NCBI GenBank assembly: GCA_020630435.1
Contig: JAHDBJ010000008.1
Location: 60,641-124,640 of the forward strand
Direction of reading: 5' to 3'
From: Saprospiraceae bacterium
GTDB taxonomy: Bacteria > Bacteroidota > Bacteroidia > Chitinophagales > Saprospiraceae
DNA: 64,000 nt
Of the stretch, positions 1 through 64,000 are shown one piece after another (the stretch's first letter is position 1; every line of letters begins with the position of its first letter). The notes beneath the pieces were generated by a model, which was given only the letters and a program-made list of their open reading frames with translations, did not search any database and was not told the DNA's origin. The position numbers and the translations under genes are program-made.

Positions 1-661
1 AATATACTGCGGGTACAGAATTGAAAATAAAGCTCGAAGGTGGAAAAGTAAAATATTTTGCAAATGATGCACAGTTAGGATATGAATCTACTGTAGACCC
101 AAGTTTTGGCGATTTATTGGTGGACTTCTCTCTACACTCTAATGGATCGCAAATTATAGATTTAACACTTAATAAAGCCTGTGAACAAAATCAAACTCCA
201 TCAATTTGTGAAGAAAACTATACCATTGAAGACCAAGTCAACATAATCATTGACGGAAATACCATAACCAAACAAGGCGGACACAACAGTCAATTCGATG
301 CAGGAGGCGCAACCAACATACGATTAGCCGATGGTGATTTTATTACTTATTCTGTAATGGAAGGTAGACACACCATCATAGGGCTATCCGACAGCAATAG
401 TGATGCAAGCTGGGATAAAATTAACTATGCCTTTTATGTAAATGCTAACAAGAAACTTATCATCTATGAATCGGGGGTAAAAGTAGCTGAAGATTTAGGA
501 GAATATACTGCGGGTACAGAATTGAAAATAAAGCTCGAAGGTGGAAAAGTAAAATACTTTGCAGATGATGTGCAGTTAGACTATGAATCCTCTGTAGACC
601 CAAGTTTTAGTGATTTATTGGTGGACTTCTCTTTACACTCTAATGGTTCTCAAATTATGAA
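1..661 (+). repeat. Tandem coding repeat, 501-bp period
   Basis: Bases 1-160 and 502-661 align without gaps at an offset of 501 bp. The first 54 bases are identical and the rest differs at scattered positions, several of them changing residues. The period is an exact multiple of three, so the frame is kept. Only one full period is visible; more copies probably lie to the left of the window. Confidence 0.85.
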
Positions 662-980
662 TTTAAACATAATATCCGATTGTAACAACACTAGCAGAAT
701 TAAAAATAATCCTGACCAAGTATCAAGTCAAGAAATTTCCTTAGCACAGACAAAATTATTTCCTAATCCTGCAAATGAACAGTTCAATATTCAATTTTCA
801 AAAGACATATCATTCCCTGTTCAGATGCAACTATTATCCATAACAGGACAGCAAATCATGACAACACAATTGAACCAATATACCAACACTATACAATCTA
901 AAGATATAGCAAAAGGTATATATCTTATTCGTTTACAACACAACGAGAATAGTCATCAAATAAAATTAGCGATACAGTAA
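1..980 (+). CDS. T9SS-exported protein with repeated beta-sandwich modules (5' partial)
   Basis: The gene runs in from the left edge; the open frame begins at base 3. What remains is the end of one module, one complete module of about 167 residues, and a C-terminal type A T9SS sorting domain ('LFPNPANEQFNIQF' onward, ending in a lysine-poor beta strand). The modules look like lectin/LamG-like beta-sandwiches of the type seen in large bacterial surface proteins (residues 'DGDFITYSV', 'KINYAFYVNANKKL', 'GTELKIKLEGGKVKYF'); this resemblance is from memory. The module ends at 1-160 and 502-661 are near-identical at DNA level with an offset of 501 bp (167 codons), a sign of recent duplication or gene conversion. 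The protein is expected to be secreted or attached to the cell surface. Substrate unknown. Confidence 0.8.
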   Translation, partial: YTAGTELKIKLEGGKVKYFANDAQLGYESTVDPSFGDLLVDFSLHSNGSQIIDLTLNKACEQNQTPSICEENYTIEDQVNIIIDGNTITKQGGHNSQFDAGGATNIRLADGDFITYSVMEGRHTIIGLSDSNSDASWDKINYAFYVNANKKLIIYESGVKVAEDLGEYTAGTELKIKLEGGKVKYFADDVQLDYESSVDPSFSDLLVDFSLHSNGSQIMNLNIISDCNNTSRIKNNPDQVSSQEISLAQTKLFPNPANEQFNIQFSKDISFPVQMQLLSITGQQIMTTQLNQYTNTIQSKDIAKGIYLIRLQHNENSHQIKLAIQ

Positions 981-1048
981 ATAACAATTATCCTAAAATG
1001 AATATTATTAGGTGATAAAATCTAATCTCGAATACAGCCATATAATAC

Positions 1049-1087
1049 AAAAGCCAAACTCTAGTTCATTTATAGAGTTTGGCTTTT
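1049..1087 (+). terminator. Rho-independent terminator of the T9SS gene
   Basis: A 15-bp perfect stem (1049-1063 with 1073-1087) with a 9-base loop is followed by a T-rich stretch. It lies 69 bp after the stop codon of the left-edge gene. The A-rich 5' side means it could also work weakly on the other strand. Confidence 0.85.
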
Positions 1088-1271
1088 TAATGCCTCACCT
1101 CCATTTAATAAGTTATTTTGTTTCTTTTTTAGAACGACTGCCTAGGAAGTTTTTATAAAAAAACTTGATAGCACCAGTTTTCATAAAAAATATCTTTACT
1201 TTTATAAGTTTCTAATACAAGTTTATCCTTACTTGTAAGAAATTTATTATCAGCTGTTTCAAAACAACACA

Positions 1272-2372
1272 ATGAACAACATCTTAAAAAATTATGCCAA
1301 TCTTCTAGTTAATTATTGTCTTGAAATTCAAGAAAATGAAAGGCTTTTTATTAAAACTTCAACCTTAGCCGAGCCTTTAGTTCGAGAAATCTATCGGGAA
1401 GCCATGCGTCAAGGAGCAAATGTCGAGGTTAGTTTAAGTTTTAGAGAACAAGGGCGAATTTTTTATGAAGAAGCAAATGATTTACAACTACAATATATCT
1501 CGCCTTTATATGACAAAGCTATAAGAGAATTTGATGCCTATCTTTTCATACGTGCTCCATTTAATTTAAGTGAAGAGCAAAGTGTCAATTCTAATAAGAG
1601 AGGAATTCATAAAAAAGCTACTGCTGAACTCAATAAATTATATTTCAAACGTACTGCTACTAGAGATTTAAAACGAAACCTCTGCCAATTTCCAACCAAT
1701 GCATCCGCTCAAGAAGCAGGTATGTCTTTAGAAGAGTATGAACAATTTGTATTTGATGCCTGTCATCTTTTTGATGATAATCCTATTCAACGATGGTTAG
1801 ATGTTCGTAAGCATCAGCAACAAATTGTTGACCTATTAAATGTGAAAGATAAAATACGTTATAAAGCTGAAGGTATTGATATTACGTTTTCTACCCAAAA
1901 TAGGACTTGGATAAATTCTGATGGTCAAACGAATATGCCTTCTGGCGAGGTTTATACAACGCCTGTAGAAAATTCAGTTAACGGAACAATCCATTTCTCA
2001 TATCCTGCTATATATATGGGACAACGGGTGGAGGGTATTACTTTGTGGATTAAAGATGGTTATGTTGAAAAATGGGAAGCTAAACAGGGTGAAAAATTTC
2101 TAACTCAAATACTTGAGCTGGATGGTGCAAGGCGGTTTGGAGAAGCGGCGATTGGTACAAATTATAATATTAAACGTTTTACCAATAACATCTTATTTGA
2201 TGAAAAAATTGGAGGGACTATCCATATGGCACTAGGACAATCTTACCTACAAACTGGTGGTAAAAATCAATCTCCAATTCACTGGGATATGATTGCCAAT
2301 ATGATGAATGGTGGGGAAATTTTTGCCAACGATGAGAAAATATATGAGAGTGGCAAATTCTTATTTTTATAA
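1272..2372 (+). CDS. M29-family aminopeptidase (AmpS/AmpT-like)
   Basis: A cytosolic metallo-aminopeptidase of the M29 thermophilic aminopeptidase family, which removes N-terminal residues using two metal ions. The expected ligand set can be read in order: E226 in 'MPSGEVYTTP', E291 in 'RRFGEAAIG', H318 in 'GTIHMALG', Y325 seven residues on, and H337/D339 in 'IHWDM'. The spacing matches the family apart from a shorter loop before the last pair. The length of 366 residues is slightly short of the usual ~410. No signal peptide. It stands alone, convergent with recA, and shares a bidirectional terminator with it. The ATG at 1272 is preceded by AT-rich sequence without a Shine-Dalgarno, as is normal in this phylum. 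Confidence 0.88.
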   Translation: MNNILKNYANLLVNYCLEIQENERLFIKTSTLAEPLVREIYREAMRQGANVEVSLSFREQGRIFYEEANDLQLQYISPLYDKAIREFDAYLFIRAPFNLSEEQSVNSNKRGIHKKATAELNKLYFKRTATRDLKRNLCQFPTNASAQEAGMSLEEYEQFVFDACHLFDDNPIQRWLDVRKHQQQIVDLLNVKDKIRYKAEGIDITFSTQNRTWINSDGQTNMPSGEVYTTPVENSVNGTIHFSYPAIYMGQRVEGITLWIKDGYVEKWEAKQGEKFLTQILELDGARRFGEAAIGTNYNIKRFTNNILFDEKIGGTIHMALGQSYLQTGGKNQSPIHWDMIANMMNGGEIFANDEKIYESGKFLFL

Positions 2373-2388
2373 AAGAATTTTAATAAAA

Positions 2389-2418
2389 AACACACCATGC
2401 ACTAAGCTATGGTGTGTT
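2389..2418. terminator. Bidirectional terminator between the M29 peptidase and recA
   Basis: A 10-bp perfect stem (2389-2398 with 2409-2418) sits between two convergent stop codons. It has an A-run on the left and a T-rich run on the right, so it can serve both genes. Confidence 0.85.
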
Positions 2419-2443
2419 CAAATTTTTATACTAAAGTGCTTTT

Positions 2444-3529
2444 TTATTTAGATGCCTCAGTGGTTGTTCCATTTAAAACTGCTTTTTCTGCTTCTTCCAA
2501 TTCTTCTACCTCTCCTTTAATTGCTTTTTTGATTTTTTCTTCTACTTCCAAAGCAACTTCGGGGTTATCCGCAAAAAATTGTTTTGCAGATTCTCTACCT
2601 TGAGCAATTTTTGCCCCTTCATAACTATACCATGAACCACTTTTCTTTATAACTTCTTGTGCAACTCCTATATCTACAATTTCTCCTGTTTTAGAGATTC
2701 CCTCACCATACATAATATCAAATTGGGCAATTCTAAATGGAGGTGCCATTTTATTTTTCACAATTTTCACCTTCACATTATTTCCTACTACATTTCCCTC
2801 TTTATCTTTTATAGCTGCACCCGAACGACGAATATCTAAGCGTATAGAACAATAAAATTTTAGGGCATTTCCACCAGTTGTTGTTTCAGGATTACCAAAC
2901 ATCACCCCTATTTTTTCTCTCAACTGGTTAATAAAGATGCAACAGGTATCGGTTCTACCTATAGCTGCTGTCAATTTTCTAAGTGCTTGCGACATTAACC
3001 TTGCTTGAAGTCCCATTTTTGAATCTCCCATCTCCCCTTCAATCTCACTTCTAGGTGTCAACGCTGCTACAGAATCAATAACAATAATATCAATTGCTCC
3101 TGAGCGAATTAAATTTTCTACAATTTCTAATGCTTGCTCTCCATTGTCTGGTTGAGAAATCAACAGGTTATCGGTATCTACTCCTAAGGCTTCAGCATAA
3201 CTTCTATCAAAGGCGTGTTCTGCATCTATAAATGCAGCTATCCCTCCTCGCTTTTGAGCTTCTGCTATTGCATGAATTGTTAATGTCGTTTTACCCGAAG
3301 ATTCAGGACCATAAATTTCTACAATACGCCCTTTGGGTAAGCCTCCAATACCTAGAGCAATATCTAAACCTAAAGAACCTGTTGAAATAGATTCTACATT
3401 AACTGCTGGTTTATCTCCCATTCGCATAACAATCCCTTTCCCGTAAGATTTCTCTAAACGATCAATTGTCATTTTTATGGACTTTAATTTTTCTTCTTGC
3501 TCTTTTGATAATTTTGATTCCTTTGCCAT
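2444..3529 (-). CDS. recA: Recombinase RecA
   Basis: RecA binds single-stranded DNA, catalyses strand exchange and promotes LexA-type autocleavage. Walker A 'GPESSGKT' is at residues 74-81. The '[18 protein letters not shown]' stretch (Walker B and loop L1) and the '[27 protein letters not shown]' region (loop L2) are both intact. The length of 361 residues is normal, with a C-terminal acidic tail ('[11 protein letters not shown]') typical of RecA. It appears to be a single-gene transcript: a Bacteroidota-type promoter lies about 90 bp upstream and a terminator lies downstream. I saw no LexA-like operator that I could support. Confidence 0.98.
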
Positions 3530-3618
3530 TTTAATGATTTACTATATTAAGTATTAACTAAAATAATGAATTATCTAATTATTATAGTTTTAAAAACAAT
3601 ATTTTTTATATGATAATA

Positions 3619-3649
3619 CAAATATAAATTTTTTGTTTAAAAAAACAAA
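3619..3649 (-). promoter_or_regulatory. Bacteroidota-type promoter of recA
   Basis: Reading the minus strand, TTTG (3649-3646) is followed after exactly 19 bases by TATATTTG (3626-3619). This fits the TTTG / TAnnTTTG consensus of the Bacteroidota primary sigma factor. The recA start codon is about 90 bases downstream. Confidence 0.65.
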
Positions 3650-3746
3650 ATTTATAAAAATTTATTTTACAAAAAAATTAAACACAAATAGATTAAACCA
3701 ATGTAAACAATTGATTATAAATCATTTAAATTTAAAAACAAAGTGT

Positions 3747-4223
3747 TTATTTTTTAAACAGAAATCTCATAGATGTGTACCTTACACCATTCTTTATCAT
3801 TTCTTGCGCTGTTTTATTAAAACCTATTTTCTGATAAAATTTTATAGCCTCTCTGGAAGCATTCAAAGTAACTTGCATCTCATTATAAGACAAACAATAA
3901 TTAAGAGCATAATAAACTAACTTCCTCCCTAATCCATTCCCTTGTAAGTCACTCTTAACATAAAGCATCATTATATGATTAGGAGGACGAATTTCAAGTA
4001 CCCCTTCTATTTTATCTTCAACCTTCATTACTGCAAAATGATGTCCTTTAATATAACGATCATAAATTTTTTCTTTCGCAAAAATATGTTTCAATAAAAA
4101 ATCCTGTCCTTCTTTAGAGTTAGAAGCAGCATTAAATTCCATAAAAATGGCTTTACATATTTTTGATATTGCAGGAATTTCTTCGGGTTGTAATTCTAAT
4201 ATTTCTTCATCACCCTTGTACAT
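3747..4223 (-). CDS. GNAT-family N-acetyltransferase
   Basis: A protein of about 158 residues with the Gcn5-related acetyltransferase fold: the acetyl-CoA loop reads 'DLQGNGLGRKLV', preceded by the strand 'HIMMLYVKS' and followed by 'ASREAIKFYQKIGFNKT', the usual end of the domain. The acceptor substrate cannot be predicted. I chose the ATG at 4223 over the upstream in-frame ATG at 4259. The later start gives a short 14-base overlap with the 3' end of rsmG, as in translationally coupled genes, and the extra residues do not look like part of a GNAT fold. It is the last gene of the run beginning at 6589. Confidence 0.85.
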   Translation of the reverse strand: MYKGDEEILELQPEEIPAISKICKAIFMEFNAASNSKEGQDFLLKHIFAKEKIYDRYIKGHHFAVMKVEDKIEGVLEIRPPNHIMMLYVKSDLQGNGLGRKLVYYALNYCLSYNEMQVTLNASREAIKFYQKIGFNKTAQEMIKNGVRYTSMRFLFKK

Positions 4224-4836
4224 ATACAAGCAATTTTTCCTGAAAATATGGAATTTCAAAATACTTTTCTAGAGGAAAAATTTCAATGTATTCTTTACGA
4301 GGAAGTGCCTGAATTTCATTATCAATATTTCCTCCTTTGAGTGTCAACAAGCCATTGGGTAATGCGTGGATATGTTTTCTTTTAAGCAATGGCTTTGACC
4401 ACATTATCAGTTTATCAAGACTAGCTACAGCACGACAAATCACAAAATCAAATTGCGCTTTTAATTCTTCCGCTCGTTGTTGTTTTGCTGTTACGTTTTC
4501 AAGTTGAAGTGCTTCAACGATAGCTTCTACTACTTTTATTTTTTTTCGTGTTCCATCAATAAGGGTAAAGTGAACGTTAGGAAAAAGAACCGCTAGAGGA
4601 ATTCCTGGTAAGCCTCCTCCAGTTCCTAGATCTAGAATAGCTGCTCCATCTTTAAACTGAATGATTTTACTTAATGCTAGAGAATGTAATAAATGATGTT
4701 GTGTGAAATTATCGATATCCTTTCTCGAAATGACATTAATCTTTGCATTCCAATCTTTGTACAATTGGGGGAGTTGTTCAAGCCGTTCCAATTGTGCAGT
4801 TGTTAGTTTTGGGAAATGTGTTTTTAAAAATTCCAT
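4210..4836 (-). CDS. rsmG: 16S rRNA (guanine527-N7)-methyltransferase RsmG
   Basis: RsmG (GidB) methylates N7 of G527 in 16S rRNA using S-adenosylmethionine. The SAM-binding motif 'LDLGTGGGLPGIPLAV' is at residues 69-84, followed by 'FTLIDGTRKKIKVVEAIV' and the active-site strand 'FDFVICRAVASLDKLIMW'. The length of 208 residues is typical. The gene overlaps the downstream acetyltransferase by 14 bases and follows the acyltransferase by 34 bases, so it is probably co-transcribed. Loss of this enzyme gives low-level streptomycin resistance in other bacteria. Confidence 0.95.
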   Translation of the reverse strand: MEFLKTHFPKLTTAQLERLEQLPQLYKDWNAKINVISRKDIDNFTQHHLLHSLALSKIIQFKDGAAILDLGTGGGLPGIPLAVLFPNVHFTLIDGTRKKIKVVEAIVEALQLENVTAKQQRAEELKAQFDFVICRAVASLDKLIMWSKPLLKRKHIHALPNGLLTLKGGNIDNEIQALPRKEYIEIFPLEKYFEIPYFQEKLLVYVQG

Positions 4837-4870
4837 ATTTTAAAACCGTCCTTTTCGATCAGATTAAGAT

Positions 4871-5467
4871 TTATCCCTCACTATCCTCATCTAAATATCT
4901 CAAATCAACACTAAATTTTTCAGGATGTCGCCCCTTAAAATCCTTATAAAAACGGGTAATTTCTCTCATATCTTTCTCTATATCTCCGCTAGGATAAATC
5001 ACTTTCCCAATACCCGCCTTCTTCATACTAAAATCGCAATAAGATAAGCAGATAGGAACTCCAGCCGTTACTGCTGTATAGTAAAACCCCGTTTTCCATT
5101 TTGTAGCTTTTGAGCGTGTTCCTTCAGGAGTGACAACCATTGCCAATTGTTCATGCTCTTTAAAAAGATTTGCCATTGCTTCAACCAAACTTAGCCGTTT
5201 TTCGCCTGCTTGCTTCGGACTTCTATCAATTCCTATTCCCCCTAAAGGTTTTATAATAAGATTGAACGGAAATTTCATCCAATCGTCCTTTATCGTAAAT
5301 TTCATCGGAATACGAAGTATTGAAAATGCCATATTCACAATAAAAAAGTCCCAATTACTTGTATGTGGAACGGCTGTTAAGACACAACGATTGGCTTCAG
5401 GTGGTACATTTTCATCTATTGTCCAACCTAACATTTTAAAAATAAATCGATTGATTGCTCGCATCAT
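4871..5467 (-). CDS. PlsC-like 1-acylglycerol-3-phosphate acyltransferase family protein
   Basis: A small acyltransferase (198 residues) with the two hallmark motifs of the PlsC family: H35-X4-D40 in 'PHTSNWDFF', which carries the catalytic His/Asp, and 'PEGTRS' at 114-119, which binds the phosphate of the acceptor. There is no obvious long membrane span, which fits the short soluble or monotopic subgroup. It may act in phospholipid or ornithine-lipid synthesis; the acceptor is not certain. It lies 6 bp behind the membrane protein that ends at 5474 and 34 bp ahead of rsmG, in one probable operon. Two consecutive ATGs open the frame; the first is used here. Confidence 0.85.
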   Translation of the reverse strand: MMRAINRFIFKMLGWTIDENVPPEANRCVLTAVPHTSNWDFFIVNMAFSILRIPMKFTIKDDWMKFPFNLIIKPLGGIGIDRSPKQAGEKRLSLVEAMANLFKEHEQLAMVVTPEGTRSKATKWKTGFYYTAVTAGVPICLSYCDFSMKKAGIGKVIYPSGDIEKDMREITRFYKDFKGRHPEKFSVDLRYLDEDSEG

Positions 5468-5473
5468 AATATA

Positions 5474-6589
5474 CTATCCTTCTTGGGTTTGTACTTTTGG
5501 CATTCGGTGGGGTATATCGTATGAGCCTGATGGTGCTCCATCTAATCTATTTTGAAACATGGCTAGGGTTCTTATGCCATAATCATCTTGAATCTGTTCA
5601 GATACTACTTGCATGATGGGTGTTGCTATTTCAGCAGCATCCGCAAGTTCTCTAAGAGCCTCATTGCTTTTATTTCCTTTATAAAAATCGTAAACCGAAC
5701 GTATTCCTACTGCACGAAATTTATCAATATCTCTTGGCGCATAACAAAGTAATTTAGCCTGTCCTATCCAATCTAGAATTTGTCTTGCTTCGTAAGGTGT
5801 TCTAATAATCAATTGTGTTAGACTTGTTGTCGCTAAATTTTGAGCATTCATAATCCCTTCTTCCGCTAGACGTTCTTTGTGTGTCAGGTCAATCCCTTCA
5901 ATTCTATCTAGATCCAATTCCCTATTATTGATTCCTCTGCCATTCGTATAGATTTTAAATCTATCAATTAGGTAATTAATCACTCTATCTGGTACCATTC
6001 CCGTAAACAATGCCAACCATGGAAAGGCACTTTTAATCGGTGTATCTAAATTATTCGAACCTAGTATAAAATAAAATACAATTGCTACGAGAATTGCAAT
6101 GATCATTCTAATACCTCCTGAATAAAATATACTCGGTTTTAAGTCTTTATTGATTAAACGATGTATTACCTCTTTTGCAGACCAAATAAAACTTCCTAGA
6201 AATGCAAATACGGCCATACTTAAGGCTTGACGTTGTAATACTGCATTCTTACTTCCAAATTCTGCTCCTGACAATAAAAAACTGTCGTCGCTTGTCAATT
6301 TATCGGCATTCATTAAATCAGGGAAAATCACATCTGTAAATACAGCTAGTGTTGCTCCAATTAAACAAATTAAGGTGATAAAGCTTAATGGTAATACATA
6401 GTCTATTGGTCGAAAATAATCTTTTACTTTTTTGTTACTATCTATCCCAAATGTCCTAGCGACTTTATCATATTCGTTTTGTTTTCTTCCGATTTTGAAC
6501 CAAAAGAAAGACATCATCGCTAAGGGCATAAAGCCTGTAACGATAAGTACCGCCAATAAGCGTACAATGGTTGATAGTTCAGTAAGCAT
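5474..6589 (-). CDS. Four-span membrane protein with a cytosolic helix-hairpin-helix-like tail
   Basis: I do not recognise a named family. Four hydrophobic segments can be seen (about residues 8-30, 64-86, 123-142 and 157-178), followed by a soluble C-terminal half. That half contains 'IEGIDLTHKERLAEEGIMNAQNLATTSLTQLIIRTPYEARQILDWIGQA' (about 228-276), which reads like paired helix-hairpin-helix or 'pathogenicity-locus' type motifs; a second such stretch follows ('FRAVGIRSVYDFYKG'). No enzyme motif was seen. It is the first gene of a four-gene run with the acyltransferase, rsmG and the GNAT gene, with only 6 bp to the next. Confidence 0.75.
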   Translation of the reverse strand: MLTELSTIVRLLAVLIVTGFMPLAMMSFFWFKIGRKQNEYDKVARTFGIDSNKKVKDYFRPIDYVLPLSFITLICLIGATLAVFTDVIFPDLMNADKLTSDDSFLLSGAEFGSKNAVLQRQALSMAVFAFLGSFIWSAKEVIHRLINKDLKPSIFYSGGIRMIIAILVAIVFYFILGSNNLDTPIKSAFPWLALFTGMVPDRVINYLIDRFKIYTNGRGINNRELDLDRIEGIDLTHKERLAEEGIMNAQNLATTSLTQLIIRTPYEARQILDWIGQAKLLCYAPRDIDKFRAVGIRSVYDFYKGNKSNEALRELADAAEIATPIMQVVSEQIQDDYGIRTLAMFQNRLDGAPSGSYDIPHRMPKVQTQEG

Positions 6590-6738
6590 AGCTGTTTAGT
6601 TTTATAAAATGAGGGGTTAATATAAAATAACAACACTTATAAGTGTGTTCCATGACCTTTAAAGATCATAAACTTAAACTTTTTCTACAATATATTTTAT
6701 TTTTTTCAATAGAGATTCAAGTTGTTTAAAAATATGGG

Positions 6739-8295
6739 CTAGCCTGCCCAGCTTTCTCTATCTAGGCTACGATATTGGATGGCTTCGGCTAAGTGTTCGA
6801 TTTTTATTTCTTCACTCCCTGCTAAATCTGCTGCTGTTCGAGCGACCTTCAAGATACGATCATAAGCCCTTGCCGAGAGTTGAAGTTTTTTCATGGCTGT
6901 TTTTAATAATATTAAGCCCGCTTGATTGATTTTACAAACTTCTTTCACTAAGCGACCATTCATCTGAGCATTACAATATATATCTTTATAGTCTTTATAT
7001 CGAGCTGCCTGAATTTTCCTAGCTTTGATCACTCGCTCTGTAATTTCTTGGCTTGTACTCTTAGGTCGTGTAAATGAGGTCAATTCATCATATGAAACGG
7101 GCGTTACCTCTACGTGTAAATCAATTCTATCTAGTAAAGGTCCAGAGATTTTATTGAGGTATTTTTTTACTATACCAGCTCCACATACACAGTCTTTTTC
7201 AGGATGATTATAATAACCACAAGGACAGGGGTTCATAGAAGCCACAAGCATGAAACTAGCAGGATAATCAACAGAAACAGCAGCTCTAGAAATTGTAACT
7301 ACTCTTTCTTCCATCGGTTGGCGCAATACTTCTAAGACTGTTCGTTTAAATTCGGGCAATTCATCCAAAAATAAGACCCCATGATGTGCCAAGGATATTT
7401 CTCCTGGCATAGGGTTAGAACCGCCACCTACCAGAGCCACATCACTAATCGTATGATGAGGAGAACGGAAAGGTCGGGTTGATAACAAAGAAGCATTTGA
7501 TGGTAGACGTCCTGCTACAGAATGGATTTTTGTCGTTTCCAATGCTTCGTGCAAACTTAGTGGAGGGAGTATTGTTGGAAGTCGTCTAGCTAACATCGTT
7601 TTGCCTGCTCCAGGTGGTCCTATCAAAATAACATTATGCCCTCCAGCAGCAGCTATTTCTAAAGCTCGCTTTATATTCTCTTGTCCTTTAACATCTGAAA
7701 AGTCTATATTATATATATTTTGAGTATCAAAAAACTCTTCTCTAGTATCTACTTTTACAGGTTCTAAATTTATTTTTTTATTTAAAAAATCAACAACTTC
7801 TTTTAAATTATCAACGCCATATACCTCTAAGTCATTAACTATTGCAGCTTCCCTAGCATTTTGATTAGAAACAATAATCCCTTTAAACTTTTCCTTTCGA
7901 GCTTGGATAGCCATTGGTAAAATGCCTTTTATAGGGCGCAGGCTACCATCAAGCGACAATTCTCCCATCATAATATAATTTCCAATAGTATCTGCTTGGA
8001 TTTGACCTGTTGCAGCAAGCATTCCTATAGCAATTGGCAAGTCATAAGCTGAACCTTCTTTCCTAATATCTGCTGGTGCTAAATTGACAATTATTTTTAA
8101 ACGGGGAAGTTGTAAAAAGGAATTTTTACAAGCTGCTTCTATTCTTTGATACCCTTCTCTAACTGCATTATCAGGTAGACCTACTAAAAAATACCCAATT
8201 TTTCCTGCTTGTACTGTTCCACCCGCATTAACCTCTACGGTTATTGTTTGAGCATCAATTCCCTGTACAGCACTTGCATAAGTCTTTACAAGCAT
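6739..8295 (-). CDS. comM: YifB/ComM-family Mg-chelatase-like AAA+ ATPase
   Basis: A 518-residue protein of the ComM/YifB family, a hexameric AAA+ helicase that promotes branch migration of incoming single-stranded DNA during natural transformation. The N-terminal Lon-protease-like domain lies at about 20-170. Walker A 'GPPGAGKT' is at 226-233, followed by 'HHTISDVALVGGGSNPMPGEISLAHHGVLFLDELPEF' (Walker B) and the cysteine cluster 'SMNPCPCGYYNHPEKDCVCG' typical of the family. The C-terminal Mg-chelatase subdomain ('LSARAYDRILKVARTAADLAGSE') is complete. It appears to be a single gene; the family symbol is by similarity and competence itself is not shown here. Confidence 0.93.
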   Translation of the reverse strand: MLVKTYASAVQGIDAQTITVEVNAGGTVQAGKIGYFLVGLPDNAVREGYQRIEAACKNSFLQLPRLKIIVNLAPADIRKEGSAYDLPIAIGMLAATGQIQADTIGNYIMMGELSLDGSLRPIKGILPMAIQARKEKFKGIIVSNQNAREAAIVNDLEVYGVDNLKEVVDFLNKKINLEPVKVDTREEFFDTQNIYNIDFSDVKGQENIKRALEIAAAGGHNVILIGPPGAGKTMLARRLPTILPPLSLHEALETTKIHSVAGRLPSNASLLSTRPFRSPHHTISDVALVGGGSNPMPGEISLAHHGVLFLDELPEFKRTVLEVLRQPMEERVVTISRAAVSVDYPASFMLVASMNPCPCGYYNHPEKDCVCGAGIVKKYLNKISGPLLDRIDLHVEVTPVSYDELTSFTRPKSTSQEITERVIKARKIQAARYKDYKDIYCNAQMNGRLVKEVCKINQAGLILLKTAMKKLQLSARAYDRILKVARTAADLAGSEEIKIEHLAEAIQYRSLDRESWAG

Positions 8296-8344
8296 TGTTC
8301 TATTACTTTTTATATTTTTTTGAAACTTTGCTCAATATAAACAT

Positions 8345-8380
8345 AAAAAACGGTTACTTATAACAAAGTAACCGTTTTTT
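8345..8380 (-). terminator. Terminator downstream of the TonB-like gene
   Basis: A 15-bp perfect stem (8345-8359 with 8366-8380) with a 6-base loop. The A-run on the left reads as a T-tract on the minus strand, directly after the TonB-like gene. Confidence 0.88.
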
Positions 8381-8405
8381 ATTTAAACATCTGTTTTATA
8401 CTATT

Positions 8406-9365
8406 TTAATCCTGTAATTTAAATCTAACAGGTAAATTAAACTGTACTTTCACAGGTTTATTTCTTTGTTTCCCTGCAACCCACTTCGGCATCGAATTGA
8501 TAACTCTGAGGGCTTCTTCACCACATCCTGCAGCTACATTACGAACTATTTTGGCATCTTGAATTGAACCGTCTTTGTCCACAACGAAACTAATTACTGC
8601 AGTTCCTTGTACACCATTTTCACGAGCGATACTGGGATACTTAATTTTCTTACTTATATATTTCAGAATTTTTGTATCCGAGCATTTTTTACGCTCATTT
8701 GCATCCGACTCTCCTTCACACCCAGGGAAGTGAGGCATATATTCCACAACTTGGAATATTTCTTCTACTTCTGGCTCTGGCGGTGGCGGTGGTGGTGGCG
8801 GCGGTGGCGGTGGTGGCGGCGCCTTTTTCTTTGGTGGCGGCGGCTTCGGCTTAGGTGGTGGCGGCGGTGCAGGTTTTTCCTCTACAGCCACTGTTTCCTC
8901 TACCGTTTGATCTTCAAACTTTGGAGGCTCTTCCTCAATGATTTCTTCTTCCGGCACCTCTTCGATTACAGGAGGTGGTGGAGGTGGAGGCGGTGGTGGC
9001 GGCTCTGCCGTTCTAGGTGGTTCAATCTCAATGTCATCAGGCATCTCCAAATCAGACAAATCAACCTCTATTTCAGGTTCATAAGTTGTCCAATTAAATG
9101 CCAACACTGCAAAACCAAGCGCAGCCGCTAAACCGTATCTGAGGAATGTTCCGCTCCAACGAAATACATTTGCCTCTGGATATTTATTTCTCCTATCTAA
9201 AGGAGACTTCGTAGGTTGCCCTTCATATTTGGACGTAAGCCGACCGTCATCCAAGCCTCTTAATCTGGAGCGTAAAAACAGTATAATACCTACTGTTATA
9301 AGCACCAAAACTAATGCTAGGATTCCAAGGGTCGTTCCATTAAAGGCGAGACTTGAAAAATCCAT
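8406..9365 (-). CDS. TonB-family energy transducer with two long polyproline runs
   Basis: A 319-residue inner-membrane protein. Two hydrophobic spans (about 11-31 and 75-92) are followed by a periplasmic linker with polyproline stretches (about 120-132 and 190-204) separated by acidic 'EEVPEEEIIEEEPP' and 'KPKPPPPKKK' segments, and by a C-terminal TonB domain ('KYPSIARENGVQGTAVISFVVDKDGSIQDAKIVRNVAAGCGEEALRVINSMPKW'). TonB domains pass proton-motive energy to outer-membrane receptors. Ordinary TonB has one N-terminal span; two spans with a cytosolic loop resemble other TonB-like proteins of the phylum. No exbB/exbD is adjacent. The Gly/Pro-rich codon runs (GGC/GGT on the plus strand) are prone to slippage. 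Confidence 0.9.
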   Translation of the reverse strand: MDFSSLAFNGTTLGILALVLVLITVGIILFLRSRLRGLDDGRLTSKYEGQPTKSPLDRRNKYPEANVFRWSGTFLRYGLAAALGFAVLAFNWTTYEPEIEVDLSDLEMPDDIEIEPPRTAEPPPPPPPPPPPVIEEVPEEEIIEEEPPKFEDQTVEETVAVEEKPAPPPPPKPKPPPPKKKAPPPPPPPPPPPPPPEPEVEEIFQVVEYMPHFPGCEGESDANERKKCSDTKILKYISKKIKYPSIARENGVQGTAVISFVVDKDGSIQDAKIVRNVAAGCGEEALRVINSMPKWVAGKQRNKPVKVQFNLPVRFKLQD

Positions 9366-9634
9366 AGGTTTAGGTTATTTAAAATGATTTTTGAATAGAA
9401 TAACGCCTGTTAAACTAGAGATAATATTAGTAATAATATCTTGAATTTCAAAATGTTGTTTTACCTAAAAAAAGAAGGTCTAAACTTTATTTTTGTCTTT
9501 CGTTTTGCTTTGACACATTAACATCTTGATTTTCAAACTTTTGCAAAACAAGCGTTTGTAAATTAGCGTTTATTCTCTTTTGAATTAATCTTAAAAAAAA
9601 TCAGCATATAATATTTTAGCCCATTTTGAATATA

Positions 9635-10024
9635 TTAATCTACTAGAGCAGCATAGGCTTCTCTATCTAATAGACTTTCTATTTCATTAAGCTTACTAAT
9701 TTCAATTTTTATTATCCATCCTTCATCATAAGGAGAAGAATTAATTAAACTTGGGTTATCCCCTTCAGATTCATCCAATTCAGGATTAAATTCAATTATT
9801 TTACCTGATAAGGGCATAAATAATTCTGAAGTTGTTTTTACGGCTTCTACTGTGCCAAATACCTCATCTTTCTCTACAACTTCGCCTACAGTCTCTACCT
9901 CAACATATACCAAATCTCCCAATTCTTGCTGGGCAAAATCTGTGATCCCTACATATGCTTCATTCCCTTCTATTCTCACCCATTCGTGTTCTTTGGTATA
10001 TTTTAAATTATCAGGAAACTCCAT
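9635..10024 (-). CDS. gcvH: Glycine cleavage system H protein
   Basis: GcvH carries the lipoyl arm of the glycine cleavage complex, moving the aminomethyl group from the P protein to T and L proteins. The lipoylation site is K63 in 'GTVEAVKTTSELFMP', the conserved context. The length of 129 residues and the C-terminal 'YDEGWIIKIEIS' are standard. The other gcv genes are not in this window, which is common in Bacteroidota. A Bacteroidota-type promoter lies about 35 bp upstream. Confidence 0.97.
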   Translation of the reverse strand: MEFPDNLKYTKEHEWVRIEGNEAYVGITDFAQQELGDLVYVEVETVGEVVEKDEVFGTVEAVKTTSELFMPLSGKIIEFNPELDESEGDNPSLINSSPYDEGWIIKIEISKLNEIESLLDREAYAALVD

Positions 10025-10058
10025 TCTGATTTTAGTTTGGTCATTAAAAGAATCGGGT

Positions 10059-10088
10059 CAAATTTAAATGATTTTTAGACTTATCCAA
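10059..10088 (-). promoter_or_regulatory. Likely promoter of gcvH
   Basis: On the minus strand TTG (10088-10086) is followed after 19 bases by TAAATTTG (10066-10059), close to the TTTG / TAnnTTTG consensus. The start codon lies 35 bases further on. Confidence 0.5.
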
Positions 10089-10180
10089 TATAATTTAGCA
10101 AAGATTATTAAAAAAACTCCATACTAGTCTTAAAATAATCTTCATTTTTTATGATTTTTTTCACCTTAAAAAAATTAAAA

Positions 10181-10208
10181 AAGCCCAAAGCAAAATTGCT
10201 TTGGACTT
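10181..10208 (-). terminator. Terminator of the tandem-PDZ gene
   Basis: A 12-bp stem with one mismatch (10181-10192 with 10197-10208), tetraloop, and an A-rich left side that gives a T-tract on the minus strand. It lies 86 bp downstream of the PDZ gene stop. Confidence 0.75.
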
Positions 10209-10293
10209 CAAAGGTGTTCTACTAATTTTTAAAAAATATAGTAAAATTTACTATCGATCAATAACTTTTAGGAGTTAAGTATATTGACCATTT

Positions 10294-11910
10294 TTAAAAC
10301 CCTTTATTGATAATAATCTTTTCAGAGAATATTTTGTCTCCTTGAGCTATATTCACAAAGAATACTCCATTAGAGGCTTCTGATACATTAATTTCTTTAT
10401 CATAAAATCCATCAAAATCATTTACTCTTTCAGTATAAACTTCTTTCCCAGAGACATCGACAACTGTGATCGAGATAGGCAATTTTTCTGAAAGTTGAAA
10501 TTTCAAGTTGAATGTTCCATTACTAGGATTCGGATAAATACTTGCAGATTCTATATTCAATATTTTACTTAATGGTTTCCAGGATTCAATATTTTCCTTT
10601 TCTACCTCTTCTTCTAAAGTGCTATTCTCTCCACAATCTTTCCACATAACATTCATCACTTTACGTTCTCCAAGATTCCCTTTAACCTTAATTTTATTAT
10701 TAGCTCTTCGAAGCTTCACTTTTAATAAATCGCCTGATTTCTGTGCCTTTACAAAATCTATTAATTCATCTATGCTTCCTATGTTCGTATTATTGATCTT
10801 GTAGATAATGTCACCCTCTTGTAAACCCATTTTTTCAGCCGCAGTTTCTTCGATAACACTCTCTACATATGCTCCTTTGTCTTTGTCATCAGTAATATAT
10901 ACACCAAGCCAAGGTTTAGTTAAAGATTCTACTACTCGACATTTACCCTTTTTCTCTTTCATCCAAGTACTAATACGGTCAGCATACCTTCCTCCTCCAT
11001 GTTTTCTATATTTTTTTATACGATGAAACATATGAGCAGACTCGGACCTTGGCAAAAGTTTAGTTTTGGCTGTTGATAATTTTCCCTCTCTCAAATAGGC
11101 AATTGAAATTTCATCTCCTGGCTTTTTTGCATCTACTATTTTAATTAAAGCTGAAGCATCCTTAACTTTCTTACCATCAAGTTCTGTAATAATGTCTTTT
11201 GCTTTTAGCCCCGCCTTTGAAGCAGCAGTTTCATCAATAACTGAATTAATTAAAACCCCTTTACTGCCTTCCATATATCCCATTGTAACTCCTAAGAACG
11301 CTCTAGACTTTTCTTCTTTCATTTTATCTATATCTAAGAAAACAGATCGTTCTCCATTGATTTTTACTCCTTCTTTATCTAGTTCTTTAATAATCTTATC
11401 AATATCATATTTTTCATCAGTTTTATGCTTAAATTTATAAATCCGAACATCATTTGCCCCATCTTTTTTATTAAGTTTATACTGCTTTTTTTCTCCATTT
11501 TCATCTGTCCAAATCATAATTTTTCGCTCACAATCAGGGCTAATAATTTCTATATCAGAACCTTCTACATTAATATTATCACTATCTATATTGATTATTT
11601 GAATATCTTCATTCTCTTCTATAATATTTCCTTCTCCATCTTTCTCTATTATTCTTTTTTTAATAATTTTCTGTCCATCTTCTAACACTTCTATATCAAT
11701 GTCTCCTAGAGACATTTGAACGTCATCACTTGTTCCTTCTTTCACAATTTTTTCTACTGTCTCTACTCCATTTTCATCAATGGTTTTCTTTATGATTGTT
11801 ATTTTTTTATGTATGGGAGCTTCCTGTGCAGCAAGTTGAGATGCTGAAAAAAGAAAACTAAAACACAGGACAAACAAAACAAAACATTGTTGAGTCATTA
11901 ATCTTTTCAT
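10294..11910 (-). CDS. Secreted tandem-PDZ protein with T9SS sorting domain
   Basis: A 538-residue exported protein. The start was set at 11910 because it opens directly on a signal peptide ('MKRLMTQQCFVLFVLCFSFLFSASQLAAQ'); an upstream in-frame ATG at 12015 adds an unlikely leader. After a charged region of repeated beta-strand phrases ('KKITIIKKTIDENG...', 'IIEKDGEGNIIEEN') come two PDZ domains, about residues 205-286 ('FLGVTMGY...GVLINSVIDETAASKAGLKAKDII') and 334-405 ('LGVYITDDKDKGAYVESVIEETAAEKMGLQEGDII'). The C terminus is a type A T9SS sorting domain ('ASIYPNPSNGTFNLKF'). There is no protease domain, so it is not an HtrA/DegP; it may bind peptides or act as an adaptor at the cell surface. 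It is divergent from the histidine kinase at 12342. Confidence 0.85.
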   Translation of the reverse strand: MKRLMTQQCFVLFVLCFSFLFSASQLAAQEAPIHKKITIIKKTIDENGVETVEKIVKEGTSDDVQMSLGDIDIEVLEDGQKIIKKRIIEKDGEGNIIEENEDIQIINIDSDNINVEGSDIEIISPDCERKIMIWTDENGEKKQYKLNKKDGANDVRIYKFKHKTDEKYDIDKIIKELDKEGVKINGERSVFLDIDKMKEEKSRAFLGVTMGYMEGSKGVLINSVIDETAASKAGLKAKDIITELDGKKVKDASALIKIVDAKKPGDEISIAYLREGKLSTAKTKLLPRSESAHMFHRIKKYRKHGGGRYADRISTWMKEKKGKCRVVESLTKPWLGVYITDDKDKGAYVESVIEETAAEKMGLQEGDIIYKINNTNIGSIDELIDFVKAQKSGDLLKVKLRRANNKIKVKGNLGERKVMNVMWKDCGENSTLEEEVEKENIESWKPLSKILNIESASIYPNPSNGTFNLKFQLSEKLPISITVVDVSGKEVYTERVNDFDGFYDKEINVSEASNGVFFVNIAQGDKIFSEKIIINKGF

Positions 11911-12341
11911 GATAAGTCTATTTTTACTAGAATTTAAAAAATAGAGATTATTAAAGGAAGGAAAAATGTGATAGTAAAATGAACGGTACAAAGCTAAAAC
12001 TAATTTAAAAAACAAGCAGTTAATAAAAAGTTAAAAGACTGTTAATTTGAAGCATAGCGTTGACATAATATATAAATTTGTAGCGATCGGTGCTTAATAA
12101 TGATATGACAACAACTTGAACCCAAACACTACTTATTTTTATTTTTTTCAAAAATCACTATACAATTAGGTATATTTAGACAAAATTACAGTTGTATTTT
12201 ATAGAATATATTGAATTCAAACAGAATGCAATCTTTTTAAAGTTTATAGTACAAATTTCAAATTCTTAATTGTCATCAAACTTGTTTTAAATTAAACTGT
12301 CTACTATAATATATTGGGGTTAAACATTCAATCTAGATTAA
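11911..12341. other. Divergent intergenic region with one promoter motif
   Basis: This 431-bp AT-rich gap lies between the PDZ gene (minus) and the histidine kinase (plus). On the minus strand TAGCTTTG at 11996-11989 fits the TAnnTTTG -7 element, but the nearest upstream TTG gives a short 16-base spacer, so the match is partial. I saw no motif I could support for the kinase gene, and no convincing small gene or operator. Confidence 0.45.
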
Positions 12342-13871
12342 ATGAGTAAAAAAGCTATTTGGGGTATTATTAGTTTGATGACTATTTCTCTTCTTGGTAT
12401 TATTATACTTCAAGCAAGTTGGATAATTGAATCCTTAAACCTATCACAAAAACAATTTGATAATAAGGTTGATGAGCTTCTAAATGATGTTTCTGAACAT
12501 TTAGATGAATATGATGAAAATTATACACTTCATATGGCCTTAAGTTTACCATTGAATACATCAATTAATCAAGAATTTACAAATATCTCCACTGCTGAAA
12601 AAACGGTTCCACTATATGACCTAGAAGAGCATTTTGAAAATGAAGACGATATTAATAGTTATGCTAAATCTTGTAATTGTCTTAGATGTAAGGCTGAAAG
12701 AATGTATCGTATATCCGAACTATCTGTTTACAAGAATACTCAAGGAAGTAATCGTACAATAGATGAACGAATTGATAATGATTTTCTAGACACTTTACTT
12801 AAACAGGAGCTTCATCGAAGGAATTTGCATCTTGACTTTAATTATGGGATCTACTCCGTTAAGAAGAAGGATTTTGTTATTAAAAACGGTATGTACTATG
12901 TTGCCAGTAACTCAATTAATATCACTCCAGGAGAATTTAATGCAGAACAGGCTTCTGAAGATGAGCAATTATACCATAGTAAATATAAAATCAGTTTATT
13001 TTCTCGGAGAGATTTTCAAACACCTGGTTTTCTAATGATACATTTTCCAAATAGAACTCAATTTGTTTGGCGTTCTGTTTTACTCACCTTCTTAGCATCT
13101 TTACTATTTACAGGGATTATTCTTTTCTGTTTTATATATACTGTTAGGGTTATCTTACATCAGAAGAAAGTTTCAATTATAAAAAATGACTTTATTAACA
13201 ATATGACACATGAGTTTAAGACACCTATTGCCACGATTTCATTGGCTTCAGATTCTATAACCAATCCTGTCATTATTAATAATAAAGATAAAGTAGAGCG
13301 ATTTGCCAATATCATCAAGCAAGAGAATCGGAGGATGAACAACCAAGTAGAAAAAGTATTGCAAATGGCATTAATTGATAAAAAGAACTTTGAGTTAAAA
13401 TTATCTGGAGTAAATATCCATCAAGTAATTCGAAATGCGGTTCAAAATATTAACTTACAATTAGAGAAAAAAGATGGTTTGGCTATTGCAAACTTAGACG
13501 CTAATAAAGAAGTTATTGAGGGAGACTTAACACATATTTCAAACGTTATTAATAACCTTTTAGACAATGCTAATAAATATACTCCCAAGCAACCTAAGAT
13601 TCAGGTTAGTACAAAAGATAAAACAGATGGTATTGAAATTAGCGTAAAGGATAATGGTATCGGGATGAATAAAGAAGCAAGAAAACATATTTTTGATAAA
13701 TTCTATAGAGTCAGCACAGGTAATTTGCATGATGTAAAAGGCTTTGGACTAGGTTTGAGTTATGTAAAAGCTATAATGAATGCTCATAATGGTCAAATCA
13801 ATGTCAAAAGTGAATTAGGGAAAGGAAGTGAGTTTATTTTGTTTTTTCCCTATAAAGTTCAAGCATCATAG
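12342..13871 (+). CDS. Two-span sensor histidine kinase with a Cys-rich sensor loop
   Basis: A 509-residue membrane kinase. TM1 is at about 8-28 and TM2 at about 246-268, so residues 29-245 form a periplasmic sensor domain; there is no clear HAMP domain. The H-box is 'NNMTHEFKTPIATIS' with phospho-acceptor H290. The N-box 'NVINNLLDNANKYT', G1 'VKDNGIGM', F-box 'KFYRVSTG' and G2 'GFGLGLSYVKA' are all present, so the enzyme should be active. The sensor domain contains C111-X-C113-X2-C116 in 'SCNCLRCKAER', a possible metal or redox site. The signal is unknown. The gene is followed after 146 bp by its response regulator. Confidence 0.93.
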   Translation: MSKKAIWGIISLMTISLLGIIILQASWIIESLNLSQKQFDNKVDELLNDVSEHLDEYDENYTLHMALSLPLNTSINQEFTNISTAEKTVPLYDLEEHFENEDDINSYAKSCNCLRCKAERMYRISELSVYKNTQGSNRTIDERIDNDFLDTLLKQELHRRNLHLDFNYGIYSVKKKDFVIKNGMYYVASNSINITPGEFNAEQASEDEQLYHSKYKISLFSRRDFQTPGFLMIHFPNRTQFVWRSVLLTFLASLLFTGIILFCFIYTVRVILHQKKVSIIKNDFINNMTHEFKTPIATISLASDSITNPVIINNKDKVERFANIIKQENRRMNNQVEKVLQMALIDKKNFELKLSGVNIHQVIRNAVQNINLQLEKKDGLAIANLDANKEVIEGDLTHISNVINNLLDNANKYTPKQPKIQVSTKDKTDGIEISVKDNGIGMNKEARKHIFDKFYRVSTGNLHDVKGFGLGLSYVKAIMNAHNGQINVKSELGKGSEFILFFPYKVQAS

Positions 13872-14017
13872 CAATATTTTTAATAAATTAACATTTTAAT
13901 AAAAGAAGTGTATGTATCGGTAGATATTGTAAAATAATGCTCTTTACTGTAGTTAAGAATAAAAAGGTTGTTTTACAATATCTCTCAAATTATTACAGAG
14001 GTAAAAAAATTGAAACA

Positions 14018-14743
14018 ATGGCAGAAATAAAACCAAAAATTCTATTAGTTGAAGACGACCAAAATTTTGGAGATGTTCTACGCTCCTATCTTGAAATGCA
14101 TGATTTTGATGTAACGTTAGCCCAAGATGGTGTTGCTGGTTTAGAGGCATTCAATAAAGGAAGCTTTGACCTATGCATCTTTGACGTAATGATGCCTAAA
14201 AAAGATGGTTTCACCCTTGCAGGAGAAGTACGACAAAAAAACAGTACCATGCCCATCATTTTCCTTACAGCTAAAACGCTTAAGGATGATGTACTACAAG
14301 GATTTAAGATAGGAGCAGATGATTATATTACAAAACCTTTTAACTCCGAAGAATTATTGTATCGTATTCAGGCCGTATTGAAAAGAAGCCAGCATACTAG
14401 TACGACTAAAGTTGAAGAGAAAAAGGAATACGAAATCGGACAATATCACTTTAATTTTCCGCTTCGCATTTTAACCTTTAATGGTGATGAAAAAAGTAGT
14501 GAGAAATTATCTCCTAAAGAGGCTCAATTGCTTAGAATGTTTTGTATGTATATGAATGATATTCTTCCTCGTTCTGAAGCCTTGACTAAAATCTGGGGAG
14601 AAGACAATTATTTTACAGCAAGAAGTATGGACGTTTTTGTCACTAAGCTAAGAAAATATTTAAAGCACGATTCCAATATTGAGATTGTAAATATCCATGG
14701 AAACGGGTTTCAATTGCTCATTAAAGAGCAAGAAAAAGTTTAG
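14018..14743 (+). CDS. OmpR/PhoB-type response regulator
   Basis: A 241-residue DNA-binding response regulator, partner of the kinase just upstream. The receiver domain has the acidic pair D13/D14, phospho-acceptor D56 in 'CIFDVMMPKKDG', and conserved 'FLTAKTLKDD' and 'GADDYITKPF'. The C-terminal winged helix reads 'LSPKEAQLLRMFCMYMNDILPRSEALTKIWGEDNYFTARSMDVFVTKLRKYL'. I placed the start at 14018 because the conserved 'KPKILLVEDD' begins there; an in-frame ATG at 13937 would add 27 atypical residues. Its targets are unknown; the divergent PDZ gene is one candidate. Confidence 0.93.
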   Translation: MAEIKPKILLVEDDQNFGDVLRSYLEMHDFDVTLAQDGVAGLEAFNKGSFDLCIFDVMMPKKDGFTLAGEVRQKNSTMPIIFLTAKTLKDDVLQGFKIGADDYITKPFNSEELLYRIQAVLKRSQHTSTTKVEEKKEYEIGQYHFNFPLRILTFNGDEKSSEKLSPKEAQLLRMFCMYMNDILPRSEALTKIWGEDNYFTARSMDVFVTKLRKYLKHDSNIEIVNIHGNGFQLLIKEQEKV

Positions 14744-14780
14744 CAGTCTAAACTGCTCTGATAATAAGAAATAGGTTTAT

Positions 14781-14813
14781 AAAAATCCTAGATAGTTACT
14801 GTCTAGGATTTTT
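14781..14813. terminator. Bidirectional terminator overlapping the 3' end of pcm
   Basis: A 12-bp stem (14781-14792 with 14802-14813) flanked by A- and T-runs sits between the convergent response regulator and pcm genes. The pcm stop codon (14796-14798) is in the loop and its last codons form one arm of the stem. Confidence 0.85.
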
Positions 14814-15449
14814 TCCATTTAAGAAAGGAACAAATCGAAAATCATCAAAGCTTTCTTCAATCAAAGTATTATCATCTTGTTTAACAAAACGATACATCGT
14901 TTGCACATCTCCTTTCCCTACAGGAATAACCATAACCCCACCGATCTTTAGTTGTCGTACTAGTTCTTGTGGAATTTCTTTTGCCCCTGCTGTTACTAAT
15001 ACCTTATCAAAAGGCGCAAATTCTGGTAGTCCTTTATAGCCATCTCTATAATAGAATCGAATACCTTCAAAACCTATTTGGGGTAAAAAATGACTAGCTT
15101 TTTTATATAAATCCTCCTGTCGTTCAATTGTATATACCCTAGCACCAAGATAGGATAAAACAGCTGCTTGGTAACCCGATCCTGTACCTATTTCCAAGAC
15201 CTTTTCACGTTTTTGCACATCCAATAATACCGTTTGATACGCTACAGTATATGGTTGCGAAATAGTTTGTTCATTCCCTATTGGAAAAGCTCTATCCTCA
15301 TAAGCAATTTCTTCAAAAGCTTTATCTAAAAAAAAATGTCTAGGAATATGAGCAATAGCAGATAATACACGCTCATCGGTTATCCCTCTATCGCTGATGG
15401 ATTCAACTAATTTTTTCCTTAATCCTTTATGCCTATAACTATCTTTCAA
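14796..15449 (-). CDS. pcm: Protein-L-isoaspartate O-methyltransferase
   Basis: Pcm repairs aged proteins by methylating L-isoaspartyl residues with S-adenosylmethionine. The family signature 'IGNEQTISQPYTVAYQT' at about 58-73 holds the catalytic threonine/serine region, the SAM motif 'VLEIGTGSGYQAAVL' follows at 84-98, and 'YRDGYKGLPEFAPFDKVLVTAGA' matches the later motifs. The length of 217 residues is usual. It is convergent with the response regulator, and its final codons are inside the shared terminator. Confidence 0.95.
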   Translation of the reverse strand: MKDSYRHKGLRKKLVESISDRGITDERVLSAIAHIPRHFFLDKAFEEIAYEDRAFPIGNEQTISQPYTVAYQTVLLDVQKREKVLEIGTGSGYQAAVLSYLGARVYTIERQEDLYKKASHFLPQIGFEGIRFYYRDGYKGLPEFAPFDKVLVTAGAKEIPQELVRQLKIGGVMVIPVGKGDVQTMYRFVKQDDNTLIEESFDDFRFVPFLNGKNPRQ

Positions 15450-15682
15450 TAAATAGATTTATGGTAAATCAATACATCAAATTGGTTCACTATATAAACA
15501 AAAAAATCAATACTCGGCAAATGTTTTGCAGGAAATTAATTTTTGAACAAGCATTATAATAATATAATATCTGAGCCGTTCATTTTAATTTTAATTTGCG
15601 GATGTACTTGACTATCTTTGCCCTTTATTTTAAACACGAATTACAACGTTTTACACAAATAAAACTAAAATTTTTCAAAACA

Positions 15683-17083
15683 ATGACAAAAATCAAATTT
15701 GGAACTGATGGTTGGAGAGCCATTATTGCTCAAGAATACACCGTTGATAATGTAAAAAGAGTAACTGAGGGTACGGCTATATGGATGAAGGAACATAACA
15801 TGGATAAGGTCGTTATTGGGCATGATTGTAGATTTGCAGGAAAATTATTTGCAGAAACGACTGCTCGTGTTTTCGGTTTATATGGCATAAAAGTGAATCT
15901 CGCTAAAAATTTTGTTTCTACTCCTATGGTATCTCTAGGAATTGTAAAAACAAAATCTGATATGGGAATTGTTATCACGGCTAGTCATAATCCTCCTTCC
16001 TATAATGGTTATAAATTAAAGTCTAGCTTTGGAGGACCAACTGTTCCTAAAGATGTAGCAGCAATTGAAGCAAAAATACCTGATGTCCCAACTTCTAAGC
16101 CCCTTCCTAGTTTAGAACAAATGTTAGAAGATGGCTTATTTAATTATATTGATTTAGAAAATATTTATTTAGAACACGTAAGAGAAAACTTTGATCTTGC
16201 GACAATAAAAAAAGCCAATATTAGAATGGCTTATGATGCGATGTATGGTGCAGGGCAAAATGCTGTTATGAAACTTTTTCCCGATGCCCTTCCTTTGCAT
16301 TGTGAATTAAACCCTTCCTTTAATGGTCAAGCTCCTGAACCCATAGATCGTAACTTACAGGAACTTTCCGCTACCTTAAAAGAAAATGATAACCTCGATA
16401 TGGGATTAGCAAATGATGGTGATGCTGACCGAATTGGATTATATGATGCGGATGGTAATTTTGTTGATTCTCATCATATCATCTTACTACTGATGCACTA
16501 CCTTCATAAATATAAAGGTATGTCAGGCAAGGTAGTCGTTTCTTTTTCTGCGACCAATAAAATAAAGAAACTAGCAGAAATGTATGGATTCGACATTGAA
16601 ATTACTAAGATTGGATTCAAGCATATTGCTGAAATCATGATCAAAGAAGATGTATTAATTGGAGGTGAAGAATCTGGTGGAATAGCCGTTAAAGGTCATG
16701 TTCCTGAAAGAGACGGCGTCTGGTCTGGATTGTTGATTTTTGAGTATATGGCAAAAACAGGAAAATCCTTAAAGGAATTAATTCAAGAAGTATATGATTT
16801 AGTCGGTTCTTTTTCTTTTTATAGAGATGACTTACACATTGAAGAAGCTAAAAAGTTAGAGATTGTGGAAAACTGTAAAAGCGGAGTTTATAGCTCTTTT
16901 GGTAAATACAATATTCAAGGTTCAGATAATCTAGATGGGTTTAAATATTTTTTGGATGGTGAAGATTGGGTTATGATTCGGCCTTCTGGAACAGAGCCTG
17001 TTTTAAGAGTTTATGCACAGGCTAGTACCCCCGAAGAAGTAAGAGCTATTTTAGATGCTACACAAGCAACTTTACTAGGATAG
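15683..17083 (+). CDS. Phosphoglucomutase/phosphomannomutase family protein
   Basis: An alpha-D-phosphohexomutase of 466 residues, interconverting hexose 1- and 6-phosphates. Catalytic S101 lies in 'TASHNPPSYNGYK', the metal loop 'DGDADRIG' at 243-250, the sugar-binding loop 'GGEESGG' and the phosphate-binding 'RPSGTEPVLRVY' near the C terminus. I set the start at 15683, where the conserved 'KIKFGTDGWRAII' begins; an upstream in-frame ATG at 15596 would add 29 residues with no family support. Whether glucose, mannose or glucosamine is the true substrate cannot be decided. A MITE-like element begins 5 bp after the stop codon. Confidence 0.93.
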   Translation: MTKIKFGTDGWRAIIAQEYTVDNVKRVTEGTAIWMKEHNMDKVVIGHDCRFAGKLFAETTARVFGLYGIKVNLAKNFVSTPMVSLGIVKTKSDMGIVITASHNPPSYNGYKLKSSFGGPTVPKDVAAIEAKIPDVPTSKPLPSLEQMLEDGLFNYIDLENIYLEHVRENFDLATIKKANIRMAYDAMYGAGQNAVMKLFPDALPLHCELNPSFNGQAPEPIDRNLQELSATLKENDNLDMGLANDGDADRIGLYDADGNFVDSHHIILLLMHYLHKYKGMSGKVVVSFSATNKIKKLAEMYGFDIEITKIGFKHIAEIMIKEDVLIGGEESGGIAVKGHVPERDGVWSGLLIFEYMAKTGKSLKELIQEVYDLVGSFSFYRDDLHIEEAKKLEIVENCKSGVYSSFGKYNIQGSDNLDGFKYFLDGEDWVMIRPSGTEPVLRVYAQASTPEEVRAILDATQATLLG

Positions 17084-17087
17084 TATT

Positions 17088-17250
17088 GAAGCTGTTTAAA
17101 AATAGAATGATGAATTATTTACAAGTCATTGTATCCGAATATTTCAGCTAATTCTTTTCACCGTAGCTAAGGCTACGAAAAAAGAATGGAGCTTTATCTT
17201 GAAATACAAGCACTTATAATTAAAATCAACCTTCATTATTAAACAACTTC
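17088..17250. repeat. MITE-like inverted-repeat element, copy A
   Basis: This 163-bp element is bounded by inverted repeats: GAAGCTGTTTAA (17088-17099) and TTAAACAACTTC (17239-17250), matching at 11 of 12 positions. In the centre is a hairpin CGTAGC-TAAG-GCTACG inside a wider 'attctttt...aaaagaat' stem. No coding potential. The ends match those of copies at 62717 and 63001, though the interior differs. It separates the phosphohexomutase from the peroxiredoxin. Confidence 0.6.
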
Positions 17251-17303
17251 ATTATTTATTTTTTATATTTAAAAAATTTTTAAACGTTTAAACCAAAACA
17301 AAA

Positions 17304-17945
17304 ATGGCAGCTATAAGGCTAGGCGATACCGCCCCTAATTTCACAGCCCAATCGACAGAAGGCAGTATCAATTTCCATGACTGGCTCGGAGAGAAATGGG
17401 GAATTTTATTTTCTCACCCTGCTGATTATACTCCTGTTTGCACAACAGAATTAGGTACTGTAGCAAAGTATAAAGACGAATTTGAAAAAAGAAATGTCAA
17501 AGTTGTTGCACTTAGTGTAGATGGATTAGATTCACATAATGGTTGGGTTAAAGATATTAACGAAACACAAAACACAACCGTCAATTTCCCGCTTATTGCA
17601 GATGAAGATAGAAAAGTTGCAGAACTCTATGATATGATTCATCCAAACTCAGATGATAAAATGACTGTTCGCTCTGTCTTTGTTATTGATCCAGACAAAA
17701 AAGTAAAATTAACGCTTACCTACCCAGCTTCAACTGGACGAAATTTTGATGAGTTACTTAGAGTTATTGATTCCCTTCAATTAACCGCTTATCATAAAGT
17801 AGCTACTCCAGCAAATTGGAACAATGGAGATCCTTGTGTAATTGCACCATCTATTACCAATGAGCAAATCCCCGATATGTTTCCTAAAGGACACAAAGAA
17901 ATTAAACCATACCTGAGACTTACTCCCCAACCCAATTTAGATTAA
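17304..17945 (+). CDS. 1-Cys peroxiredoxin (Prx6-like)
   Basis: A 213-residue peroxiredoxin that reduces hydrogen peroxide, alkyl hydroperoxides and possibly peroxynitrite. The peroxidatic cysteine is C46 in 'SHPADYTPVCTTELG', with the active-site H39 in the same loop as in Prx6. 'FPLIADEDRKVAELYDM' and 'VRSVFVIDPDKKVKLTLTYPASTGRNFDELLRVIDSLQ' are family landmarks, and the long C-terminal dimerisation region is complete. A second cysteine in 'NGDPCVIAPS' is in the usual variable tail. It stands alone, with a strong terminator after it. Confidence 0.95.
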   Translation: MAAIRLGDTAPNFTAQSTEGSINFHDWLGEKWGILFSHPADYTPVCTTELGTVAKYKDEFEKRNVKVVALSVDGLDSHNGWVKDINETQNTTVNFPLIADEDRKVAELYDMIHPNSDDKMTVRSVFVIDPDKKVKLTLTYPASTGRNFDELLRVIDSLQLTAYHKVATPANWNNGDPCVIAPSITNEQIPDMFPKGHKEIKPYLRLTPQPNLD

Positions 17946-17960
17946 TTTTCTAAATAATTG

Positions 17961-17998
17961 ATGTGCCATATTTTTATTAAAATGTGGCACATTTTTTC
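17961..17998 (+). terminator. Terminator of the peroxiredoxin gene
   Basis: A 14-bp stem with one G-T wobble (17961-17974 with 17979-17992), 4-base loop and a T-run, starting 15 bp after the stop codon. Confidence 0.88.
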
Positions 17999-18040
17999 TT
18001 TGAAGAATTTTATAATAAAAACAATTTTTCTTTAAAAAAA

Positions 18041-18069
18041 TTGACATTTAAAAAAAATAATCGTAATAT
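18041..18069 (+). promoter_or_regulatory. Probable arsR promoter (TTGACA-N17-TAATAT)
   Basis: TTGACA at 18041-18046 and TAATAT at 18064-18069 have the classic 17-base spacer of sigma-70 promoters, rather than the TTTG/TAnnTTTG form seen elsewhere in this window. The -10 lies inside the operator palindrome. A start about 7 bases after it would leave only some 5 bases before the ATG at 18081. Confidence 0.5.
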
Positions 18070-18075
18070 TACGAT
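18060..18075. promoter_or_regulatory. Operator-like 16-bp perfect palindrome before arsR
   Basis: ATCGTAATATTACGAT is a perfect 16-bp palindrome ending 5 bp before the arsR start and covering the probable -10 element. ArsR/SmtB repressors bind imperfect 12-2-12-type palindromes overlapping promoters, so autorepression is the simple reading. A near-identical copy lies at 18409-18424. Confidence 0.65.
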
Positions 18076-18080
18076 AAGTT

Positions 18081-18389
18081 ATGGGAACAAGTAATACAGA
18101 AATATTTAGTGCGCATCAAAATCGTCTAGCAGAAATGGCAAAAGGATTAGCACATCCTGCTAGAATTGCGATACTCGAATATTTAATAAAAAAAGGTTCT
18201 TGTGTTTGTGGTGATATTGTCGATGAAATTCCTTTGGCTCAATCGACTATTTCACAACATCTAAAAGTTATGAAATCAGCAGGAGTTATTAAAGGCGAAG
18301 TAGATGGAGTATATCGTTGTTATTGTGTAGATACTCAAGCCTGTCAAGCACTAGTAGATATGTTTAAAAAAATGTTCAACTGTTGTTAA
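18081..18389 (+). CDS. ArsR/SmtB-family metalloregulator, Cys-rich
   Basis: A 102-residue winged-helix repressor of the ArsR/SmtB family. The helix-turn-helix reads 'DEIPLAQSTISQHLKVMKSAGVIKGEVDG' and the wing 'VYRCYCVD'. In place of the ELCVCDL motif of ArsR it has 'SCVCGDIV' with C41 and C43. More cysteines are C80, C82, C88 and the terminal pair C101/C102, so several thiolate sensor sites are possible (arsenite, cadmium, copper or another soft metal). The 16-bp palindrome directly upstream is the probable operator. The next gene, 74 bp downstream, encodes a tiny CC-rich peptide preceded by the same palindrome. Confidence 0.92.
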   Translation: MGTSNTEIFSAHQNRLAEMAKGLAHPARIAILEYLIKKGSCVCGDIVDEIPLAQSTISQHLKVMKSAGVIKGEVDGVYRCYCVDTQACQALVDMFKKMFNCC

Positions 18390-18408
18390 TATTTTTTTGC
18401 TCAAATTA

Positions 18409-18424
18409 ATCGTAATATTGCGAT
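18409..18424. promoter_or_regulatory. Second copy of the ArsR operator-like palindrome
   Basis: ATCGTAATATTGCGAT differs from the site before arsR at one of 16 bases and pairs at 7 of 8 positions. It lies 19 bp after the arsR stop and 39 bp before the CC-peptide start. It again contains TAATAT (18413-18418) at the same place in the palindrome, though with no clear -35 upstream. Confidence 0.6.
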
Positions 18425-18463
18425 TTAATAATATTATTTTTAAACTTTTAAATTTTATAAATT

Positions 18464-18562
18464 ATGAAAAATTATTTAATTGGAGCTACGCTATTGAGTT
18501 TTATTGGATTAACAGCATACATCTGTTGCGGAGGAGGGTGCTGCCCTGTAGGATGTTGCTAG
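18464..18562 (+). CDS. Membrane-anchored 32-residue peptide ending in CC-X3-CC-X3-CC
   Basis: This short frame opens at ATG 18464 and stops at TAG 18562. Residues 1-3 are polar and basic (MKN), residues 4-20 form one hydrophobic span, and the last 12 residues are CC-GGG-CC-PVG-CC: six cysteines as three pairs at exactly equal spacing. There is no clear lipobox, so a single-span membrane peptide with an exposed thiol tail is likeliest. I know no named family for it. It follows arsR by 74 bp and carries its own copy of the operator-like palindrome, which suggests ArsR-controlled metal binding, sensing or delivery. The call rests on composition and context; no homologue search was possible. Confidence 0.6.
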   Translation: MKNYLIGATLLSFIGLTAYICCGGGCCPVGCC

Positions 18563-18603
18563 TTTTTAGGTTCAACAGTTATAAACTTCATCAACATTAA
18601 AAA

Positions 18604-18633
18604 ATCCCAAGCCTTTTAAGACGGGCTTGGGAT
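18604..18633 (-). terminator. Terminator downstream of the PorP/SprF gene
   Basis: A 10-bp perfect G+C-rich stem (18604-18613 with 18624-18633) with an A-run on the left, reading as a T-tract on the minus strand. It lies 46 bp after the porP-like stop. Confidence 0.85.
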
Positions 18634-18678
18634 CACCAAATACTACAGTCTATCATTTAAAATTGGCAATACAATTGT

Positions 18679-19701
18679 TTAGAAAACAGGACACCCAATA
18701 GGTTTTTGTTTAGATTTTTCTGTATTTGTGGATTTATAGACGATTCCTATTTCAAAACCTCCTCTAAAATTAGAAGCTGCTTCCAAGGTTGATATATTAA
18801 CATCGTAACTTAATCCTACGCCCCAATTGCCATAATCATATCGAAGGATAACAATTTGAGCATCATTCATACGATGCATAGTTCCAAAGTATAAAGATTG
18901 CATCGTAGTTGCATCAAGTTTACTCACATTCAGTTTTAGTAAACCTCCAAAATTTACCTCCTTGGATGGTCCTTGTTTCAGATAAACCATCCGAGGGATT
19001 ACCGAAAAAATTCCATTCAATCGTATTTCAGCACCTAAATACATCGTTATTTTTCGATATAACAACTCACTATCGGCTGTTGTAAATCCAACTTTTGGTT
19101 CATTTATGTGTGCCATAGAAACCCCTGCATAATAACTATTGTACTTATCAGGTACAAATGACCAAGCCACACCTGCTGTAGCATCAGCATACCAAAAAGA
19201 AGTGCGCTCAAATTCTTCTCCAGTATTTAGATTAGGATTCAAAATATCTCCATCATATTGACTATCAAATATTAATTTGCTATGATCAACACTCTGCTGA
19301 ACAACCCCAATTTGTCCTCCTACACTTAAAAAAGTATTTCCCTGTGCATTCAAACTCTTACTGTAAGCTACGGCTAGTTGTGCTTGAGTATTTCGCATTT
19401 CTGAAGTACCGGCCTTATCATTCATCAAGAATAATCCAACACCTAGTATATTATTACCAAGTTTGCCATCTAACACAGACATATCAGCAGATATAGACAT
19501 CGTTTTATAAGGCACTGAAACACTTGCCCACTGGCTACGATAATTTGCAATAAAGCGCATATCTTCTTTCATTAATCCTGCCATTGCAGGGTTCAAAGAA
19601 AGTGGTGACATATAAAACTGTGAAAAGTGTGGATCTTGTGCTTTGGATATTGTAGCCCAAAATAAAAAACATATAAAAATGTAGAACTTTATATTTCTCA
19701 T
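18679..19701 (-). CDS. PorP/SprF-family type IX secretion outer-membrane protein
   Basis: A 340-residue beta-barrel protein with a signal peptide ('MRNIKFYIFICFLFWATISKAQ') and the family opening 'DPHFSQFYMSPLSLNPAMAGL', followed by 'IANYRSQWASVSVPYKTMSISAD'. PorP/SprF proteins work with the T9SS and are often encoded directly after the gene for a large type B substrate; SprF is needed for secretion of the adhesin SprB in gliding Flavobacterium. Here it lies 131 bp downstream of the giant PKD protein on the same strand, so it is probably that protein's dedicated partner on the cell surface. Confidence 0.93.
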   Translation of the reverse strand: MRNIKFYIFICFLFWATISKAQDPHFSQFYMSPLSLNPAMAGLMKEDMRFIANYRSQWASVSVPYKTMSISADMSVLDGKLGNNILGVGLFLMNDKAGTSEMRNTQAQLAVAYSKSLNAQGNTFLSVGGQIGVVQQSVDHSKLIFDSQYDGDILNPNLNTGEEFERTSFWYADATAGVAWSFVPDKYNSYYAGVSMAHINEPKVGFTTADSELLYRKITMYLGAEIRLNGIFSVIPRMVYLKQGPSKEVNFGGLLKLNVSKLDATTMQSLYFGTMHRMNDAQIVILRYDYGNWGVGLSYDVNISTLEAASNFRGGFEIGIVYKSTNTEKSKQKPIGCPVF

Positions 19702-19832
19702 AGTAAAAAGTTTTAGTAATGATTGAAGACCAAATTCTATAGATAATGAAGTATTATCAGTAATTCAGGGGGAGATAATCTTCAAGGGGGGGAAGAAACT
19801 GATTTTTTAATTTAGAGCATATTTAAATTTAA

Positions 19833-22800
19833 CTAACGCATTAAAGTAATATCACCTTTTTTAAAAATACGTTCTCCATCAATTCTGCATCTTCCTTCTA
19901 AATAATAGGTATAAACTCCACGGTTAAGTGGTTTGCCTAGATAAGTTCCATCCCAACCTCTTTCTTTAAATTGAGTTTCAAAAATCAATTTACCCCATCG
20001 ATCATAGACTCTAAAGATGGATAATTCAGATTGACTTCTGACAAAAACTTGGTCATTATTGCCATCACCATTTGGAGTAAAAGCATTTGGAACGATAAAG
20101 GCATTATCGTCACAAGCGGAAGCTAATCTAAAAGTAGTAGAATCAACGGCCATACATCCCATATCATCCATCGCTTCAACATAAACAGTCATTGGTTCAA
20201 TAGGTCTAACAACTGGATCTGGGCAAAATTCACAAGACACAAATTGTGCTGGCGACCACTTGTAGTTATAGTTCAATACATTGTCTGTAAGCACCTCAAG
20301 TTGAACCTCGTCCCCTCTTATAAATGTTTTAGACTCTGGTAATGAAATCTTAGGTTTGTCTCGTACCGTCACTAATAAATCAACTGTATCCGCTTGACAA
20401 GTTCCCGTTTGACCAATAACATAATATTTTGTCGTAATAGTCGGATTTGCAATAGGATTATTAATATTCACATCACTCAACCCAGTACTAGGATACCATT
20501 CGATAGTAGTCGCATTTCCAAAAACATTTAATTGTGCTGTATCTCCTACACATATCTCTACATCTTCTGCCATTACTGTCGTTTTTTCAGCGACCAATAT
20601 CTCCACTGTATCTTGAATAATACAATCCCCATTGGTAACTGAAAAGATATAAGAAGTTGTTTCTGTAGGTTGTACTATTGGGTTTATATTCTCATCTGTA
20701 ATTAGTATACCTTCATTGATCCAAGAGAACTCTCCACTAGGCATATCTCCCATTAATTGAACTTCTTCTCCTAGACAAATATATTGGTCTGATCCTGCTG
20801 AGACCTCTTCTTCCTGAATTACATATACTATTATTTCATCTGACAATAAACAACCTGATGGTCCCGTCGCCTTTACCATATAAGTTGTTGTTGTACTTGG
20901 ACTAGCAATAGGATTTGGACAATTTATACAATTCAATCCTTCACTTGGAGACCATATAGGGTTACTCCCATTTGCTAAATTAAGTTGTATACTCCCGCCA
21001 TTACAAATTGTTTTATCTGTTCCTAATAATTCTACCCCTTCATCCTCTACTTCAATTCTTATTGAGTCCATTGTAGAACATCCTCCCCCTGTTGTTGCTG
21101 TCACATAAAAAGTAGTCGATTTATCTAAGTTCTCTACTATTGGATTTTGACAACTATAACAGGATAAATTCATACTATTATCCCAATGGTAAGTTGTAGT
21201 ACTTTGGTTACTATTTACAGAAAGTTGTACAACATCATTAGGACATATTCTTTCACTCGAAGCACCAACAGTAATGATAGGAGGAACAATCGGATTTCTA
21301 GTAAGCGTTATTGAATCCATTGCCATACATCCACCATTTCCAGAACTTGCCATTAGAAAATATTTTGTCGTAACCGTAGGATTTGCAATAGGAGTTGGAC
21401 AGTCTGTACAACTTAATCCTTCACTAGGAAACCATGTAATAGCACCTACTGTTTGAGCTTCTAATTGGAAGGTTTGACCTCCACAAAGGATAGATTCTTC
21501 CGTATTTATCTTGGCAAATGCAAATGGTTCAATTACAACAGGTTCATTAGCATCAAGAACGACTTGACAACCATTCTCATCTTCCATAATTAAAACAGGA
21601 TAGAATGTACCAACTGTTTCGTAAATATGACTAATCGTTTCTGTCAACTTAAAATCATTATTCTCATAAAGAATTCCATCTCCAAAATCCCATCTATATC
21701 GAGCATCTTGCGCACTATTTCCTATAAATGTTATTTCTGTTCCTTTACACCCTACTTTAGGGTCAAAAGAAAATTCTCCACTAGGTCCGCCAATATTAAT
21801 ATATTTTTCTTTACAATGTGTTGTTTTACAAGAACCATCGGTTGTAATCGTTAAACAAACAGTATAAGCCCCTCCTTGGGTATAGATATGTGTAGGGTTT
21901 TGAATAGTAGCCACTCCCGAATTATCTCCAAAATCCCATTCCCATGCGGTAGCATCTTCTGACAAATCCGTAAAATTAACTTCTAATGTAGGACAGGTCG
22001 CAAAAAGATTGTCTCCCTCAAAATCAGCAGTTGGAGCATTAATGGTCACTTCTTTACAAGAGCTTCCAACACATCCATTAGGTTCAGTACCACTTAAGCA
22101 TACCCTATATACGCCTGTTTTAGAAAAGCTATGTGTTGGGTTAATTTCAGTTGAAGTTGTCCCATCACCAAAATCCCAAATATATGACTGAAAGCTCCCT
22201 TTTGAGGTATTGCTAAACAACATTTCTTCTCCCGTACAACCTATTTCATAAACATAAAAACCTACATCAGGTGTCTGTATCGTTAATGGTATATCATGGG
22301 CTGCGCTTCTACTACATCCTACTGCATTTGTCACCGTTAATATTGGTGTATAAAATCCCGATTGGGTAAATGTATGAATTGGGTTTTGTTCGTTACTTAT
22401 ATTTCCATCGCCAAAGTCCCATTCCCATTTTATATTCTCTACCTCACTTCGGCTAAGAGATTTATCTATAAACTGGAAGGTTTGACCAGCACATTCATCT
22501 TGAATAGGAATTACATCAAATCGAGTGATAATATTTGAAACCACTATCGGTCGAGGAAGCTCATAGGTGCTTACACAATCACCATCTGTAACCGTTAACG
22601 TAATGCCCGTATAAATACCCACTCTAGGAAAAACAAAATAAGGTTCATTTTCTTCTCCTTCAGAAATCAGTATATCTCCTCCTGGTACATTCCATTCATA
22701 AAGACCATCTCCTATTGTTAAGTCTTTTACTTTTGTTTTAAATTTAATACAGCCTTCATAATCTTCTACTTCAAACATAGCTTTTAACGGAGAGGCAAGA

Positions 22801-24842
22801 ATCGTATCAGTTTTGACGTCTATACAGTTTGTCTCATTATTCTCCACAGACAATTTAACAATGTAGGTTCCTCCTTGATTATATATGTGATTTGGATTAA
22901 GCGCTGTAGAAGTATTTCCATCCCCAAAATCCCATTCCCATGTATCTGCTCCAATAGATAAATTATTAAAAGAGATTGTTTGTGCATCTTCACAATTTTG
23001 AATATATTCAAAATTCGCTTTGGGTTCATTTACTTTTATATAGTTTTCATAGATTAAACTATCTGCACAGCCATAATTCCATACCACAAGTTTAACATCA
23101 AAAAGTCCAACATTTGAATACTGATATTTAGGATGTTGTTCTGTTGATGTTCCACCATCACCAAAATCCCAATACCAGCTTGTTGCATTATCTCCTGATA
23201 GATCTTGAAATTCTATTTCTTCATTTATACAAATCTCTCTAGGCGAAGCCTCAAAATCTATATCTACTGGCTCACCAACTTTTATAAAATCACGTTTAAT
23301 ATCTGTTGCTACACATCCCGATTCCGTTTCAATTGTTAATCTGACATTATGCTCTCCTGGTTTGGTAAAATTAATCGTTGGATTTGCCTTATCTGATGTA
23401 GTAAAGCCAAAATCCCATAAATAAGATTTTATCTCTAAATCTTTGTCAATAAGATTTCTAAATTTTATGCTAATAGGTAAACAGCCCTCCTCAGTTTCAC
23501 TGTTAAAGTCAACCCTCAATGGCTTGATTACTATAGTGTCTTTTGTAAAGGTCTGAACACAACCATTGTTTAAGGTCGTTTTTAGAGTAATGGGATACGT
23601 TCCAAACTTTGTAAATGTAAACGATGGTTTTTTATTAGTTGATGTCCCCTCTGTCCCAAATGCCCATTCTACAGTCCCAGAGAAATCCGTTTGAAAGTCA
23701 ACCTCATAGGGAACAACACAAACACTTTTAGCACCTATTGTCTCGTAATCTAGTACCACCTCATCATCAACGGTTATGCACTTTTTCGCCGTTGTTGTCG
23801 CTTCACAACCGATATCTGAAATCACCGTGACACTTGGATAATAACAGCCTATAGATTTATAAGTATGTGTAGGCTCTAGTTCACTACTCGTTATACCATC
23901 ACCAAAGTTCCAAAGTAATGAAGCTACATTTGTATCATCTTTTAAACTAAAAGAAACTTCTATCTCACTACAACTGCCTTCATTATTTTGAGTATAATCA
24001 AACTCGGCAAGTTCTCCTAATTGAACAAATGACTCCTTCTCTACTATACTAGAACAACCTGTTGCTGGGTCTGTAAGTATTAAACTTATAGTATAATTTC
24101 CAATTTTAGTATAAACGTGTTCTGGGTTTTTCTCTATACTTAAAGATGAACCATCACCAAAATCCCAGCTATATTCTAATCCATTATCATCCCCATTAAT
24201 GACAGATTCAAACGTTATTGTATGTGGAATATTACATCCTCTAGTATCTGTTGCAAAAAAATCAAAATCTACCGCCGACTCTGCTTCAATATATTTTGCT
24301 TTTGTAATTGTAGTTTCACAATCGTTAATATCTGTAGCGGTTAATGTTACGGTATATATATTAGAGCTAACATAGGTATGTTCTATTGTTGATTCTGCGG
24401 TACTTTTAACTGTTCCATCTCCAAAATCCCATCTCCAATTTTTTATTTCTTTATCAGTATCTCCAGAAAAAACGACCGCTAATGGTGTACAACCTTTAGA
24501 AATATTCGCATTAAAATCAACCGTAGGGGGATTAAAAAGCTCTATACTTTCACAATATGTATCGATTGCACCACTATCATCACTAGCTTCCAAACATATT
24601 TCATATACTCCTCCTTGAGTAATTGTTCTTGATGGATTATTTTGATTAGAAAAAAATACGCCATTTAATTCCCATCGGAAAGAAGACGCATCCGTTGATG
24701 TATTATTAAGATTTATAGTGACAGGAACGCACAAGCTGGATGGCAGGTGTACTTCAAAATTGGCAGTTGGAGCAGCATAGACTAGGGACAGCAACATACA
24801 AAATAATGCTACTGCCATGCTTTTTATAAAGATGGCATTCAT
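19833..24842 (-). CDS. Giant PKD-repeat surface adhesin with type B T9SS sorting domain
   Basis: A 1669-residue exported protein beginning with a signal peptide ('FIKSMAVALFCMLLSLVYAAP'). About a dozen PKD-like domains follow, each marked by a variant of 'WxWDFGDG' (for example WRWDFGDGTV, WYWDFGDGGT, WEWDFGDGNI). From about residue 1120 there are six cell-surface repeats of the 'WxPSEGLSCxxCPxPIAxPxxTTxY' type, as in SprB-like adhesins; two of the six lack the inner Cys pair. The last 90 residues are a gliding-motility-associated (CHU_C, type B) domain: 'IVPNAFTPNGDGNNDQVF...IFRVYDRWGKLIFE...GWDGTYLGKPLNRGVYTYYL'. It probably acts in adhesion or gliding, with the PorP/SprF protein encoded next. 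Confidence 0.92.
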   Translation of the reverse strand: MNAIFIKSMAVALFCMLLSLVYAAPTANFEVHLPSSLCVPVTINLNNTSTDASSFRWELNGVFFSNQNNPSRTITQGGVYEICLEASDDSGAIDTYCESIELFNPPTVDFNANISKGCTPLAVVFSGDTDKEIKNWRWDFGDGTVKSTAESTIEHTYVSSNIYTVTLTATDINDCETTITKAKYIEAESAVDFDFFATDTRGCNIPHTITFESVINGDDNGLEYSWDFGDGSSLSIEKNPEHVYTKIGNYTISLILTDPATGCSSIVEKESFVQLGELAEFDYTQNNEGSCSEIEVSFSLKDDTNVASLLWNFGDGITSSELEPTHTYKSIGCYYPSVTVISDIGCEATTTAKKCITVDDEVVLDYETIGAKSVCVVPYEVDFQTDFSGTVEWAFGTEGTSTNKKPSFTFTKFGTYPITLKTTLNNGCVQTFTKDTIVIKPLRVDFNSETEEGCLPISIKFRNLIDKDLEIKSYLWDFGFTTSDKANPTINFTKPGEHNVRLTIETESGCVATDIKRDFIKVGEPVDIDFEASPREICINEEIEFQDLSGDNATSWYWDFGDGGTSTEQHPKYQYSNVGLFDVKLVVWNYGCADSLIYENYIKVNEPKANFEYIQNCEDAQTISFNNLSIGADTWEWDFGDGNTSTALNPNHIYNQGGTYIVKLSVENNETNCIDVKTDTILASPLKAMFEVEDYEGCIKFKTKVKDLTIGDGLYEWNVPGGDILISEGEENEPYFVFPRVGIYTGITLTVTDGDCVSTYELPRPIVVSNIITRFDVIPIQDECAGQTFQFIDKSLSRSEVENIKWEWDFGDGNISNEQNPIHTFTQSGFYTPILTVTNAVGCSRSAAHDIPLTIQTPDVGFYVYEIGCTGEEMLFSNTSKGSFQSYIWDFGDGTTSTEINPTHSFSKTGVYRVCLSGTEPNGCVGSSCKEVTINAPTADFEGDNLFATCPTLEVNFTDLSEDATAWEWDFGDNSGVATIQNPTHIYTQGGAYTVCLTITTDGSCKTTHCKEKYINIGGPSGEFSFDPKVGCKGTEITFIGNSAQDARYRWDFGDGILYENNDFKLTETISHIYETVGTFYPVLIMEDENGCQVVLDANEPVVIEPFAFAKINTEESILCGGQTFQLEAQTVGAITWFPSEGLSCTDCPTPIANPTVTTKYFLMASSGNGGCMAMDSITLTRNPIVPPIITVGASSERICPNDVVQLSVNSNQSTTTYHWDNSMNLSCYSCQNPIVENLDKSTTFYVTATTGGGCSTMDSIRIEVEDEGVELLGTDKTICNGGSIQLNLANGSNPIWSPSEGLNCINCPNPIASPSTTTTYMVKATGPSGCLLSDEIIVYVIQEEEVSAGSDQYICLGEEVQLMGDMPSGEFSWINEGILITDENINPIVQPTETTSYIFSVTNGDCIIQDTVEILVAEKTTVMAEDVEICVGDTAQLNVFGNATTIEWYPSTGLSDVNINNPIANPTITTKYYVIGQTGTCQADTVDLLVTVRDKPKISLPESKTFIRGDEVQLEVLTDNVLNYNYKWSPAQFVSCEFCPDPVVRPIEPMTVYVEAMDDMGCMAVDSTTFRLASACDDNAFIVPNAFTPNGDGNNDQVFVRSQSELSIFRVYDRWGKLIFETQFKERGWDGTYLGKPLNRGVYTYYLEGRCRIDGERIFKKGDITLMR

Positions 24843-25257
24843 AAGTAAGTTTATTTATATAAGCTAGGCTCTTAGCTTAAGACGGTACTTGAGTATTCTT
24901 GTTGACTCGATTCTAGTTACAAGATGTGAGATGTAGGAAAAAAAAACTATTTACTAAGTGTCTTTTTAGTGACATGAAAAAACAATAATTATAATTTAAT
25001 ATAGATTTAACTTTTGTTTTAAAAAACTTAAATTTTAATCACATAATTATTTAACACCTATTTAATACACTAATATTCAAATTAAAAAAATCACATATAG
25101 AATCTAAATATTTACAAATAAATAATTCAATATTTTCATTCTGTGACGCTTTCCAACTTAAAGTATATAGTAGTACAATTTTTGATATTAGCTTTCGTTT
25201 TTAATTATTATGAAAGTATTTGTTAGTTTACCGTCTAATTTTACAATTAATACAATC
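24843..25257. other. Divergent intergenic region, nothing identified
   Basis: This 415-bp AT-rich gap separates the giant adhesin (minus) from the secreted hypothetical gene (plus). I found no TAnnTTTG element with a proper spacer, no hairpin with a T-tract and no convincing small frame. It presumably holds both promoters. Confidence 0.5.
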
Positions 25258-26211
25258 ATGAAAACCTTCTTGATCGGAATCTTCTTTATTGGTTTTATTC
25301 AACAAGCCATTGGGCAGGATTCAACAACAACTAAAATTCAAAAAAATCTTCCTGCCATTGAGGAAGAATTAAAACAACTAGGCTGGGATTTTAATAAAAA
25401 TCCTGATGATAATATCCGCTTAGAAGCTGCTCAACAATTTAAACCTAAATTCAAGCAAGCATTACAAATGGATAATGCCTTTACCTATCATTTTGATTCT
25501 CTACAAATGATATCCTTCTTGTATCCTCAGGATAGTACCTTTAGAATTATTACTTGGCAAGTATTTGTAAACAAAGACGAATATCAATACTATGGAATTA
25601 TTCAAAAAAGAGATAACCCTAAGCATTTAATAGAATTGAAGGATCGTTCTCAAGCCATGCTTGTTCCTAGCAGAAAAGTGCTAGGAGTAGATAATTGGTA
25701 TGGTGCAGTTTACTACAATATTAAGGACATTGATACCAAAGAAGGGAAACGATATATCCTTTTTGGTTTTGATGCCAAGGGATTATATATGCGCAGTAAA
25801 CTTTTAGATGTACTAGCATTTAAAGATGGAGGAGTTGAATTTGGTATGCCCATATTTGAAGAAAAAAAAGTTAGACTCCCAAAAAGTAAAAAAGAAAAAA
25901 TACACGTGTCTACTATGATGAAGCATCGTTTTATTTTAGATTATTCAGCAACTAGTGCCATTAGTCTAAACTACGATCCTGAATTGGATGCTATAATATT
26001 TGATCATTTGATTTCGATGGGTGGACAATATCAGGGACAGGGACCAACCTTTGTGCCTGATGGTAGTTATGAATCCTTTCAGTGGAATGGCGAAAAGTTT
26101 GTACATGAGTTAAAAGTTTATCGTCAAATCCAAGATAGACCTGTTATGGAGGATAGACCCATTTTAGACAATAAAAAACGAAAAGGCAAAAATGTTTTTG
26201 GTGGCAAGTAA
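25258..26211 (+). CDS. Secreted protein of unknown function
   Basis: A 317-residue protein that I do not recognise. The start at 25258 opens on a clean signal peptide ('MKTFLIGIFFIGFIQQAIGQ'), whereas the in-frame ATG at 25210 adds a non-signal leader. The mature part is mixed alpha/beta, with 'SFLYPQDSTFRIITWQVFVNKDEYQYYGIIQKR' and 'YILFGFDAKGLYMRSKLLDVLAF'; it ends in a basic tail ('DNKKRKGKNVFGGK'). No T9SS domain, lipobox or catalytic motif was seen, so it is probably periplasmic. It ends 10 bp before the convergent XdhC-like gene. Confidence 0.75.
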   Translation: MKTFLIGIFFIGFIQQAIGQDSTTTKIQKNLPAIEEELKQLGWDFNKNPDDNIRLEAAQQFKPKFKQALQMDNAFTYHFDSLQMISFLYPQDSTFRIITWQVFVNKDEYQYYGIIQKRDNPKHLIELKDRSQAMLVPSRKVLGVDNWYGAVYYNIKDIDTKEGKRYILFGFDAKGLYMRSKLLDVLAFKDGGVEFGMPIFEEKKVRLPKSKKEKIHVSTMMKHRFILDYSATSAISLNYDPELDAIIFDHLISMGGQYQGQGPTFVPDGSYESFQWNGEKFVHELKVYRQIQDRPVMEDRPILDNKKRKGKNVFGGK

Positions 26212-26221
26212 ATACTTTTAC

Positions 26222-27208
26222 CTAATAACTTCGTCCCGTAGGGAGATCTTTATTCTTGATTTTAATAATTTCTGCAGCAACACTAACCGCTATTTCTTTA
26301 GTCGTTTTGCTATAAATTGGCATTCCAATAGGAGCATACAATTCGTCTAGTTGTTCTGATGGGATACCTTCTTGATCTAACTCCCTAAACAATTGTTTTA
26401 TCTTTGCTTCGCTCCCCATCATTCCCATGTATTTAAATTTTTTACCTAGCAGTTTTTTCAATACTACTTTATCACCACGATAGCCAAAAGTCATAATAAC
26501 AATAAAGTGTTGATCATTTTCAGCAATACATTCATCTATTTTATCATAAGGCGTAAATATTTTCTCGTGTGCTTCTGTGTTAGATAACATGGTACTTAAC
26601 CCCTCTCTGTCATCATATATTTTTACATGAAAATCTAAATAACGCATTAAAGAAGATAAGGCTAAACCTACGTGTCCCCCTCCTATAATATGTATTACGT
26701 TTTTTGTAAGTATTTTTTCTTTATATTTCCAGTCTTCATTGCTTTTGTATATAAATTCGTAATCTTTAGAAATTTTTTCAGGTGTAAAATCTATTTGCTG
26801 AGGACTAACAGATAAAGATCCTTCGGCTTGAAGACCTAGACTCGTAATCTTTTCAATAAGGGTAATATTATTTTTGTTTATAGGACAAAGCACAACAAAT
26901 TGCTCGCCAGAACAGATTAAACCTGAGCGATTTTGTCCAATATCTTTACGATGTATTTGCTTTTTATAAAAAAAAGAAACTGTCCCTGTTCGAAGCATAT
27001 CTCTAGCTTTTTCAACTAGTTTGTGTTCCATGATTCCTCCACCAATTGAACCAAATAAGCTACCGTCCTGAGAAACGACCATTTTGAATCCTTGCCGTCC
27101 AGGGCTGCTTCCTTTACTGTCTAATACCACTAATAAGATTGAAGGGATTTCCCTATTCCATTTACCTAATATAAATGACCAAATATTTTCAAACTTCTTA
27201 CTATCCAT
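26222..27208 (-). CDS. XdhC/CoxI-family protein
   Basis: A 328-residue protein of the XdhC/CoxI family, which inserts the sulfurated molybdenum cofactor into xanthine dehydrogenase-type enzymes. The N-terminal XdhC domain has 'LDSKGSSPGRQGFKMVV' and 'GSIGGGIMEHKLVEKAR'; the C-terminal Rossmann domain has 'VIHIIGGGHVGLALSSLMRYL' and 'MTFGYRGDKVVLKKLLGKKFKYMGMMGSEAKIKQLF'. The start overlaps the end of the aldolase-like gene by 8 bases, so the two are probably translationally coupled. It is the last gene of the urate operon. The xanthine dehydrogenase structural genes themselves are not in this window. Confidence 0.9.
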   Translation of the reverse strand: MDSKKFENIWSFILGKWNREIPSILLVVLDSKGSSPGRQGFKMVVSQDGSLFGSIGGGIMEHKLVEKARDMLRTGTVSFFYKKQIHRKDIGQNRSGLICSGEQFVVLCPINKNNITLIEKITSLGLQAEGSLSVSPQQIDFTPEKISKDYEFIYKSNEDWKYKEKILTKNVIHIIGGGHVGLALSSLMRYLDFHVKIYDDREGLSTMLSNTEAHEKIFTPYDKIDECIAENDQHFIVIMTFGYRGDKVVLKKLLGKKFKYMGMMGSEAKIKQLFRELDQEGIPSEQLDELYAPIGMPIYSKTTKEIAVSVAAEIIKIKNKDLPTGRSY

Positions 27209-28643
27209 TAAGCTGTTGCTTTCTTCTCATTTTTAATATTTTGGCAAAAGAGCGTGTCCTTATTTCCTCTAATGTCAAGCCTGCCGCTAAAACTTCTTCT
27301 TCATTAATTGCACCGCTATTCAAGGCTCTTAGAAAATAATTTAGTAAACCTTGTCCTGTCGCCGCATCATCAAAAGTATCTCCTATTAAAGTAGCTTGGG
27401 CTGCTTTATCCATAAATGCTTTCAAACGTTCTACTGCTTGGGCATAACTTTCTAGAAAAAAGGCATAAACAGCAGTATAGCGCATAGGAAATTGCGCAGG
27501 ATGTAAATCCCAGCCCTGATAAAATCCATTCCATAAGGAATGACGAATATGACGATAACCTTCACGCCAAGCGGCATGGACAATATTAAAATTTTGACGA
27601 ATTTGTGTGCGGCTGAGTGTTTCTTCTCTGTTTGGCCCAACGGGCATAATATTGGTTGCGCCATCAGATAGCCAGATTCCTGTATGCCCTAGTGCTACTT
27701 TTGTAACATGGTGTGCGAAATCACAAACAGGATGATCCATTGTCTGATATTTTGCAGTAATACCACAAGAGGCTGTATAATCATATGTCCCAAAATGCAT
27801 CGCTACACAACGTCCCTTTGCTGCTTTTATAAATTTACGTAAGGGATTTTTTCCTTCTGCATCCATAATGGATTGAGTCGTCTCTACCATCATCTCCATT
27901 TTCAGAATTCCTTTTGGTAATTTAAGTGCTTTTTCTAATACTCGAAACAATCTAGCTAGTGCTTCAGGTTGTTCTGGAATCGTTACTTTGGGCAACATGA
28001 TAAAAAAGTTTTTGGGAAGTTTTCTTTTAGTTGCTTTAGTAAGTGTCGTTAAAAAAAGATCCAATGTCCGAACACTTCTTTCTTTTAGTTCTTCTGTAAA
28101 CGGCTTGATTCGTATTCCTATAAACGGTGGTAATGTTCCTTCCTTCATTCCTCTAGCAACTTCTTGAGCAGCCTGCACGGCTGTTTTATCTTCTTCCTCA
28201 TTAGGACGATTTCCAAATCCATCTTCAAAGTCAATTCTAAAATCTTCTACAGCTTCTCTAGCCAATTTATCCTTAACTTTTTCATAAACTTGATAGGCCA
28301 AATAACCTGGACTTCGCTTACGTTGGTCAGTCTTTAAGGTTTCAAACTCTTTTAAAAATGCCTTTATTTTCACTTGACTTTTAGGCAATTTATCAGCTCC
28401 TTGTAAACCAAAAGCATGAGCATAGGTTACAAAATTAGGCGCATAGATTTCAAATGTTTTTTCAGCAATTTTACCCAAAGTTAACGCTGTATTATATTTA
28501 AAAAGATGCGCTCCTCCATAAACAGTATGCAACGGTTGTCGATTAGAGTTATCTCCTATATAAATTTCATTAAAAGCACTATTTGCTTCTGATAAGGGGA
28601 TAAATATATTTTTCTTTTTCTTTTTAGAAATACTTAGTTTCAT
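27201..28643 (-). CDS. Aldolase/citrate-lyase-like (DUF6986-type) protein of the urate operon
   Basis: A 480-residue cytosolic protein of the HpcH/HpaI aldolase and citrate lyase superfamily, of the kind labelled DUF6986. The superfamily pattern can be read: 'DFRIDFEDGFGNRPNEEED' (acidic metal-ligand region), 'IGIRIKPF' (substrate Arg), 'FIMLPKVTIPEQ' (Lys strand), 'LKMEMMVETTQSIMDAEG' (catalytic Glu) and 'MHFGTYDYTASCGI'. Such enzymes make or break carbon-carbon bonds next to a carboxylate using Mg2+. The substrate is unknown; in a urate operon a role in glyoxylate disposal is possible (inference). It overlaps the XdhC-like gene by 8 bases. Confidence 0.8.
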   Translation of the reverse strand: MKLSISKKKKKNIFIPLSEANSAFNEIYIGDNSNRQPLHTVYGGAHLFKYNTALTLGKIAEKTFEIYAPNFVTYAHAFGLQGADKLPKSQVKIKAFLKEFETLKTDQRKRSPGYLAYQVYEKVKDKLAREAVEDFRIDFEDGFGNRPNEEEDKTAVQAAQEVARGMKEGTLPPFIGIRIKPFTEELKERSVRTLDLFLTTLTKATKRKLPKNFFIMLPKVTIPEQPEALARLFRVLEKALKLPKGILKMEMMVETTQSIMDAEGKNPLRKFIKAAKGRCVAMHFGTYDYTASCGITAKYQTMDHPVCDFAHHVTKVALGHTGIWLSDGATNIMPVGPNREETLSRTQIRQNFNIVHAAWREGYRHIRHSLWNGFYQGWDLHPAQFPMRYTAVYAFFLESYAQAVERLKAFMDKAAQATLIGDTFDDAATGQGLLNYFLRALNSGAINEEEVLAAGLTLEEIRTRSFAKILKMRRKQQLNG

Positions 28644-28729
28644 AGATATATAATTTGATATTATCTGTAGGAGACAGATATTTATGGTAATGCCAATTTT
28701 ATTAAAAACGAGGAATAATAGAGCCTAAA

Positions 28730-29068
28730 TTAACTGCCTCTATAGGTCGAATATCCAAACGGATTTAACAATAATGGAATATGATAATGACTATCATCAA
28801 ATACAGTAAATACAATCCCCACTTCTGGATAAAATACGGGTAAATTTTGGGTAGTAAAATAACTTTTAGTATCAAAAAACATTCGATAAGCCCCTGATGG
28901 TAAAATGGTTTCTTTTGTTAAAAGATCGGCAATTCGACCATCTGAATTGGTATTACCTTCTGCAATTGTTTTCCAGCCATCATGGTGCATTTGTTGTAGT
29001 TTGATATTTACACCTTCTGCGGGCTTTCCTAAAGACGTATCGAGTATATGTGTTGTGATTTGACTCAT
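28730..29068 (-). CDS. uraH: 5-hydroxyisourate hydrolase
   Basis: A 112-residue transthyretin-like enzyme that hydrolyses 5-hydroxyisourate, the product of urate oxidation, to OHCU. The family signature at the C terminus, Y-R-G-S, is exact ('YSTYRGS'); the N-terminal 'THILDTSLGKPAEGV' carries catalytic H7, and 'TNSDGRIADLL' holds the conserved Arg. The start was set at 29068 ('MSQITTHILD'), the family's normal N terminus; the longer in-frame ATG at 29122 would overlap the preceding gene. It sits between two genes of the urate operon. Confidence 0.96.
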   Translation of the reverse strand: MSQITTHILDTSLGKPAEGVNIKLQQMHHDGWKTIAEGNTNSDGRIADLLTKETILPSGAYRMFFDTKSYFTTQNLPVFYPEVGIVFTVFDDSHYHIPLLLNPFGYSTYRGS

Positions 29069-29108
29069 TCTGATAATTGGTTTTGTTTGTACTGTTTTGA
29101 ATATTGGA

Positions 29109-29870
29109 TCAATGTAACGCATTTGATAGTTTAGCTAAGTATTGGGAAGTTGTTTCTTTCATATACATCCCTAGGGATATAGCCGTTTTATCAAGCATAT
29201 TTATTTTGAAAAACGTATGGTTAAAATGATAATCTCGACCATCGGTTAAAGTAATTCTTTTTTGGGTAATAATTGCTGCTTCAGAAGCTGAAATATTATT
29301 AAGTCCACCTACATTTATATAATTTTTTAAACGTTTTTCGGTATTAACTAAAGCACTTTCTAGTATTTCTAAGTCTTCGGTCGCATCTGCTAATATTTTT
29401 CGTTGCAAGTTGATTCCATCAATAGCAATTGATTTATCTATTTTTACTCGCTTATCGGTTTTATCCAAAGAATAATAATCTTTATCAATATCTCTATTGA
29501 ATTGCTTAACCGTTTCCAGATGTATTTCCGCTAATTCTCGCATTGGTTTTACAATCTGACGAAACTTTGAGCATAACAATCGATGGTAGGCTTTTTCGTC
29601 CGCTAGATTCCCTTTATCGTGTTTATCTTTTGTTTTAAAAAATAAATTAACTAAGGCTTTTTCTACTCTATGATCAACCGCCCGAACCTCACTCAATAAA
29701 CGAGAAAAAAATTCTGCTTTTTTATTAAATCCTTCTACTTTTTCAAGAATTTCGTCTAACGGCTCTTTATAGTTTTCTGATAGTTCAAACCGATGATCAT
29801 CAAGAGGAGGAGGCTCCTGTTCCATTCGCTTTTTGTTTTCCTCAAAAAAATCTTCGTAGGGATTCGGCAT
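29109..29870 (-). CDS. Unknown helical protein inside the urate operon
   Basis: A 253-residue soluble protein with no signal peptide or membrane span. I do not recognise its family. It is highly charged and almost wholly alpha-helical in appearance, with long amphipathic stretches ('EILEKVEGFNKKAEFFSRLLSEVRAVDHRVEKALVNLFF', 'ILADATEDLEILESALVNTEKRLKNYI'). Only the last 50 residues look mixed ('ITLTDGRDYHFNHTFFKINMLDKTAISLGMYM'). No metal or nucleotide motif was seen. It lies 81 bp after uraD and 40 bp before uraH on the same strand, so it should be co-expressed with urate breakdown. A structural or regulatory partner is as likely as an enzyme. Confidence 0.75.
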   Translation of the reverse strand: MPNPYEDFFEENKKRMEQEPPPLDDHRFELSENYKEPLDEILEKVEGFNKKAEFFSRLLSEVRAVDHRVEKALVNLFFKTKDKHDKGNLADEKAYHRLLCSKFRQIVKPMRELAEIHLETVKQFNRDIDKDYYSLDKTDKRVKIDKSIAIDGINLQRKILADATEDLEILESALVNTEKRLKNYINVGGLNNISASEAAIITQKRITLTDGRDYHFNHTFFKINMLDKTAISLGMYMKETTSQYLAKLSNALH

Positions 29871-29951
29871 TTCTTACTTTCTTTTCAAACAAGATACAAA
29901 AAGGTAGCATTCTAAACAAACAAAACCCGACGATTTGAAACTAGATTTAGA

Positions 29952-30470
29952 CTAGTTTGTGCTTGTCAAGAGTTTATCCAAGCGAATTTGCGTTATTTTT
30001 GCTTGTTCACCCATCGCTATTTTTATTTCTTCTTCTTTTGAGTTTGGCAAACGAGTATTCAAAATATTCAACATCTCCTGAGCGCTCTTACCTGTTGCAC
30101 AGATAATAAAAATATAACCAAACTTCTTATAGTAGGCTTCATTTCCATCTGCTAAAGCAACAAGTGTTTCTCTACTTGCTGACTGTATCCCTGATTGTTC
30201 GTCTCCTGACCATTTTTTGGTAGGTGCAAACTTCTTTTCCAAACTTTTGAGATCTCCCCCAATTTTAGGGTGGTGTGTAAAAGCCTCTAGCCAGTCTGTA
30301 GTTGTACAGAACTCATACCAAATATTATCGGCTCTTTGTCCTATTGCTTCTCTATTTTTAAAAGGACGATACTCTAGCACTTTGTCTGCCCAATGTTTAC
30401 TACCACAACATTTCATTAGGGCTTTATGTGCCTCTGATAATTCTAAATTATTAAACTCTTGAATATTCAT
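29952..30470 (-). CDS. uraD: 2-oxo-4-hydroxy-4-carboxy-5-ureidoimidazoline (OHCU) decarboxylase
   Basis: A 172-residue enzyme catalysing the third step from urate, decarboxylating OHCU to S-allantoin. Catalytic H67 is in 'LEAFTHHPKIGGDL', the hallmark of the family. 'EQSGIQSASRETLVAL' and 'YKKFGYIFIICATGKSAQEMLNILNTRLPN' are also conserved, and the length is typical. It follows the urate hydroxylase gene by 30 bp, giving the first three reactions of urate breakdown together with uraH in one operon. Confidence 0.96.
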   Translation of the reverse strand: MNIQEFNNLELSEAHKALMKCCGSKHWADKVLEYRPFKNREAIGQRADNIWYEFCTTTDWLEAFTHHPKIGGDLKSLEKKFAPTKKWSGDEQSGIQSASRETLVALADGNEAYYKKFGYIFIICATGKSAQEMLNILNTRLPNSKEEEIKIAMGEQAKITQIRLDKLLTSTN

Positions 30471-30500
30471 TACATTCAGATTAAGTGTAAATTTAACTCA

Positions 30501-31940
30501 TTATTCAGTATCCTCTATACTACTCCCTTGGTTGATCCAGCAACGAATTAGCTCTCGCTCTTCGGGCAACATTCCTGTTTTATTATTTTGAGGCATATTT
30601 TTAGTAATCACCACACGCTGCATAATTTTCTCCGAGAGATTCGCAATATCTTGAGGCGTATCGTATACTACGCCATTAGGAGGAGATGTCCAAACATCAT
30701 CCGTTGGGCTTGAAGAATGACAAGAGACACAGCGTTCATTGATAATGGAATAAACTGTAGAAAATGGTACTTTATCACATTTGCCATTACTAACTTTAGG
30801 AGCTGTAACAAAGGTAAGTGAAAGCATAATGAATACAGCTACTGGGAGTATCCAGAATTCGTGCTGCTTTTTTTCCACTAAATTTAAATAATGTTTGAAT
30901 ATCGCTGTTGATAAAGAAATGCCCGCTAATATAGCCCAGTTGTATTCATTTCCGAATGTACTCGGAAAGTGATTGCTAATCATTACAAAAAGTACAGGCA
31001 ATGTAAAATAGTTATTGTGCAGTGAGCGTCGCCCTGCATTCTTTGCTAGACTAGGATCTAATGGTGTGCCTTTTTTAGCAGCTTTAACCAATGCTTTTTG
31101 TGCAGGGATAATACCAAGAAAAACATTCGCCGCCATAATTGTTCCTAGTAATGCTCCAAAGTGAATATAAGCAGCCCTACTATTAAAGACTTGAGTATAA
31201 AAATATGCAAATCCTGTTAAAATAATAAATCCAATAATGGCAAATAATACACTATTGTCTACTAAAGGCGTACGAACAAGGACTTCATAGATTAATAGTC
31301 CTATAGCTAATGAACCTATCCCAATCGCAATTCCTTGAGCTGGTGTAATATCCAATACAGTTGGATCAATTAGAAAACCCTTCGCATTAAAATAATAGAC
31401 AACACAAAGTAATATAAAACCACTCAACCATGTGAAATAGGCTTCGTACTTAAACCAATGCAAATCTCTAGGAATAATCTTGGGTGCAAGTTTATATTTT
31501 TCAATATAATAAAATCCTCCCCCATGTACTGCCCATAAATTACCTGCTAGCTCATCTCTTAAATCCTTTTTTCGATTTAAGCTATTTTCTAATAAAACAA
31601 AATAAAAAGAAGCTCCAATCCATGCAATTCCAAAAGTGATATGAACTAAACGCACCAAGAGGTTCATCCATTCTTTCATATGCCCTTCATAGGGCGTTCC
31701 TTGAAGGAGATAATACAAAGAAATAAGCATCCCCGCTAATGCTAAACCCGCTGCAAAAAATAACCAACCTCTAGTTCTCTGAGCAATATGAATTTTTTCT
31801 TCAACCTCCTCTTCTGTTAAATCATTTTTTTCGAATTCTTCATTTAACTTTAGTGCGTGCACATAGACTTTATCTGCTTTTAGGATAAAGTATACAAGTG
31901 CTATAAAAATAATAGTAGTTAAGGCTAAAGCTATCGTCAT
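30501..31940 (-). CDS. puuD: PuuD-type membrane urate hydroxylase with cytochrome c domain
   Basis: A 479-residue integral membrane protein with about eight to nine hydrophobic spans and a C-terminal cytochrome c domain. The haem site C404-V-S-C-H408 is in 'NERCVSCHSS', and M449 in 'TKNMPQNNKTG' is the likely axial ligand. The membrane part reads as the PuuD family: 'NLLVRLVHITFGIAWIGASFYFVLLENSL', 'LWAVHGGGFYYIEKYKL' and 'PRDLHWFKYEAYFTWLSGF'. PuuD of Agrobacterium oxidises urate to 5-hydroxyisourate and passes electrons to the respiratory chain rather than making hydrogen peroxide. It is the first gene of the operon. Confidence 0.93.
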   Translation of the reverse strand: MTIALALTTIIFIALVYFILKADKVYVHALKLNEEFEKNDLTEEEVEEKIHIAQRTRGWLFFAAGLALAGMLISLYYLLQGTPYEGHMKEWMNLLVRLVHITFGIAWIGASFYFVLLENSLNRKKDLRDELAGNLWAVHGGGFYYIEKYKLAPKIIPRDLHWFKYEAYFTWLSGFILLCVVYYFNAKGFLIDPTVLDITPAQGIAIGIGSLAIGLLIYEVLVRTPLVDNSVLFAIIGFIILTGFAYFYTQVFNSRAAYIHFGALLGTIMAANVFLGIIPAQKALVKAAKKGTPLDPSLAKNAGRRSLHNNYFTLPVLFVMISNHFPSTFGNEYNWAILAGISLSTAIFKHYLNLVEKKQHEFWILPVAVFIMLSLTFVTAPKVSNGKCDKVPFSTVYSIINERCVSCHSSSPTDDVWTSPPNGVVYDTPQDIANLSEKIMQRVVITKNMPQNNKTGMLPEERELIRCWINQGSSIEDTE

Positions 31941-32088
31941 CTCTGTTTGGTTAAGGCTTATCAGTTACAAATCGTCTAAGTCCCATTTTTTAACAATGTT
32001 AAAAACATAAACAAATAAAACTCGACAATAAATTTGTGGAGGATAAACTGCCAATTTATAAAAAACCTTTCAATCTTTAGCATTTATT

Positions 32089-32508
32089 TTATACTGCTTT
32101 ACTTTTTTTTGACCGTTTCTTTACAAATAAGAAAAACTCAAAGACTAATAATACGCCTACGCTTGTCAAAGCTAACATAACAGTTAAAAGGGTGAAAAGT
32201 CGATTACTTATATCTCCATCATGCTCATATACAAATGCAATTATGGAAAATATTCCTGAAAGAAGAAGTGTAAAGCGATAAAGAATATTTACATAATTTG
32301 AATATGATTTCCAATCACTTAGTTTAGTTTTATAGGAAAGCATATTCAATAAAGCTACAAATAGGATATAGATATGGCTAGAACGAATCTGCATTCGTTG
32401 TACCAGCGCTTCAAAATGATTAGGCTTGAAATAGTACTCCATATAATAACCCGTTCCTAGAAAAACGAAAAAAAGCAAAATTCCAAACCACAAATTAACT
32501 TGCTTCAT
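32089..32508 (-). CDS. Four-span membrane protein of unknown function
   Basis: A 139-residue protein with four hydrophobic helices (about 6-24, 45-60, 74-95 and 103-126) and a basic C-terminal tail ('KKRSKKSKAV'). I do not recognise a family. Its ATG overlaps the stop of the HIT gene by 4 bases (ATGA), so it should be translated from the same mRNA as ftcD and the HIT gene. Confidence 0.7.
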   Translation of the reverse strand: MKQVNLWFGILLFFVFLGTGYYMEYYFKPNHFEALVQRMQIRSSHIYILFVALLNMLSYKTKLSDWKSYSNYVNILYRFTLLLSGIFSIIAFVYEHDGDISNRLFTLLTVMLALTSVGVLLVFEFFLFVKKRSKKSKAV

Positions 32509-32903
32509 TCAATAAAATTTGCTCGTACTGATTGGGCTATTTCTGCCAATTCGTCTTGTTCAAATTTTAGTTTAGGTTTTGAAAAGCTAATATCCTCCAT
32601 ACTATTCATGGGAACAAGGTGTACATGGGCATGAGGCACCTCAAGTCCAATAACTCCTACACCAATTCGTAGGCAAGGAATCGTTTTTTCTAAAGCTTTA
32701 GCCACTTTTTTGGCAAAAATATGCAGTTCTGCTAAAAGCTCATCTTCCAAATCGTAGATATAATCAATTTCTTCCTTGGGGATGACTAAAGTATGTCCTT
32801 TTGCTATAGGAAAGACATCAAGAAAAGCAAGAAACTTCTCTGTTTCTGCGATTTTATGGCAAGGTATTTCTCCTTGTACGATTTTAGTAAAAATACTTGG
32901 CAT
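32505..32903 (-). CDS. HIT-family nucleotide-binding protein
   Basis: A 132-residue histidine-triad protein. The signature 'HAHVHLVP' (HxHxHxx) near residue 95 carries the catalytic histidines of nucleoside phosphoramidase/hydrolase enzymes, and the N-terminal 'FTKIVQGEIPCHKIAE' is typical of HINT-like members. It probably hydrolyses AMP-lysine or similar adenylated adducts. The start lies 6 bp after the ftcD stop, and the end overlaps the next gene by 4 bases. Confidence 0.93.
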   Translation of the reverse strand: MPSIFTKIVQGEIPCHKIAETEKFLAFLDVFPIAKGHTLVIPKEEIDYIYDLEDELLAELHIFAKKVAKALEKTIPCLRIGVGVIGLEVPHAHVHLVPMNSMEDISFSKPKLKFEQDELAEIAQSVRANFIE

Positions 32904-32909
32904 TGGTAT

Positions 32910-34580
32910 TTATATTTTTGATTCTACAATTTGTATAACTTCAGCTTCTAATCTTTCTGTTTCTTCTATTATTTTTTTGGCTTTCGCCAAAATATCTTTT
33001 TTGTAGCCTTCGTCTGTAATATCTCCAAGGTTTATCTTAACATTAAGGTAAGCTCCTCGAACGGCTGCTCTAGCACAAAGTGCTCCTACCCCTGCATCGG
33101 ACACTGAGTTGGGGTTTCCAATTTCAGCCATCGCTTTAATTACATCAAATGAAGAAGCCGCCAACTCCATTACTTTATACGGAATTTCGATGGCATTTTT
33201 TGTAGCTGCCTGAATGGCATCTTGTCTCATCTGAATTTCGGTGTCTGTACCTTTCGGTAAACGGAATGCGGCTATAATATCATTAAACGCTTTAGTATCT
33301 TCATCTACCATATCCAAAAGGTGGTCGTTTAGTATTTGACCTTTTTCTGCCCATTCGGAAAAAATTGACCACCTCTTTTCCCATCCATGTTTGCTTGCCG
33401 ATAAATTGGCAACCATCGTTGCTAATGCAGCTCCCAATGCACCAACATAAGCCGAAATAGAGCCCCCTCCTGGTGCAGGGCTTTCGGACGCTGTTTCATG
33501 AGCAAAGGCTTGAAGGTTCATATTGACTAATGGTCGTTGTTCAGCACCACGCAATTGATATTCTATAATTTTCTGTTGTGGATCAAAAGGTGCTAATTCT
33601 GAAAGTCCTAAAGATTTAACAGCAATTTTAATAATTTCGGATTCAGGAATTCCAATTGATCGTTTTTGTTTTTTTAAAAAATACTTTCCTGCATCCAACA
33701 TTACCTTTAGTGGGACAAGTCCTACTAATTCTGACCCCGTTACACGTAAACCTCTTTTATCCGCACTTTTACAACATTCTTCAAAAGCAATATGTAAGGG
33801 CGTTTCGTTTATATTGGTAAGGTTCATAGAGATTTGAGCAATCCCATATTCTTCGATGTACCAACCTATTCCTTTTACCGATTTACAAGCTCCTGGAACT
33901 CTTACGGCATTTCCTTCTTCATCTCTGACAATTTGTCCTTTTCGTTTTTTGACCCTGCCTGCTTCCCGTACATCAAAAGCAACACCATTTGTTTTTCGAA
34001 CAGAGGTCGTATTGAGATTGACATTATACGCTACTAGAAAATCCCTAGCACCGATAACTGTTGCCCCTGCTCTAGGATTAAATTTGGATGCACCATAATC
34101 GGGTTGCCAATCCTCTTTTTGGAGTTTATCGGCTAAACCTTCATATTCGCCCGCTCTAATGGTTGCTAAATTTTTTCGTTCTGGTCGAGTAGCAGCAGAT
34201 TCGTACATAAATATTGGAACGTCTAGTGTTCCTGCTTTTTCTCCTAGCTGGTGGGCATATTTCACAACCTCCTCCATCGTGATATTTGCAATTGGAATCA
34301 ATGGACAAACATCCGTTGCACCCATACGAGGATGTTCTCCGTTATGTTTGCTCATATCTATAACTTCCGCTGCTTTTTTTATGGCAAGGTATGCTGCTTC
34401 GATAACAGGCTCAGGTTCTCCAACAAAGGTAACTACCGTTCTATTTGTTGCTTTTCCTGGATCTACATCAAGTAGTTTAACGCCTTCTACACGTTCAATT
34501 TCATCTGTAATTTGCTTGATGATGTTCATATCTCGTCCCTCACTAAAATTGGGAACACATTCGATCAATTGTTTGGTCAT
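32910..34580 (-). CDS. ftcD: Bifunctional glutamate formimidoyltransferase / formimidoyl-THF cyclodeaminase
   Basis: A 556-residue fusion of the two enzymes that end histidine degradation. The N-terminal formiminotransferase (about 1-325) has 'ECVPNFSEGRDMNII' and 'HNGEHPRMGATDVCPLIPI', moving the formimino group from glutamate to tetrahydrofolate. The C-terminal cyclodeaminase (about 355-550) has 'ESPAPGGGSISAYVGALGAALATMV', releasing ammonia and forming 5,10-methenyl-THF. The fusion is the same as in animals and some bacteria. No hut genes are nearby. It heads a three-gene run with its own strong promoter motif. Confidence 0.95.
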   Translation of the reverse strand: MTKQLIECVPNFSEGRDMNIIKQITDEIERVEGVKLLDVDPGKATNRTVVTFVGEPEPVIEAAYLAIKKAAEVIDMSKHNGEHPRMGATDVCPLIPIANITMEEVVKYAHQLGEKAGTLDVPIFMYESAATRPERKNLATIRAGEYEGLADKLQKEDWQPDYGASKFNPRAGATVIGARDFLVAYNVNLNTTSVRKTNGVAFDVREAGRVKKRKGQIVRDEEGNAVRVPGACKSVKGIGWYIEEYGIAQISMNLTNINETPLHIAFEECCKSADKRGLRVTGSELVGLVPLKVMLDAGKYFLKKQKRSIGIPESEIIKIAVKSLGLSELAPFDPQQKIIEYQLRGAEQRPLVNMNLQAFAHETASESPAPGGGSISAYVGALGAALATMVANLSASKHGWEKRWSIFSEWAEKGQILNDHLLDMVDEDTKAFNDIIAAFRLPKGTDTEIQMRQDAIQAATKNAIEIPYKVMELAASSFDVIKAMAEIGNPNSVSDAGVGALCARAAVRGAYLNVKINLGDITDEGYKKDILAKAKKIIEETERLEAEVIQIVESKI

Positions 34581-34612
34581 GGCTAAGTTGGTTTTATCGA
34601 ATACTAAAACAG

Positions 34613-34643
34613 CAAATGTAATGAGTTATTGAAAAAATACAAA
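34613..34643 (-). promoter_or_regulatory. Bacteroidota-type promoter of ftcD
   Basis: On the minus strand TTTG (34643-34640) is followed after exactly 19 bases by TACATTTG (34620-34613), 32 bases before the ftcD start. The TTTG lies within one arm of the terminator of the upstream gene (34638-34674). Confidence 0.68.
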
Positions 34644-34674
34644 AGCCTACCACGATTCGTAGTAGGCTTTTGTA
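34638..34674 (-). terminator. Terminator of the secreted gene at 34694
   Basis: A 13-bp perfect stem (34638-34650 with 34662-34674), extended by three inner pairs after one mismatch. An A-rich run on the left gives T's on the minus strand. It overlaps the -33 element of ftcD. Confidence 0.85.
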
Positions 34675-34693
34675 CATTCATTTTAAAAAAATA

Positions 34694-35674
34694 TTATTCT
34701 TGCATCAAATAATAGTCGTTGCCAATCTCCACTGAACTAATCGTACGATCCCCTGTAAGGTATATGTAAATTTCCTTTTCTCTAGCCTTTTCAACACTTA
34801 TCGCTAACTGGTATCGCTCTTCGTGCGCCTTTGCAGTGTCATCTTCTCGTTCTTCAATGCTTGTTACAAGAAATTTTCTAACTTCCTCTTTTGTAGAATT
34901 ATCTTCAAATCGAACCAATTCTTTAACTTCAATGATATACTCTGTAAATATTTTGATTCGTTTATCTGTTTCTGCTAGTTCTTCGACTTCCCAACGTTTC
35001 ATCTTACTAAAATCCATATGCTCATAAGGGTCATCCTCTCCTTTTGATTTTTTCTTTTTGCGCTTATCTTCTACTCTCCATGTTTCTATAAAACGAATAT
35101 TTGTACTATCCGCTATTTGAAGGCGTTTTTGATAGTCATTGACTTTAAAAAAAGGCTTAATGGTTTTTCCCCAAAGCATATCTGCTTCTTCAATTCTTAC
35201 CTCCCATCTATCTGTAAAATAGGTATTTTCTTTTTGTTTTAGACGACTATCTCTAGAAGGTATAAAGAAGATAATTTCGTCCGCTTTTGTTTCTTTCTTA
35301 AAAATGAGTGCTTCGGCTTGTCTTTTTTCATTTAAGATTACTTTTAAATGGCCTTGGATCATTGGATTTCTAACATTCATCAACGAAAGTTTAAAACCAT
35401 ATTCTGTGGGATTAATATTGTTCATATTATAAACCCCTTTTAGATCTTTACCAGCAACATAGAGGTTGTTGCCTGTTATACCAAAAGAATAGCTCCCTGC
35501 TTGGATGGCTTCTTTTCTACCATCTTTAGGCTGCATCTCACTTGGACGAAAATCATAACCGAGCAAATCATCAGGTTGTGTAAACCGTTTATCCGAAATA
35601 TAACTATAATACTCTTTTTGAGCATTGACAAATGTAGAGAATAATAAAGCAAAGAGGAGTAGTTTTAATTTCAT
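34694..35674 (-). CDS. Secreted protein of unknown function
   Basis: A 326-residue protein with a clear signal peptide ('MKLKLLLFALLFSTFVNAQ'). I do not recognise the family. The mature part is beta-rich at first ('GSYSFGITGNNLYVAGKDLKGVYNMNN'), then strongly charged ('EDKRKKKKSKGEDDPYEHMDFSKMKRWEVEELAE'). No lipobox or T9SS domain was seen, so it is likely periplasmic. It is a single gene with its own terminator. Confidence 0.75.
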   Translation of the reverse strand: MKLKLLLFALLFSTFVNAQKEYYSYISDKRFTQPDDLLGYDFRPSEMQPKDGRKEAIQAGSYSFGITGNNLYVAGKDLKGVYNMNNINPTEYGFKLSLMNVRNPMIQGHLKVILNEKRQAEALIFKKETKADEIIFFIPSRDSRLKQKENTYFTDRWEVRIEEADMLWGKTIKPFFKVNDYQKRLQIADSTNIRFIETWRVEDKRKKKKSKGEDDPYEHMDFSKMKRWEVEELAETDKRIKIFTEYIIEVKELVRFEDNSTKEEVRKFLVTSIEEREDDTAKAHEERYQLAISVEKAREKEIYIYLTGDRTISSVEIGNDYYLMQE

Positions 35675-35848
35675 AATTTAATTTTTATCAATAAATAACA
35701 AGTTTAAAAGGGCTACCATTATTTAAACGATTTTTCACATTAAAAGTATCTCAAGTATATTAAAAAAATGGCGTTGTTTTTACATTTTAGTTCTTATTTT
35801 GGGAATCTGTTTAAAATATCGTTATTTCGTTTTGAAAAAATAAGTCAC

Positions 35849-36817
35849 ATGAAAGCACTTGTCCTAAAAGAAAAACATCAAGCACTAGAATACAAAGATG
35901 TAGAAACGCCTAGTCCAAAGGAGGAGGAAGTACTTGTGGATATAAAGGCTGCGGCATTGAACCATCGTGATGTTTGGATTACAAAAGGACTTTATCCTGG
36001 TTTGAAATTCCCATGTATTCTAGGCTCTGACGGTGCTGGTCTATTAGACGGTAAAGCTGTAATTATTAATCCTAGTAGCAACTGGGGTAATAATCCAAGT
36101 TTTCAAAATAAAGATTACAAAATACTAGGACTCCCCGATGATGGTACATTTGCAGAAAAGGTCTGTGTGCCTCGCAATAAAGTTTACCCAAAACCTGAAC
36201 ACCTTAGCATGGAAGAAGCAGCAGCCCTTCCACTTGCTGGTCTTACCGCTTACAGAGCCTTATTTTCAAGAGGTAAGGTTAAGCAGAAGGATAAAGTATT
36301 GATCAATGGTGTAGGTGGTGGTGTAGCTTTATTTGCTTGTCAGTTTGCAATAGCAACAGGGGCAGATGTCTATGTAACCTCGAGTCAGGCATCAAAAATA
36401 GAAAAGGCAATTGAACTAGGAGCAAAAGGCGGTGCGAATTATACATCTCCAGATTGGGTAGAACAATTTCAAAAGAATATTGGCGGCTTTGATCTCATCA
36501 TTGATAGTGCTGGAGGTGGTGGGTTCAATAACCTAGTAAAGTTAGCGAACTTCGGAGGGCGCATTGTGCTTTATGGTGCGACTAGAGGGATCATAACCGA
36601 ACTAAATCCAAGGATTGTTTTTTGGAAGCAATTGTCCATTTTGGGATCTACAATGGGAAATGATGAAGAGTTTAAAGATATGTTAGACTTTGTTGACTTA
36701 TATCAAATGCGTCCTGTCATTGATGAAATTTTTGATATACAAGATGGTAATGTTGCTTTTGAAAAAATGGATAAAGGATTACAATTTGGAAAACTTGTTT
36801 TAAGAATCGACAATTAG
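35849..36817 (+). CDS. Zinc-independent MDR-family oxidoreductase (quinone reductase-like)
   Basis: A 322-residue medium-chain dehydrogenase/reductase using NAD(P)H. It has '[30 protein letters not shown]' (substrate domain), '[13 protein letters not shown]' and the nucleotide-binding '[18 protein letters not shown]'. The cysteine ligands for structural zinc are missing, as in quinone oxidoreductases. The start at 35849 ('[17 protein letters not shown]') is the family's N terminus; an ATG at 35768 would add 27 unrelated residues. Substrate unknown. It is followed by hisB after 13 bp and may head a six-gene plus-strand run. Confidence 0.9.
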
Positions 36818-36830
36818 CTTATATTTAAAA

Positions 36831-37946
36831 ATGAAAAAAGTACTTTTTTTAGATCGTGATGGTACCCTAGTTATTGAGCCACCTGTAGACTATCAATTGG
36901 ATAGCTTAGAAAAATTAGAATTTTTCCCTAGGGTATTTCAATTCTTATCAAGAATTGTGAACGAATTTGATTATCAATTAGTGATGGTTACAAACCAAGA
37001 TGGACTAGGAACAAACTCTTTCCCAGAAGATACCTTTTGGCCTGCTCATAATAAGATGCTTCAGGCTTTTAAAAATGAAGGGATTGAATTTGATGAGATA
37101 CTAATTGATCGTTCTTTCCCAGAAGATAATGCCTCTACACGAAAACCTAGAACGGGACTATTGACTCATTATTTGGAAGGAGCATATGATCTTGAAAACT
37201 CTCTAGTGGTGGGCGATCGTTATACGGATATTTTACTAGCCAAAAATATTGGAGCAAAAGGAATTTATTTGAATACAGATGATGCTATGTCGAAACAAGG
37301 ATTGGAGGAAGTGTGTGCCTTACAAACGATGGATTGGGAGGAGATTTATAAATATTTAAAATTAAAAAATCGAATAGCAACGGTGCGCCGTACAACGAAA
37401 GAAACGGATATTAACATTCGTCTAGATCTTGATGGAACGGGAAAAGGCAAAATGGATACAGGGCTGGGATTTTTCGATCATATGTTGGATCAAATTGCTC
37501 GTCATGCGGGTGTCGATCTCGAAGTAGCAGTAAAGGGCGATCTACATATTGATGAGCATCATACCATTGAAGATACAGGACTAGCCTTAGGAGAAGTTTT
37601 TCACAAAGCCTTGCATGATAAAGTTGGGTTGGAAAGGTATGGTTTTTGCTTGCCTATGGACGATTGTTTGGCTCAAGTAGGAATAGATTTTGGTGGTCGC
37701 CCTTGGTTGGTTTGGGAAGCTGATTTTAAACGAGAAAAAATTGGTGAAATGCCTACAGAGATGTTCCATCATTTTTTCAAATCTTTTTCCGATACGGCAA
37801 AGTGTAATCTAAATATCAAGGCAGAAGGCACAAACGAACATCATAAAATAGAGGCTATTTTCAAGTCTTTTGCACGAGCCATTAAAATGGCCATTCGTAG
37901 AGATTTATACAGTAATCAAATTCCTAGTACTAAAGGAGTTTTATAA
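36831..37946 (+). CDS. hisB: Bifunctional histidinol-phosphatase / imidazoleglycerol-phosphate dehydratase
   Basis: A 371-residue fusion catalysing two steps of histidine synthesis. The N-terminal HAD phosphatase begins '[11 protein letters not shown]' with nucleophile D8 and acid/base D10, and contains '[16 protein letters not shown]' and '[14 protein letters not shown]'. The C-terminal dehydratase (from about 180) has '[17 protein letters not shown]', '[14 protein letters not shown]' and '[24 protein letters not shown]' with its metal-binding histidines. Bifunctional HisB is known from enterics and Bacteroidota. No other his genes are in this window. Confidence 0.97.
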
Positions 37947-37954
37947 AAAAAGTT

Positions 37955-38527
37955 ATGCTTAAAAGATGTACATGGGCAACAAAGAATGATCACGAGATGG
38001 AATACCACGATAAAGAATGGGGGGTTCCTATCCATGATGATCGACTCTTATTTGAATTTTTAATTTTAGAGGGAGCACAGGCGGGATTAAGTTGGTCTAC
38101 TATCCTCAGCAAACGAGAAGGGTATCGAGCAGCTTTTGACAATTTTGATGCGAAAAAAATCGTAGGATACGATCAAGATAAGATTAATGAATTACTTCAA
38201 AATAAAGGCATCGTCCGCAACAAACTCAAAGTCAATTCTGTTGTAACCAATGCAAAGGTTTTTCTGGAGATTCAAAAAGAATATGGCAGCTTTGATGCTT
38301 ATATTTGGAGCTTTGTAGAAGGCAAACCTATTCAAAATGTATGGAAGGTAAACAGTGATGTTCCTGCTACAACAGTAATTTCTGACAAGATGAGTAAAGC
38401 CTTAAAAAAGAAAGGGTTTAAATTTGTGGGTTCTACCATTTGTTATGCTTTTATGCAAGCGGTTGGTATGGTTAATGATCATACGACGGATTGTTTTCGA
38501 TATAATGAGGTAAAAAAACTACAATGA
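37955..38527 (+). CDS. tag: DNA-3-methyladenine glycosylase I
   Basis: A 190-residue base-excision repair enzyme removing 3-methyladenine from alkylated DNA. It has the Tag signature 'CTWATKNDHEMEYHDKEWG' with zinc ligands C5 and H18. 'FEFLILEGAQAGLSWSTIL' carries the catalytic glutamate, and 'CYAFMQAVGMVNDHTTDCF' holds the second zinc pair. It follows hisB by 8 bp and overlaps the next gene by 4 bases (ATGA). Confidence 0.96.
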   Translation: MLKRCTWATKNDHEMEYHDKEWGVPIHDDRLLFEFLILEGAQAGLSWSTILSKREGYRAAFDNFDAKKIVGYDQDKINELLQNKGIVRNKLKVNSVVTNAKVFLEIQKEYGSFDAYIWSFVEGKPIQNVWKVNSDVPATTVISDKMSKALKKKGFKFVGSTICYAFMQAVGMVNDHTTDCFRYNEVKKLQ

Positions 38528-38820
38528 AAATAATTGACAAATATAATTTAGATGACCAAGATATCAATAGGATTATAGGAATGGCTTGGGAAGATAGGAC
38601 GCCTTTTGAAGCGATAGAAACACAATTTGGCTTAAATGAAAGCGAGGTAATAAAACTAATGAAGCATGAGCTAAAATTAAAAAACTGGCAAAAATGGAGA
38701 GCAAGGGTTCAAGGTAGAAAAACCAAGCATTTGAAACTTAGAGAGGGGGAAGTGTTGCGGTTTAAATCAAAAGCTCAAAAAGCTATCACCAAGCACGTTA
38801 TTTCTAAGAAAAAATATTAA
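38524..38820 (+). CDS. TIGR03643-like small protein
   Basis: A 98-residue basic protein that matches, from memory, the uncharacterised TIGR03643 family: 'DINRIIGMAWEDRTPFEAIETQFGLNESEVIKLMKHELKLKNWQKWRARVQGRKTKH'. The middle looks like a small helix-turn-helix, and the C-terminal third is lysine-rich, so nucleic-acid binding is possible. Its ATG overlaps the tag stop codon, so it is translationally coupled to a DNA repair enzyme. Its function is unknown. Confidence 0.85.
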   Translation: MKIIDKYNLDDQDINRIIGMAWEDRTPFEAIETQFGLNESEVIKLMKHELKLKNWQKWRARVQGRKTKHLKLREGEVLRFKSKAQKAITKHVISKKKY

Positions 38821-38836
38821 TCTTATTTTTATAATA

Positions 38837-39418
38837 ATGAAAGCCAAAACCTATCAATGTCCTTGTTGTAAAGCCCGTATCGAAGCCAAGTTGCTCAAAA
38901 AAGTAAGTAGCTTGATGCCTGTCGATGGTTTAGCCAAAACACCTTCAATGAGCATTCAAGAAGCGTTTTTAGCTATGCTTTCTTCGCCATTGAATTCCTA
39001 TCAATGGGCTTGTGACGAATGCGTCCAGTCTAAAAAAGCAACACTCGCCAATCCTAAAAAACAGTTTTATACGTTTAAAAATCCTTGGGATACCGCTATT
39101 CCATATTTAGCGTATTTTGATAAAACCTTTAGCTGTCAGCAATGCAGTACTGATTTTGTTTTTTCAAAAGAAGAACAAAAACATTGGTATGAAAAATTGC
39201 AGTTTGTAGTCTATTCAAAACCGATTCACTGCCCTTCGTGCCGAAAGGAAATCCGAGCGCAAAAAAATAGAAATACGGAACTCTCTACACTACTGAAAGA
39301 TGGGCAGCCCAACAATGTTGATCAACTGGAACGTATTGCTGAAATCTACGATGAATTAGGCAAGACCGAAAAAGCAAAAGCCTATCGAAATGCCGCTAAT
39401 AAACTAAAAAAGAAATAG
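38837..39418 (+). CDS. Zinc-ribbon protein with a TPR-like tail
   Basis: A 193-residue cytosolic protein with four Cys pairs: CPCC near the start, CDEC (about 55), CQQC (about 94) and CPSC (about 132). They can form two zinc ribbons, the middle one like the 'probable zinc-ribbon' (zf-trcl) family ('KTFSCQQCSTDFVFSKEEQKHWYEKLQF'). The C-terminal 'QLERIAEIYDELGKTEKAKAYRNAANKL' looks like one tetratricopeptide repeat. Function unknown. It ends one base before the start of the next gene. Confidence 0.8.
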   Translation: MKAKTYQCPCCKARIEAKLLKKVSSLMPVDGLAKTPSMSIQEAFLAMLSSPLNSYQWACDECVQSKKATLANPKKQFYTFKNPWDTAIPYLAYFDKTFSCQQCSTDFVFSKEEQKHWYEKLQFVVYSKPIHCPSCRKEIRAQKNRNTELSTLLKDGQPNNVDQLERIAEIYDELGKTEKAKAYRNAANKLKKK

Positions 39419-39820
39419 TTGGAACACTTACCGTTTATCTTTGTATATGGTACGCTAATGCGAGGGTTTAAAAATCCATTTGCCGTTTATCTACAACGTA
39501 ATAGCACCTATATTGGACAAGGTTATTTTCATGGTATATTATATGATTTAGGGGCTTACCCTGCTGCTATTCCTAGCAAAAATACTGAAGATAAAGTCTA
39601 TGGCGAATTATATCAATTGAAGGAAAATTGGATTCCAGTTTTAAACGCTATGGATGAATATGAAGGAGTAGGTGTTCAATTTCCTCAGCCAAATCAATAT
39701 TATAGGGAAAATGTAAATATTTACCTTGATGAGCAAGAAATTATCGCTTGGGTTTATTTTTATCATAATCCCCGTTATTATAAGCGCATTATTACTTCAG
39801 GGCGTTATCCAAAACATTGA
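39419..39820 (+). CDS. Gamma-glutamylcyclotransferase (AIG2-like) family protein, TTG start
   Basis: A 133-residue protein with the family's opening 'FIFVYGTLMRGF' and 'LNAMDEYEGVG', which holds the catalytic glutamate region. These enzymes cyclise gamma-glutamyl amines or dipeptides to 5-oxoproline. The frame must begin with TTG at 39419, immediately after the previous stop codon, because the signature lies upstream of the first ATG. This zero-gap arrangement suggests translational coupling. The exact substrate is unknown. Confidence 0.85.
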   Translation: MEHLPFIFVYGTLMRGFKNPFAVYLQRNSTYIGQGYFHGILYDLGAYPAAIPSKNTEDKVYGELYQLKENWIPVLNAMDEYEGVGVQFPQPNQYYRENVNIYLDEQEIIAWVYFYHNPRYYKRIITSGRYPKH

Positions 39821-39833
39821 TATACCATGAGTT

Positions 39834-40574
39834 TTACTCACATTCCCAGATCATATCTGATATCGCATTACCTCCCGTTTTAATATAAGCATAATGCCAC
39901 CATTCTGTACGAATTGGGGTAAAACCTACCGCTCGCATTACTTTCTTTAGCAATTCTCTATTCGCTTGTATAGTATCCGAGTGGTTGGTATACGTATGGT
40001 AGGCTTCCTTACCAAAATAATCGAAACCCGTTCCCATATCTAGCTCTTCGCCTTGAAGGTTAACAATTGTCAAATCAACTGCCGCACCACGATTGTGCAT
40101 AGAACCTTTTTCTGGACGAGTAACATATCTAGCATCGGGTACTTTATCCCAAAGTTTTTGCTGAATGGGTCTAGGACGGTAGCAGTCAAATAATTTTAAG
40201 CCAAGCCCCTTTTTACGAAGCGTGTCTTGAACTTCTGCTAATGCTTTGGCTACCTTTGGTCGTAAAAAACAACGACCACATTCGTAGAGCTGTTCCTCCA
40301 CAAAATTATCGGATGTTGCATATTTTAAATCCAATACAATGTCTGGAATAAGTTGACGAATCTCTGTCCATTTCATCGTATCATAATCTGGTGGTACAAG
40401 TGTTGCTTCTTCTAGAACTTGAACAGTAGAGGGTACGGTATCTTTGACACGCGTTGTTGTATTGTCTGTCTTATCTGAAGTGACTGGAGCAAATGCTTTG
40501 GAGTTAACTTCTGTTTTACAATTATAAAACAAAAAAACAAACATCAATAAACAGAGTAGTGTATGATTTTTCAT
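39834..40574 (-). CDS. D-alanyl-D-alanine dipeptidase lipoprotein (VanX/DdpX family)
   Basis: A 246-residue zinc dipeptidase of family M15D. A lipoprotein signal is present ('LLMFVFLFYNCKTE', lipobox Cys at about 19). The active site reads 'FDCYRPRPIQQKLWDKV', 'GSMHNRGAAVDLTIVNLQG' (SxHxxGxAxD with zinc ligands His and Asp) and 'TEWWHYAYIK' (catalytic Glu and last His). It hydrolyses D-Ala-D-Ala, releasing alanine from cell-wall fragments; lipoprotein versions probably act in the periplasm or on prey or dead-cell walls. No vanHA genes are present, so vancomycin resistance is not indicated. Confidence 0.93.
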   Translation of the reverse strand: MKNHTLLCLLMFVFLFYNCKTEVNSKAFAPVTSDKTDNTTTRVKDTVPSTVQVLEEATLVPPDYDTMKWTEIRQLIPDIVLDLKYATSDNFVEEQLYECGRCFLRPKVAKALAEVQDTLRKKGLGLKLFDCYRPRPIQQKLWDKVPDARYVTRPEKGSMHNRGAAVDLTIVNLQGEELDMGTGFDYFGKEAYHTYTNHSDTIQANRELLKKVMRAVGFTPIRTEWWHYAYIKTGGNAISDMIWECE

Positions 40575-40622
40575 AACACAAAAATGGGAAAATTATTATT
40601 AAATCGTGTTCAACTATAAGCT

Positions 40623-42035
40623 CTATTCTTCTTTTGTCTTAAAGTTAATTTGATATGGATTAAGACGAAACCCTTCTTCTGATTTAAACGCTCGCCCTGT
40701 AAGCACCAATTGATATTCTTGATTGGGTTTTAATTCAAGGTTGAGGATGACTTTTTTTCGATCTTCCGAATATGTTACTTTAGTGATTTTGGGGAAGTGA
40801 CTCTTGCCTTTTGGTCCATAGTTCATCGAATAACCTTTGCCTACCAGCGGTTTATCAAAATGAATTTCGAGTTTATCGTTTTTAGGGTTTACGTTGAGGC
40901 TTCCATTGCTAAATGGTGTTATTTTCAACACTTTTGGTCTCTTAGATTCTATATTTTTTATTTGCGTCTTGATGTTTGGAGCGACTTCATCAAAAAAGGT
41001 CACAATTTGAGGTATAAAGCTTTCAAAGGAAGCGTACTGTTCTCTATTGTTATCATATTCTTCAAGTTTGTCTACAAGCTCCGATGTCCATACAAAGCCC
41101 CTACTCAATTGTTCGACTATTTCTTCTTTGACCAATGCTTCATCATAATCATGGTCTTTTAAATATTTTACGACGGCTGCTCGCACGATTGCTTCGGCAT
41201 ATACTGTTTGCCAAGAACGATAGGCTTGTTTTGCCATTTTTTCTTTCAATTCTTTAAAAATGACTGTGCCACTTTTTTTAAAGGCTTTTCGTTCGTTTTC
41301 AACTAAGTGATTCACAAAAGAATGATTGAATTCATGTAATAGCGTAGGGAAGTAATTTTTCTTTTTGTAGGAAGGCATTCCAAGACTATCTACACTCCAT
41401 GTTCCCATGATAGCATATATAATTTCTTTATTATTCAATACCAATTTAGGCCCATAATTTCCACTTCCGTTTCCTAAACCGTTTACAATCCTAAACTCCC
41501 CCTTAGGTTTTTCACCATAAAATGTCTCATACCATTCTACATCTAATGCCTCGTATACATTCATAAAACGTTTTGAAGCCTTTTGGTATAAGGCTTTATT
41601 TTCCTTGAAAAATGTTTCACAATCGGTTTCCTTATAAAAATCATTCAATAGGCTTAAGAACTTTGTCGCTTTTTTCTTACCCCATCGCTTTTCAGGAACA
41701 CTTTTTGAAAATGGAACAAGTGGCTTATACGGTGCTTTATCCGAAAGATCAATAGCCATCCCCATTACGGCATCATAGGCTATTCCTCTTTTCTTTAGTT
41801 TTTGTTTAATGTATTGGATTAGGGCATGGTTTTTATGTTGCCCAAAGTGGTTTTCTATCTTTTCCACATACGTTGGAAAATACTTCGAATTATATTCTTT
41901 ATTGCCTGCTAGACGGAAAACGATACTCAACAATTCAATTCTCTCGTCTACTTTTGGTTTTTTGAGAAGCGCCTCCTTCTGTCCAAAAACTGAAATGCTG
42001 CCGAGCAATAACAAAAATAAAATATGTGCTCTCAT
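40623..42035 (-). CDS. DUF4932-like secreted metalloprotease with Ig-like tail
   Basis: A 470-residue exported protein (signal peptide 'MRAHILFLLLLGSISVFGQ'). The centre has a zincin motif HEFNH in 'PTLLHEFNHSFVNHLVE', and a downstream acidic residue in 'VYAEAIVRAAVVKYL' is a possible third ligand. This looks like the DUF4932 family of Bacteroidota. The last 100 residues resemble a bacterial Ig-like domain ('ITPFSNGSLNVNPKNDKLEIHFDKPL...YQLVLTGRAFKSEEG'). Substrate unknown. It lies directly upstream of the dipeptidase gene, 48 bp apart on the same strand, so the two hydrolases may be co-expressed. Confidence 0.8.
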   Translation of the reverse strand: MRAHILFLLLLGSISVFGQKEALLKKPKVDERIELLSIVFRLAGNKEYNSKYFPTYVEKIENHFGQHKNHALIQYIKQKLKKRGIAYDAVMGMAIDLSDKAPYKPLVPFSKSVPEKRWGKKKATKFLSLLNDFYKETDCETFFKENKALYQKASKRFMNVYEALDVEWYETFYGEKPKGEFRIVNGLGNGSGNYGPKLVLNNKEIIYAIMGTWSVDSLGMPSYKKKNYFPTLLHEFNHSFVNHLVENERKAFKKSGTVIFKELKEKMAKQAYRSWQTVYAEAIVRAAVVKYLKDHDYDEALVKEEIVEQLSRGFVWTSELVDKLEEYDNNREQYASFESFIPQIVTFFDEVAPNIKTQIKNIESKRPKVLKITPFSNGSLNVNPKNDKLEIHFDKPLVGKGYSMNYGPKGKSHFPKITKVTYSEDRKKVILNLELKPNQEYQLVLTGRAFKSEEGFRLNPYQINFKTKEE

Positions 42036-42093
42036 ACACTTTTATTTTAAAAAATATTGAAGTTGTTCTGCTATTGATTCTTTGGAAGAAAAA

Positions 42094-42148
42094 AAAATTG
42101 TTTAGAAATATCTTAGCAACTACTAATCTGTATTTCTAAACAACTTTT
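42094..42148 (-). terminator. Terminator of the M16 peptidase gene
   Basis: A 17-bp arm (42094-42110) pairs with 42131-42148 with one mismatch, and the loop is about 20 bases. An A-run on the left becomes a T-tract on the minus strand, 19 bp after the peptidase stop. Confidence 0.75.
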
Positions 42149-42166
42149 ATAATATCCAGTACGATA

Positions 42167-45058
42167 TTACTTTTCTACTCTATTCCCATACTTATCAATT
42201 AAAATAGCCTTTCCTTTTCCAAGTTTATTGACTTCTTCTAATTGCGTTTCGGCATCTCCTACAATAACATAAACCATTTCTTTCTCTTGGATATATTTTT
42301 TGATAATGCCTCTAAAATCCTCCAAGCTCATGGACATTAATTCGTCTTGTTCATCCTCTACGTAAGAAGTTGATTTGCCATATTTACTAATATTTCTGAG
42401 AATACCTAATTTGGCGTTTAGGCTTTCGAAGGCTCTAGTATTTCCTTTGAGTTTTTTATTTTTTGTAATATCAGCATCTTCTTGCATAAAGGTTGTCGAA
42501 TAATTCCCAATCATATCTTCAATGATTTTTAAGGATGGGAGTGTTGCATTTGCTCTAACACTAGTATAAGCTACAAAAGGCACGGTTTCTTTAGCGGAAC
42601 GCAAGAATGAAGAAGCACCATAGGTATACCCTTTTTCTATTCTTAATGTCTGTGTTAATCGAGCGCTCGATCCCCCACCTAGAATTTCGTTTGCAAAACC
42701 AATTTTATTGAAGTCTTCGTGTGTTGCAGGAATCGTCAATTTACCCATCAAGATTGTAGATTGTTTAGAACCTGGCACATCGATAAAATATATTTTTCCA
42801 GCATGGTTTTCTTTAGAAAGTTCATATTTTGGAATAGATATATTTGAACTATTTGTCCACTTTTGATTAAGAGAGCCAAGCGCTTTGGTAACTCTTGCTT
42901 GATCAATTGCACCGACTACATGAAAATGCGTTTCTTTAGGAGATAGCTTTTTATAATAGGCTTTTAAATCATCTAAGGTGATGTTATCTAATGTATTAAG
43001 TGTTCCACTTGCAGATGTACTAAAAATATGATCCTTACCATAGACTAATTTATTAAAGTTGGCAAATGCTACAGAACCTGGACGGGCTTCTCGTCCCTTT
43101 AATGTTGTTTTTAATTCTTGTTTTAATCTATTGAAGGCATCTTCATCCCATCGAGGTTCTAGTAAAATTTCTTCTACTATAGCCAATGTTTTTTCAAAAT
43201 TTCTAGCCAAACAGCTCCCTGTAATCCGCACTTCTTCATTGCCACTAAATGTATTAATAGATGCTCCTTGAGCCCCAATAGCTTCTTCTAATTCAATGGC
43301 GGTTTTATTAGCAGTACCTTCCATCAACATATCCATCATCAAGCTAGCAACACCTGGTTTATCTAAAGCATCAAGCATATGTCCTCCATTAATTGTAATA
43401 TCAAAACTTACTAAGGGTAGTTCATTATTTTTAATTCCTAGTACTTTGATCCCATTTGGTAATCCTGCTTTCCAAACTTTAGGCATTTTAAATAATGGAG
43501 GCTCTCCAAAATCTGGTTCAGAACGATCATGCTTTGTTTTTGTTTTTTCGTATTGTGCTTCTTCTCCTTGTGTAACTTCTTCGTTTTTAACATCTTTTTT
43601 AACCTCTTCAATCCAGACCGTTGCTTTTTCTGCCCCATCAACAATTAAGTTCATTTTTTCCTTTGGAACAAAATTGGTCATTAGGTAATGTTTGCCTTTA
43701 ATATATTTATTATAAACACGCATTATATCTTCCTTTGTTACGGCTAATGTTTTTGCTGCTCTCTTAACAATAAATTCAGGGTCACCTTTGAATTCATTAT
43801 CCTGTGCTAATTGCCATGCTTTATTCAGTATCGTACTGATTCCTCTATATAAACCCGTTTCGAGTTGTGCTTTGATTCTATCTAAATCACTATTATCAAA
43901 ACCTTCTTGTTCAAATTTGGTTAACCCTTCTTCAATAGCACTTTTAACCGCATTTAAATTTACATCTTCATTTGTTCTTACTCTAAATACAAAAGTTCCT
44001 GCAAGTTCAGAACTGCTTTGGTAGGTGCTTACATTTGGAGCTAACTTTTTTTCATCTACTATGATTTTATATAAAGGAGATTTTCGACTTCCACTTAATA
44101 GTTCTCCTAGGATATTCAAGGCATAAGAATCCTCATGATAGTTTTCTACAGTAGGAAAAACCATTCTTAGCTCAGGAAGCGTTGCAAAGTTATCTTCAAA
44201 ATATAGCTTCTTAGTTTTTTCCAATTTGGCAGGCATTGCGGGTAAGGATTTCACATCTTTGCCTTTAGGAATTTCTCCAAACCATGTTTTCACCTGTTTC
44301 TTCGTTTCTGCTATATCAATATCTCCAGCAATGACTAATGTTGCATTATTCGGTCCATAGAATTCATCATAGAATTCTTTAACATCATCTATTGTTGCAG
44401 CTTGAAGATCGGGTAATGCACCAATAGTAGTCCAGCTATAGGGATGGTCAGAAGGATATAAGTTTTTACGAATAACCTCATCCGTATAGCCATAAGGTTG
44501 ATTATCTACACGTTGTCTTTTTTCATTCTTTACAACTTGTTTCTCTCGTTCTAACGCATTGTCTGTTACTGTTTTTATCATATATCCTAAACGATCTGAA
44601 TCTATCCAAAGAATTTTTTCAAAAGCGTCTTTAGGAACAACTTCATAATAGATAGTACCATCAGACCACGTTCCACCATTTCTATTACCTCCCCATTCAG
44701 GAATCAGTTTACGATTTGCACCAACTGGCGTATTTTCAGAATCATTGAACGACATATGCTCAAAGAAATGTGCAAATCCTGTACGACCTGGTTTCTCACG
44801 ATTAGAGCCGACATGAAGCATCGTAGCGACAGCAACAATAGGATCCGAATCATCAACGTGTAAGATCACTTCTAACCCATTATCTAAAGTGAATTTTTCA
44901 TAGGGGATACTAAATATTTTTTGCCCTATCTGAGGTGTTTCTGTTGTATTGGATGGAGTGGTTTTGGTTGTATCTGTGGATGTTTTCAATCCACTACATC
45001 CTATCAAAAAAAATAATGATAATAGAATAGTTGATTTTAAAAGAGTAGGATTTTTCAT
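42167..45058 (-). CDS. M16-family zinc metallopeptidase lipoprotein
   Basis: A 963-residue pitrilysin/PqqL-like peptidase. The lipoprotein signal ends at C21 ('LSLFFLIGC'). The zinc site is H97-X-X-E100-H101 in 'GFAHFFEHMSF', with the distal glutamate expected in 'NALEREKQVVKNE'. The second, inactive half carries 'FANEILGGGSSARLTQTLRIEKGYTYGASS', the Arg/Tyr motif of M16 C-terminal domains. Two tandem M16 halves on one chain form the closed chamber that degrades peptides. It is likely anchored in the periplasm. A partial promoter motif (TAAATTTG at 45110-45103) lies upstream, with a short spacer to the nearest TTTG. Confidence 0.94.
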   Translation of the reverse strand: MKNPTLLKSTILLSLFFLIGCSGLKTSTDTTKTTPSNTTETPQIGQKIFSIPYEKFTLDNGLEVILHVDDSDPIVAVATMLHVGSNREKPGRTGFAHFFEHMSFNDSENTPVGANRKLIPEWGGNRNGGTWSDGTIYYEVVPKDAFEKILWIDSDRLGYMIKTVTDNALEREKQVVKNEKRQRVDNQPYGYTDEVIRKNLYPSDHPYSWTTIGALPDLQAATIDDVKEFYDEFYGPNNATLVIAGDIDIAETKKQVKTWFGEIPKGKDVKSLPAMPAKLEKTKKLYFEDNFATLPELRMVFPTVENYHEDSYALNILGELLSGSRKSPLYKIIVDEKKLAPNVSTYQSSSELAGTFVFRVRTNEDVNLNAVKSAIEEGLTKFEQEGFDNSDLDRIKAQLETGLYRGISTILNKAWQLAQDNEFKGDPEFIVKRAAKTLAVTKEDIMRVYNKYIKGKHYLMTNFVPKEKMNLIVDGAEKATVWIEEVKKDVKNEEVTQGEEAQYEKTKTKHDRSEPDFGEPPLFKMPKVWKAGLPNGIKVLGIKNNELPLVSFDITINGGHMLDALDKPGVASLMMDMLMEGTANKTAIELEEAIGAQGASINTFSGNEEVRITGSCLARNFEKTLAIVEEILLEPRWDEDAFNRLKQELKTTLKGREARPGSVAFANFNKLVYGKDHIFSTSASGTLNTLDNITLDDLKAYYKKLSPKETHFHVVGAIDQARVTKALGSLNQKWTNSSNISIPKYELSKENHAGKIYFIDVPGSKQSTILMGKLTIPATHEDFNKIGFANEILGGGSSARLTQTLRIEKGYTYGASSFLRSAKETVPFVAYTSVRANATLPSLKIIEDMIGNYSTTFMQEDADITKNKKLKGNTRAFESLNAKLGILRNISKYGKSTSYVEDEQDELMSMSLEDFRGIIKKYIQEKEMVYVIVGDAETQLEEVNKLGKGKAILIDKYGNRVEK

Positions 45059-45270
45059 AGTGAAGATTTTGACATTTAAATAAATGAGCTGAATTTGCTA
45101 AACAAATTTACAATTCAATTTTCTCCAAAAGAGAAGAAAATACTTTTATTTGAGTTTTATTAACAATATCGTTTTTAAGGCGTTTTGCTAAACTAAAACC
45201 CAACTTTTTTTTAATTGAAAAAAATCTATCGAAATATACTTTTTATCGACTAATTGTAAAGAATAGGAAG

Positions 45271-46515
45271 TCAATTTTTTTTTGTCCTTTTTTTATTCTT
45301 ATGATGCGAGGGCTTATTTCTATGCTTTGAGCCTTTTCTTCTTTTCTTTTTTAAAGAAGCATTGGGTTTCCATTCTGGGCTTTCACCAATCGGTTTAGGA
45401 ATTTTCAGTTTCATTACTTCTGTTTCAATCAGTCGCTCAATTTGTTGAAATTTATACATATCATCTTGATTAACAAAAGTAAGTGCGACACCTGTTGAGT
45501 CCGCTCTTGCTGTACGACCAATACGATGAACATAATCTTCTGCATCACCAGGCACATCAAAATTGATAACGAGATTGATTCCTTTAATGTCAATGCCTCG
45601 ACTTACAACATCTGTCCCTACCATTATTCGAGTATGTTTTGCTCTGAATCGTAATAATACTTCTTCTCGTTTTTTCTGTTCTAAAGAAGAAGATATTTCT
45701 TCTACAGAATAATTTTTCTTTTTTAATGTGCGTGCCAGCTTACTAACCATTTGTTTTGTAGAACAAAAGATGATAATACTTTCGTAATTGGGTTTATCTT
45801 TGAGTAAATTGGAAACAAGTTCAATCTTATGCTCATCATTCACAAGATAGGCTGCTTGTAATACGCCTTTCGCTGGTTTAGAGACAGCAATGGTTATTTC
45901 TGTAGTAGGAGTTTTGAGGATTTTTTTAGCGAACTCTCGAATTTTTTTAGGCATTGTTGCGCTAAACATTAAGGTTTGCCGTTCTTTGGGTAAAAAGGAT
46001 AAGATTTTTAAAATATCATCGTGGAAACCAATATCCAGCATTCGATCTGCCTCGTCCAATATTAAGAATTTCACCTTACTAAAATCACCATTATTCATAT
46101 TTAGGTGGGAAATCAATTTCCCTGGAGTCGCAACAATAATATCTGTTCCTTTTTCTAAAGCTCTTTTCTGTTGAGACCATTCTATCCCATCACCACCACC
46201 ATACAAAGCCAAAGAATCTACTCCTGCAAAATACGCTAAACCTTGTACTTGCTGTTCTATTTGTAAGGCAAGTTCTCGGGTAGGTGCAATGATAAGCGTA
46301 CTAGTATGGTTTTTTTCAGAATGTGCTAGAAGACTAAGAACAGGAAGGAGAAAAGCAGCCGTTTTACCAGTTCCTGTTTGAGCGCAGGCAATAATATCAT
46401 TACCTTCTAAAATTGGAGGTATTGCTTTTTCTTGGATAGGTGTTGCTTCCTCAAACCCCATATAAGAGAGGGCTTCCAACAACGTATCATCTAGACCTAA
46501 TTCTTCAAATTTCAT
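45271..46515 (-). CDS. DEAD-box RNA helicase (RhlE-like)
   Basis: A 414-residue RNA helicase. All core motifs are present: Q-motif 'GFEEATPIQEKAIP', I 'AQTGTGKT' (45-52), Ia 'PTRELALQI', II 'DEAD', III 'SAT', V 'GTDVVSRGIDI' and VI 'HRIGRTARA'. The C-terminal tail is strongly basic ('KKKRRKGSKHRNKPSHHKNKKRTKKN'), suited to RNA binding. It probably acts in ribosome assembly or RNA decay. It is a single gene. Confidence 0.95.
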   Translation of the reverse strand: MKFEELGLDDTLLEALSYMGFEEATPIQEKAIPPILEGNDIIACAQTGTGKTAAFLLPVLSLLAHSEKNHTSTLIIAPTRELALQIEQQVQGLAYFAGVDSLALYGGGDGIEWSQQKRALEKGTDIIVATPGKLISHLNMNNGDFSKVKFLILDEADRMLDIGFHDDILKILSFLPKERQTLMFSATMPKKIREFAKKILKTPTTEITIAVSKPAKGVLQAAYLVNDEHKIELVSNLLKDKPNYESIIIFCSTKQMVSKLARTLKKKNYSVEEISSSLEQKKREEVLLRFRAKHTRIMVGTDVVSRGIDIKGINLVINFDVPGDAEDYVHRIGRTARADSTGVALTFVNQDDMYKFQQIERLIETEVMKLKIPKPIGESPEWKPNASLKKKRRKGSKHRNKPSHHKNKKRTKKN

Positions 46516-46641
46516 TTGTTACTTTTCAATTGTCGCCTAAAGTACAATATTTTTTAGGCAAAGTCAAAATTATAATCATTGTCTAGATAAGAGTATATAC
46601 AATTTTAAACACAAAATAAATTTTAAATATACTCAAAATCA

Positions 46642-46681
46642 AAAGCCACTTGCTTGTGAATGACTACAAGTAAGTGGCTTT
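46642..46681 (-). terminator. Terminator of the endonuclease I gene
   Basis: A 16-bp stem with one G-T wobble (46642-46657 with 46666-46681) and an A-rich left side, 29 bp downstream of the stop on the minus strand. Confidence 0.85.
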
Positions 46682-46709
46682 CTAATTATCTTATTGTCGT
46701 GTTATGATA

Positions 46710-49526
46710 CTATAGTTTTAAAAATTTCTCTACTCCTGAAAATCCACCAGCCTGTATTTTTAAATAATAATAACCACCTGTAAGTTGCTCGATTTGTAGC
46801 GGAACATTAGGTCTTGTTGCTTTTAACATTTTCCGATATACTTCATTTCCAACGATATCAAAAACTTGAATAATTGCGCCTTGTTGAACATAAGAAGCAA
46901 AATCATTTGAAAAATTAATCGTAATCTCTTCTTTATCTATAATATTCGGTCGAATGGTAAAGAGTTTATTCCTATCCGATAGTTCCACAGCAATGATAGG
47001 AGAATAATTAAACGTCTCATCAAAATCTTTTTGTTTAAGCCTATAGTAATACGTTTGTCCTATAGGGAGTCTCTTATCGGTATAAGTGTACTGTTTATAA
47101 TCGCTACTATTGCCTTGTCCATTGACCCATGCAATAGATTCAAAGTTTCGGCTATCAAGGCTTCTCTCTATTTCAAAACCTTTATTATTGGTTTCTGTAG
47201 CTGTAGCCCAAGAAAGCACAACATCATTTCTTAAAACGTTAGCTGTAAAGTCAACTAATTCAACAGGGAAGGCACCTGCATCACCGCCACCGCCCATTCC
47301 TCCTCCAGAGAAACTAGAGACAGAAAATTCGGCATAATGATAAGAACCAAAAGTATTATAAGTCCAGAGTGGTTGTTCGTATTCTGCGGTAGTTACGCCT
47401 GTATGTCCAGTGCTTGGATCTGGATTATCTGTTCCATTTATTTTGTAAACAAACATATCAGAATGTCCTGTTACAAAAGTAGAAGCCGCATTTACCTCAT
47501 TAAAATCTGTTGTGGTATAGTAAAATCGAACAGGAACATCCATAGAAGGTTGAGTTGTCGGTGTTACATCAAAATATCGACGCATTACATCCCAGGTAGG
47601 GTGTACAGCATAAGGTGCTGCCGATAGATCTATTGCTGTAGAACCCGATAAAATCTCTATCTTTACTTGGCTTGGAGAAATAACTACACCACTGCTTCCT
47701 TTCTTAACAGAAAGTAACAACTCATCTTGGGCTGTTACAGGAGCAGAAGCTGCATTTTTCCAATAATGTGTCCATCCTTGACTATCCGTACATTCTGCAT
47801 CTGCAGTATAGACCTGTACAACTGTATTAATTTCAGAAGGTGCTGTGCCATTTTGATCCGCTTCAAAATAAGCTCTTCTTGCTAAGGTACTATCAATAAC
47901 AAAAGGATTGACGTTGCCTTGATAAGCTGCAATTGCATAGGTTCTTTGATATTCCAAATTATCTACAGGATCTAGATAATGCCAATCTAATAATGTACTT
48001 TTCATATTATGGAAAAAATTAGGATCAGCAGCATCACAAGAGGCCTTATACATTGTATAAAAATAGAAAATGGAGCGTGCGACATCCCCTTTTCTACTTT
48101 CTCTTGGTTCAAATGAACCACAGTCAAACCCTGCCAGATCTTTTTCTGCGTAATCATCAATATCTGCTGTAGGCTTTGTAGTAAGAATTGTATTTTCTTT
48201 ATACCAGAATCCTGTCTCTGTATCATCATCTAATTCTCCATAGGGGCAATTACTTCTATCAGAGTTGACATTGGATTTACACGGATATAAGGCATGAATA
48301 TCGCTTCTTTCTGGTTCGTTTGATGCGCCTTTACTTTGCGGATAGGAATGCTCCGCATTGACGCCTTTATTGAACGCATCACCTGATGGGTCAGAACTAG
48401 TACTTAAGTCTAGCTGAATCGTATAACCAGAATATACTGTAGATAGATCATTTCCAATTTTATCTATCACCCAATACATTGTATCACGAGCATTCATACC
48501 GGAAGGACCATCATTATCATTATATCCTAAAGTTGTCTGTCCACCATAGGTTGATACTAAATCTGTTAGGAGTGGCGTACCTTGTTCACAGGGAAATAAA
48601 ATAACTTGAGATGGCATAGGAGCATCATCATCTATAATCGTAAAATCTAACTTATCACTTGTTCCTATGACACAACCGTCTGTTCCTCCTGGATTTTGAA
48701 GTTGTAAGGTAAAGTTTTCATTTCCTTCATCGATAGTGTCATTAATTAAAGTAATCGTTACAGGAATAGATGTAGCACCACCACTTGTAAATGTAATAGA
48801 AGACGGGCTATAGGTATAGTCCACACCATTTGTAGCTGTCCCTCCAATAACCGCCAGATCGACAGTACAATCTGAAGTACTAGATACAAAGACATTAAAT
48901 GTAAATGTACCTGCTACTTCCGACAACGATTTACTTACAGGAGAGATAGAAAAAATCGGTGTGCCACTAGCACAAGTATGTTCTCCTAAATATTCATCAT
49001 TGCCTGATGTCGCTGCATCAACAGCAGCATTTGTAAATTGAGTCCAATCGGATAATGTAAAATTGACATTAGGAACATTATTGTTTCGAACAAACGCTTT
49101 ATCTGCGCCCCAGTTTGTTCCGTCTCCAATAACGTCTGTTCTATTAGCCCAAGCGGTATTATCATTAGTAGTAGAAATAATCACCAAATCATCACCATTA
49201 AAGTTTATAGTAGGAGAAATGATGCCACTTGGCAAGGCGTAGGTTGGTACATCCGTATTACTGTTACGATACAATAAAACCTCACAGGGATTTATTGTTG
49301 CAGGTAATAAAGTGTTGCTTGTTGGAGATTGTCCTGATGGACTATCTGCCTTTGTATTCGAAAAAAGACAGAAGTAGTGAGTGCCTGTAACTGGAGCAGT
49401 TCCAACATTAATGATTTCTAACCATTTATCGCCTCCGACTTCATAATATTCACTAATAACTAGTTGTGCATTTAATAACAAAGTAGAAAATGTAAAAAGG
49501 ACTAAGGGTAGTAGTTGTTTAAGCAT
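46710..49526 (-). CDS. T9SS-exported endonuclease I with lamin-tail-like and Calx-beta domains
   Basis: A 938-residue secreted nuclease. After a signal peptide ('LLPLVLFTFSTLLLNAQ') comes a lamin-tail-like domain (about 20-160, 'VISEYYEVGGDKWLEIINVGTAPV'), then a Calx-beta domain (about 190-300, 'VDLAVIGGTATNGVDYTYSPSSITF'). The endonuclease I/NucM domain has active-site N390-x-E-H393 in 'NAEHSYPQSKGA' and 'SDIHALYPCKSNVNSDRSN'. After a beta-rich segment there is a type A T9SS sorting domain ('FTIRPNIIDKEEITINF...GGYYYLKIQAGG'). It probably degrades extracellular DNA or RNA for nutrients or to loosen biofilm. Confidence 0.92.
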   Translation of the reverse strand: MLKQLLPLVLFTFSTLLLNAQLVISEYYEVGGDKWLEIINVGTAPVTGTHYFCLFSNTKADSPSGQSPTSNTLLPATINPCEVLLYRNSNTDVPTYALPSGIISPTINFNGDDLVIISTTNDNTAWANRTDVIGDGTNWGADKAFVRNNNVPNVNFTLSDWTQFTNAAVDAATSGNDEYLGEHTCASGTPIFSISPVSKSLSEVAGTFTFNVFVSSTSDCTVDLAVIGGTATNGVDYTYSPSSITFTSGGATSIPVTITLINDTIDEGNENFTLQLQNPGGTDGCVIGTSDKLDFTIIDDDAPMPSQVILFPCEQGTPLLTDLVSTYGGQTTLGYNDNDGPSGMNARDTMYWVIDKIGNDLSTVYSGYTIQLDLSTSSDPSGDAFNKGVNAEHSYPQSKGASNEPERSDIHALYPCKSNVNSDRSNCPYGELDDDTETGFWYKENTILTTKPTADIDDYAEKDLAGFDCGSFEPRESRKGDVARSIFYFYTMYKASCDAADPNFFHNMKSTLLDWHYLDPVDNLEYQRTYAIAAYQGNVNPFVIDSTLARRAYFEADQNGTAPSEINTVVQVYTADAECTDSQGWTHYWKNAASAPVTAQDELLLSVKKGSSGVVISPSQVKIEILSGSTAIDLSAAPYAVHPTWDVMRRYFDVTPTTQPSMDVPVRFYYTTTDFNEVNAASTFVTGHSDMFVYKINGTDNPDPSTGHTGVTTAEYEQPLWTYNTFGSYHYAEFSVSSFSGGGMGGGGDAGAFPVELVDFTANVLRNDVVLSWATATETNNKGFEIERSLDSRNFESIAWVNGQGNSSDYKQYTYTDKRLPIGQTYYYRLKQKDFDETFNYSPIIAVELSDRNKLFTIRPNIIDKEEITINFSNDFASYVQQGAIIQVFDIVGNEVYRKMLKATRPNVPLQIEQLTGGYYYLKIQAGGFSGVEKFLKL

Positions 49527-49838
49527 AATTGTAATATAAGTTTATATCAATTTATTAAAGTGTGTTAGAACTTCTAATCACAAAAAACAAGTAAAACTAG
49601 AAATAAATGGCGGGAAAAACAAGAATTTTTTTTATTTATATTAATAAAAATTAAAATATAAAAACAGCCGCATCTTTATAAGACAATTCAGAATAGGTTA
49701 ATCCCCTATTCTGGACATATAAATAAAGTTACAAGGTAAACCAACAACACATAAACAACTCAATATCAATTAGTTAAATAAAGATAAAATAACTACGATA
49801 TTAAAAATGTCTCCTATGTTACAAATGTGTTTTTTTAT
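49527..49838. other. Intergenic region with one hairpin
   Basis: This 312-bp gap lies between two minus-strand genes. A 9-bp perfect hairpin (49689-49697 with 49705-49713) is present but has no T-tract; it could be a weak terminator of the upstream dehydrogenase gene. No promoter or small gene could be supported. Confidence 0.4.
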
Positions 49839-50540
49839 TTATAGATCGCCTAATTGTGGTCGTAGAATTATTTCCTCTACTACAGCAGATGGACTCATTT
49901 TGGAGGCACTTAAAACAGCAATTGCTATATCATGCGCTTGCATCAATCGACTTTGAGGTAGTTCTACCCCTGCCCAAGAATTTGACCATGTTGCGCCAGG
50001 CAAAATAGAAGTAACTTTAATGTTTTTATCTTTAAGTTCTTCTCGTAATACTTTGGAAAATCCTAGTAAGGCAAATTTGGAAATACTATAAGACCCACCA
50101 TTAGGATACGCAATTTTACTGGCAATAGAACACATATTGAATATATGTCCACTACTATTGTTTAGCATTAAAGGCAATAATTTACGGGTTAAATGATAGG
50201 CACTATACAAATTAGTCGTCATCATTTTTTCTAGATTGCCTTCGGGTTCAGCAGCTATTTCTCCAGGTATGAATACCCCAGCGTTATTTACTAGAATATC
50301 AACATTTGACCATTCCCTATTAATATATTCCCCAAAAAGAAGTACATCTTCTTTTACAGAGACATCCACTTTTTGGATTAAGACTTGAATTTTTGGATTA
50401 ATCCCTTTCAAAATTTGTTTGACTTTTTCTAAGTCACTATTGTTCCTAGAACAAATAGCAATATTATGCCCTTCCTTTGCAAATATTTTTGCGATGGCTA
50501 ATCCTATTCCTTTTGTACCTCCAGTTATGATTGTATTCAT
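49839..50540 (-). CDS. Short-chain dehydrogenase/reductase (SDR)
   Basis: A 233-residue classical SDR. It has the NAD(P)-binding 'TGGTKGIGLAIAKIF', 'NNAGVF', catalytic serine strand 'GHIFNMCSIASKIAY' and the Y-x-x-x-K in 'SYSISKFALLGF'. The start is set at 50540 ('MNTIITGG'), where the family begins; the ATG at 50582 would add 14 residues ahead of the Rossmann strand. Substrate unknown. It appears to be a single gene. Confidence 0.92.
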   Translation of the reverse strand: MNTIITGGTKGIGLAIAKIFAKEGHNIAICSRNNSDLEKVKQILKGINPKIQVLIQKVDVSVKEDVLLFGEYINREWSNVDILVNNAGVFIPGEIAAEPEGNLEKMMTTNLYSAYHLTRKLLPLMLNNSSGHIFNMCSIASKIAYPNGGSYSISKFALLGFSKVLREELKDKNIKVTSILPGATWSNSWAGVELPQSRLMQAHDIAIAVLSASKMSPSAVVEEIILRPQLGDL

Positions 50541-50855
50541 CCTTTTGTTAAATGTCTTTGTTAAATAGAAGAAAAGGTGCAAATTAAACCAATAAGTCTG
50601 TAGATAAAAATAAATCGTCTTTTTTGAAGATAATGATTCATCTTCTTGTTATATAAGATGCTCATTAACAAGCATTTTTTATAAAAACGAACTATATTTT
50701 TTTTAGGGTTTTCCCCTTTTGTGTTATTTCTAAAATCTATTTATACCAACGATTATCAAAAAAACGTTAAAAATACACTACTTTTGCCCATATGTGCTGA
50801 CCCATTTATTTTTAGGTTGAAAATAAATGGTTGTTAGGTAATTGAACTTTTCTTT
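50541..50855. other. Divergent intergenic region with a -7 promoter element
   Basis: This 315-bp gap separates the SDR (minus) and mlaE (plus). TACTTTTG at 50779-50786 fits the TAnnTTTG element and lies 70 bp before the mlaE start, but I see no TTTG at the right distance upstream. Nothing else stands out. Confidence 0.4.
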
Positions 50856-51599
50856 ATGAATCTTAATATATTTTATCATTTTGGACGTTTTCTCTTATTG
50901 GTGAAGCAATCATTAACAAGACCAGAGAACTTTAGAATGTATTGGAATGAGACGATGCGTCAAATGAATGATATTGGGATTGGTTCTTTGGTAATTGTAG
51001 GCTTAATTTCGTTATTTATTGGTGCGGTAACGGCTGTACAATTTTCTTATCAACTTGGAGATAGTTTTGTACCAATGTACTACATCGGGTATATTGTTAG
51101 AGACAGTACAATCATAGAGTTAGCTCCTACGATTACATGCTTGGTTTTAGCTGGAAAGGTCGGTTCGAATATGGCTGCTGAAATAGGAGGAATGCGCCAA
51201 AAAGAACATATTGATGCGATGGAGATTATGGGCGTAAATACGGCATCCTATTTATTTTTACCTCGATTAATTGCTGCTTTATTTACGATTCCATTATTGG
51301 TATCTTTAGCTGCTTTTATAGGTGTTGGTGGCGGGTATTTAGCGTCCGTACCTACAGGGATATTATCAGATGCAGACTTTGTATTAGGTGTACGTTCTTT
51401 CTTCGAGCCATATAATGTTTTTATAATGTATGTTAAAGCATTTGTATTTGCTTTTCTTTTAACTTCTGTATCTTGTTATCAAGGTTATTTTGTAAAGGGA
51501 GGTAGTATTGAGCTAGGACAAGCTAGTACGAATGCTGTAGTATTTAGTGATATTTTGATTTTATTTTTTGATTTTCTTATTGCATTATTATTAACCTAA
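50856..51599 (+). CDS. mlaE: MlaE-family ABC transporter permease
   Basis: A 247-residue inner-membrane permease with about five to six spans. Family motifs: 'GSLVIVGLISLFIGAVTAVQFSYQL', 'VLAGKVGSNMAAEIGGMRQKEHIDAMEIMGVN' and 'YLFLPRLIAALFTIPLL'. MlaE and MlaF form the core of phospholipid transporters that keep outer-membrane asymmetry. The ATPase gene follows 18 bp on. The substrate-binding mlaD is not adjacent; in Bacteroidota it is often encoded elsewhere. Confidence 0.93.
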   Translation: MNLNIFYHFGRFLLLVKQSLTRPENFRMYWNETMRQMNDIGIGSLVIVGLISLFIGAVTAVQFSYQLGDSFVPMYYIGYIVRDSTIIELAPTITCLVLAGKVGSNMAAEIGGMRQKEHIDAMEIMGVNTASYLFLPRLIAALFTIPLLVSLAAFIGVGGGYLASVPTGILSDADFVLGVRSFFEPYNVFIMYVKAFVFAFLLTSVSCYQGYFVKGGSIELGQASTNAVVFSDILILFFDFLIALLLT

Positions 51600-51617
51600 T
51601 TATAGAACAGGTTTAAA

Positions 51618-52379
51618 ATGATACGAGCAGATAAAATAAAAAAGTCGTTTGGTAGTGCAGAAGTATTGAAAGGAATTTCAGTAGAGCTAGAACAAGGTAA
51701 AAACAACCTTATTATTGGTCGTAGTGGTGCTGGTAAAACAGTTTTTTTAAAAATACTTGTTGGATTATTTATGCCTACAGTTGGTGATGTTTGGTATGGG
51801 GATACAAATATTTGTCAACTGAATAAAAAAGAGCTAAAAGCTATTCGAAGAGAAGTTGGGATGTTATTTCAAGGGAATGCTCTTTTTGATTCTATGACTG
51901 TTGAAGAAAACGTCCGTTTCCCTTTGGATATGTTTAGTAACATGACTAGAGGAGAAAAGCAAAAACGAGTAGACCTCTGTTTAGAGCAAGTGACCCTTAA
52001 AGGAAGTAATAAGAAATATCCTGGAGAAATTAGTGGCGGAATGCAAAAGAGAGTAGGGATAGCTCGGGCAATTGTTTTGAATCCTAAATATTTATTTTGT
52101 GATGAACCAAACTCTGGCTTAGATCCTAAAACATCAATTACAATTGATGAATTGATTAGTGACATTACTAAAGAAAATAATATTACAACCGTTATCAATA
52201 CCCATGATATGAATTCTGTGATGGAAATTGGTGATAAAATTGTTTTCCTTCATTTAGGAGAATTGGCTTGGATAGGGAGTAAAGATGAAGTATTAGAAAG
52301 TGATAATGAGTTATTACAAGATTTTATTTTTGCTTCTCCATTTTTACAAAAACTACGTAATGCTGCATTGAATCGTTAA
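51618..52379 (+). CDS. mlaF: MlaF-family ABC transporter ATPase
   Basis: A 253-residue ATPase partner of MlaE. Walker A 'GRSGAGKT' is at 34-41, then the Q-loop 'GMLFQGNALFDSMTVEENV', signature 'EISGGMQKRVGIARAI', Walker B 'KYLFCDEPNSGLDPKTS' and the H-loop 'NTHDMNSVMEIGD'. The 'ISGGM' signature and 'NSGLDP' D-loop are typical of the MlaF subgroup. It powers lipid movement between the inner and outer membranes. Confidence 0.94.
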   Translation: MIRADKIKKSFGSAEVLKGISVELEQGKNNLIIGRSGAGKTVFLKILVGLFMPTVGDVWYGDTNICQLNKKELKAIRREVGMLFQGNALFDSMTVEENVRFPLDMFSNMTRGEKQKRVDLCLEQVTLKGSNKKYPGEISGGMQKRVGIARAIVLNPKYLFCDEPNSGLDPKTSITIDELISDITKENNITTVINTHDMNSVMEIGDKIVFLHLGELAWIGSKDEVLESDNELLQDFIFASPFLQKLRNAALNR

Positions 52380-52462
52380 TGCGCCCTAATTTTTATATCG
52401 TTTTAATTAGATAACTCTTCCCTATAGATTCTTGACTCAATAAAAAAGCAAAATGTTGTGCA

Positions 52463-53590
52463 ATGGCTGGACTTTACATTCATATTCCTTTTTGTAAACA
52501 AGCCTGCCATTATTGTAATTTTCATTTTTCGACATCTTTAAAATATAAAGATGCTTTAATAAATGCTCTACTAAAAGAAATTGAACTACAGCAAGACTAT
52601 CTTGGTACGAGTAGTTTAGATAGTATTTATTTAGGTGGCGGCACCCCATCTTTGTTGACAAGAATAGAGTTAGAAAAAATTTTTAATAAAATAAATGAAT
52701 ACTATACAATACATACACCTACCGAAATCACTCTTGAGTGTAACCCTGACGATTTAGATCTTGAGAAATTATCTATTTTAAGAGATACTGCCATTAATCG
52801 ATTAAGTATTGGTGTTCAATCTTTTTTTGATGAAGATCTAAGTATTATGAATAGGGCACATAATCAAAAACAAGCTCATACAAGTATTGAAAATGCTATA
52901 AAATATGGATTTGAAAATCTTACTATAGATTTGATGTATGGATTACCCAATCTTACAAACGAAAAATGGGAAAAAAACTTAGCTTTTACATTCGATTATA
53001 ACATTCCTCATATCTCTTGCTACAGTCTTACTGTTGAAGAAGGAACAGCACTTCAACATTTCGTTAAAAATAAAAAAATTAAAATTTTAACAGAAGAAAC
53101 TACTGCACATCAATTTGAACTACTAATGGCTGCTTGTAAAGCCAATGATTATATCCACTATGAGATTTCTAATTTTGCAAAACAGGGAAGATTTGCAATT
53201 CACAATAGTAATTATTGGAAAAGCAAAAAATATTTAGGGATAGGCCCTTCTGCACATTCCTATAATGGACATAGCCGTCAATGGAATATTAATAACAATG
53301 CATTATATATAAATGCATTAAAAGAATCGAAACTTCCCTTTACTAAAGAAAACCTTAGTAAAGCACAACAATATAATGAATATATCCTTACTTCTTTGAG
53401 AACAATTTGGGGTTGTAACATAGAAAAAATCAGAAAATTAGCCCCTTCATATGAACCATTTTTTCTAAAAATGAGCAATCCCTACATTTCTAAAGGTTTG
53501 ATTTTGAAAAAAGGTGATAACTATGTCTTAAGCCCTGAAGGAAAGCTTCTATCAGATAGTATTGCGTTGGATTTATTTTTGGATGAATAA
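52463..53590 (+). CDS. hemW: HemW-like radical SAM protein
   Basis: A 375-residue radical SAM enzyme. The 4Fe-4S cluster site is C11-X3-C15-X2-C18 in 'PFCKQACHYCNF', preceded by 'AGLYIHIP', which is the HemW opening. 'YLGGGTPSLL' is the SAM-binding strand. The C-terminal 'GIGPSAHSYNGHSRQWN' and 'RTIWGCNI' match the HemW domain. HemW binds haem and delivers it to membrane proteins; older annotation calls it oxygen-independent coproporphyrinogen oxidase. The third Cys is followed by Asn-Phe, as in HemW rather than HemN (inference). It follows mlaF by 83 bp. Confidence 0.93.
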   Translation: MAGLYIHIPFCKQACHYCNFHFSTSLKYKDALINALLKEIELQQDYLGTSSLDSIYLGGGTPSLLTRIELEKIFNKINEYYTIHTPTEITLECNPDDLDLEKLSILRDTAINRLSIGVQSFFDEDLSIMNRAHNQKQAHTSIENAIKYGFENLTIDLMYGLPNLTNEKWEKNLAFTFDYNIPHISCYSLTVEEGTALQHFVKNKKIKILTEETTAHQFELLMAACKANDYIHYEISNFAKQGRFAIHNSNYWKSKKYLGIGPSAHSYNGHSRQWNINNNALYINALKESKLPFTKENLSKAQQYNEYILTSLRTIWGCNIEKIRKLAPSYEPFFLKMSNPYISKGLILKKGDNYVLSPEGKLLSDSIALDLFLDE

Positions 53591-54098
53591 GAACATTGTG
53601 TCGAAATTTAAATTTAAAATAAATGTCAATTGCCAAAACTCAGATATTGTGACGTTATGATTTTTTTACACAATATTTTATTAAAAAAAATTTCCATAGC
53701 TGAATTATATGTAATTCACTTATTATCAAAATAATATATCTTTATTAAATTATTGATGTATTTTTTTAGCCTAAATTTGGTATAAAAATTGTTACAATAT
53801 ACATGAATATTTAACCATACCTTGAAAATGTCATCCATGGCATTTTTCATTCTATCATTATATAATATACATAACTATACCTAAGGGATAGATAAACTAA
53901 TATTTATTCTGTTTGCTATTGTGCATTTTATGATTCACAATATATAAGGTAGATACTCCATTTGCTTTTTATGGAAATAAGAGGGAACTATAATAAAGCA
54001 AGGCATTTATCTATATAGGCAGGATAAATTAAAAACATAAAAACTAATTCTAAAGTTTGGTATTTAATTTATTGAATCTTTTAAAAAAAAATGAAATT
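53591..54098. other. 508-bp intergenic region with a weak hairpin and a promoter motif
   Basis: A 10-bp stem with one mismatch (53825-53834 with 53837-53846) is followed by T's and could be a terminator, though it lies 230 bp after hemW. TAAATTTG at 53772-53779 fits the -7 element, with a TTG 16 bases upstream; it would give a leader of more than 300 bases for the next gene. No small frame looked convincing. Confidence 0.35.
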
Positions 54099-55166
54099 AT
54101 GAGAAGATCATTTACTTATCCTCCATCTAAAAACACCACGTTAAAATCTATATTTAGTAGTATTTTTACATTTATTTTAGTTTTATTTTCAGCAAGTGCA
54201 TTCGCACAATTGTGTCCTGAAAACCCTTTCCAAATAGAAGTTGATCCAACCAATTCATCAAAGTGTAGAGTTATTTTTACTTTCCCGACAGGGCAATTAC
54301 CAGAGATTGGTTGTGATCTAATCACAACACCTGCTCCTGGTAGTGATGCTACATTTAATGGTGAAATTACTTACTTTAGCACTACTGATCTTTTTGGAAC
54401 TACTGTATCTTATGACAATAGCATTGCTTCTGGTTGTACCGGTCCTGTAGCAAAACTACAATACCATCCAACAATTCCTAATGCTATAATGACTGTATAT
54501 GCTCCACAATTCTGCAACTATAGTGTATTTGAAACAATAGAAGTAGAAATTGGAAATACCAATAGTGGCTCAACAGAAACTTGTACCATTTCGAATCCTT
54601 CTTTCCCTGTAGAATGGGTATCATTTGATGGTTTTATGAATAGTGATAGAACCATAGATTTGGAATGGGTTGTTGCTACACAATTAAACAATAGTCACTT
54701 TGAAGTACAATATAGCAGAGATGGAGAAGATTATAGAGTAATCGATATTGTAAAAGGTAGTGGCACGACAAGTGATATGGAAGTATTTGTCTATACCCAT
54801 AACACGCCAAGTTATGGTAAAAACTACTATCGTTTGAAGCAAATAGATTTTGATGGCGTTTATGAATATTCTGAAATTGTAACTGTTAATTTTGAATCCG
54901 AAAGGGTTGCAAATGTTTTTCCTAATGTCTTATTTGGAGATCAAATAATGCTAGAATTAAACAGTGAAGTTGATGGGACAGAAATCGATATATCCATTGT
55001 AAGTATGAATGGGTTTGTTCATCAAACAGAACGGGTAATCGTGGATCAAGGTTTATTTTTACACCAAATTAACCTACCAAGATTATCACGAGGAATGTAC
55101 ATCGTATATGTTCATACCGCTGACAAGCCATTAGAACATTATAAGATTATAAAGATGTTGGATTAA
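54099..55166 (+). CDS. T9SS-exported protein of unknown function
   Basis: A 355-residue secreted protein. The start at 54099 opens a long signal peptide ('KSIFSSIFTFILVLFSASAFAQ'); the in-frame ATG at 54057 gives a worse leader. The N-terminal half has four to six cysteines spaced as in disulfide-bonded beta domains ('CPENPF', 'SSKCRVIF', 'EIGCDL', 'ASGCTGPV', 'QFCNYSVF', 'TETCTIS'). It then has the common linker domain 'LEWVVATQLNNSHFEVQYSRDGEDYRVIDIVKGSGTT...YYRLKQIDFDGVYEYSEIV' and a type A sorting domain ending 'GMYIVYVHTADKPLEHYKIIKML'. Role unknown; surface or secreted. Confidence 0.85.
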   Translation: MRRSFTYPPSKNTTLKSIFSSIFTFILVLFSASAFAQLCPENPFQIEVDPTNSSKCRVIFTFPTGQLPEIGCDLITTPAPGSDATFNGEITYFSTTDLFGTTVSYDNSIASGCTGPVAKLQYHPTIPNAIMTVYAPQFCNYSVFETIEVEIGNTNSGSTETCTISNPSFPVEWVSFDGFMNSDRTIDLEWVVATQLNNSHFEVQYSRDGEDYRVIDIVKGSGTTSDMEVFVYTHNTPSYGKNYYRLKQIDFDGVYEYSEIVTVNFESERVANVFPNVLFGDQIMLELNSEVDGTEIDISIVSMNGFVHQTERVIVDQGLFLHQINLPRLSRGMYIVYVHTADKPLEHYKIIKMLD

Positions 55167-55198
55167 ACATCGAAATATATCTAAAACCGTTTTATAAG

Positions 55199-55227
55199 AA
55201 ACCTCCTATGATACTCGTAGGAGGTTT
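55199..55227. terminator. Bidirectional terminator between the T9SS gene and mnmA
   Basis: A 10-bp stem (55199-55208 with 55218-55227), extended by two inner pairs, followed by a T-run on the plus strand. It sits between convergent stop codons. Confidence 0.85.
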
Positions 55228-55254
55228 TTTAAAATACATATTTTTAATATTGTC

Positions 55255-56349
55255 TTATAGGCTACCATGAATAATTCCACCTCCTACAACGTCATCGCCT
55301 TCATAAAAAACGGCTGACTGCCCTGGTGCTACTCCTGAAACATTTGCATAAAATTGGGCTTCTATTTTCCCATCTTTGTTTTGCAACTGGGCAAGTGTAC
55401 CAGGACTATTATAACGAATTTGAGTGATCGTTTCTATCCCATCAGGAATAGAAGCATATTTCATAGAATTTATCTGCCCTACCGTCATCCCATTCCGTAA
55501 AAGGTCATCCACTTCTCCTAGTACAACTGTGTTTGACTCTGGGCGGATTTCAGTTACATACATTGGCTTTCCAAAAGCTGCACCTAGTCCTTTTCGTTGT
55601 CCAATAGTATAAAAAGGATAACCTGAATGTTTGCCTATAATCTCTCCCTGAGTATTGATAAAGTCTCCTCCATCTACACGTTCTTCAAGTCCTTCTACAC
55701 GACGCTTTAGAAAACCTCGATAGTCATTATCTGGAACAAAGCATATTTCATAACTTTCTCCTTTTTTTGATAATTCAGTAAATCCCCAATCATAAGCCAT
55801 CTGACGTACTTCAGGCTTTGTATATTCTCCTAGAGGAAAACGACTTCGGTTCAAACACTCTTGGCTAAGTCCCCATAAAACATAGGATTGATCTTTATGC
55901 CTATCTTTACTCTTGGTGACATACTTTCTATTTTCTAGTTCATTAATAATAGCATAATGCCCTGTAGCAATAAATTCACAATCTAAGGCATCTGCTCTTT
56001 TTAATAATGAATTCCACTTGATATGTGTATTACATAAAACACAAGGATTAGGTGTTCTACCAGCTAAGTATTCATCTACAAAATTATCAATCACATAATC
56101 ACCAAATTCTTCACGAATATCTACGATAAAATGGTGGAAGCCCATTTGAACCGATACTTCTCTAGCATCATTAATAGAATCTAGGCTACAGCATCCCGTT
56201 TCTTTACCACCTCCTCCTGAATTTGCATAATCCCATGTTTTCATTGTGATGCCTATCACTTCGTATCCTTCATTATGGAGCATCACGGCTGCTACGGTAC
56301 TATCAATACCTCCGCTCATTGCCACCAATACTCTTCCATGCTTACTCAT
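55255..56349 (-). CDS. mnmA: tRNA 2-thiouridine(34) synthase MnmA
   Basis: A 364-residue enzyme that adds sulfur to the wobble uridine of tRNA-Lys, -Glu and -Gln. The PP-loop is 'SGGIDS' at 12-17. The catalytic Cys pair is C102 in 'RTPNPCVLCN' and C202 in 'SYEICFVPD'. 'FIATGHYAII' and 'GLGAAFGKPMYVTEI' are further landmarks. The 'CCSLDSINDAREV' stretch matches the bacterial family. It may be co-transcribed with nothing else here; the SDR gene lies 90 bp upstream on the same strand. Confidence 0.97.
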   Translation of the reverse strand: MSKHGRVLVAMSGGIDSTVAAVMLHNEGYEVIGITMKTWDYANSGGGGKETGCCSLDSINDAREVSVQMGFHHFIVDIREEFGDYVIDNFVDEYLAGRTPNPCVLCNTHIKWNSLLKRADALDCEFIATGHYAIINELENRKYVTKSKDRHKDQSYVLWGLSQECLNRSRFPLGEYTKPEVRQMAYDWGFTELSKKGESYEICFVPDNDYRGFLKRRVEGLEERVDGGDFINTQGEIIGKHSGYPFYTIGQRKGLGAAFGKPMYVTEIRPESNTVVLGEVDDLLRNGMTVGQINSMKYASIPDGIETITQIRYNSPGTLAQLQNKDGKIEAQFYANVSGVAPGQSAVFYEGDDVVGGGIIHGSL

Positions 56350-56439
56350 TATTCCTTTTATTTTTTAAATAATATTTAAAACTACAAATTTTGATTCGCT
56401 AAAGTTCAATACAAAAGGCTACATTATATTTTGTGCTAC

Positions 56440-57225
56440 TTAAGATTTACTTACTTCTTGCATTTTCCTAATTTGAGTTAGAATTATCTTTTTCGGGGTA
56501 ATTGGAATTGCGGATAACATCAGCCTTTGCGTAAATGTCAGTCCCGATAAAACATCTAGTTTTCCTTTCAACATACCATTATACCCATCCAAGGCAACTG
56601 TCCTCGCTGAAAATGTATTTTTAAAAACATCTGTTTTATCCATGCCAGAAGTTGCTGCAAATTCAGTCTCTGTTGCTCCAGGCAGCAAAGCAGTAACTGT
56701 TATTTTAGTATCATGTAATTCCTCTGCTAGTGCATTACTAAATGATGTAACATAGGCTTTGGTCGCATAGTAGACCGCTTGTAGAGGTCCAGGTAGAAGA
56801 CTCGCTGTTGATGATACATTTAGGATTTTCCCCCTATCCTTTTTTATAAAATCGGGTAGAAAAAATCGAGTCAAGGCTGTAAGTGCAACAATGTTCAGAT
56901 TAATCATCGCTAAATCCGTTGACCATTCTCGTTCGTGAAACTTACCTCTCCCACCAAAACCTGCATTGTTGATCAAGTATTCAATATCAAGTCCCATTTG
57001 TTTTACTTCGTCATACACTTCTTTAGGAGCATCTGCTAGGGTTAGATCTTTTACAATAACTTTTACTTGAATTTTATGTTTTTGTTCTAATTCTAACCTA
57101 AGTGATTCTAGTTTATCTGCTCTCCTTGCAATAATAACTAGATCCCCCCCTTTTTCAGCATGAATACAAGCAAGTTCTTTACCGATTCCACTGCTCGCTC
57201 CTGTAATAAGTGCAATGTTTTTCAT
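56440..57225 (-). CDS. Short-chain dehydrogenase/reductase (SDR)
   Basis: A 261-residue classical SDR. It has cofactor loop 'TGASSGIGKELACIHA', 'INNAGFGGRGKF', catalytic serine strand 'GKILNVSSTASLLPG', and Y-x-x-x-K in 'AVYYATKAYVTSFSNALAEEL'. This looks like the DltE/YqjQ-like subgroup ('LAEELHDTKITVTALLPGATETEF'). Substrate unknown. It starts 21 bp after the stop of the FMN/FAD reductase gene on the same strand, so the two are probably co-transcribed. Confidence 0.93.
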   Translation of the reverse strand: MKNIALITGASSGIGKELACIHAEKGGDLVIIARRADKLESLRLELEQKHKIQVKVIVKDLTLADAPKEVYDEVKQMGLDIEYLINNAGFGGRGKFHEREWSTDLAMINLNIVALTALTRFFLPDFIKKDRGKILNVSSTASLLPGPLQAVYYATKAYVTSFSNALAEELHDTKITVTALLPGATETEFAATSGMDKTDVFKNTFSARTVALDGYNGMLKGKLDVLSGLTFTQRLMLSAIPITPKKIILTQIRKMQEVSKS

Positions 57226-57246
57226 TTACATTTTTATTTAATAGTC

Positions 57247-59425
<2,179 letters not shown>

Positions 59426-59463
59426 ATTTATTTTACTATCGTAATGATTCAAACCCTATTTGG

Positions 59464-61611
59464 TTAGTTTCTTTTGCCATTACGTTCTGGTCTAGGCATC
59501 AATGCTTTTCTTGATAATCGATATTTTCCTGATTTAGGATCAATACCAATTAGCTTTACCTTAACCATATCTCCTTCTTTTAAATGATCTTCAACCCTAT
59601 TGATTTTAGAATGAGAAATTTCAGAAATATGGAGTAAACCAGATTTACCTGGAAGGAAATCTGCAAAAACTCCATAGGCTTGTACTTTTACTACTTTAGC
59701 ATCAAATACATCACCAACTACTGGAGTATAAGCAATAGCTTTAATTCTAGACAATGCACTATCAATTGAATCTTTATTAGAACTTGCAATATTAACAATA
59801 CCATGTTCGCCCACTTCTTCAATATTAATAACAGCCCCTGTTTCTTTTTGAATTTCTTGGATAACTTTTCCACCAGGTCCAATAACTGCTCCGATGAAAC
59901 TCTTATCGATTTTTATTTCAACTATTCTAGGAGCATGTGGTTTTAAGTCTTCTCTAGGAGTTTCTATACTCTTCTTCATTTCGTTCAGTATATGAATACG
60001 TCCTTCTTTAGCTTGCATTAGAGCTTCTTCCAAGAGTTCATAAGATAGACCATCGATTTTAATATCCATTTGACAAGCACAAATCCCTTCTTCTGTACCT
60101 GTAACTTTGAAGTCCATATCTCCAAGTGCATCCTCGTCTCCTAGAATATCGGTTAATACAGCATTGCGTTCTCCATCTGATATTAGCCCCATTGCTACTC
60201 CAGAAACGTGCGATTTGATCTGAATACCTGCATCCATCAATGCTAGAGAACCTGCACACACTGTAGCCATAGAAGAAGAACCATTCGATTCTAAAATATC
60301 AGAAACCAAGCGAATCGTATGAACAGAATCCTCTGGCAACACTTTTTTCAAAGAACGCCCTGCAAGATTAGCATGTCCCACCTCTCGACGACCAGGCCCT
60401 CTCATTGGCTTTGTTTCTCCTACTGATAATGCTGGGAAGTTGTAATGTAGAATAAAATTTTCGTGATACGTATTTAAAGCATTGTCTTGCATTAATTCAT
60501 CTAACTTCGTTCCTAATGTCAATGAAGTTAGAGCCTGTGTTTCTCCTCTGTTAAAGATAGCAGAGCCATGTGTAGAAGGTAAATAGTCGATTTCCGTCCA
60601 TATTGGTCGGACTTCATCGTACTTTCGACCATCAAGTCTAACTTGCTCAGAAAGAACCATTTCTCTAATCGTCTCCTTCTTTATTTTGCCTAAATATTCT
60701 TTAATTTCTCCACCTCGTTCTTCCATAAATTCTTCACCATGTTTTTCAAGCATAGCTTCTGTAATACCTTCAATCGCAGCTTCAAATTTTTTCTTTCTAG
60801 ACTTTTTATCCAAAGCTCCTTTCGCTACTTCTAAGAATTTATCTACTGAGAGTCCTTTTAATTCTGTGATTAATACCTCATCTTCTTCTGCTATCTCATA
60901 TTCTCTTTTTATTGCTTTATCACCTACTAACTTTGCCAATTCTAACTGAGCATCACATTGAACTTTTATGGCTTCATGTCCTATTTTTATGGCTTCGATA
61001 AGATCTCTTTCTGAACACTCATCTGCTTCACCTTCTACCATCATAATATTTTCCTTAGTCGCAGCAAGGATAATATCAAGATCAGCTTTTTCTAATTCAG
61101 ACTTTTTAGGATTAATAACGAATTCACCATCAATTCGAGCAACTCTAACTTCAGAAATAGGCCCTTCGAATGGAATATCTGAAACGGTTAATGCTGCAGA
61201 AGCAGCTAGTGCTGCATAAGCATCTGGTAATGTTTCAAGTTCACCAGAAATCAGGTTGATAATAATTTGTGTATCAAATAGATAACCTTTTGGAAAAAGT
61301 GGGCGAATTGGTCTATCCACTAACCTCGAAATTAATATTTCAGAATCAGTCAGTCTTGCTTCTCTTCTAAAAAAATTACCTGGAATACGTCCAGCTGCTG
61401 CAAATTTTTCTTGATAATCTACAGACAACGGAAAAAACGACTGCCCTTCTCTTGCGGTATAACTAGATACAGCAGATGCAAAAAGCATTGTTTTTCCAAT
61501 CTTAACAACTACTGAGCCATGTGCTTGAGTTGCTAATTTCCCTGTTTCAATAACAACAGGTGTGCCATCAGGCAAATTAAATGTTACGCTTAAAGGAATC
61601 TGTTTCCCCAT
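59464..61611 (-). CDS. pnp: Polyribonucleotide nucleotidyltransferase (PNPase)
   Basis: A 715-residue 3'-to-5' phosphorolytic RNase, trimeric and part of RNA degradation. Two RNase PH domains are present (about 10-230 and 325-550), with 'FFPLSVDYQEKFAAAGRIPGNFFRREAR' and 'GRREVGHANLAGRSLKKVLP' as phosphate- and RNA-binding segments. The KH domain has 'FIGAVIGPGGKVIQEIQKETG' and the S1 domain 'GDVFDAKVVKVQAYGVFADFLPGKSGLLHISEIS'. Its place just downstream of rpsO is the same as in most bacteria. The start at 61611 is normal for the family. Confidence 0.98.
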   Translation of the reverse strand: MGKQIPLSVTFNLPDGTPVVIETGKLATQAHGSVVVKIGKTMLFASAVSSYTAREGQSFFPLSVDYQEKFAAAGRIPGNFFRREARLTDSEILISRLVDRPIRPLFPKGYLFDTQIIINLISGELETLPDAYAALAASAALTVSDIPFEGPISEVRVARIDGEFVINPKKSELEKADLDIILAATKENIMMVEGEADECSERDLIEAIKIGHEAIKVQCDAQLELAKLVGDKAIKREYEIAEEDEVLITELKGLSVDKFLEVAKGALDKKSRKKKFEAAIEGITEAMLEKHGEEFMEERGGEIKEYLGKIKKETIREMVLSEQVRLDGRKYDEVRPIWTEIDYLPSTHGSAIFNRGETQALTSLTLGTKLDELMQDNALNTYHENFILHYNFPALSVGETKPMRGPGRREVGHANLAGRSLKKVLPEDSVHTIRLVSDILESNGSSSMATVCAGSLALMDAGIQIKSHVSGVAMGLISDGERNAVLTDILGDEDALGDMDFKVTGTEEGICACQMDIKIDGLSYELLEEALMQAKEGRIHILNEMKKSIETPREDLKPHAPRIVEIKIDKSFIGAVIGPGGKVIQEIQKETGAVINIEEVGEHGIVNIASSNKDSIDSALSRIKAIAYTPVVGDVFDAKVVKVQAYGVFADFLPGKSGLLHISEISHSKINRVEDHLKEGDMVKVKLIGIDPKSGKYRLSRKALMPRPERNGKRN

Positions 61612-61976
61612 TTTTTTTCTTGATTTATTATATATATTGTTATTTTATTCTAATTGGATTTATTCAAAAACTATTCATTTTGATAAGAAAATTAGTATTT
61701 GAATAATATGACTTGAGTATACAAGCAGTTTGGGTTTACCTTATAGGCTATGATAAAAGAATATAAACCGATAAGAGAGTGTAAAAGGAATGCAAGAATG
61801 ATTGTTAAGTGTGGTTTCAAACCATTTCTTAGGAAGAATATCAATAAGTTTAAGCGTGTGGTTGATAAGATCTTACCTAAAGTAATTATCATTTTATACC
61901 TCAAAAAAACTCGTCACCATTGTGCCGATAAAAGAAGAAAAGTGTTTTGCAATAATGCAAAACACTTGACTTAGTT
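61612..61976. other. rpsO-pnp intergenic region
   Basis: This 365-bp stretch holds the rpsO terminator at its rpsO side. The rest (61620-61930) is not AT-runs but has no frame I can support: the open frames on each strand have no family features and face each other. It must also contain the pnp promoter or leader; no TAnnTTTG motif with a good spacer was found. PNPase leaders are often processed by RNase III in other bacteria, but I saw no long stem here. Confidence 0.4.
61940..61967 (-). terminator. Terminator of rpsO
   Basis: A 12-bp perfect stem (61940-61951 with 61956-61967) with a 4-base loop and purine-rich (A) left side giving T's on the minus strand. It begins 10 bp after the rpsO stop. 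Confidence 0.85.
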
Positions 61977-62252
61977 TTATTTTCTGATACCTAATTTTTG
62001 AATAAGATTACGGTATCCTTCCAAATCTATTTTAGCTAGATAATTCAGCTTTCGTCTTCTTTTACCTACTAATGTTAAGAGTGATCTTCTACAAGAATGA
62101 TCTTTTTTATTTGTCTTAAGGTGTTCGGAAAGACTTTGAATACGGTAAGTAAAAAGAGCAATCTGAGCTTTGATTGAGCCGGTGTTCTGTTCACTACCTC
62201 CATACTCTTTAAAAATTTCTTCTTTTTTTTCTTTTGTTAAATAAACTGCCAT
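61977..62252 (-). CDS. rpsO: 30S ribosomal protein S15
   Basis: A 91-residue ribosomal protein binding the central domain of 16S rRNA. It has the family pattern '[49 protein letters not shown]'. The two residues before the usual start and the C-terminal '[12 protein letters not shown]' are ordinary. In E. coli it is followed by pnp, and the same order is kept here, though a terminator separates the two genes. A Bacteroidota-type promoter lies about 60 bp upstream. Confidence 0.97.
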
Positions 62253-62310
62253 TTTTTAAATAAAATTAAGTTACCAATGATTGATTACGAAAATCAAAAT
62301 TTAGCGAGGG

Positions 62311-62343
62311 CAAAGATAGGTATTTATTGTAGATTATTTACAA
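62311..62343 (-). promoter_or_regulatory. Likely promoter of rpsO
   Basis: On the minus strand TTG (62343-62341) is followed after 22 bases by TATCTTTG (62318-62311), which matches TAnnTTTG. The start codon is 58 bases further. An 8-bp inverted repeat (62324-62331 with 62339-62346) straddles the -33 side. Confidence 0.55.
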
Positions 62344-62716
62344 TAATCCTATGATTTTTGAAAAAAGTCAACAGAATAGTATACGTTTTTCTATCGTTAA
62401 ATGGTTTATTTTGCCACACGCAAAATAAAGTGGAATAAAAAACAGCTATTTGTATTTTGATTTTAGCAAACGAAAAGTCATTTTATTAGATTAAAACAAG
62501 TATTCACCCAATAATTAAAAGCTCCAAAATTATTATTAATTCAGGTACAATGAACGGTCTTAAAATATAGTTTTAAATACAATAAAAAAATGGCGACGTA
62601 TTAATTTTTTAACTTATATTTGTGTTCTTTGTTTTATCTTCCGTCAAGTAGGACATCCAGATAAAAAAGAAACATTGCCATTTTTAAAGTGGCAAGAATT
62701 TTGCAAAAAATGTATG

Positions 62717-62875
62717 GAAGTTGTTCAAAAATAGCTTACTGGCTTCTAAAAAAGTCTTTTTGCTTCCATTTTTACTTTTTATCGCTCCATAACTGGAATT
62801 ATACCACTCCCAAAAAGTGCAATGGAAACAAAAATTCAATTTTAATAAACTCCTCAGCCATTCTTGAACAACTTC
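62717..62875. repeat. MITE-like inverted-repeat element, copy B
   Basis: This 159-bp element has perfect 12-bp terminal inverted repeats: GAAGTTGTTCAA (62717-62728) and TTGAACAACTTC (62864-62875). Pairing continues imperfectly inward (AAATAGCTTA with GAATGGCTGA). The interior folds back on itself ('cttccattttta' with 'caatggaaa'). It is very similar to copy C, about 80% by eye, except in the central loop. Confidence 0.65.
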
Positions 62876-63000
62876 ACAAATAAAAGGTGTAATTTTATAA
62901 AAAATTGGAAAATTATTTTATCAATATTTCTTAAAACTATTCCTATTTTTAAAAGAAAAAAATATCTTTATATCCATTGGCTATAGAGTATATTAATAGC

Positions 63001-63158
63001 GAAGTTGTTAAAAAATAGCTTACTGGTTTCTGAAAAAGCCTTTTTGCTTCCATTTTTACTTTTTTTTCGCTCCGTAGTTCGGCTATGCAGCTCTGAAAAA
63101 GTGGAATGGAAATAAAATTCAATTTTAATAAGTTCAGCAGCCATTCTTGAACAACTTC
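63001..63158. repeat. MITE-like inverted-repeat element, copy C
   Basis: This 158-bp element has ends GAAGTTGTTAAA (63001-63012) and TTGAACAACTTC (63147-63158), matching at 11 of 12 positions. It shares long stretches with copy B, including 'aaaatagcttactgg', 'gcttccatttttactttt' and 'aaattcaattttaataa'. The central loop CGTAGttcgGCTATG resembles the CGTAGC/GCTACG hairpin of copy A. Only 125 bp separate it from copy B, and the exporter gene starts 117 bp after it. Confidence 0.65.
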
Positions 63159-63274
63159 AACGTCTAAACATACTTAAGTAGATTTAACTACTTATAAGAA
63201 AACTAATTGTCTAATATTGTTTAAAACAATTGGGCAGACTTCAGGAGGGCAAAACGACTAATATAAATTATTCG

Positions 63275-64000
63275 ATGCCTAAGGAATTTCCATTTTATAA
63301 GCAGCATGATGCTATGGATTGTGGTGCCGCTTGTCTACGTATGGTTGCTAGACATTACGGAAAATTCTATGCCTTAGAATACCTTAGAAGCTTAAGTCAT
63401 ATTGATAAAGAGGGCGTTTCTGTAATGGGCATTAGTGATGCAGCCGAAGCTATTGGATTACATTCTTTGGCAATGAAATTGCCCTACGAAACCCTTTCGG
63501 AGGATGTTCCCTTACCTTGTATAGCCTACTGGCGACAACGACATTTTGTTGTCGTTTATAAAGCCACTAAAAAACATATCTGGGTCGCTGACCCTGCTAA
63601 TGACCTCATCAAATATACTAAAGAAGAGTTTCTTGATGGATGGATAAGCGATCAAGAAGATGGTCAGGAAGAAGGTGTATTAATCTTATTAGAAACAACA
63701 CCTGATTTCTACCTTCAAGAAGATGAAGAGCTTGATCGAAAAAGTTGGTCTTTTTTATGGGCATACTTTAGGCCCTATAAAAGACTTTTATTTCAATTGA
63801 TTTTAGGATTAATCGTTGGTAGTTGTATCTTATTGGTCTTTCCTTTTCTGATGCAAGCCATTGTAGATTTTGGCATTGAAAATCAAGATATTAATTTCAT
63901 CTATTTAATATTAATTGCTCATCTCATTTTATTTTTCAGTCAAACAGCTATACAATTTATTCGGTCTTGGATACTCTTGCATATTGGAAGTCGTATAAAT
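63275..64000 (+). CDS. C39-peptidase-containing ABC exporter (3' partial)
   Basis: The gene runs off the right edge; 242 codons are visible. The N-terminal C39 cysteine peptidase (about 1-135) has catalytic C16 in 'QHDAMDCGAACLRMVARHYG', the histidine in 'WRQRHFVVVYK' and the aspartate in 'IWVADPAND'. Transmembrane spans begin at about residue 170 ('RLLFQLILGLIVGSCILLVFPFLMQAIVDFGIE'). Such exporters cut the leader of double-glycine peptides and export them, as for bacteriocins or quorum peptides; Bacteroidota also use them for other peptides. The ATPase domain is outside the window. The start is the first ATG ahead of the domain. Confidence 0.9.
   Translation, partial: MPKEFPFYKQHDAMDCGAACLRMVARHYGKFYALEYLRSLSHIDKEGVSVMGISDAAEAIGLHSLAMKLPYETLSEDVPLPCIAYWRQRHFVVVYKATKKHIWVADPANDLIKYTKEEFLDGWISDQEDGQEEGVLILLETTPDFYLQEDEELDRKSWSFLWAYFRPYKRLLFQLILGLIVGSCILLVFPFLMQAIVDFGIENQDINFIYLILIAHLILFFSQTAIQFIRSWILLHIGSRIN

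Follow-up and report, generated by a model that had tools for sequence, protein, structure and literature searches.

In the genome of a Saprospiraceae bacterium, a gene encoding a repressor of the ArsR type is followed by a very short frame whose product ends in three pairs of cysteines. Both lie on the forward strand of the stretch of DNA that was analysed (64,000 nucleotides, hereafter the window), between a peroxiredoxin gene (17304-17945), which is upstream of arsR and is ended by a terminator-like hairpin, and a PorP/SprF gene, which is downstream of the peptide and convergent on the arsR-peptide pair. The locus is composed of the following features:

18041..18080, plus strand: arsR promoter region, with operator 1, ATCGTAATATTACGAT, an exact palindrome at 18060-18075, and a TTGACA-like hexamer at 18041
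18081..18389, plus strand: arsR, encoding an ArArsR-type As(III)/MAs(III)-sensing repressor of 102 amino acids (Pfam HTH_5 and NCBIfam HTH_metalloreg; C41, C43, C80 and C82 plus a CC tail; tree)
18391..18463, plus strand: peptide promoter, TTTTTTG-N9-operator 2 (ATCGTAATATTGCGAT, 18409-18424), then a 39-bp leader
18464..18562, plus strand: Cys-pair micropeptide gene, 32 residues, a hydrophobic N-terminus and then CC-GGG-CC-PVG-CC (homologs and codon evidence)
18605..18634, no strand assigned: GC-rich inverted repeat with arms ATCCCAAGCC...GGCTTGGGAT, read directly, between the peptide and the convergent porP/sprF-like gene

The inverted repeat is possibly a terminator shared by the peptide and the porP/sprF-like gene; this reading is tentative because the terminator scan did not list that repeat. 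No gene for efflux, reduction or methylation adjoins arsR in the window, unlike in a classical ars operon. A first-pass annotation of this DNA had described an ArsR of 102 residues with seven cysteines (positions 41, 43, 80, 82, 88, 101 and 102) and a 32-codon frame that starts 74 bp past the end of arsR and carries the CC-GGG-CC-PVG-CC arrangement, and all of this is confirmed on the sequence. The product of the frame, MKNYLIGATLLSFIGLTAYICCGGGCCPVGCC, has six cysteines in total.

The micropeptide as a conserved gene of Saprospiraceae

Homologs were reached through the repressor, by fetching ArsR relatives first and then reading the frames downstream of them. A search of relatives with the single peptide sequence is too weak, and a degenerate DNA pattern for CC-X3-CC-X3-CC across the order is drowned by TGC/TGT-like triplet repeats in other frames. 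Each of the six closest ArsR relatives, which belong to the same family, is followed by a short frame with Cys pairs at its end. A profile built on six peptides gives about 20 strong matches in 398 Saprospiraceae genomes, nearly all of them 66-147 bp downstream of arsR. The 32-codon frame is a conserved gene of Saprospiraceae: homologous frames stand beside arsR in relatives and their Cys pairs are kept, the two points on which the first-pass annotation had made its proposal depend.

The N-terminus of about 30 relatives is hydrophobic, usually led by Lys and variable in sequence, and the C-terminus carries Cys pairs, mostly as CC-X3-CC-X3-CC. Only the Cys columns are invariant in the alignment, and the hydrophobic N-terminus varies freely. 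ArsR-controlled Cys-pair micropeptides that have no hydrophobic segment at all, e.g. MLHLMNAKANCCGGDDDCCGTGCC, are found after the operator in four relatives (L024 2049-2114, L228, L255 and L256), and for this reason the Cys pairs are considered the essential part. In L255 such a micropeptide is followed by DUF6428, both after the same promoter. The membrane anchor that had been proposed holds as a common property of the family and not as a universal one, the Cys pairs being its constant part.

The Cys codons are split almost evenly between TGT and TGC (72:69), and at the conserved Cys-pair codons the mean pairwise difference is 0, 0 and 0.45 at positions 1, 2 and 3, respectively (120 pairs). 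Since these codons change at the third base only, selection acts on the protein. This observation bears on a non-coding or leader role, in which the frame would be a cysteine-codon attenuator or the by-product of a regulatory RNA. Very short Cys-rich leader frames exist in other bacteria; however, here no conserved gene lies downstream, the next gene in the window is convergent, and a peptide that is found away from arsR (genome G415, see below) retains its operators. A leader peptide, which we consider very improbable, was rejected on the lack of a conserved downstream gene and on the third-base-only change of the Cys codons.

Searched against Pfam-A and NCBIfam with E up to 1, metallothionein families included, the peptide gives zero matches, in agreement with the first-pass annotation, which knew of no named family like it. 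The literature, which was partially covered, yielded no family name or publication for the peptide and nothing relevant on DUF6428, small Cys-rich arsenic proteins or ArsR in Saprospiraceae. In a sample of 395 genomes of the phylum, with few carrier genera, the profile matched only the genome to which the window belongs, so that at the sensitivity of the profile the peptide family looks confined to Saprospiraceae. A related-looking peptide, MKKTIIAFVTIAALGLAYVFCCPPDCCKTSTECKISATK, is present in another genome (G514, L213 4585-4704) with no arsR or operator nearby, and may be unrelated.

The repressor and its operators

The window ArsR matches Pfam HTH_5 (42.7 bits) and NCBIfam HTH_metalloreg (67.3 bits), both above the curated cut-offs. 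ArArsR, from Arsenicibacter rosenii (Bacteroidota), is a repressor sensing As(III) and methylarsenite in which Cys41, Cys80 and Cys82 are essential and the C-terminal CC is dispensable for sensing; its DNase I footprint covers TTTTATCGTAATATTGCGATCACAATC (PMC11868830). The three essential cysteines are at the same positions in the window ArsR, and C43 and the CC tail are also shared. Among the peptide-linked ArsRs the CxC motif is present in 20 of 21 and the CYC motif in 21 of 21, and all 21 fall in one clade (support 99/92, in a tree on few columns). Moreover, relatives of the window ArsR adjoin arsM (encoding arsenite methyltransferase), DUF6428, acr3, arsC-like genes or arsI. The metal sensed at the locus is thus very probably arsenic, and the soft metal of the first-pass annotation can be narrowed to trivalent arsenicals.

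A 16-bp palindrome, ATCGTAATATTRCGAT, precedes arsR and recurs ahead of the peptide. The copy at 18409-18424 is identical to the core of the ArArsR footprint, and that at 18060-18075 differs from it by one base. These two positions are the only ones at which exact ATCGYAATATTRCGAT occurs in the genome, where reversed-pattern controls give 0 matches; a one-mismatch operator at C18:62638 sits within a coding frame and was taken as chance. As to the earlier placement of the peptide behind arsR, the position is correct but the peptide is not a mere cistron after arsR, since it has a promoter-operator of its own (18391-18424).

The same sequence, ATCGYAATATTRCGAT, is present in every arsR-peptide gap examined, and in most it is at a fixed distance of 9 bp behind TTTTTTG. 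In most relatives (e.g. L022) the stretch between TTTTTTG and the operator contains a further short palindrome, GCTATAGC, also conserved, which the window lacks. Of the 21 operator-linked peptide genomes, 18 have the exact operator exactly twice (reversed control 0); two incomplete genomes have one site and G415 has three. In this last genome the peptide (L211 1940-2050) and arsR are on different contigs, and the peptide has kept two ATCGCAATATTGCGAT operators, the same variant that is found in the arsR-DUF6428 gap of that genome (L212).

A search for the promoter pattern that used no protein sequence found matches in 41 of 398 genomes. A Cys-pair peptide follows 29 of the 42 distinct promoter-operator sites, many of which are loci first found via the peptide, versus 0.31% of random positions, and on this comparison a chance frame is out. 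About 20 genomes were found by the promoter search alone; about half of them have the peptide, most others have DUF6428, and two have neither. L254 and L229, where the promoter-operator downstream of arsR leads into no Cys-pair peptide and no DUF6428 gene, are possibly decayed loci. Control of the peptide by arsenic is strongly supported by homology, and by analogy with the ArArsR orthologue the peptide would be induced by arsenic.

Cysteine tails and arsenic genes

Trivalent arsenic is classically bound by vicinal Cys pairs. One member of the peptide family (L230) contains CCPGCCAPGCC, which includes CCPGCC, the smallest motif that binds biarsenicals (PMC6273389). Similar endings are present in other proteins of the regulon: CC lies within the last 12 residues in 17 of 19 ArsM and 22 of 22 DUF6428 proteins versus 23 of 875 background ORFs, and 70 of 87 ArsRs end in CC versus 17 of 875. 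In Bacteroidota ars loci, ArsR, ArsM and DUF6428 have C-terminal Cys tails in common, CTPGGGCC being one example (ArsM/DUF6428 loci L026-L048 and L111-L144). Such tails need not be arsenic sensors, because in ArArsR the CC can be dispensed with for sensing (PMC11868830). The peptide is most likely a detached version of the Cys tail of ArsM, DUF6428 and ArsR.

The search for arsenic transporters and methyltransferases covered ACR3, ArsB and ArsM, and none of the three has a detectable match in the genome of the window. ACR3 is rarer with the peptide, being present in 1 of 21 peptide genomes versus 10 of 30 others (p = 0.017, uncorrected for relatedness). The genomes are probably mostly metagenome assemblies, and a missing gene counts only as far as the assembly is complete. 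ArsM matches in G542:C125, G588:C39 and G415:C80 each have one in-frame TAA, which may be a natural C-terminal stop. In some species the arsenic response under the repressor appears to consist of arsR and the peptide alone; the first idea of an entire response module holds for the window's own genome as far as tested, with the exact operator only at arsR and the peptide and with those three genes not found.

The shared tails are also in line with the peptide acting as a hand-over factor for arsenic, which would shuttle As(III)/MAs(III) among ArsR, enzymes and export; the CC tails of ArsM and DUF6428 may have a similar task. DUF6428 fills the promoter slot of the peptide in other genomes, and L255 has both after the slot, but the genome of the window has no detectable ArsM, ArsB or ACR3 to act as receivers, and we regard this role as unlikely.

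Proposed role of the peptide and known systems

Our favoured explanation, with a probability of about 0.6, is a minimal arsenic-response unit in which the peptide would be an arsenic-induced envelope thiolate trap for As(III)/MAs(III). Without arsenic, ArsR would occupy both operators, that of its own promoter and that of the micropeptide promoter; binding of As(III) or methylarsenite to C41/C80/C82 would release it, and ArsR and the peptide would then be made. The hydrophobic N-terminus would put the peptide into the inner membrane, or export it through that membrane, and the positive-inside rule would place its tail, with the three vicinal Cys pairs, on the periplasmic side. There the pairs would bind As(III)/MAs(III), with two or three thiolates per arsenic, as an envelope buffer or trap, and the peptide would be a membrane-tethered mini-metallothionein. 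We favour the trap because of the tail-like peptide, the chemistry of CC, the CCPGCC of L230, the lack of ACR3, ArsB and ArsM matches in the same genome and the rarity of ACR3 in peptide genomes; we infer arsenic binding, envelope location and protection from chemistry and context, and the thiolate site that was first proposed is an idea of the same kind. Against the trap, Cys pairs in the periplasm can become oxidised to disulfides, a form in which they would not bind arsenic, and the capacity of a trap without efflux is limited. An envelope role is not universal, because L024, L228, L255 and L256 have no membrane segment.

A variant that differs from the trap in topology is a lipoprotein or secreted hexacysteine peptide, with a cleaved signal and a mature form of about 12 residues that is lipid-anchored at the first Cys or released. 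Many members have A-x-A/S/T directly ahead of the first CC and about half of the relatives match the lipobox pattern, but the AYI-CC of the window fits neither the signal-cleavage nor the lipobox rule, no lipobox is present in the window sequence or in part of the family, and several members have no signal of any kind; this form is possible, though we would not expect it. Many known small membrane peptides regulate transporters, and the peptide could likewise control a membrane protein; it might, for instance, close an aquaglyceroporin through which As(III) enters, and its Cys pairs would then sense the arsenic. Control by ArsR would time such a regulator correctly; however, the hydrophobic segment is unconserved in sequence and absent in some members while the Cys pairs are constant, and no conserved partner gene adjoins the peptide, so that a regulatory role seems quite improbable.

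The envelope trap can be stated in its most complete form, which we put forward tentatively and at somewhat less than even odds: the sole target of the arsenic repressor besides arsR would be a membrane-tethered peptide with three Cys pairs, a naturally occurring equivalent of the biarsenical tag and a freestanding form of the Bacteroidota Cys-tail device, protecting by envelope trapping of As(III)/MAs(III) without efflux, reduction or methylation. The known bacterial arsenic resistance is made of these last three processes. Intracellular chelation is listed for eukaryotes in the ArArsR paper (PMC11868830). Chelation at the envelope by a conserved peptide of 32 residues, controlled by an arsenic-sensing repressor and present in genomes that lack the usual pumps, would be an addition to the bacterial processes. 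The peptide is small enough for synthesis, so that arsenic binding is directly testable, and biarsenical dye chemistry offers a ready assay. The locus also draws attention to the C-terminal Cys tail that ArsR, ArsM and DUF6428 have in common.

Four known systems can be compared with the locus. SmtB-SmtA is similar in having a metal-sensing repressor of the ArsR/SmtB superfamily beside one small Cys-rich protein, but SmtA is longer, cytosolic and binds Zn/Cd, and its repressor senses zinc; the window peptide has 32 mostly hydrophobic residues, only vicinal Cys pairs and an arsenic-sensing repressor, and matches no metallothionein family. The FlAsH tetracysteine tag CCPGCC likewise has two close vicinal Cys pairs, and the natural member L230 has exactly this motif; the tag was engineered for biarsenical dyes, whereas a third pair and a spacing of three residues are usual in the natural peptides. 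DUF6428 (PF20001) takes the same promoter-operator slot after arsR and has a Cys tail such as CTPGGGCC, but it is a protein of about 150 residues, and the micropeptide corresponds to the tail plus a hydrophobic N-terminus only. Finally, the ArArsR/arsRMC operon shares the repressor type (C41, C80, C82) and the footprinted 16-bp operator core (PMC11868830); there one operator serves the arsM and arsC operon, whereas here a second, separate promoter-operator drives the micropeptide.
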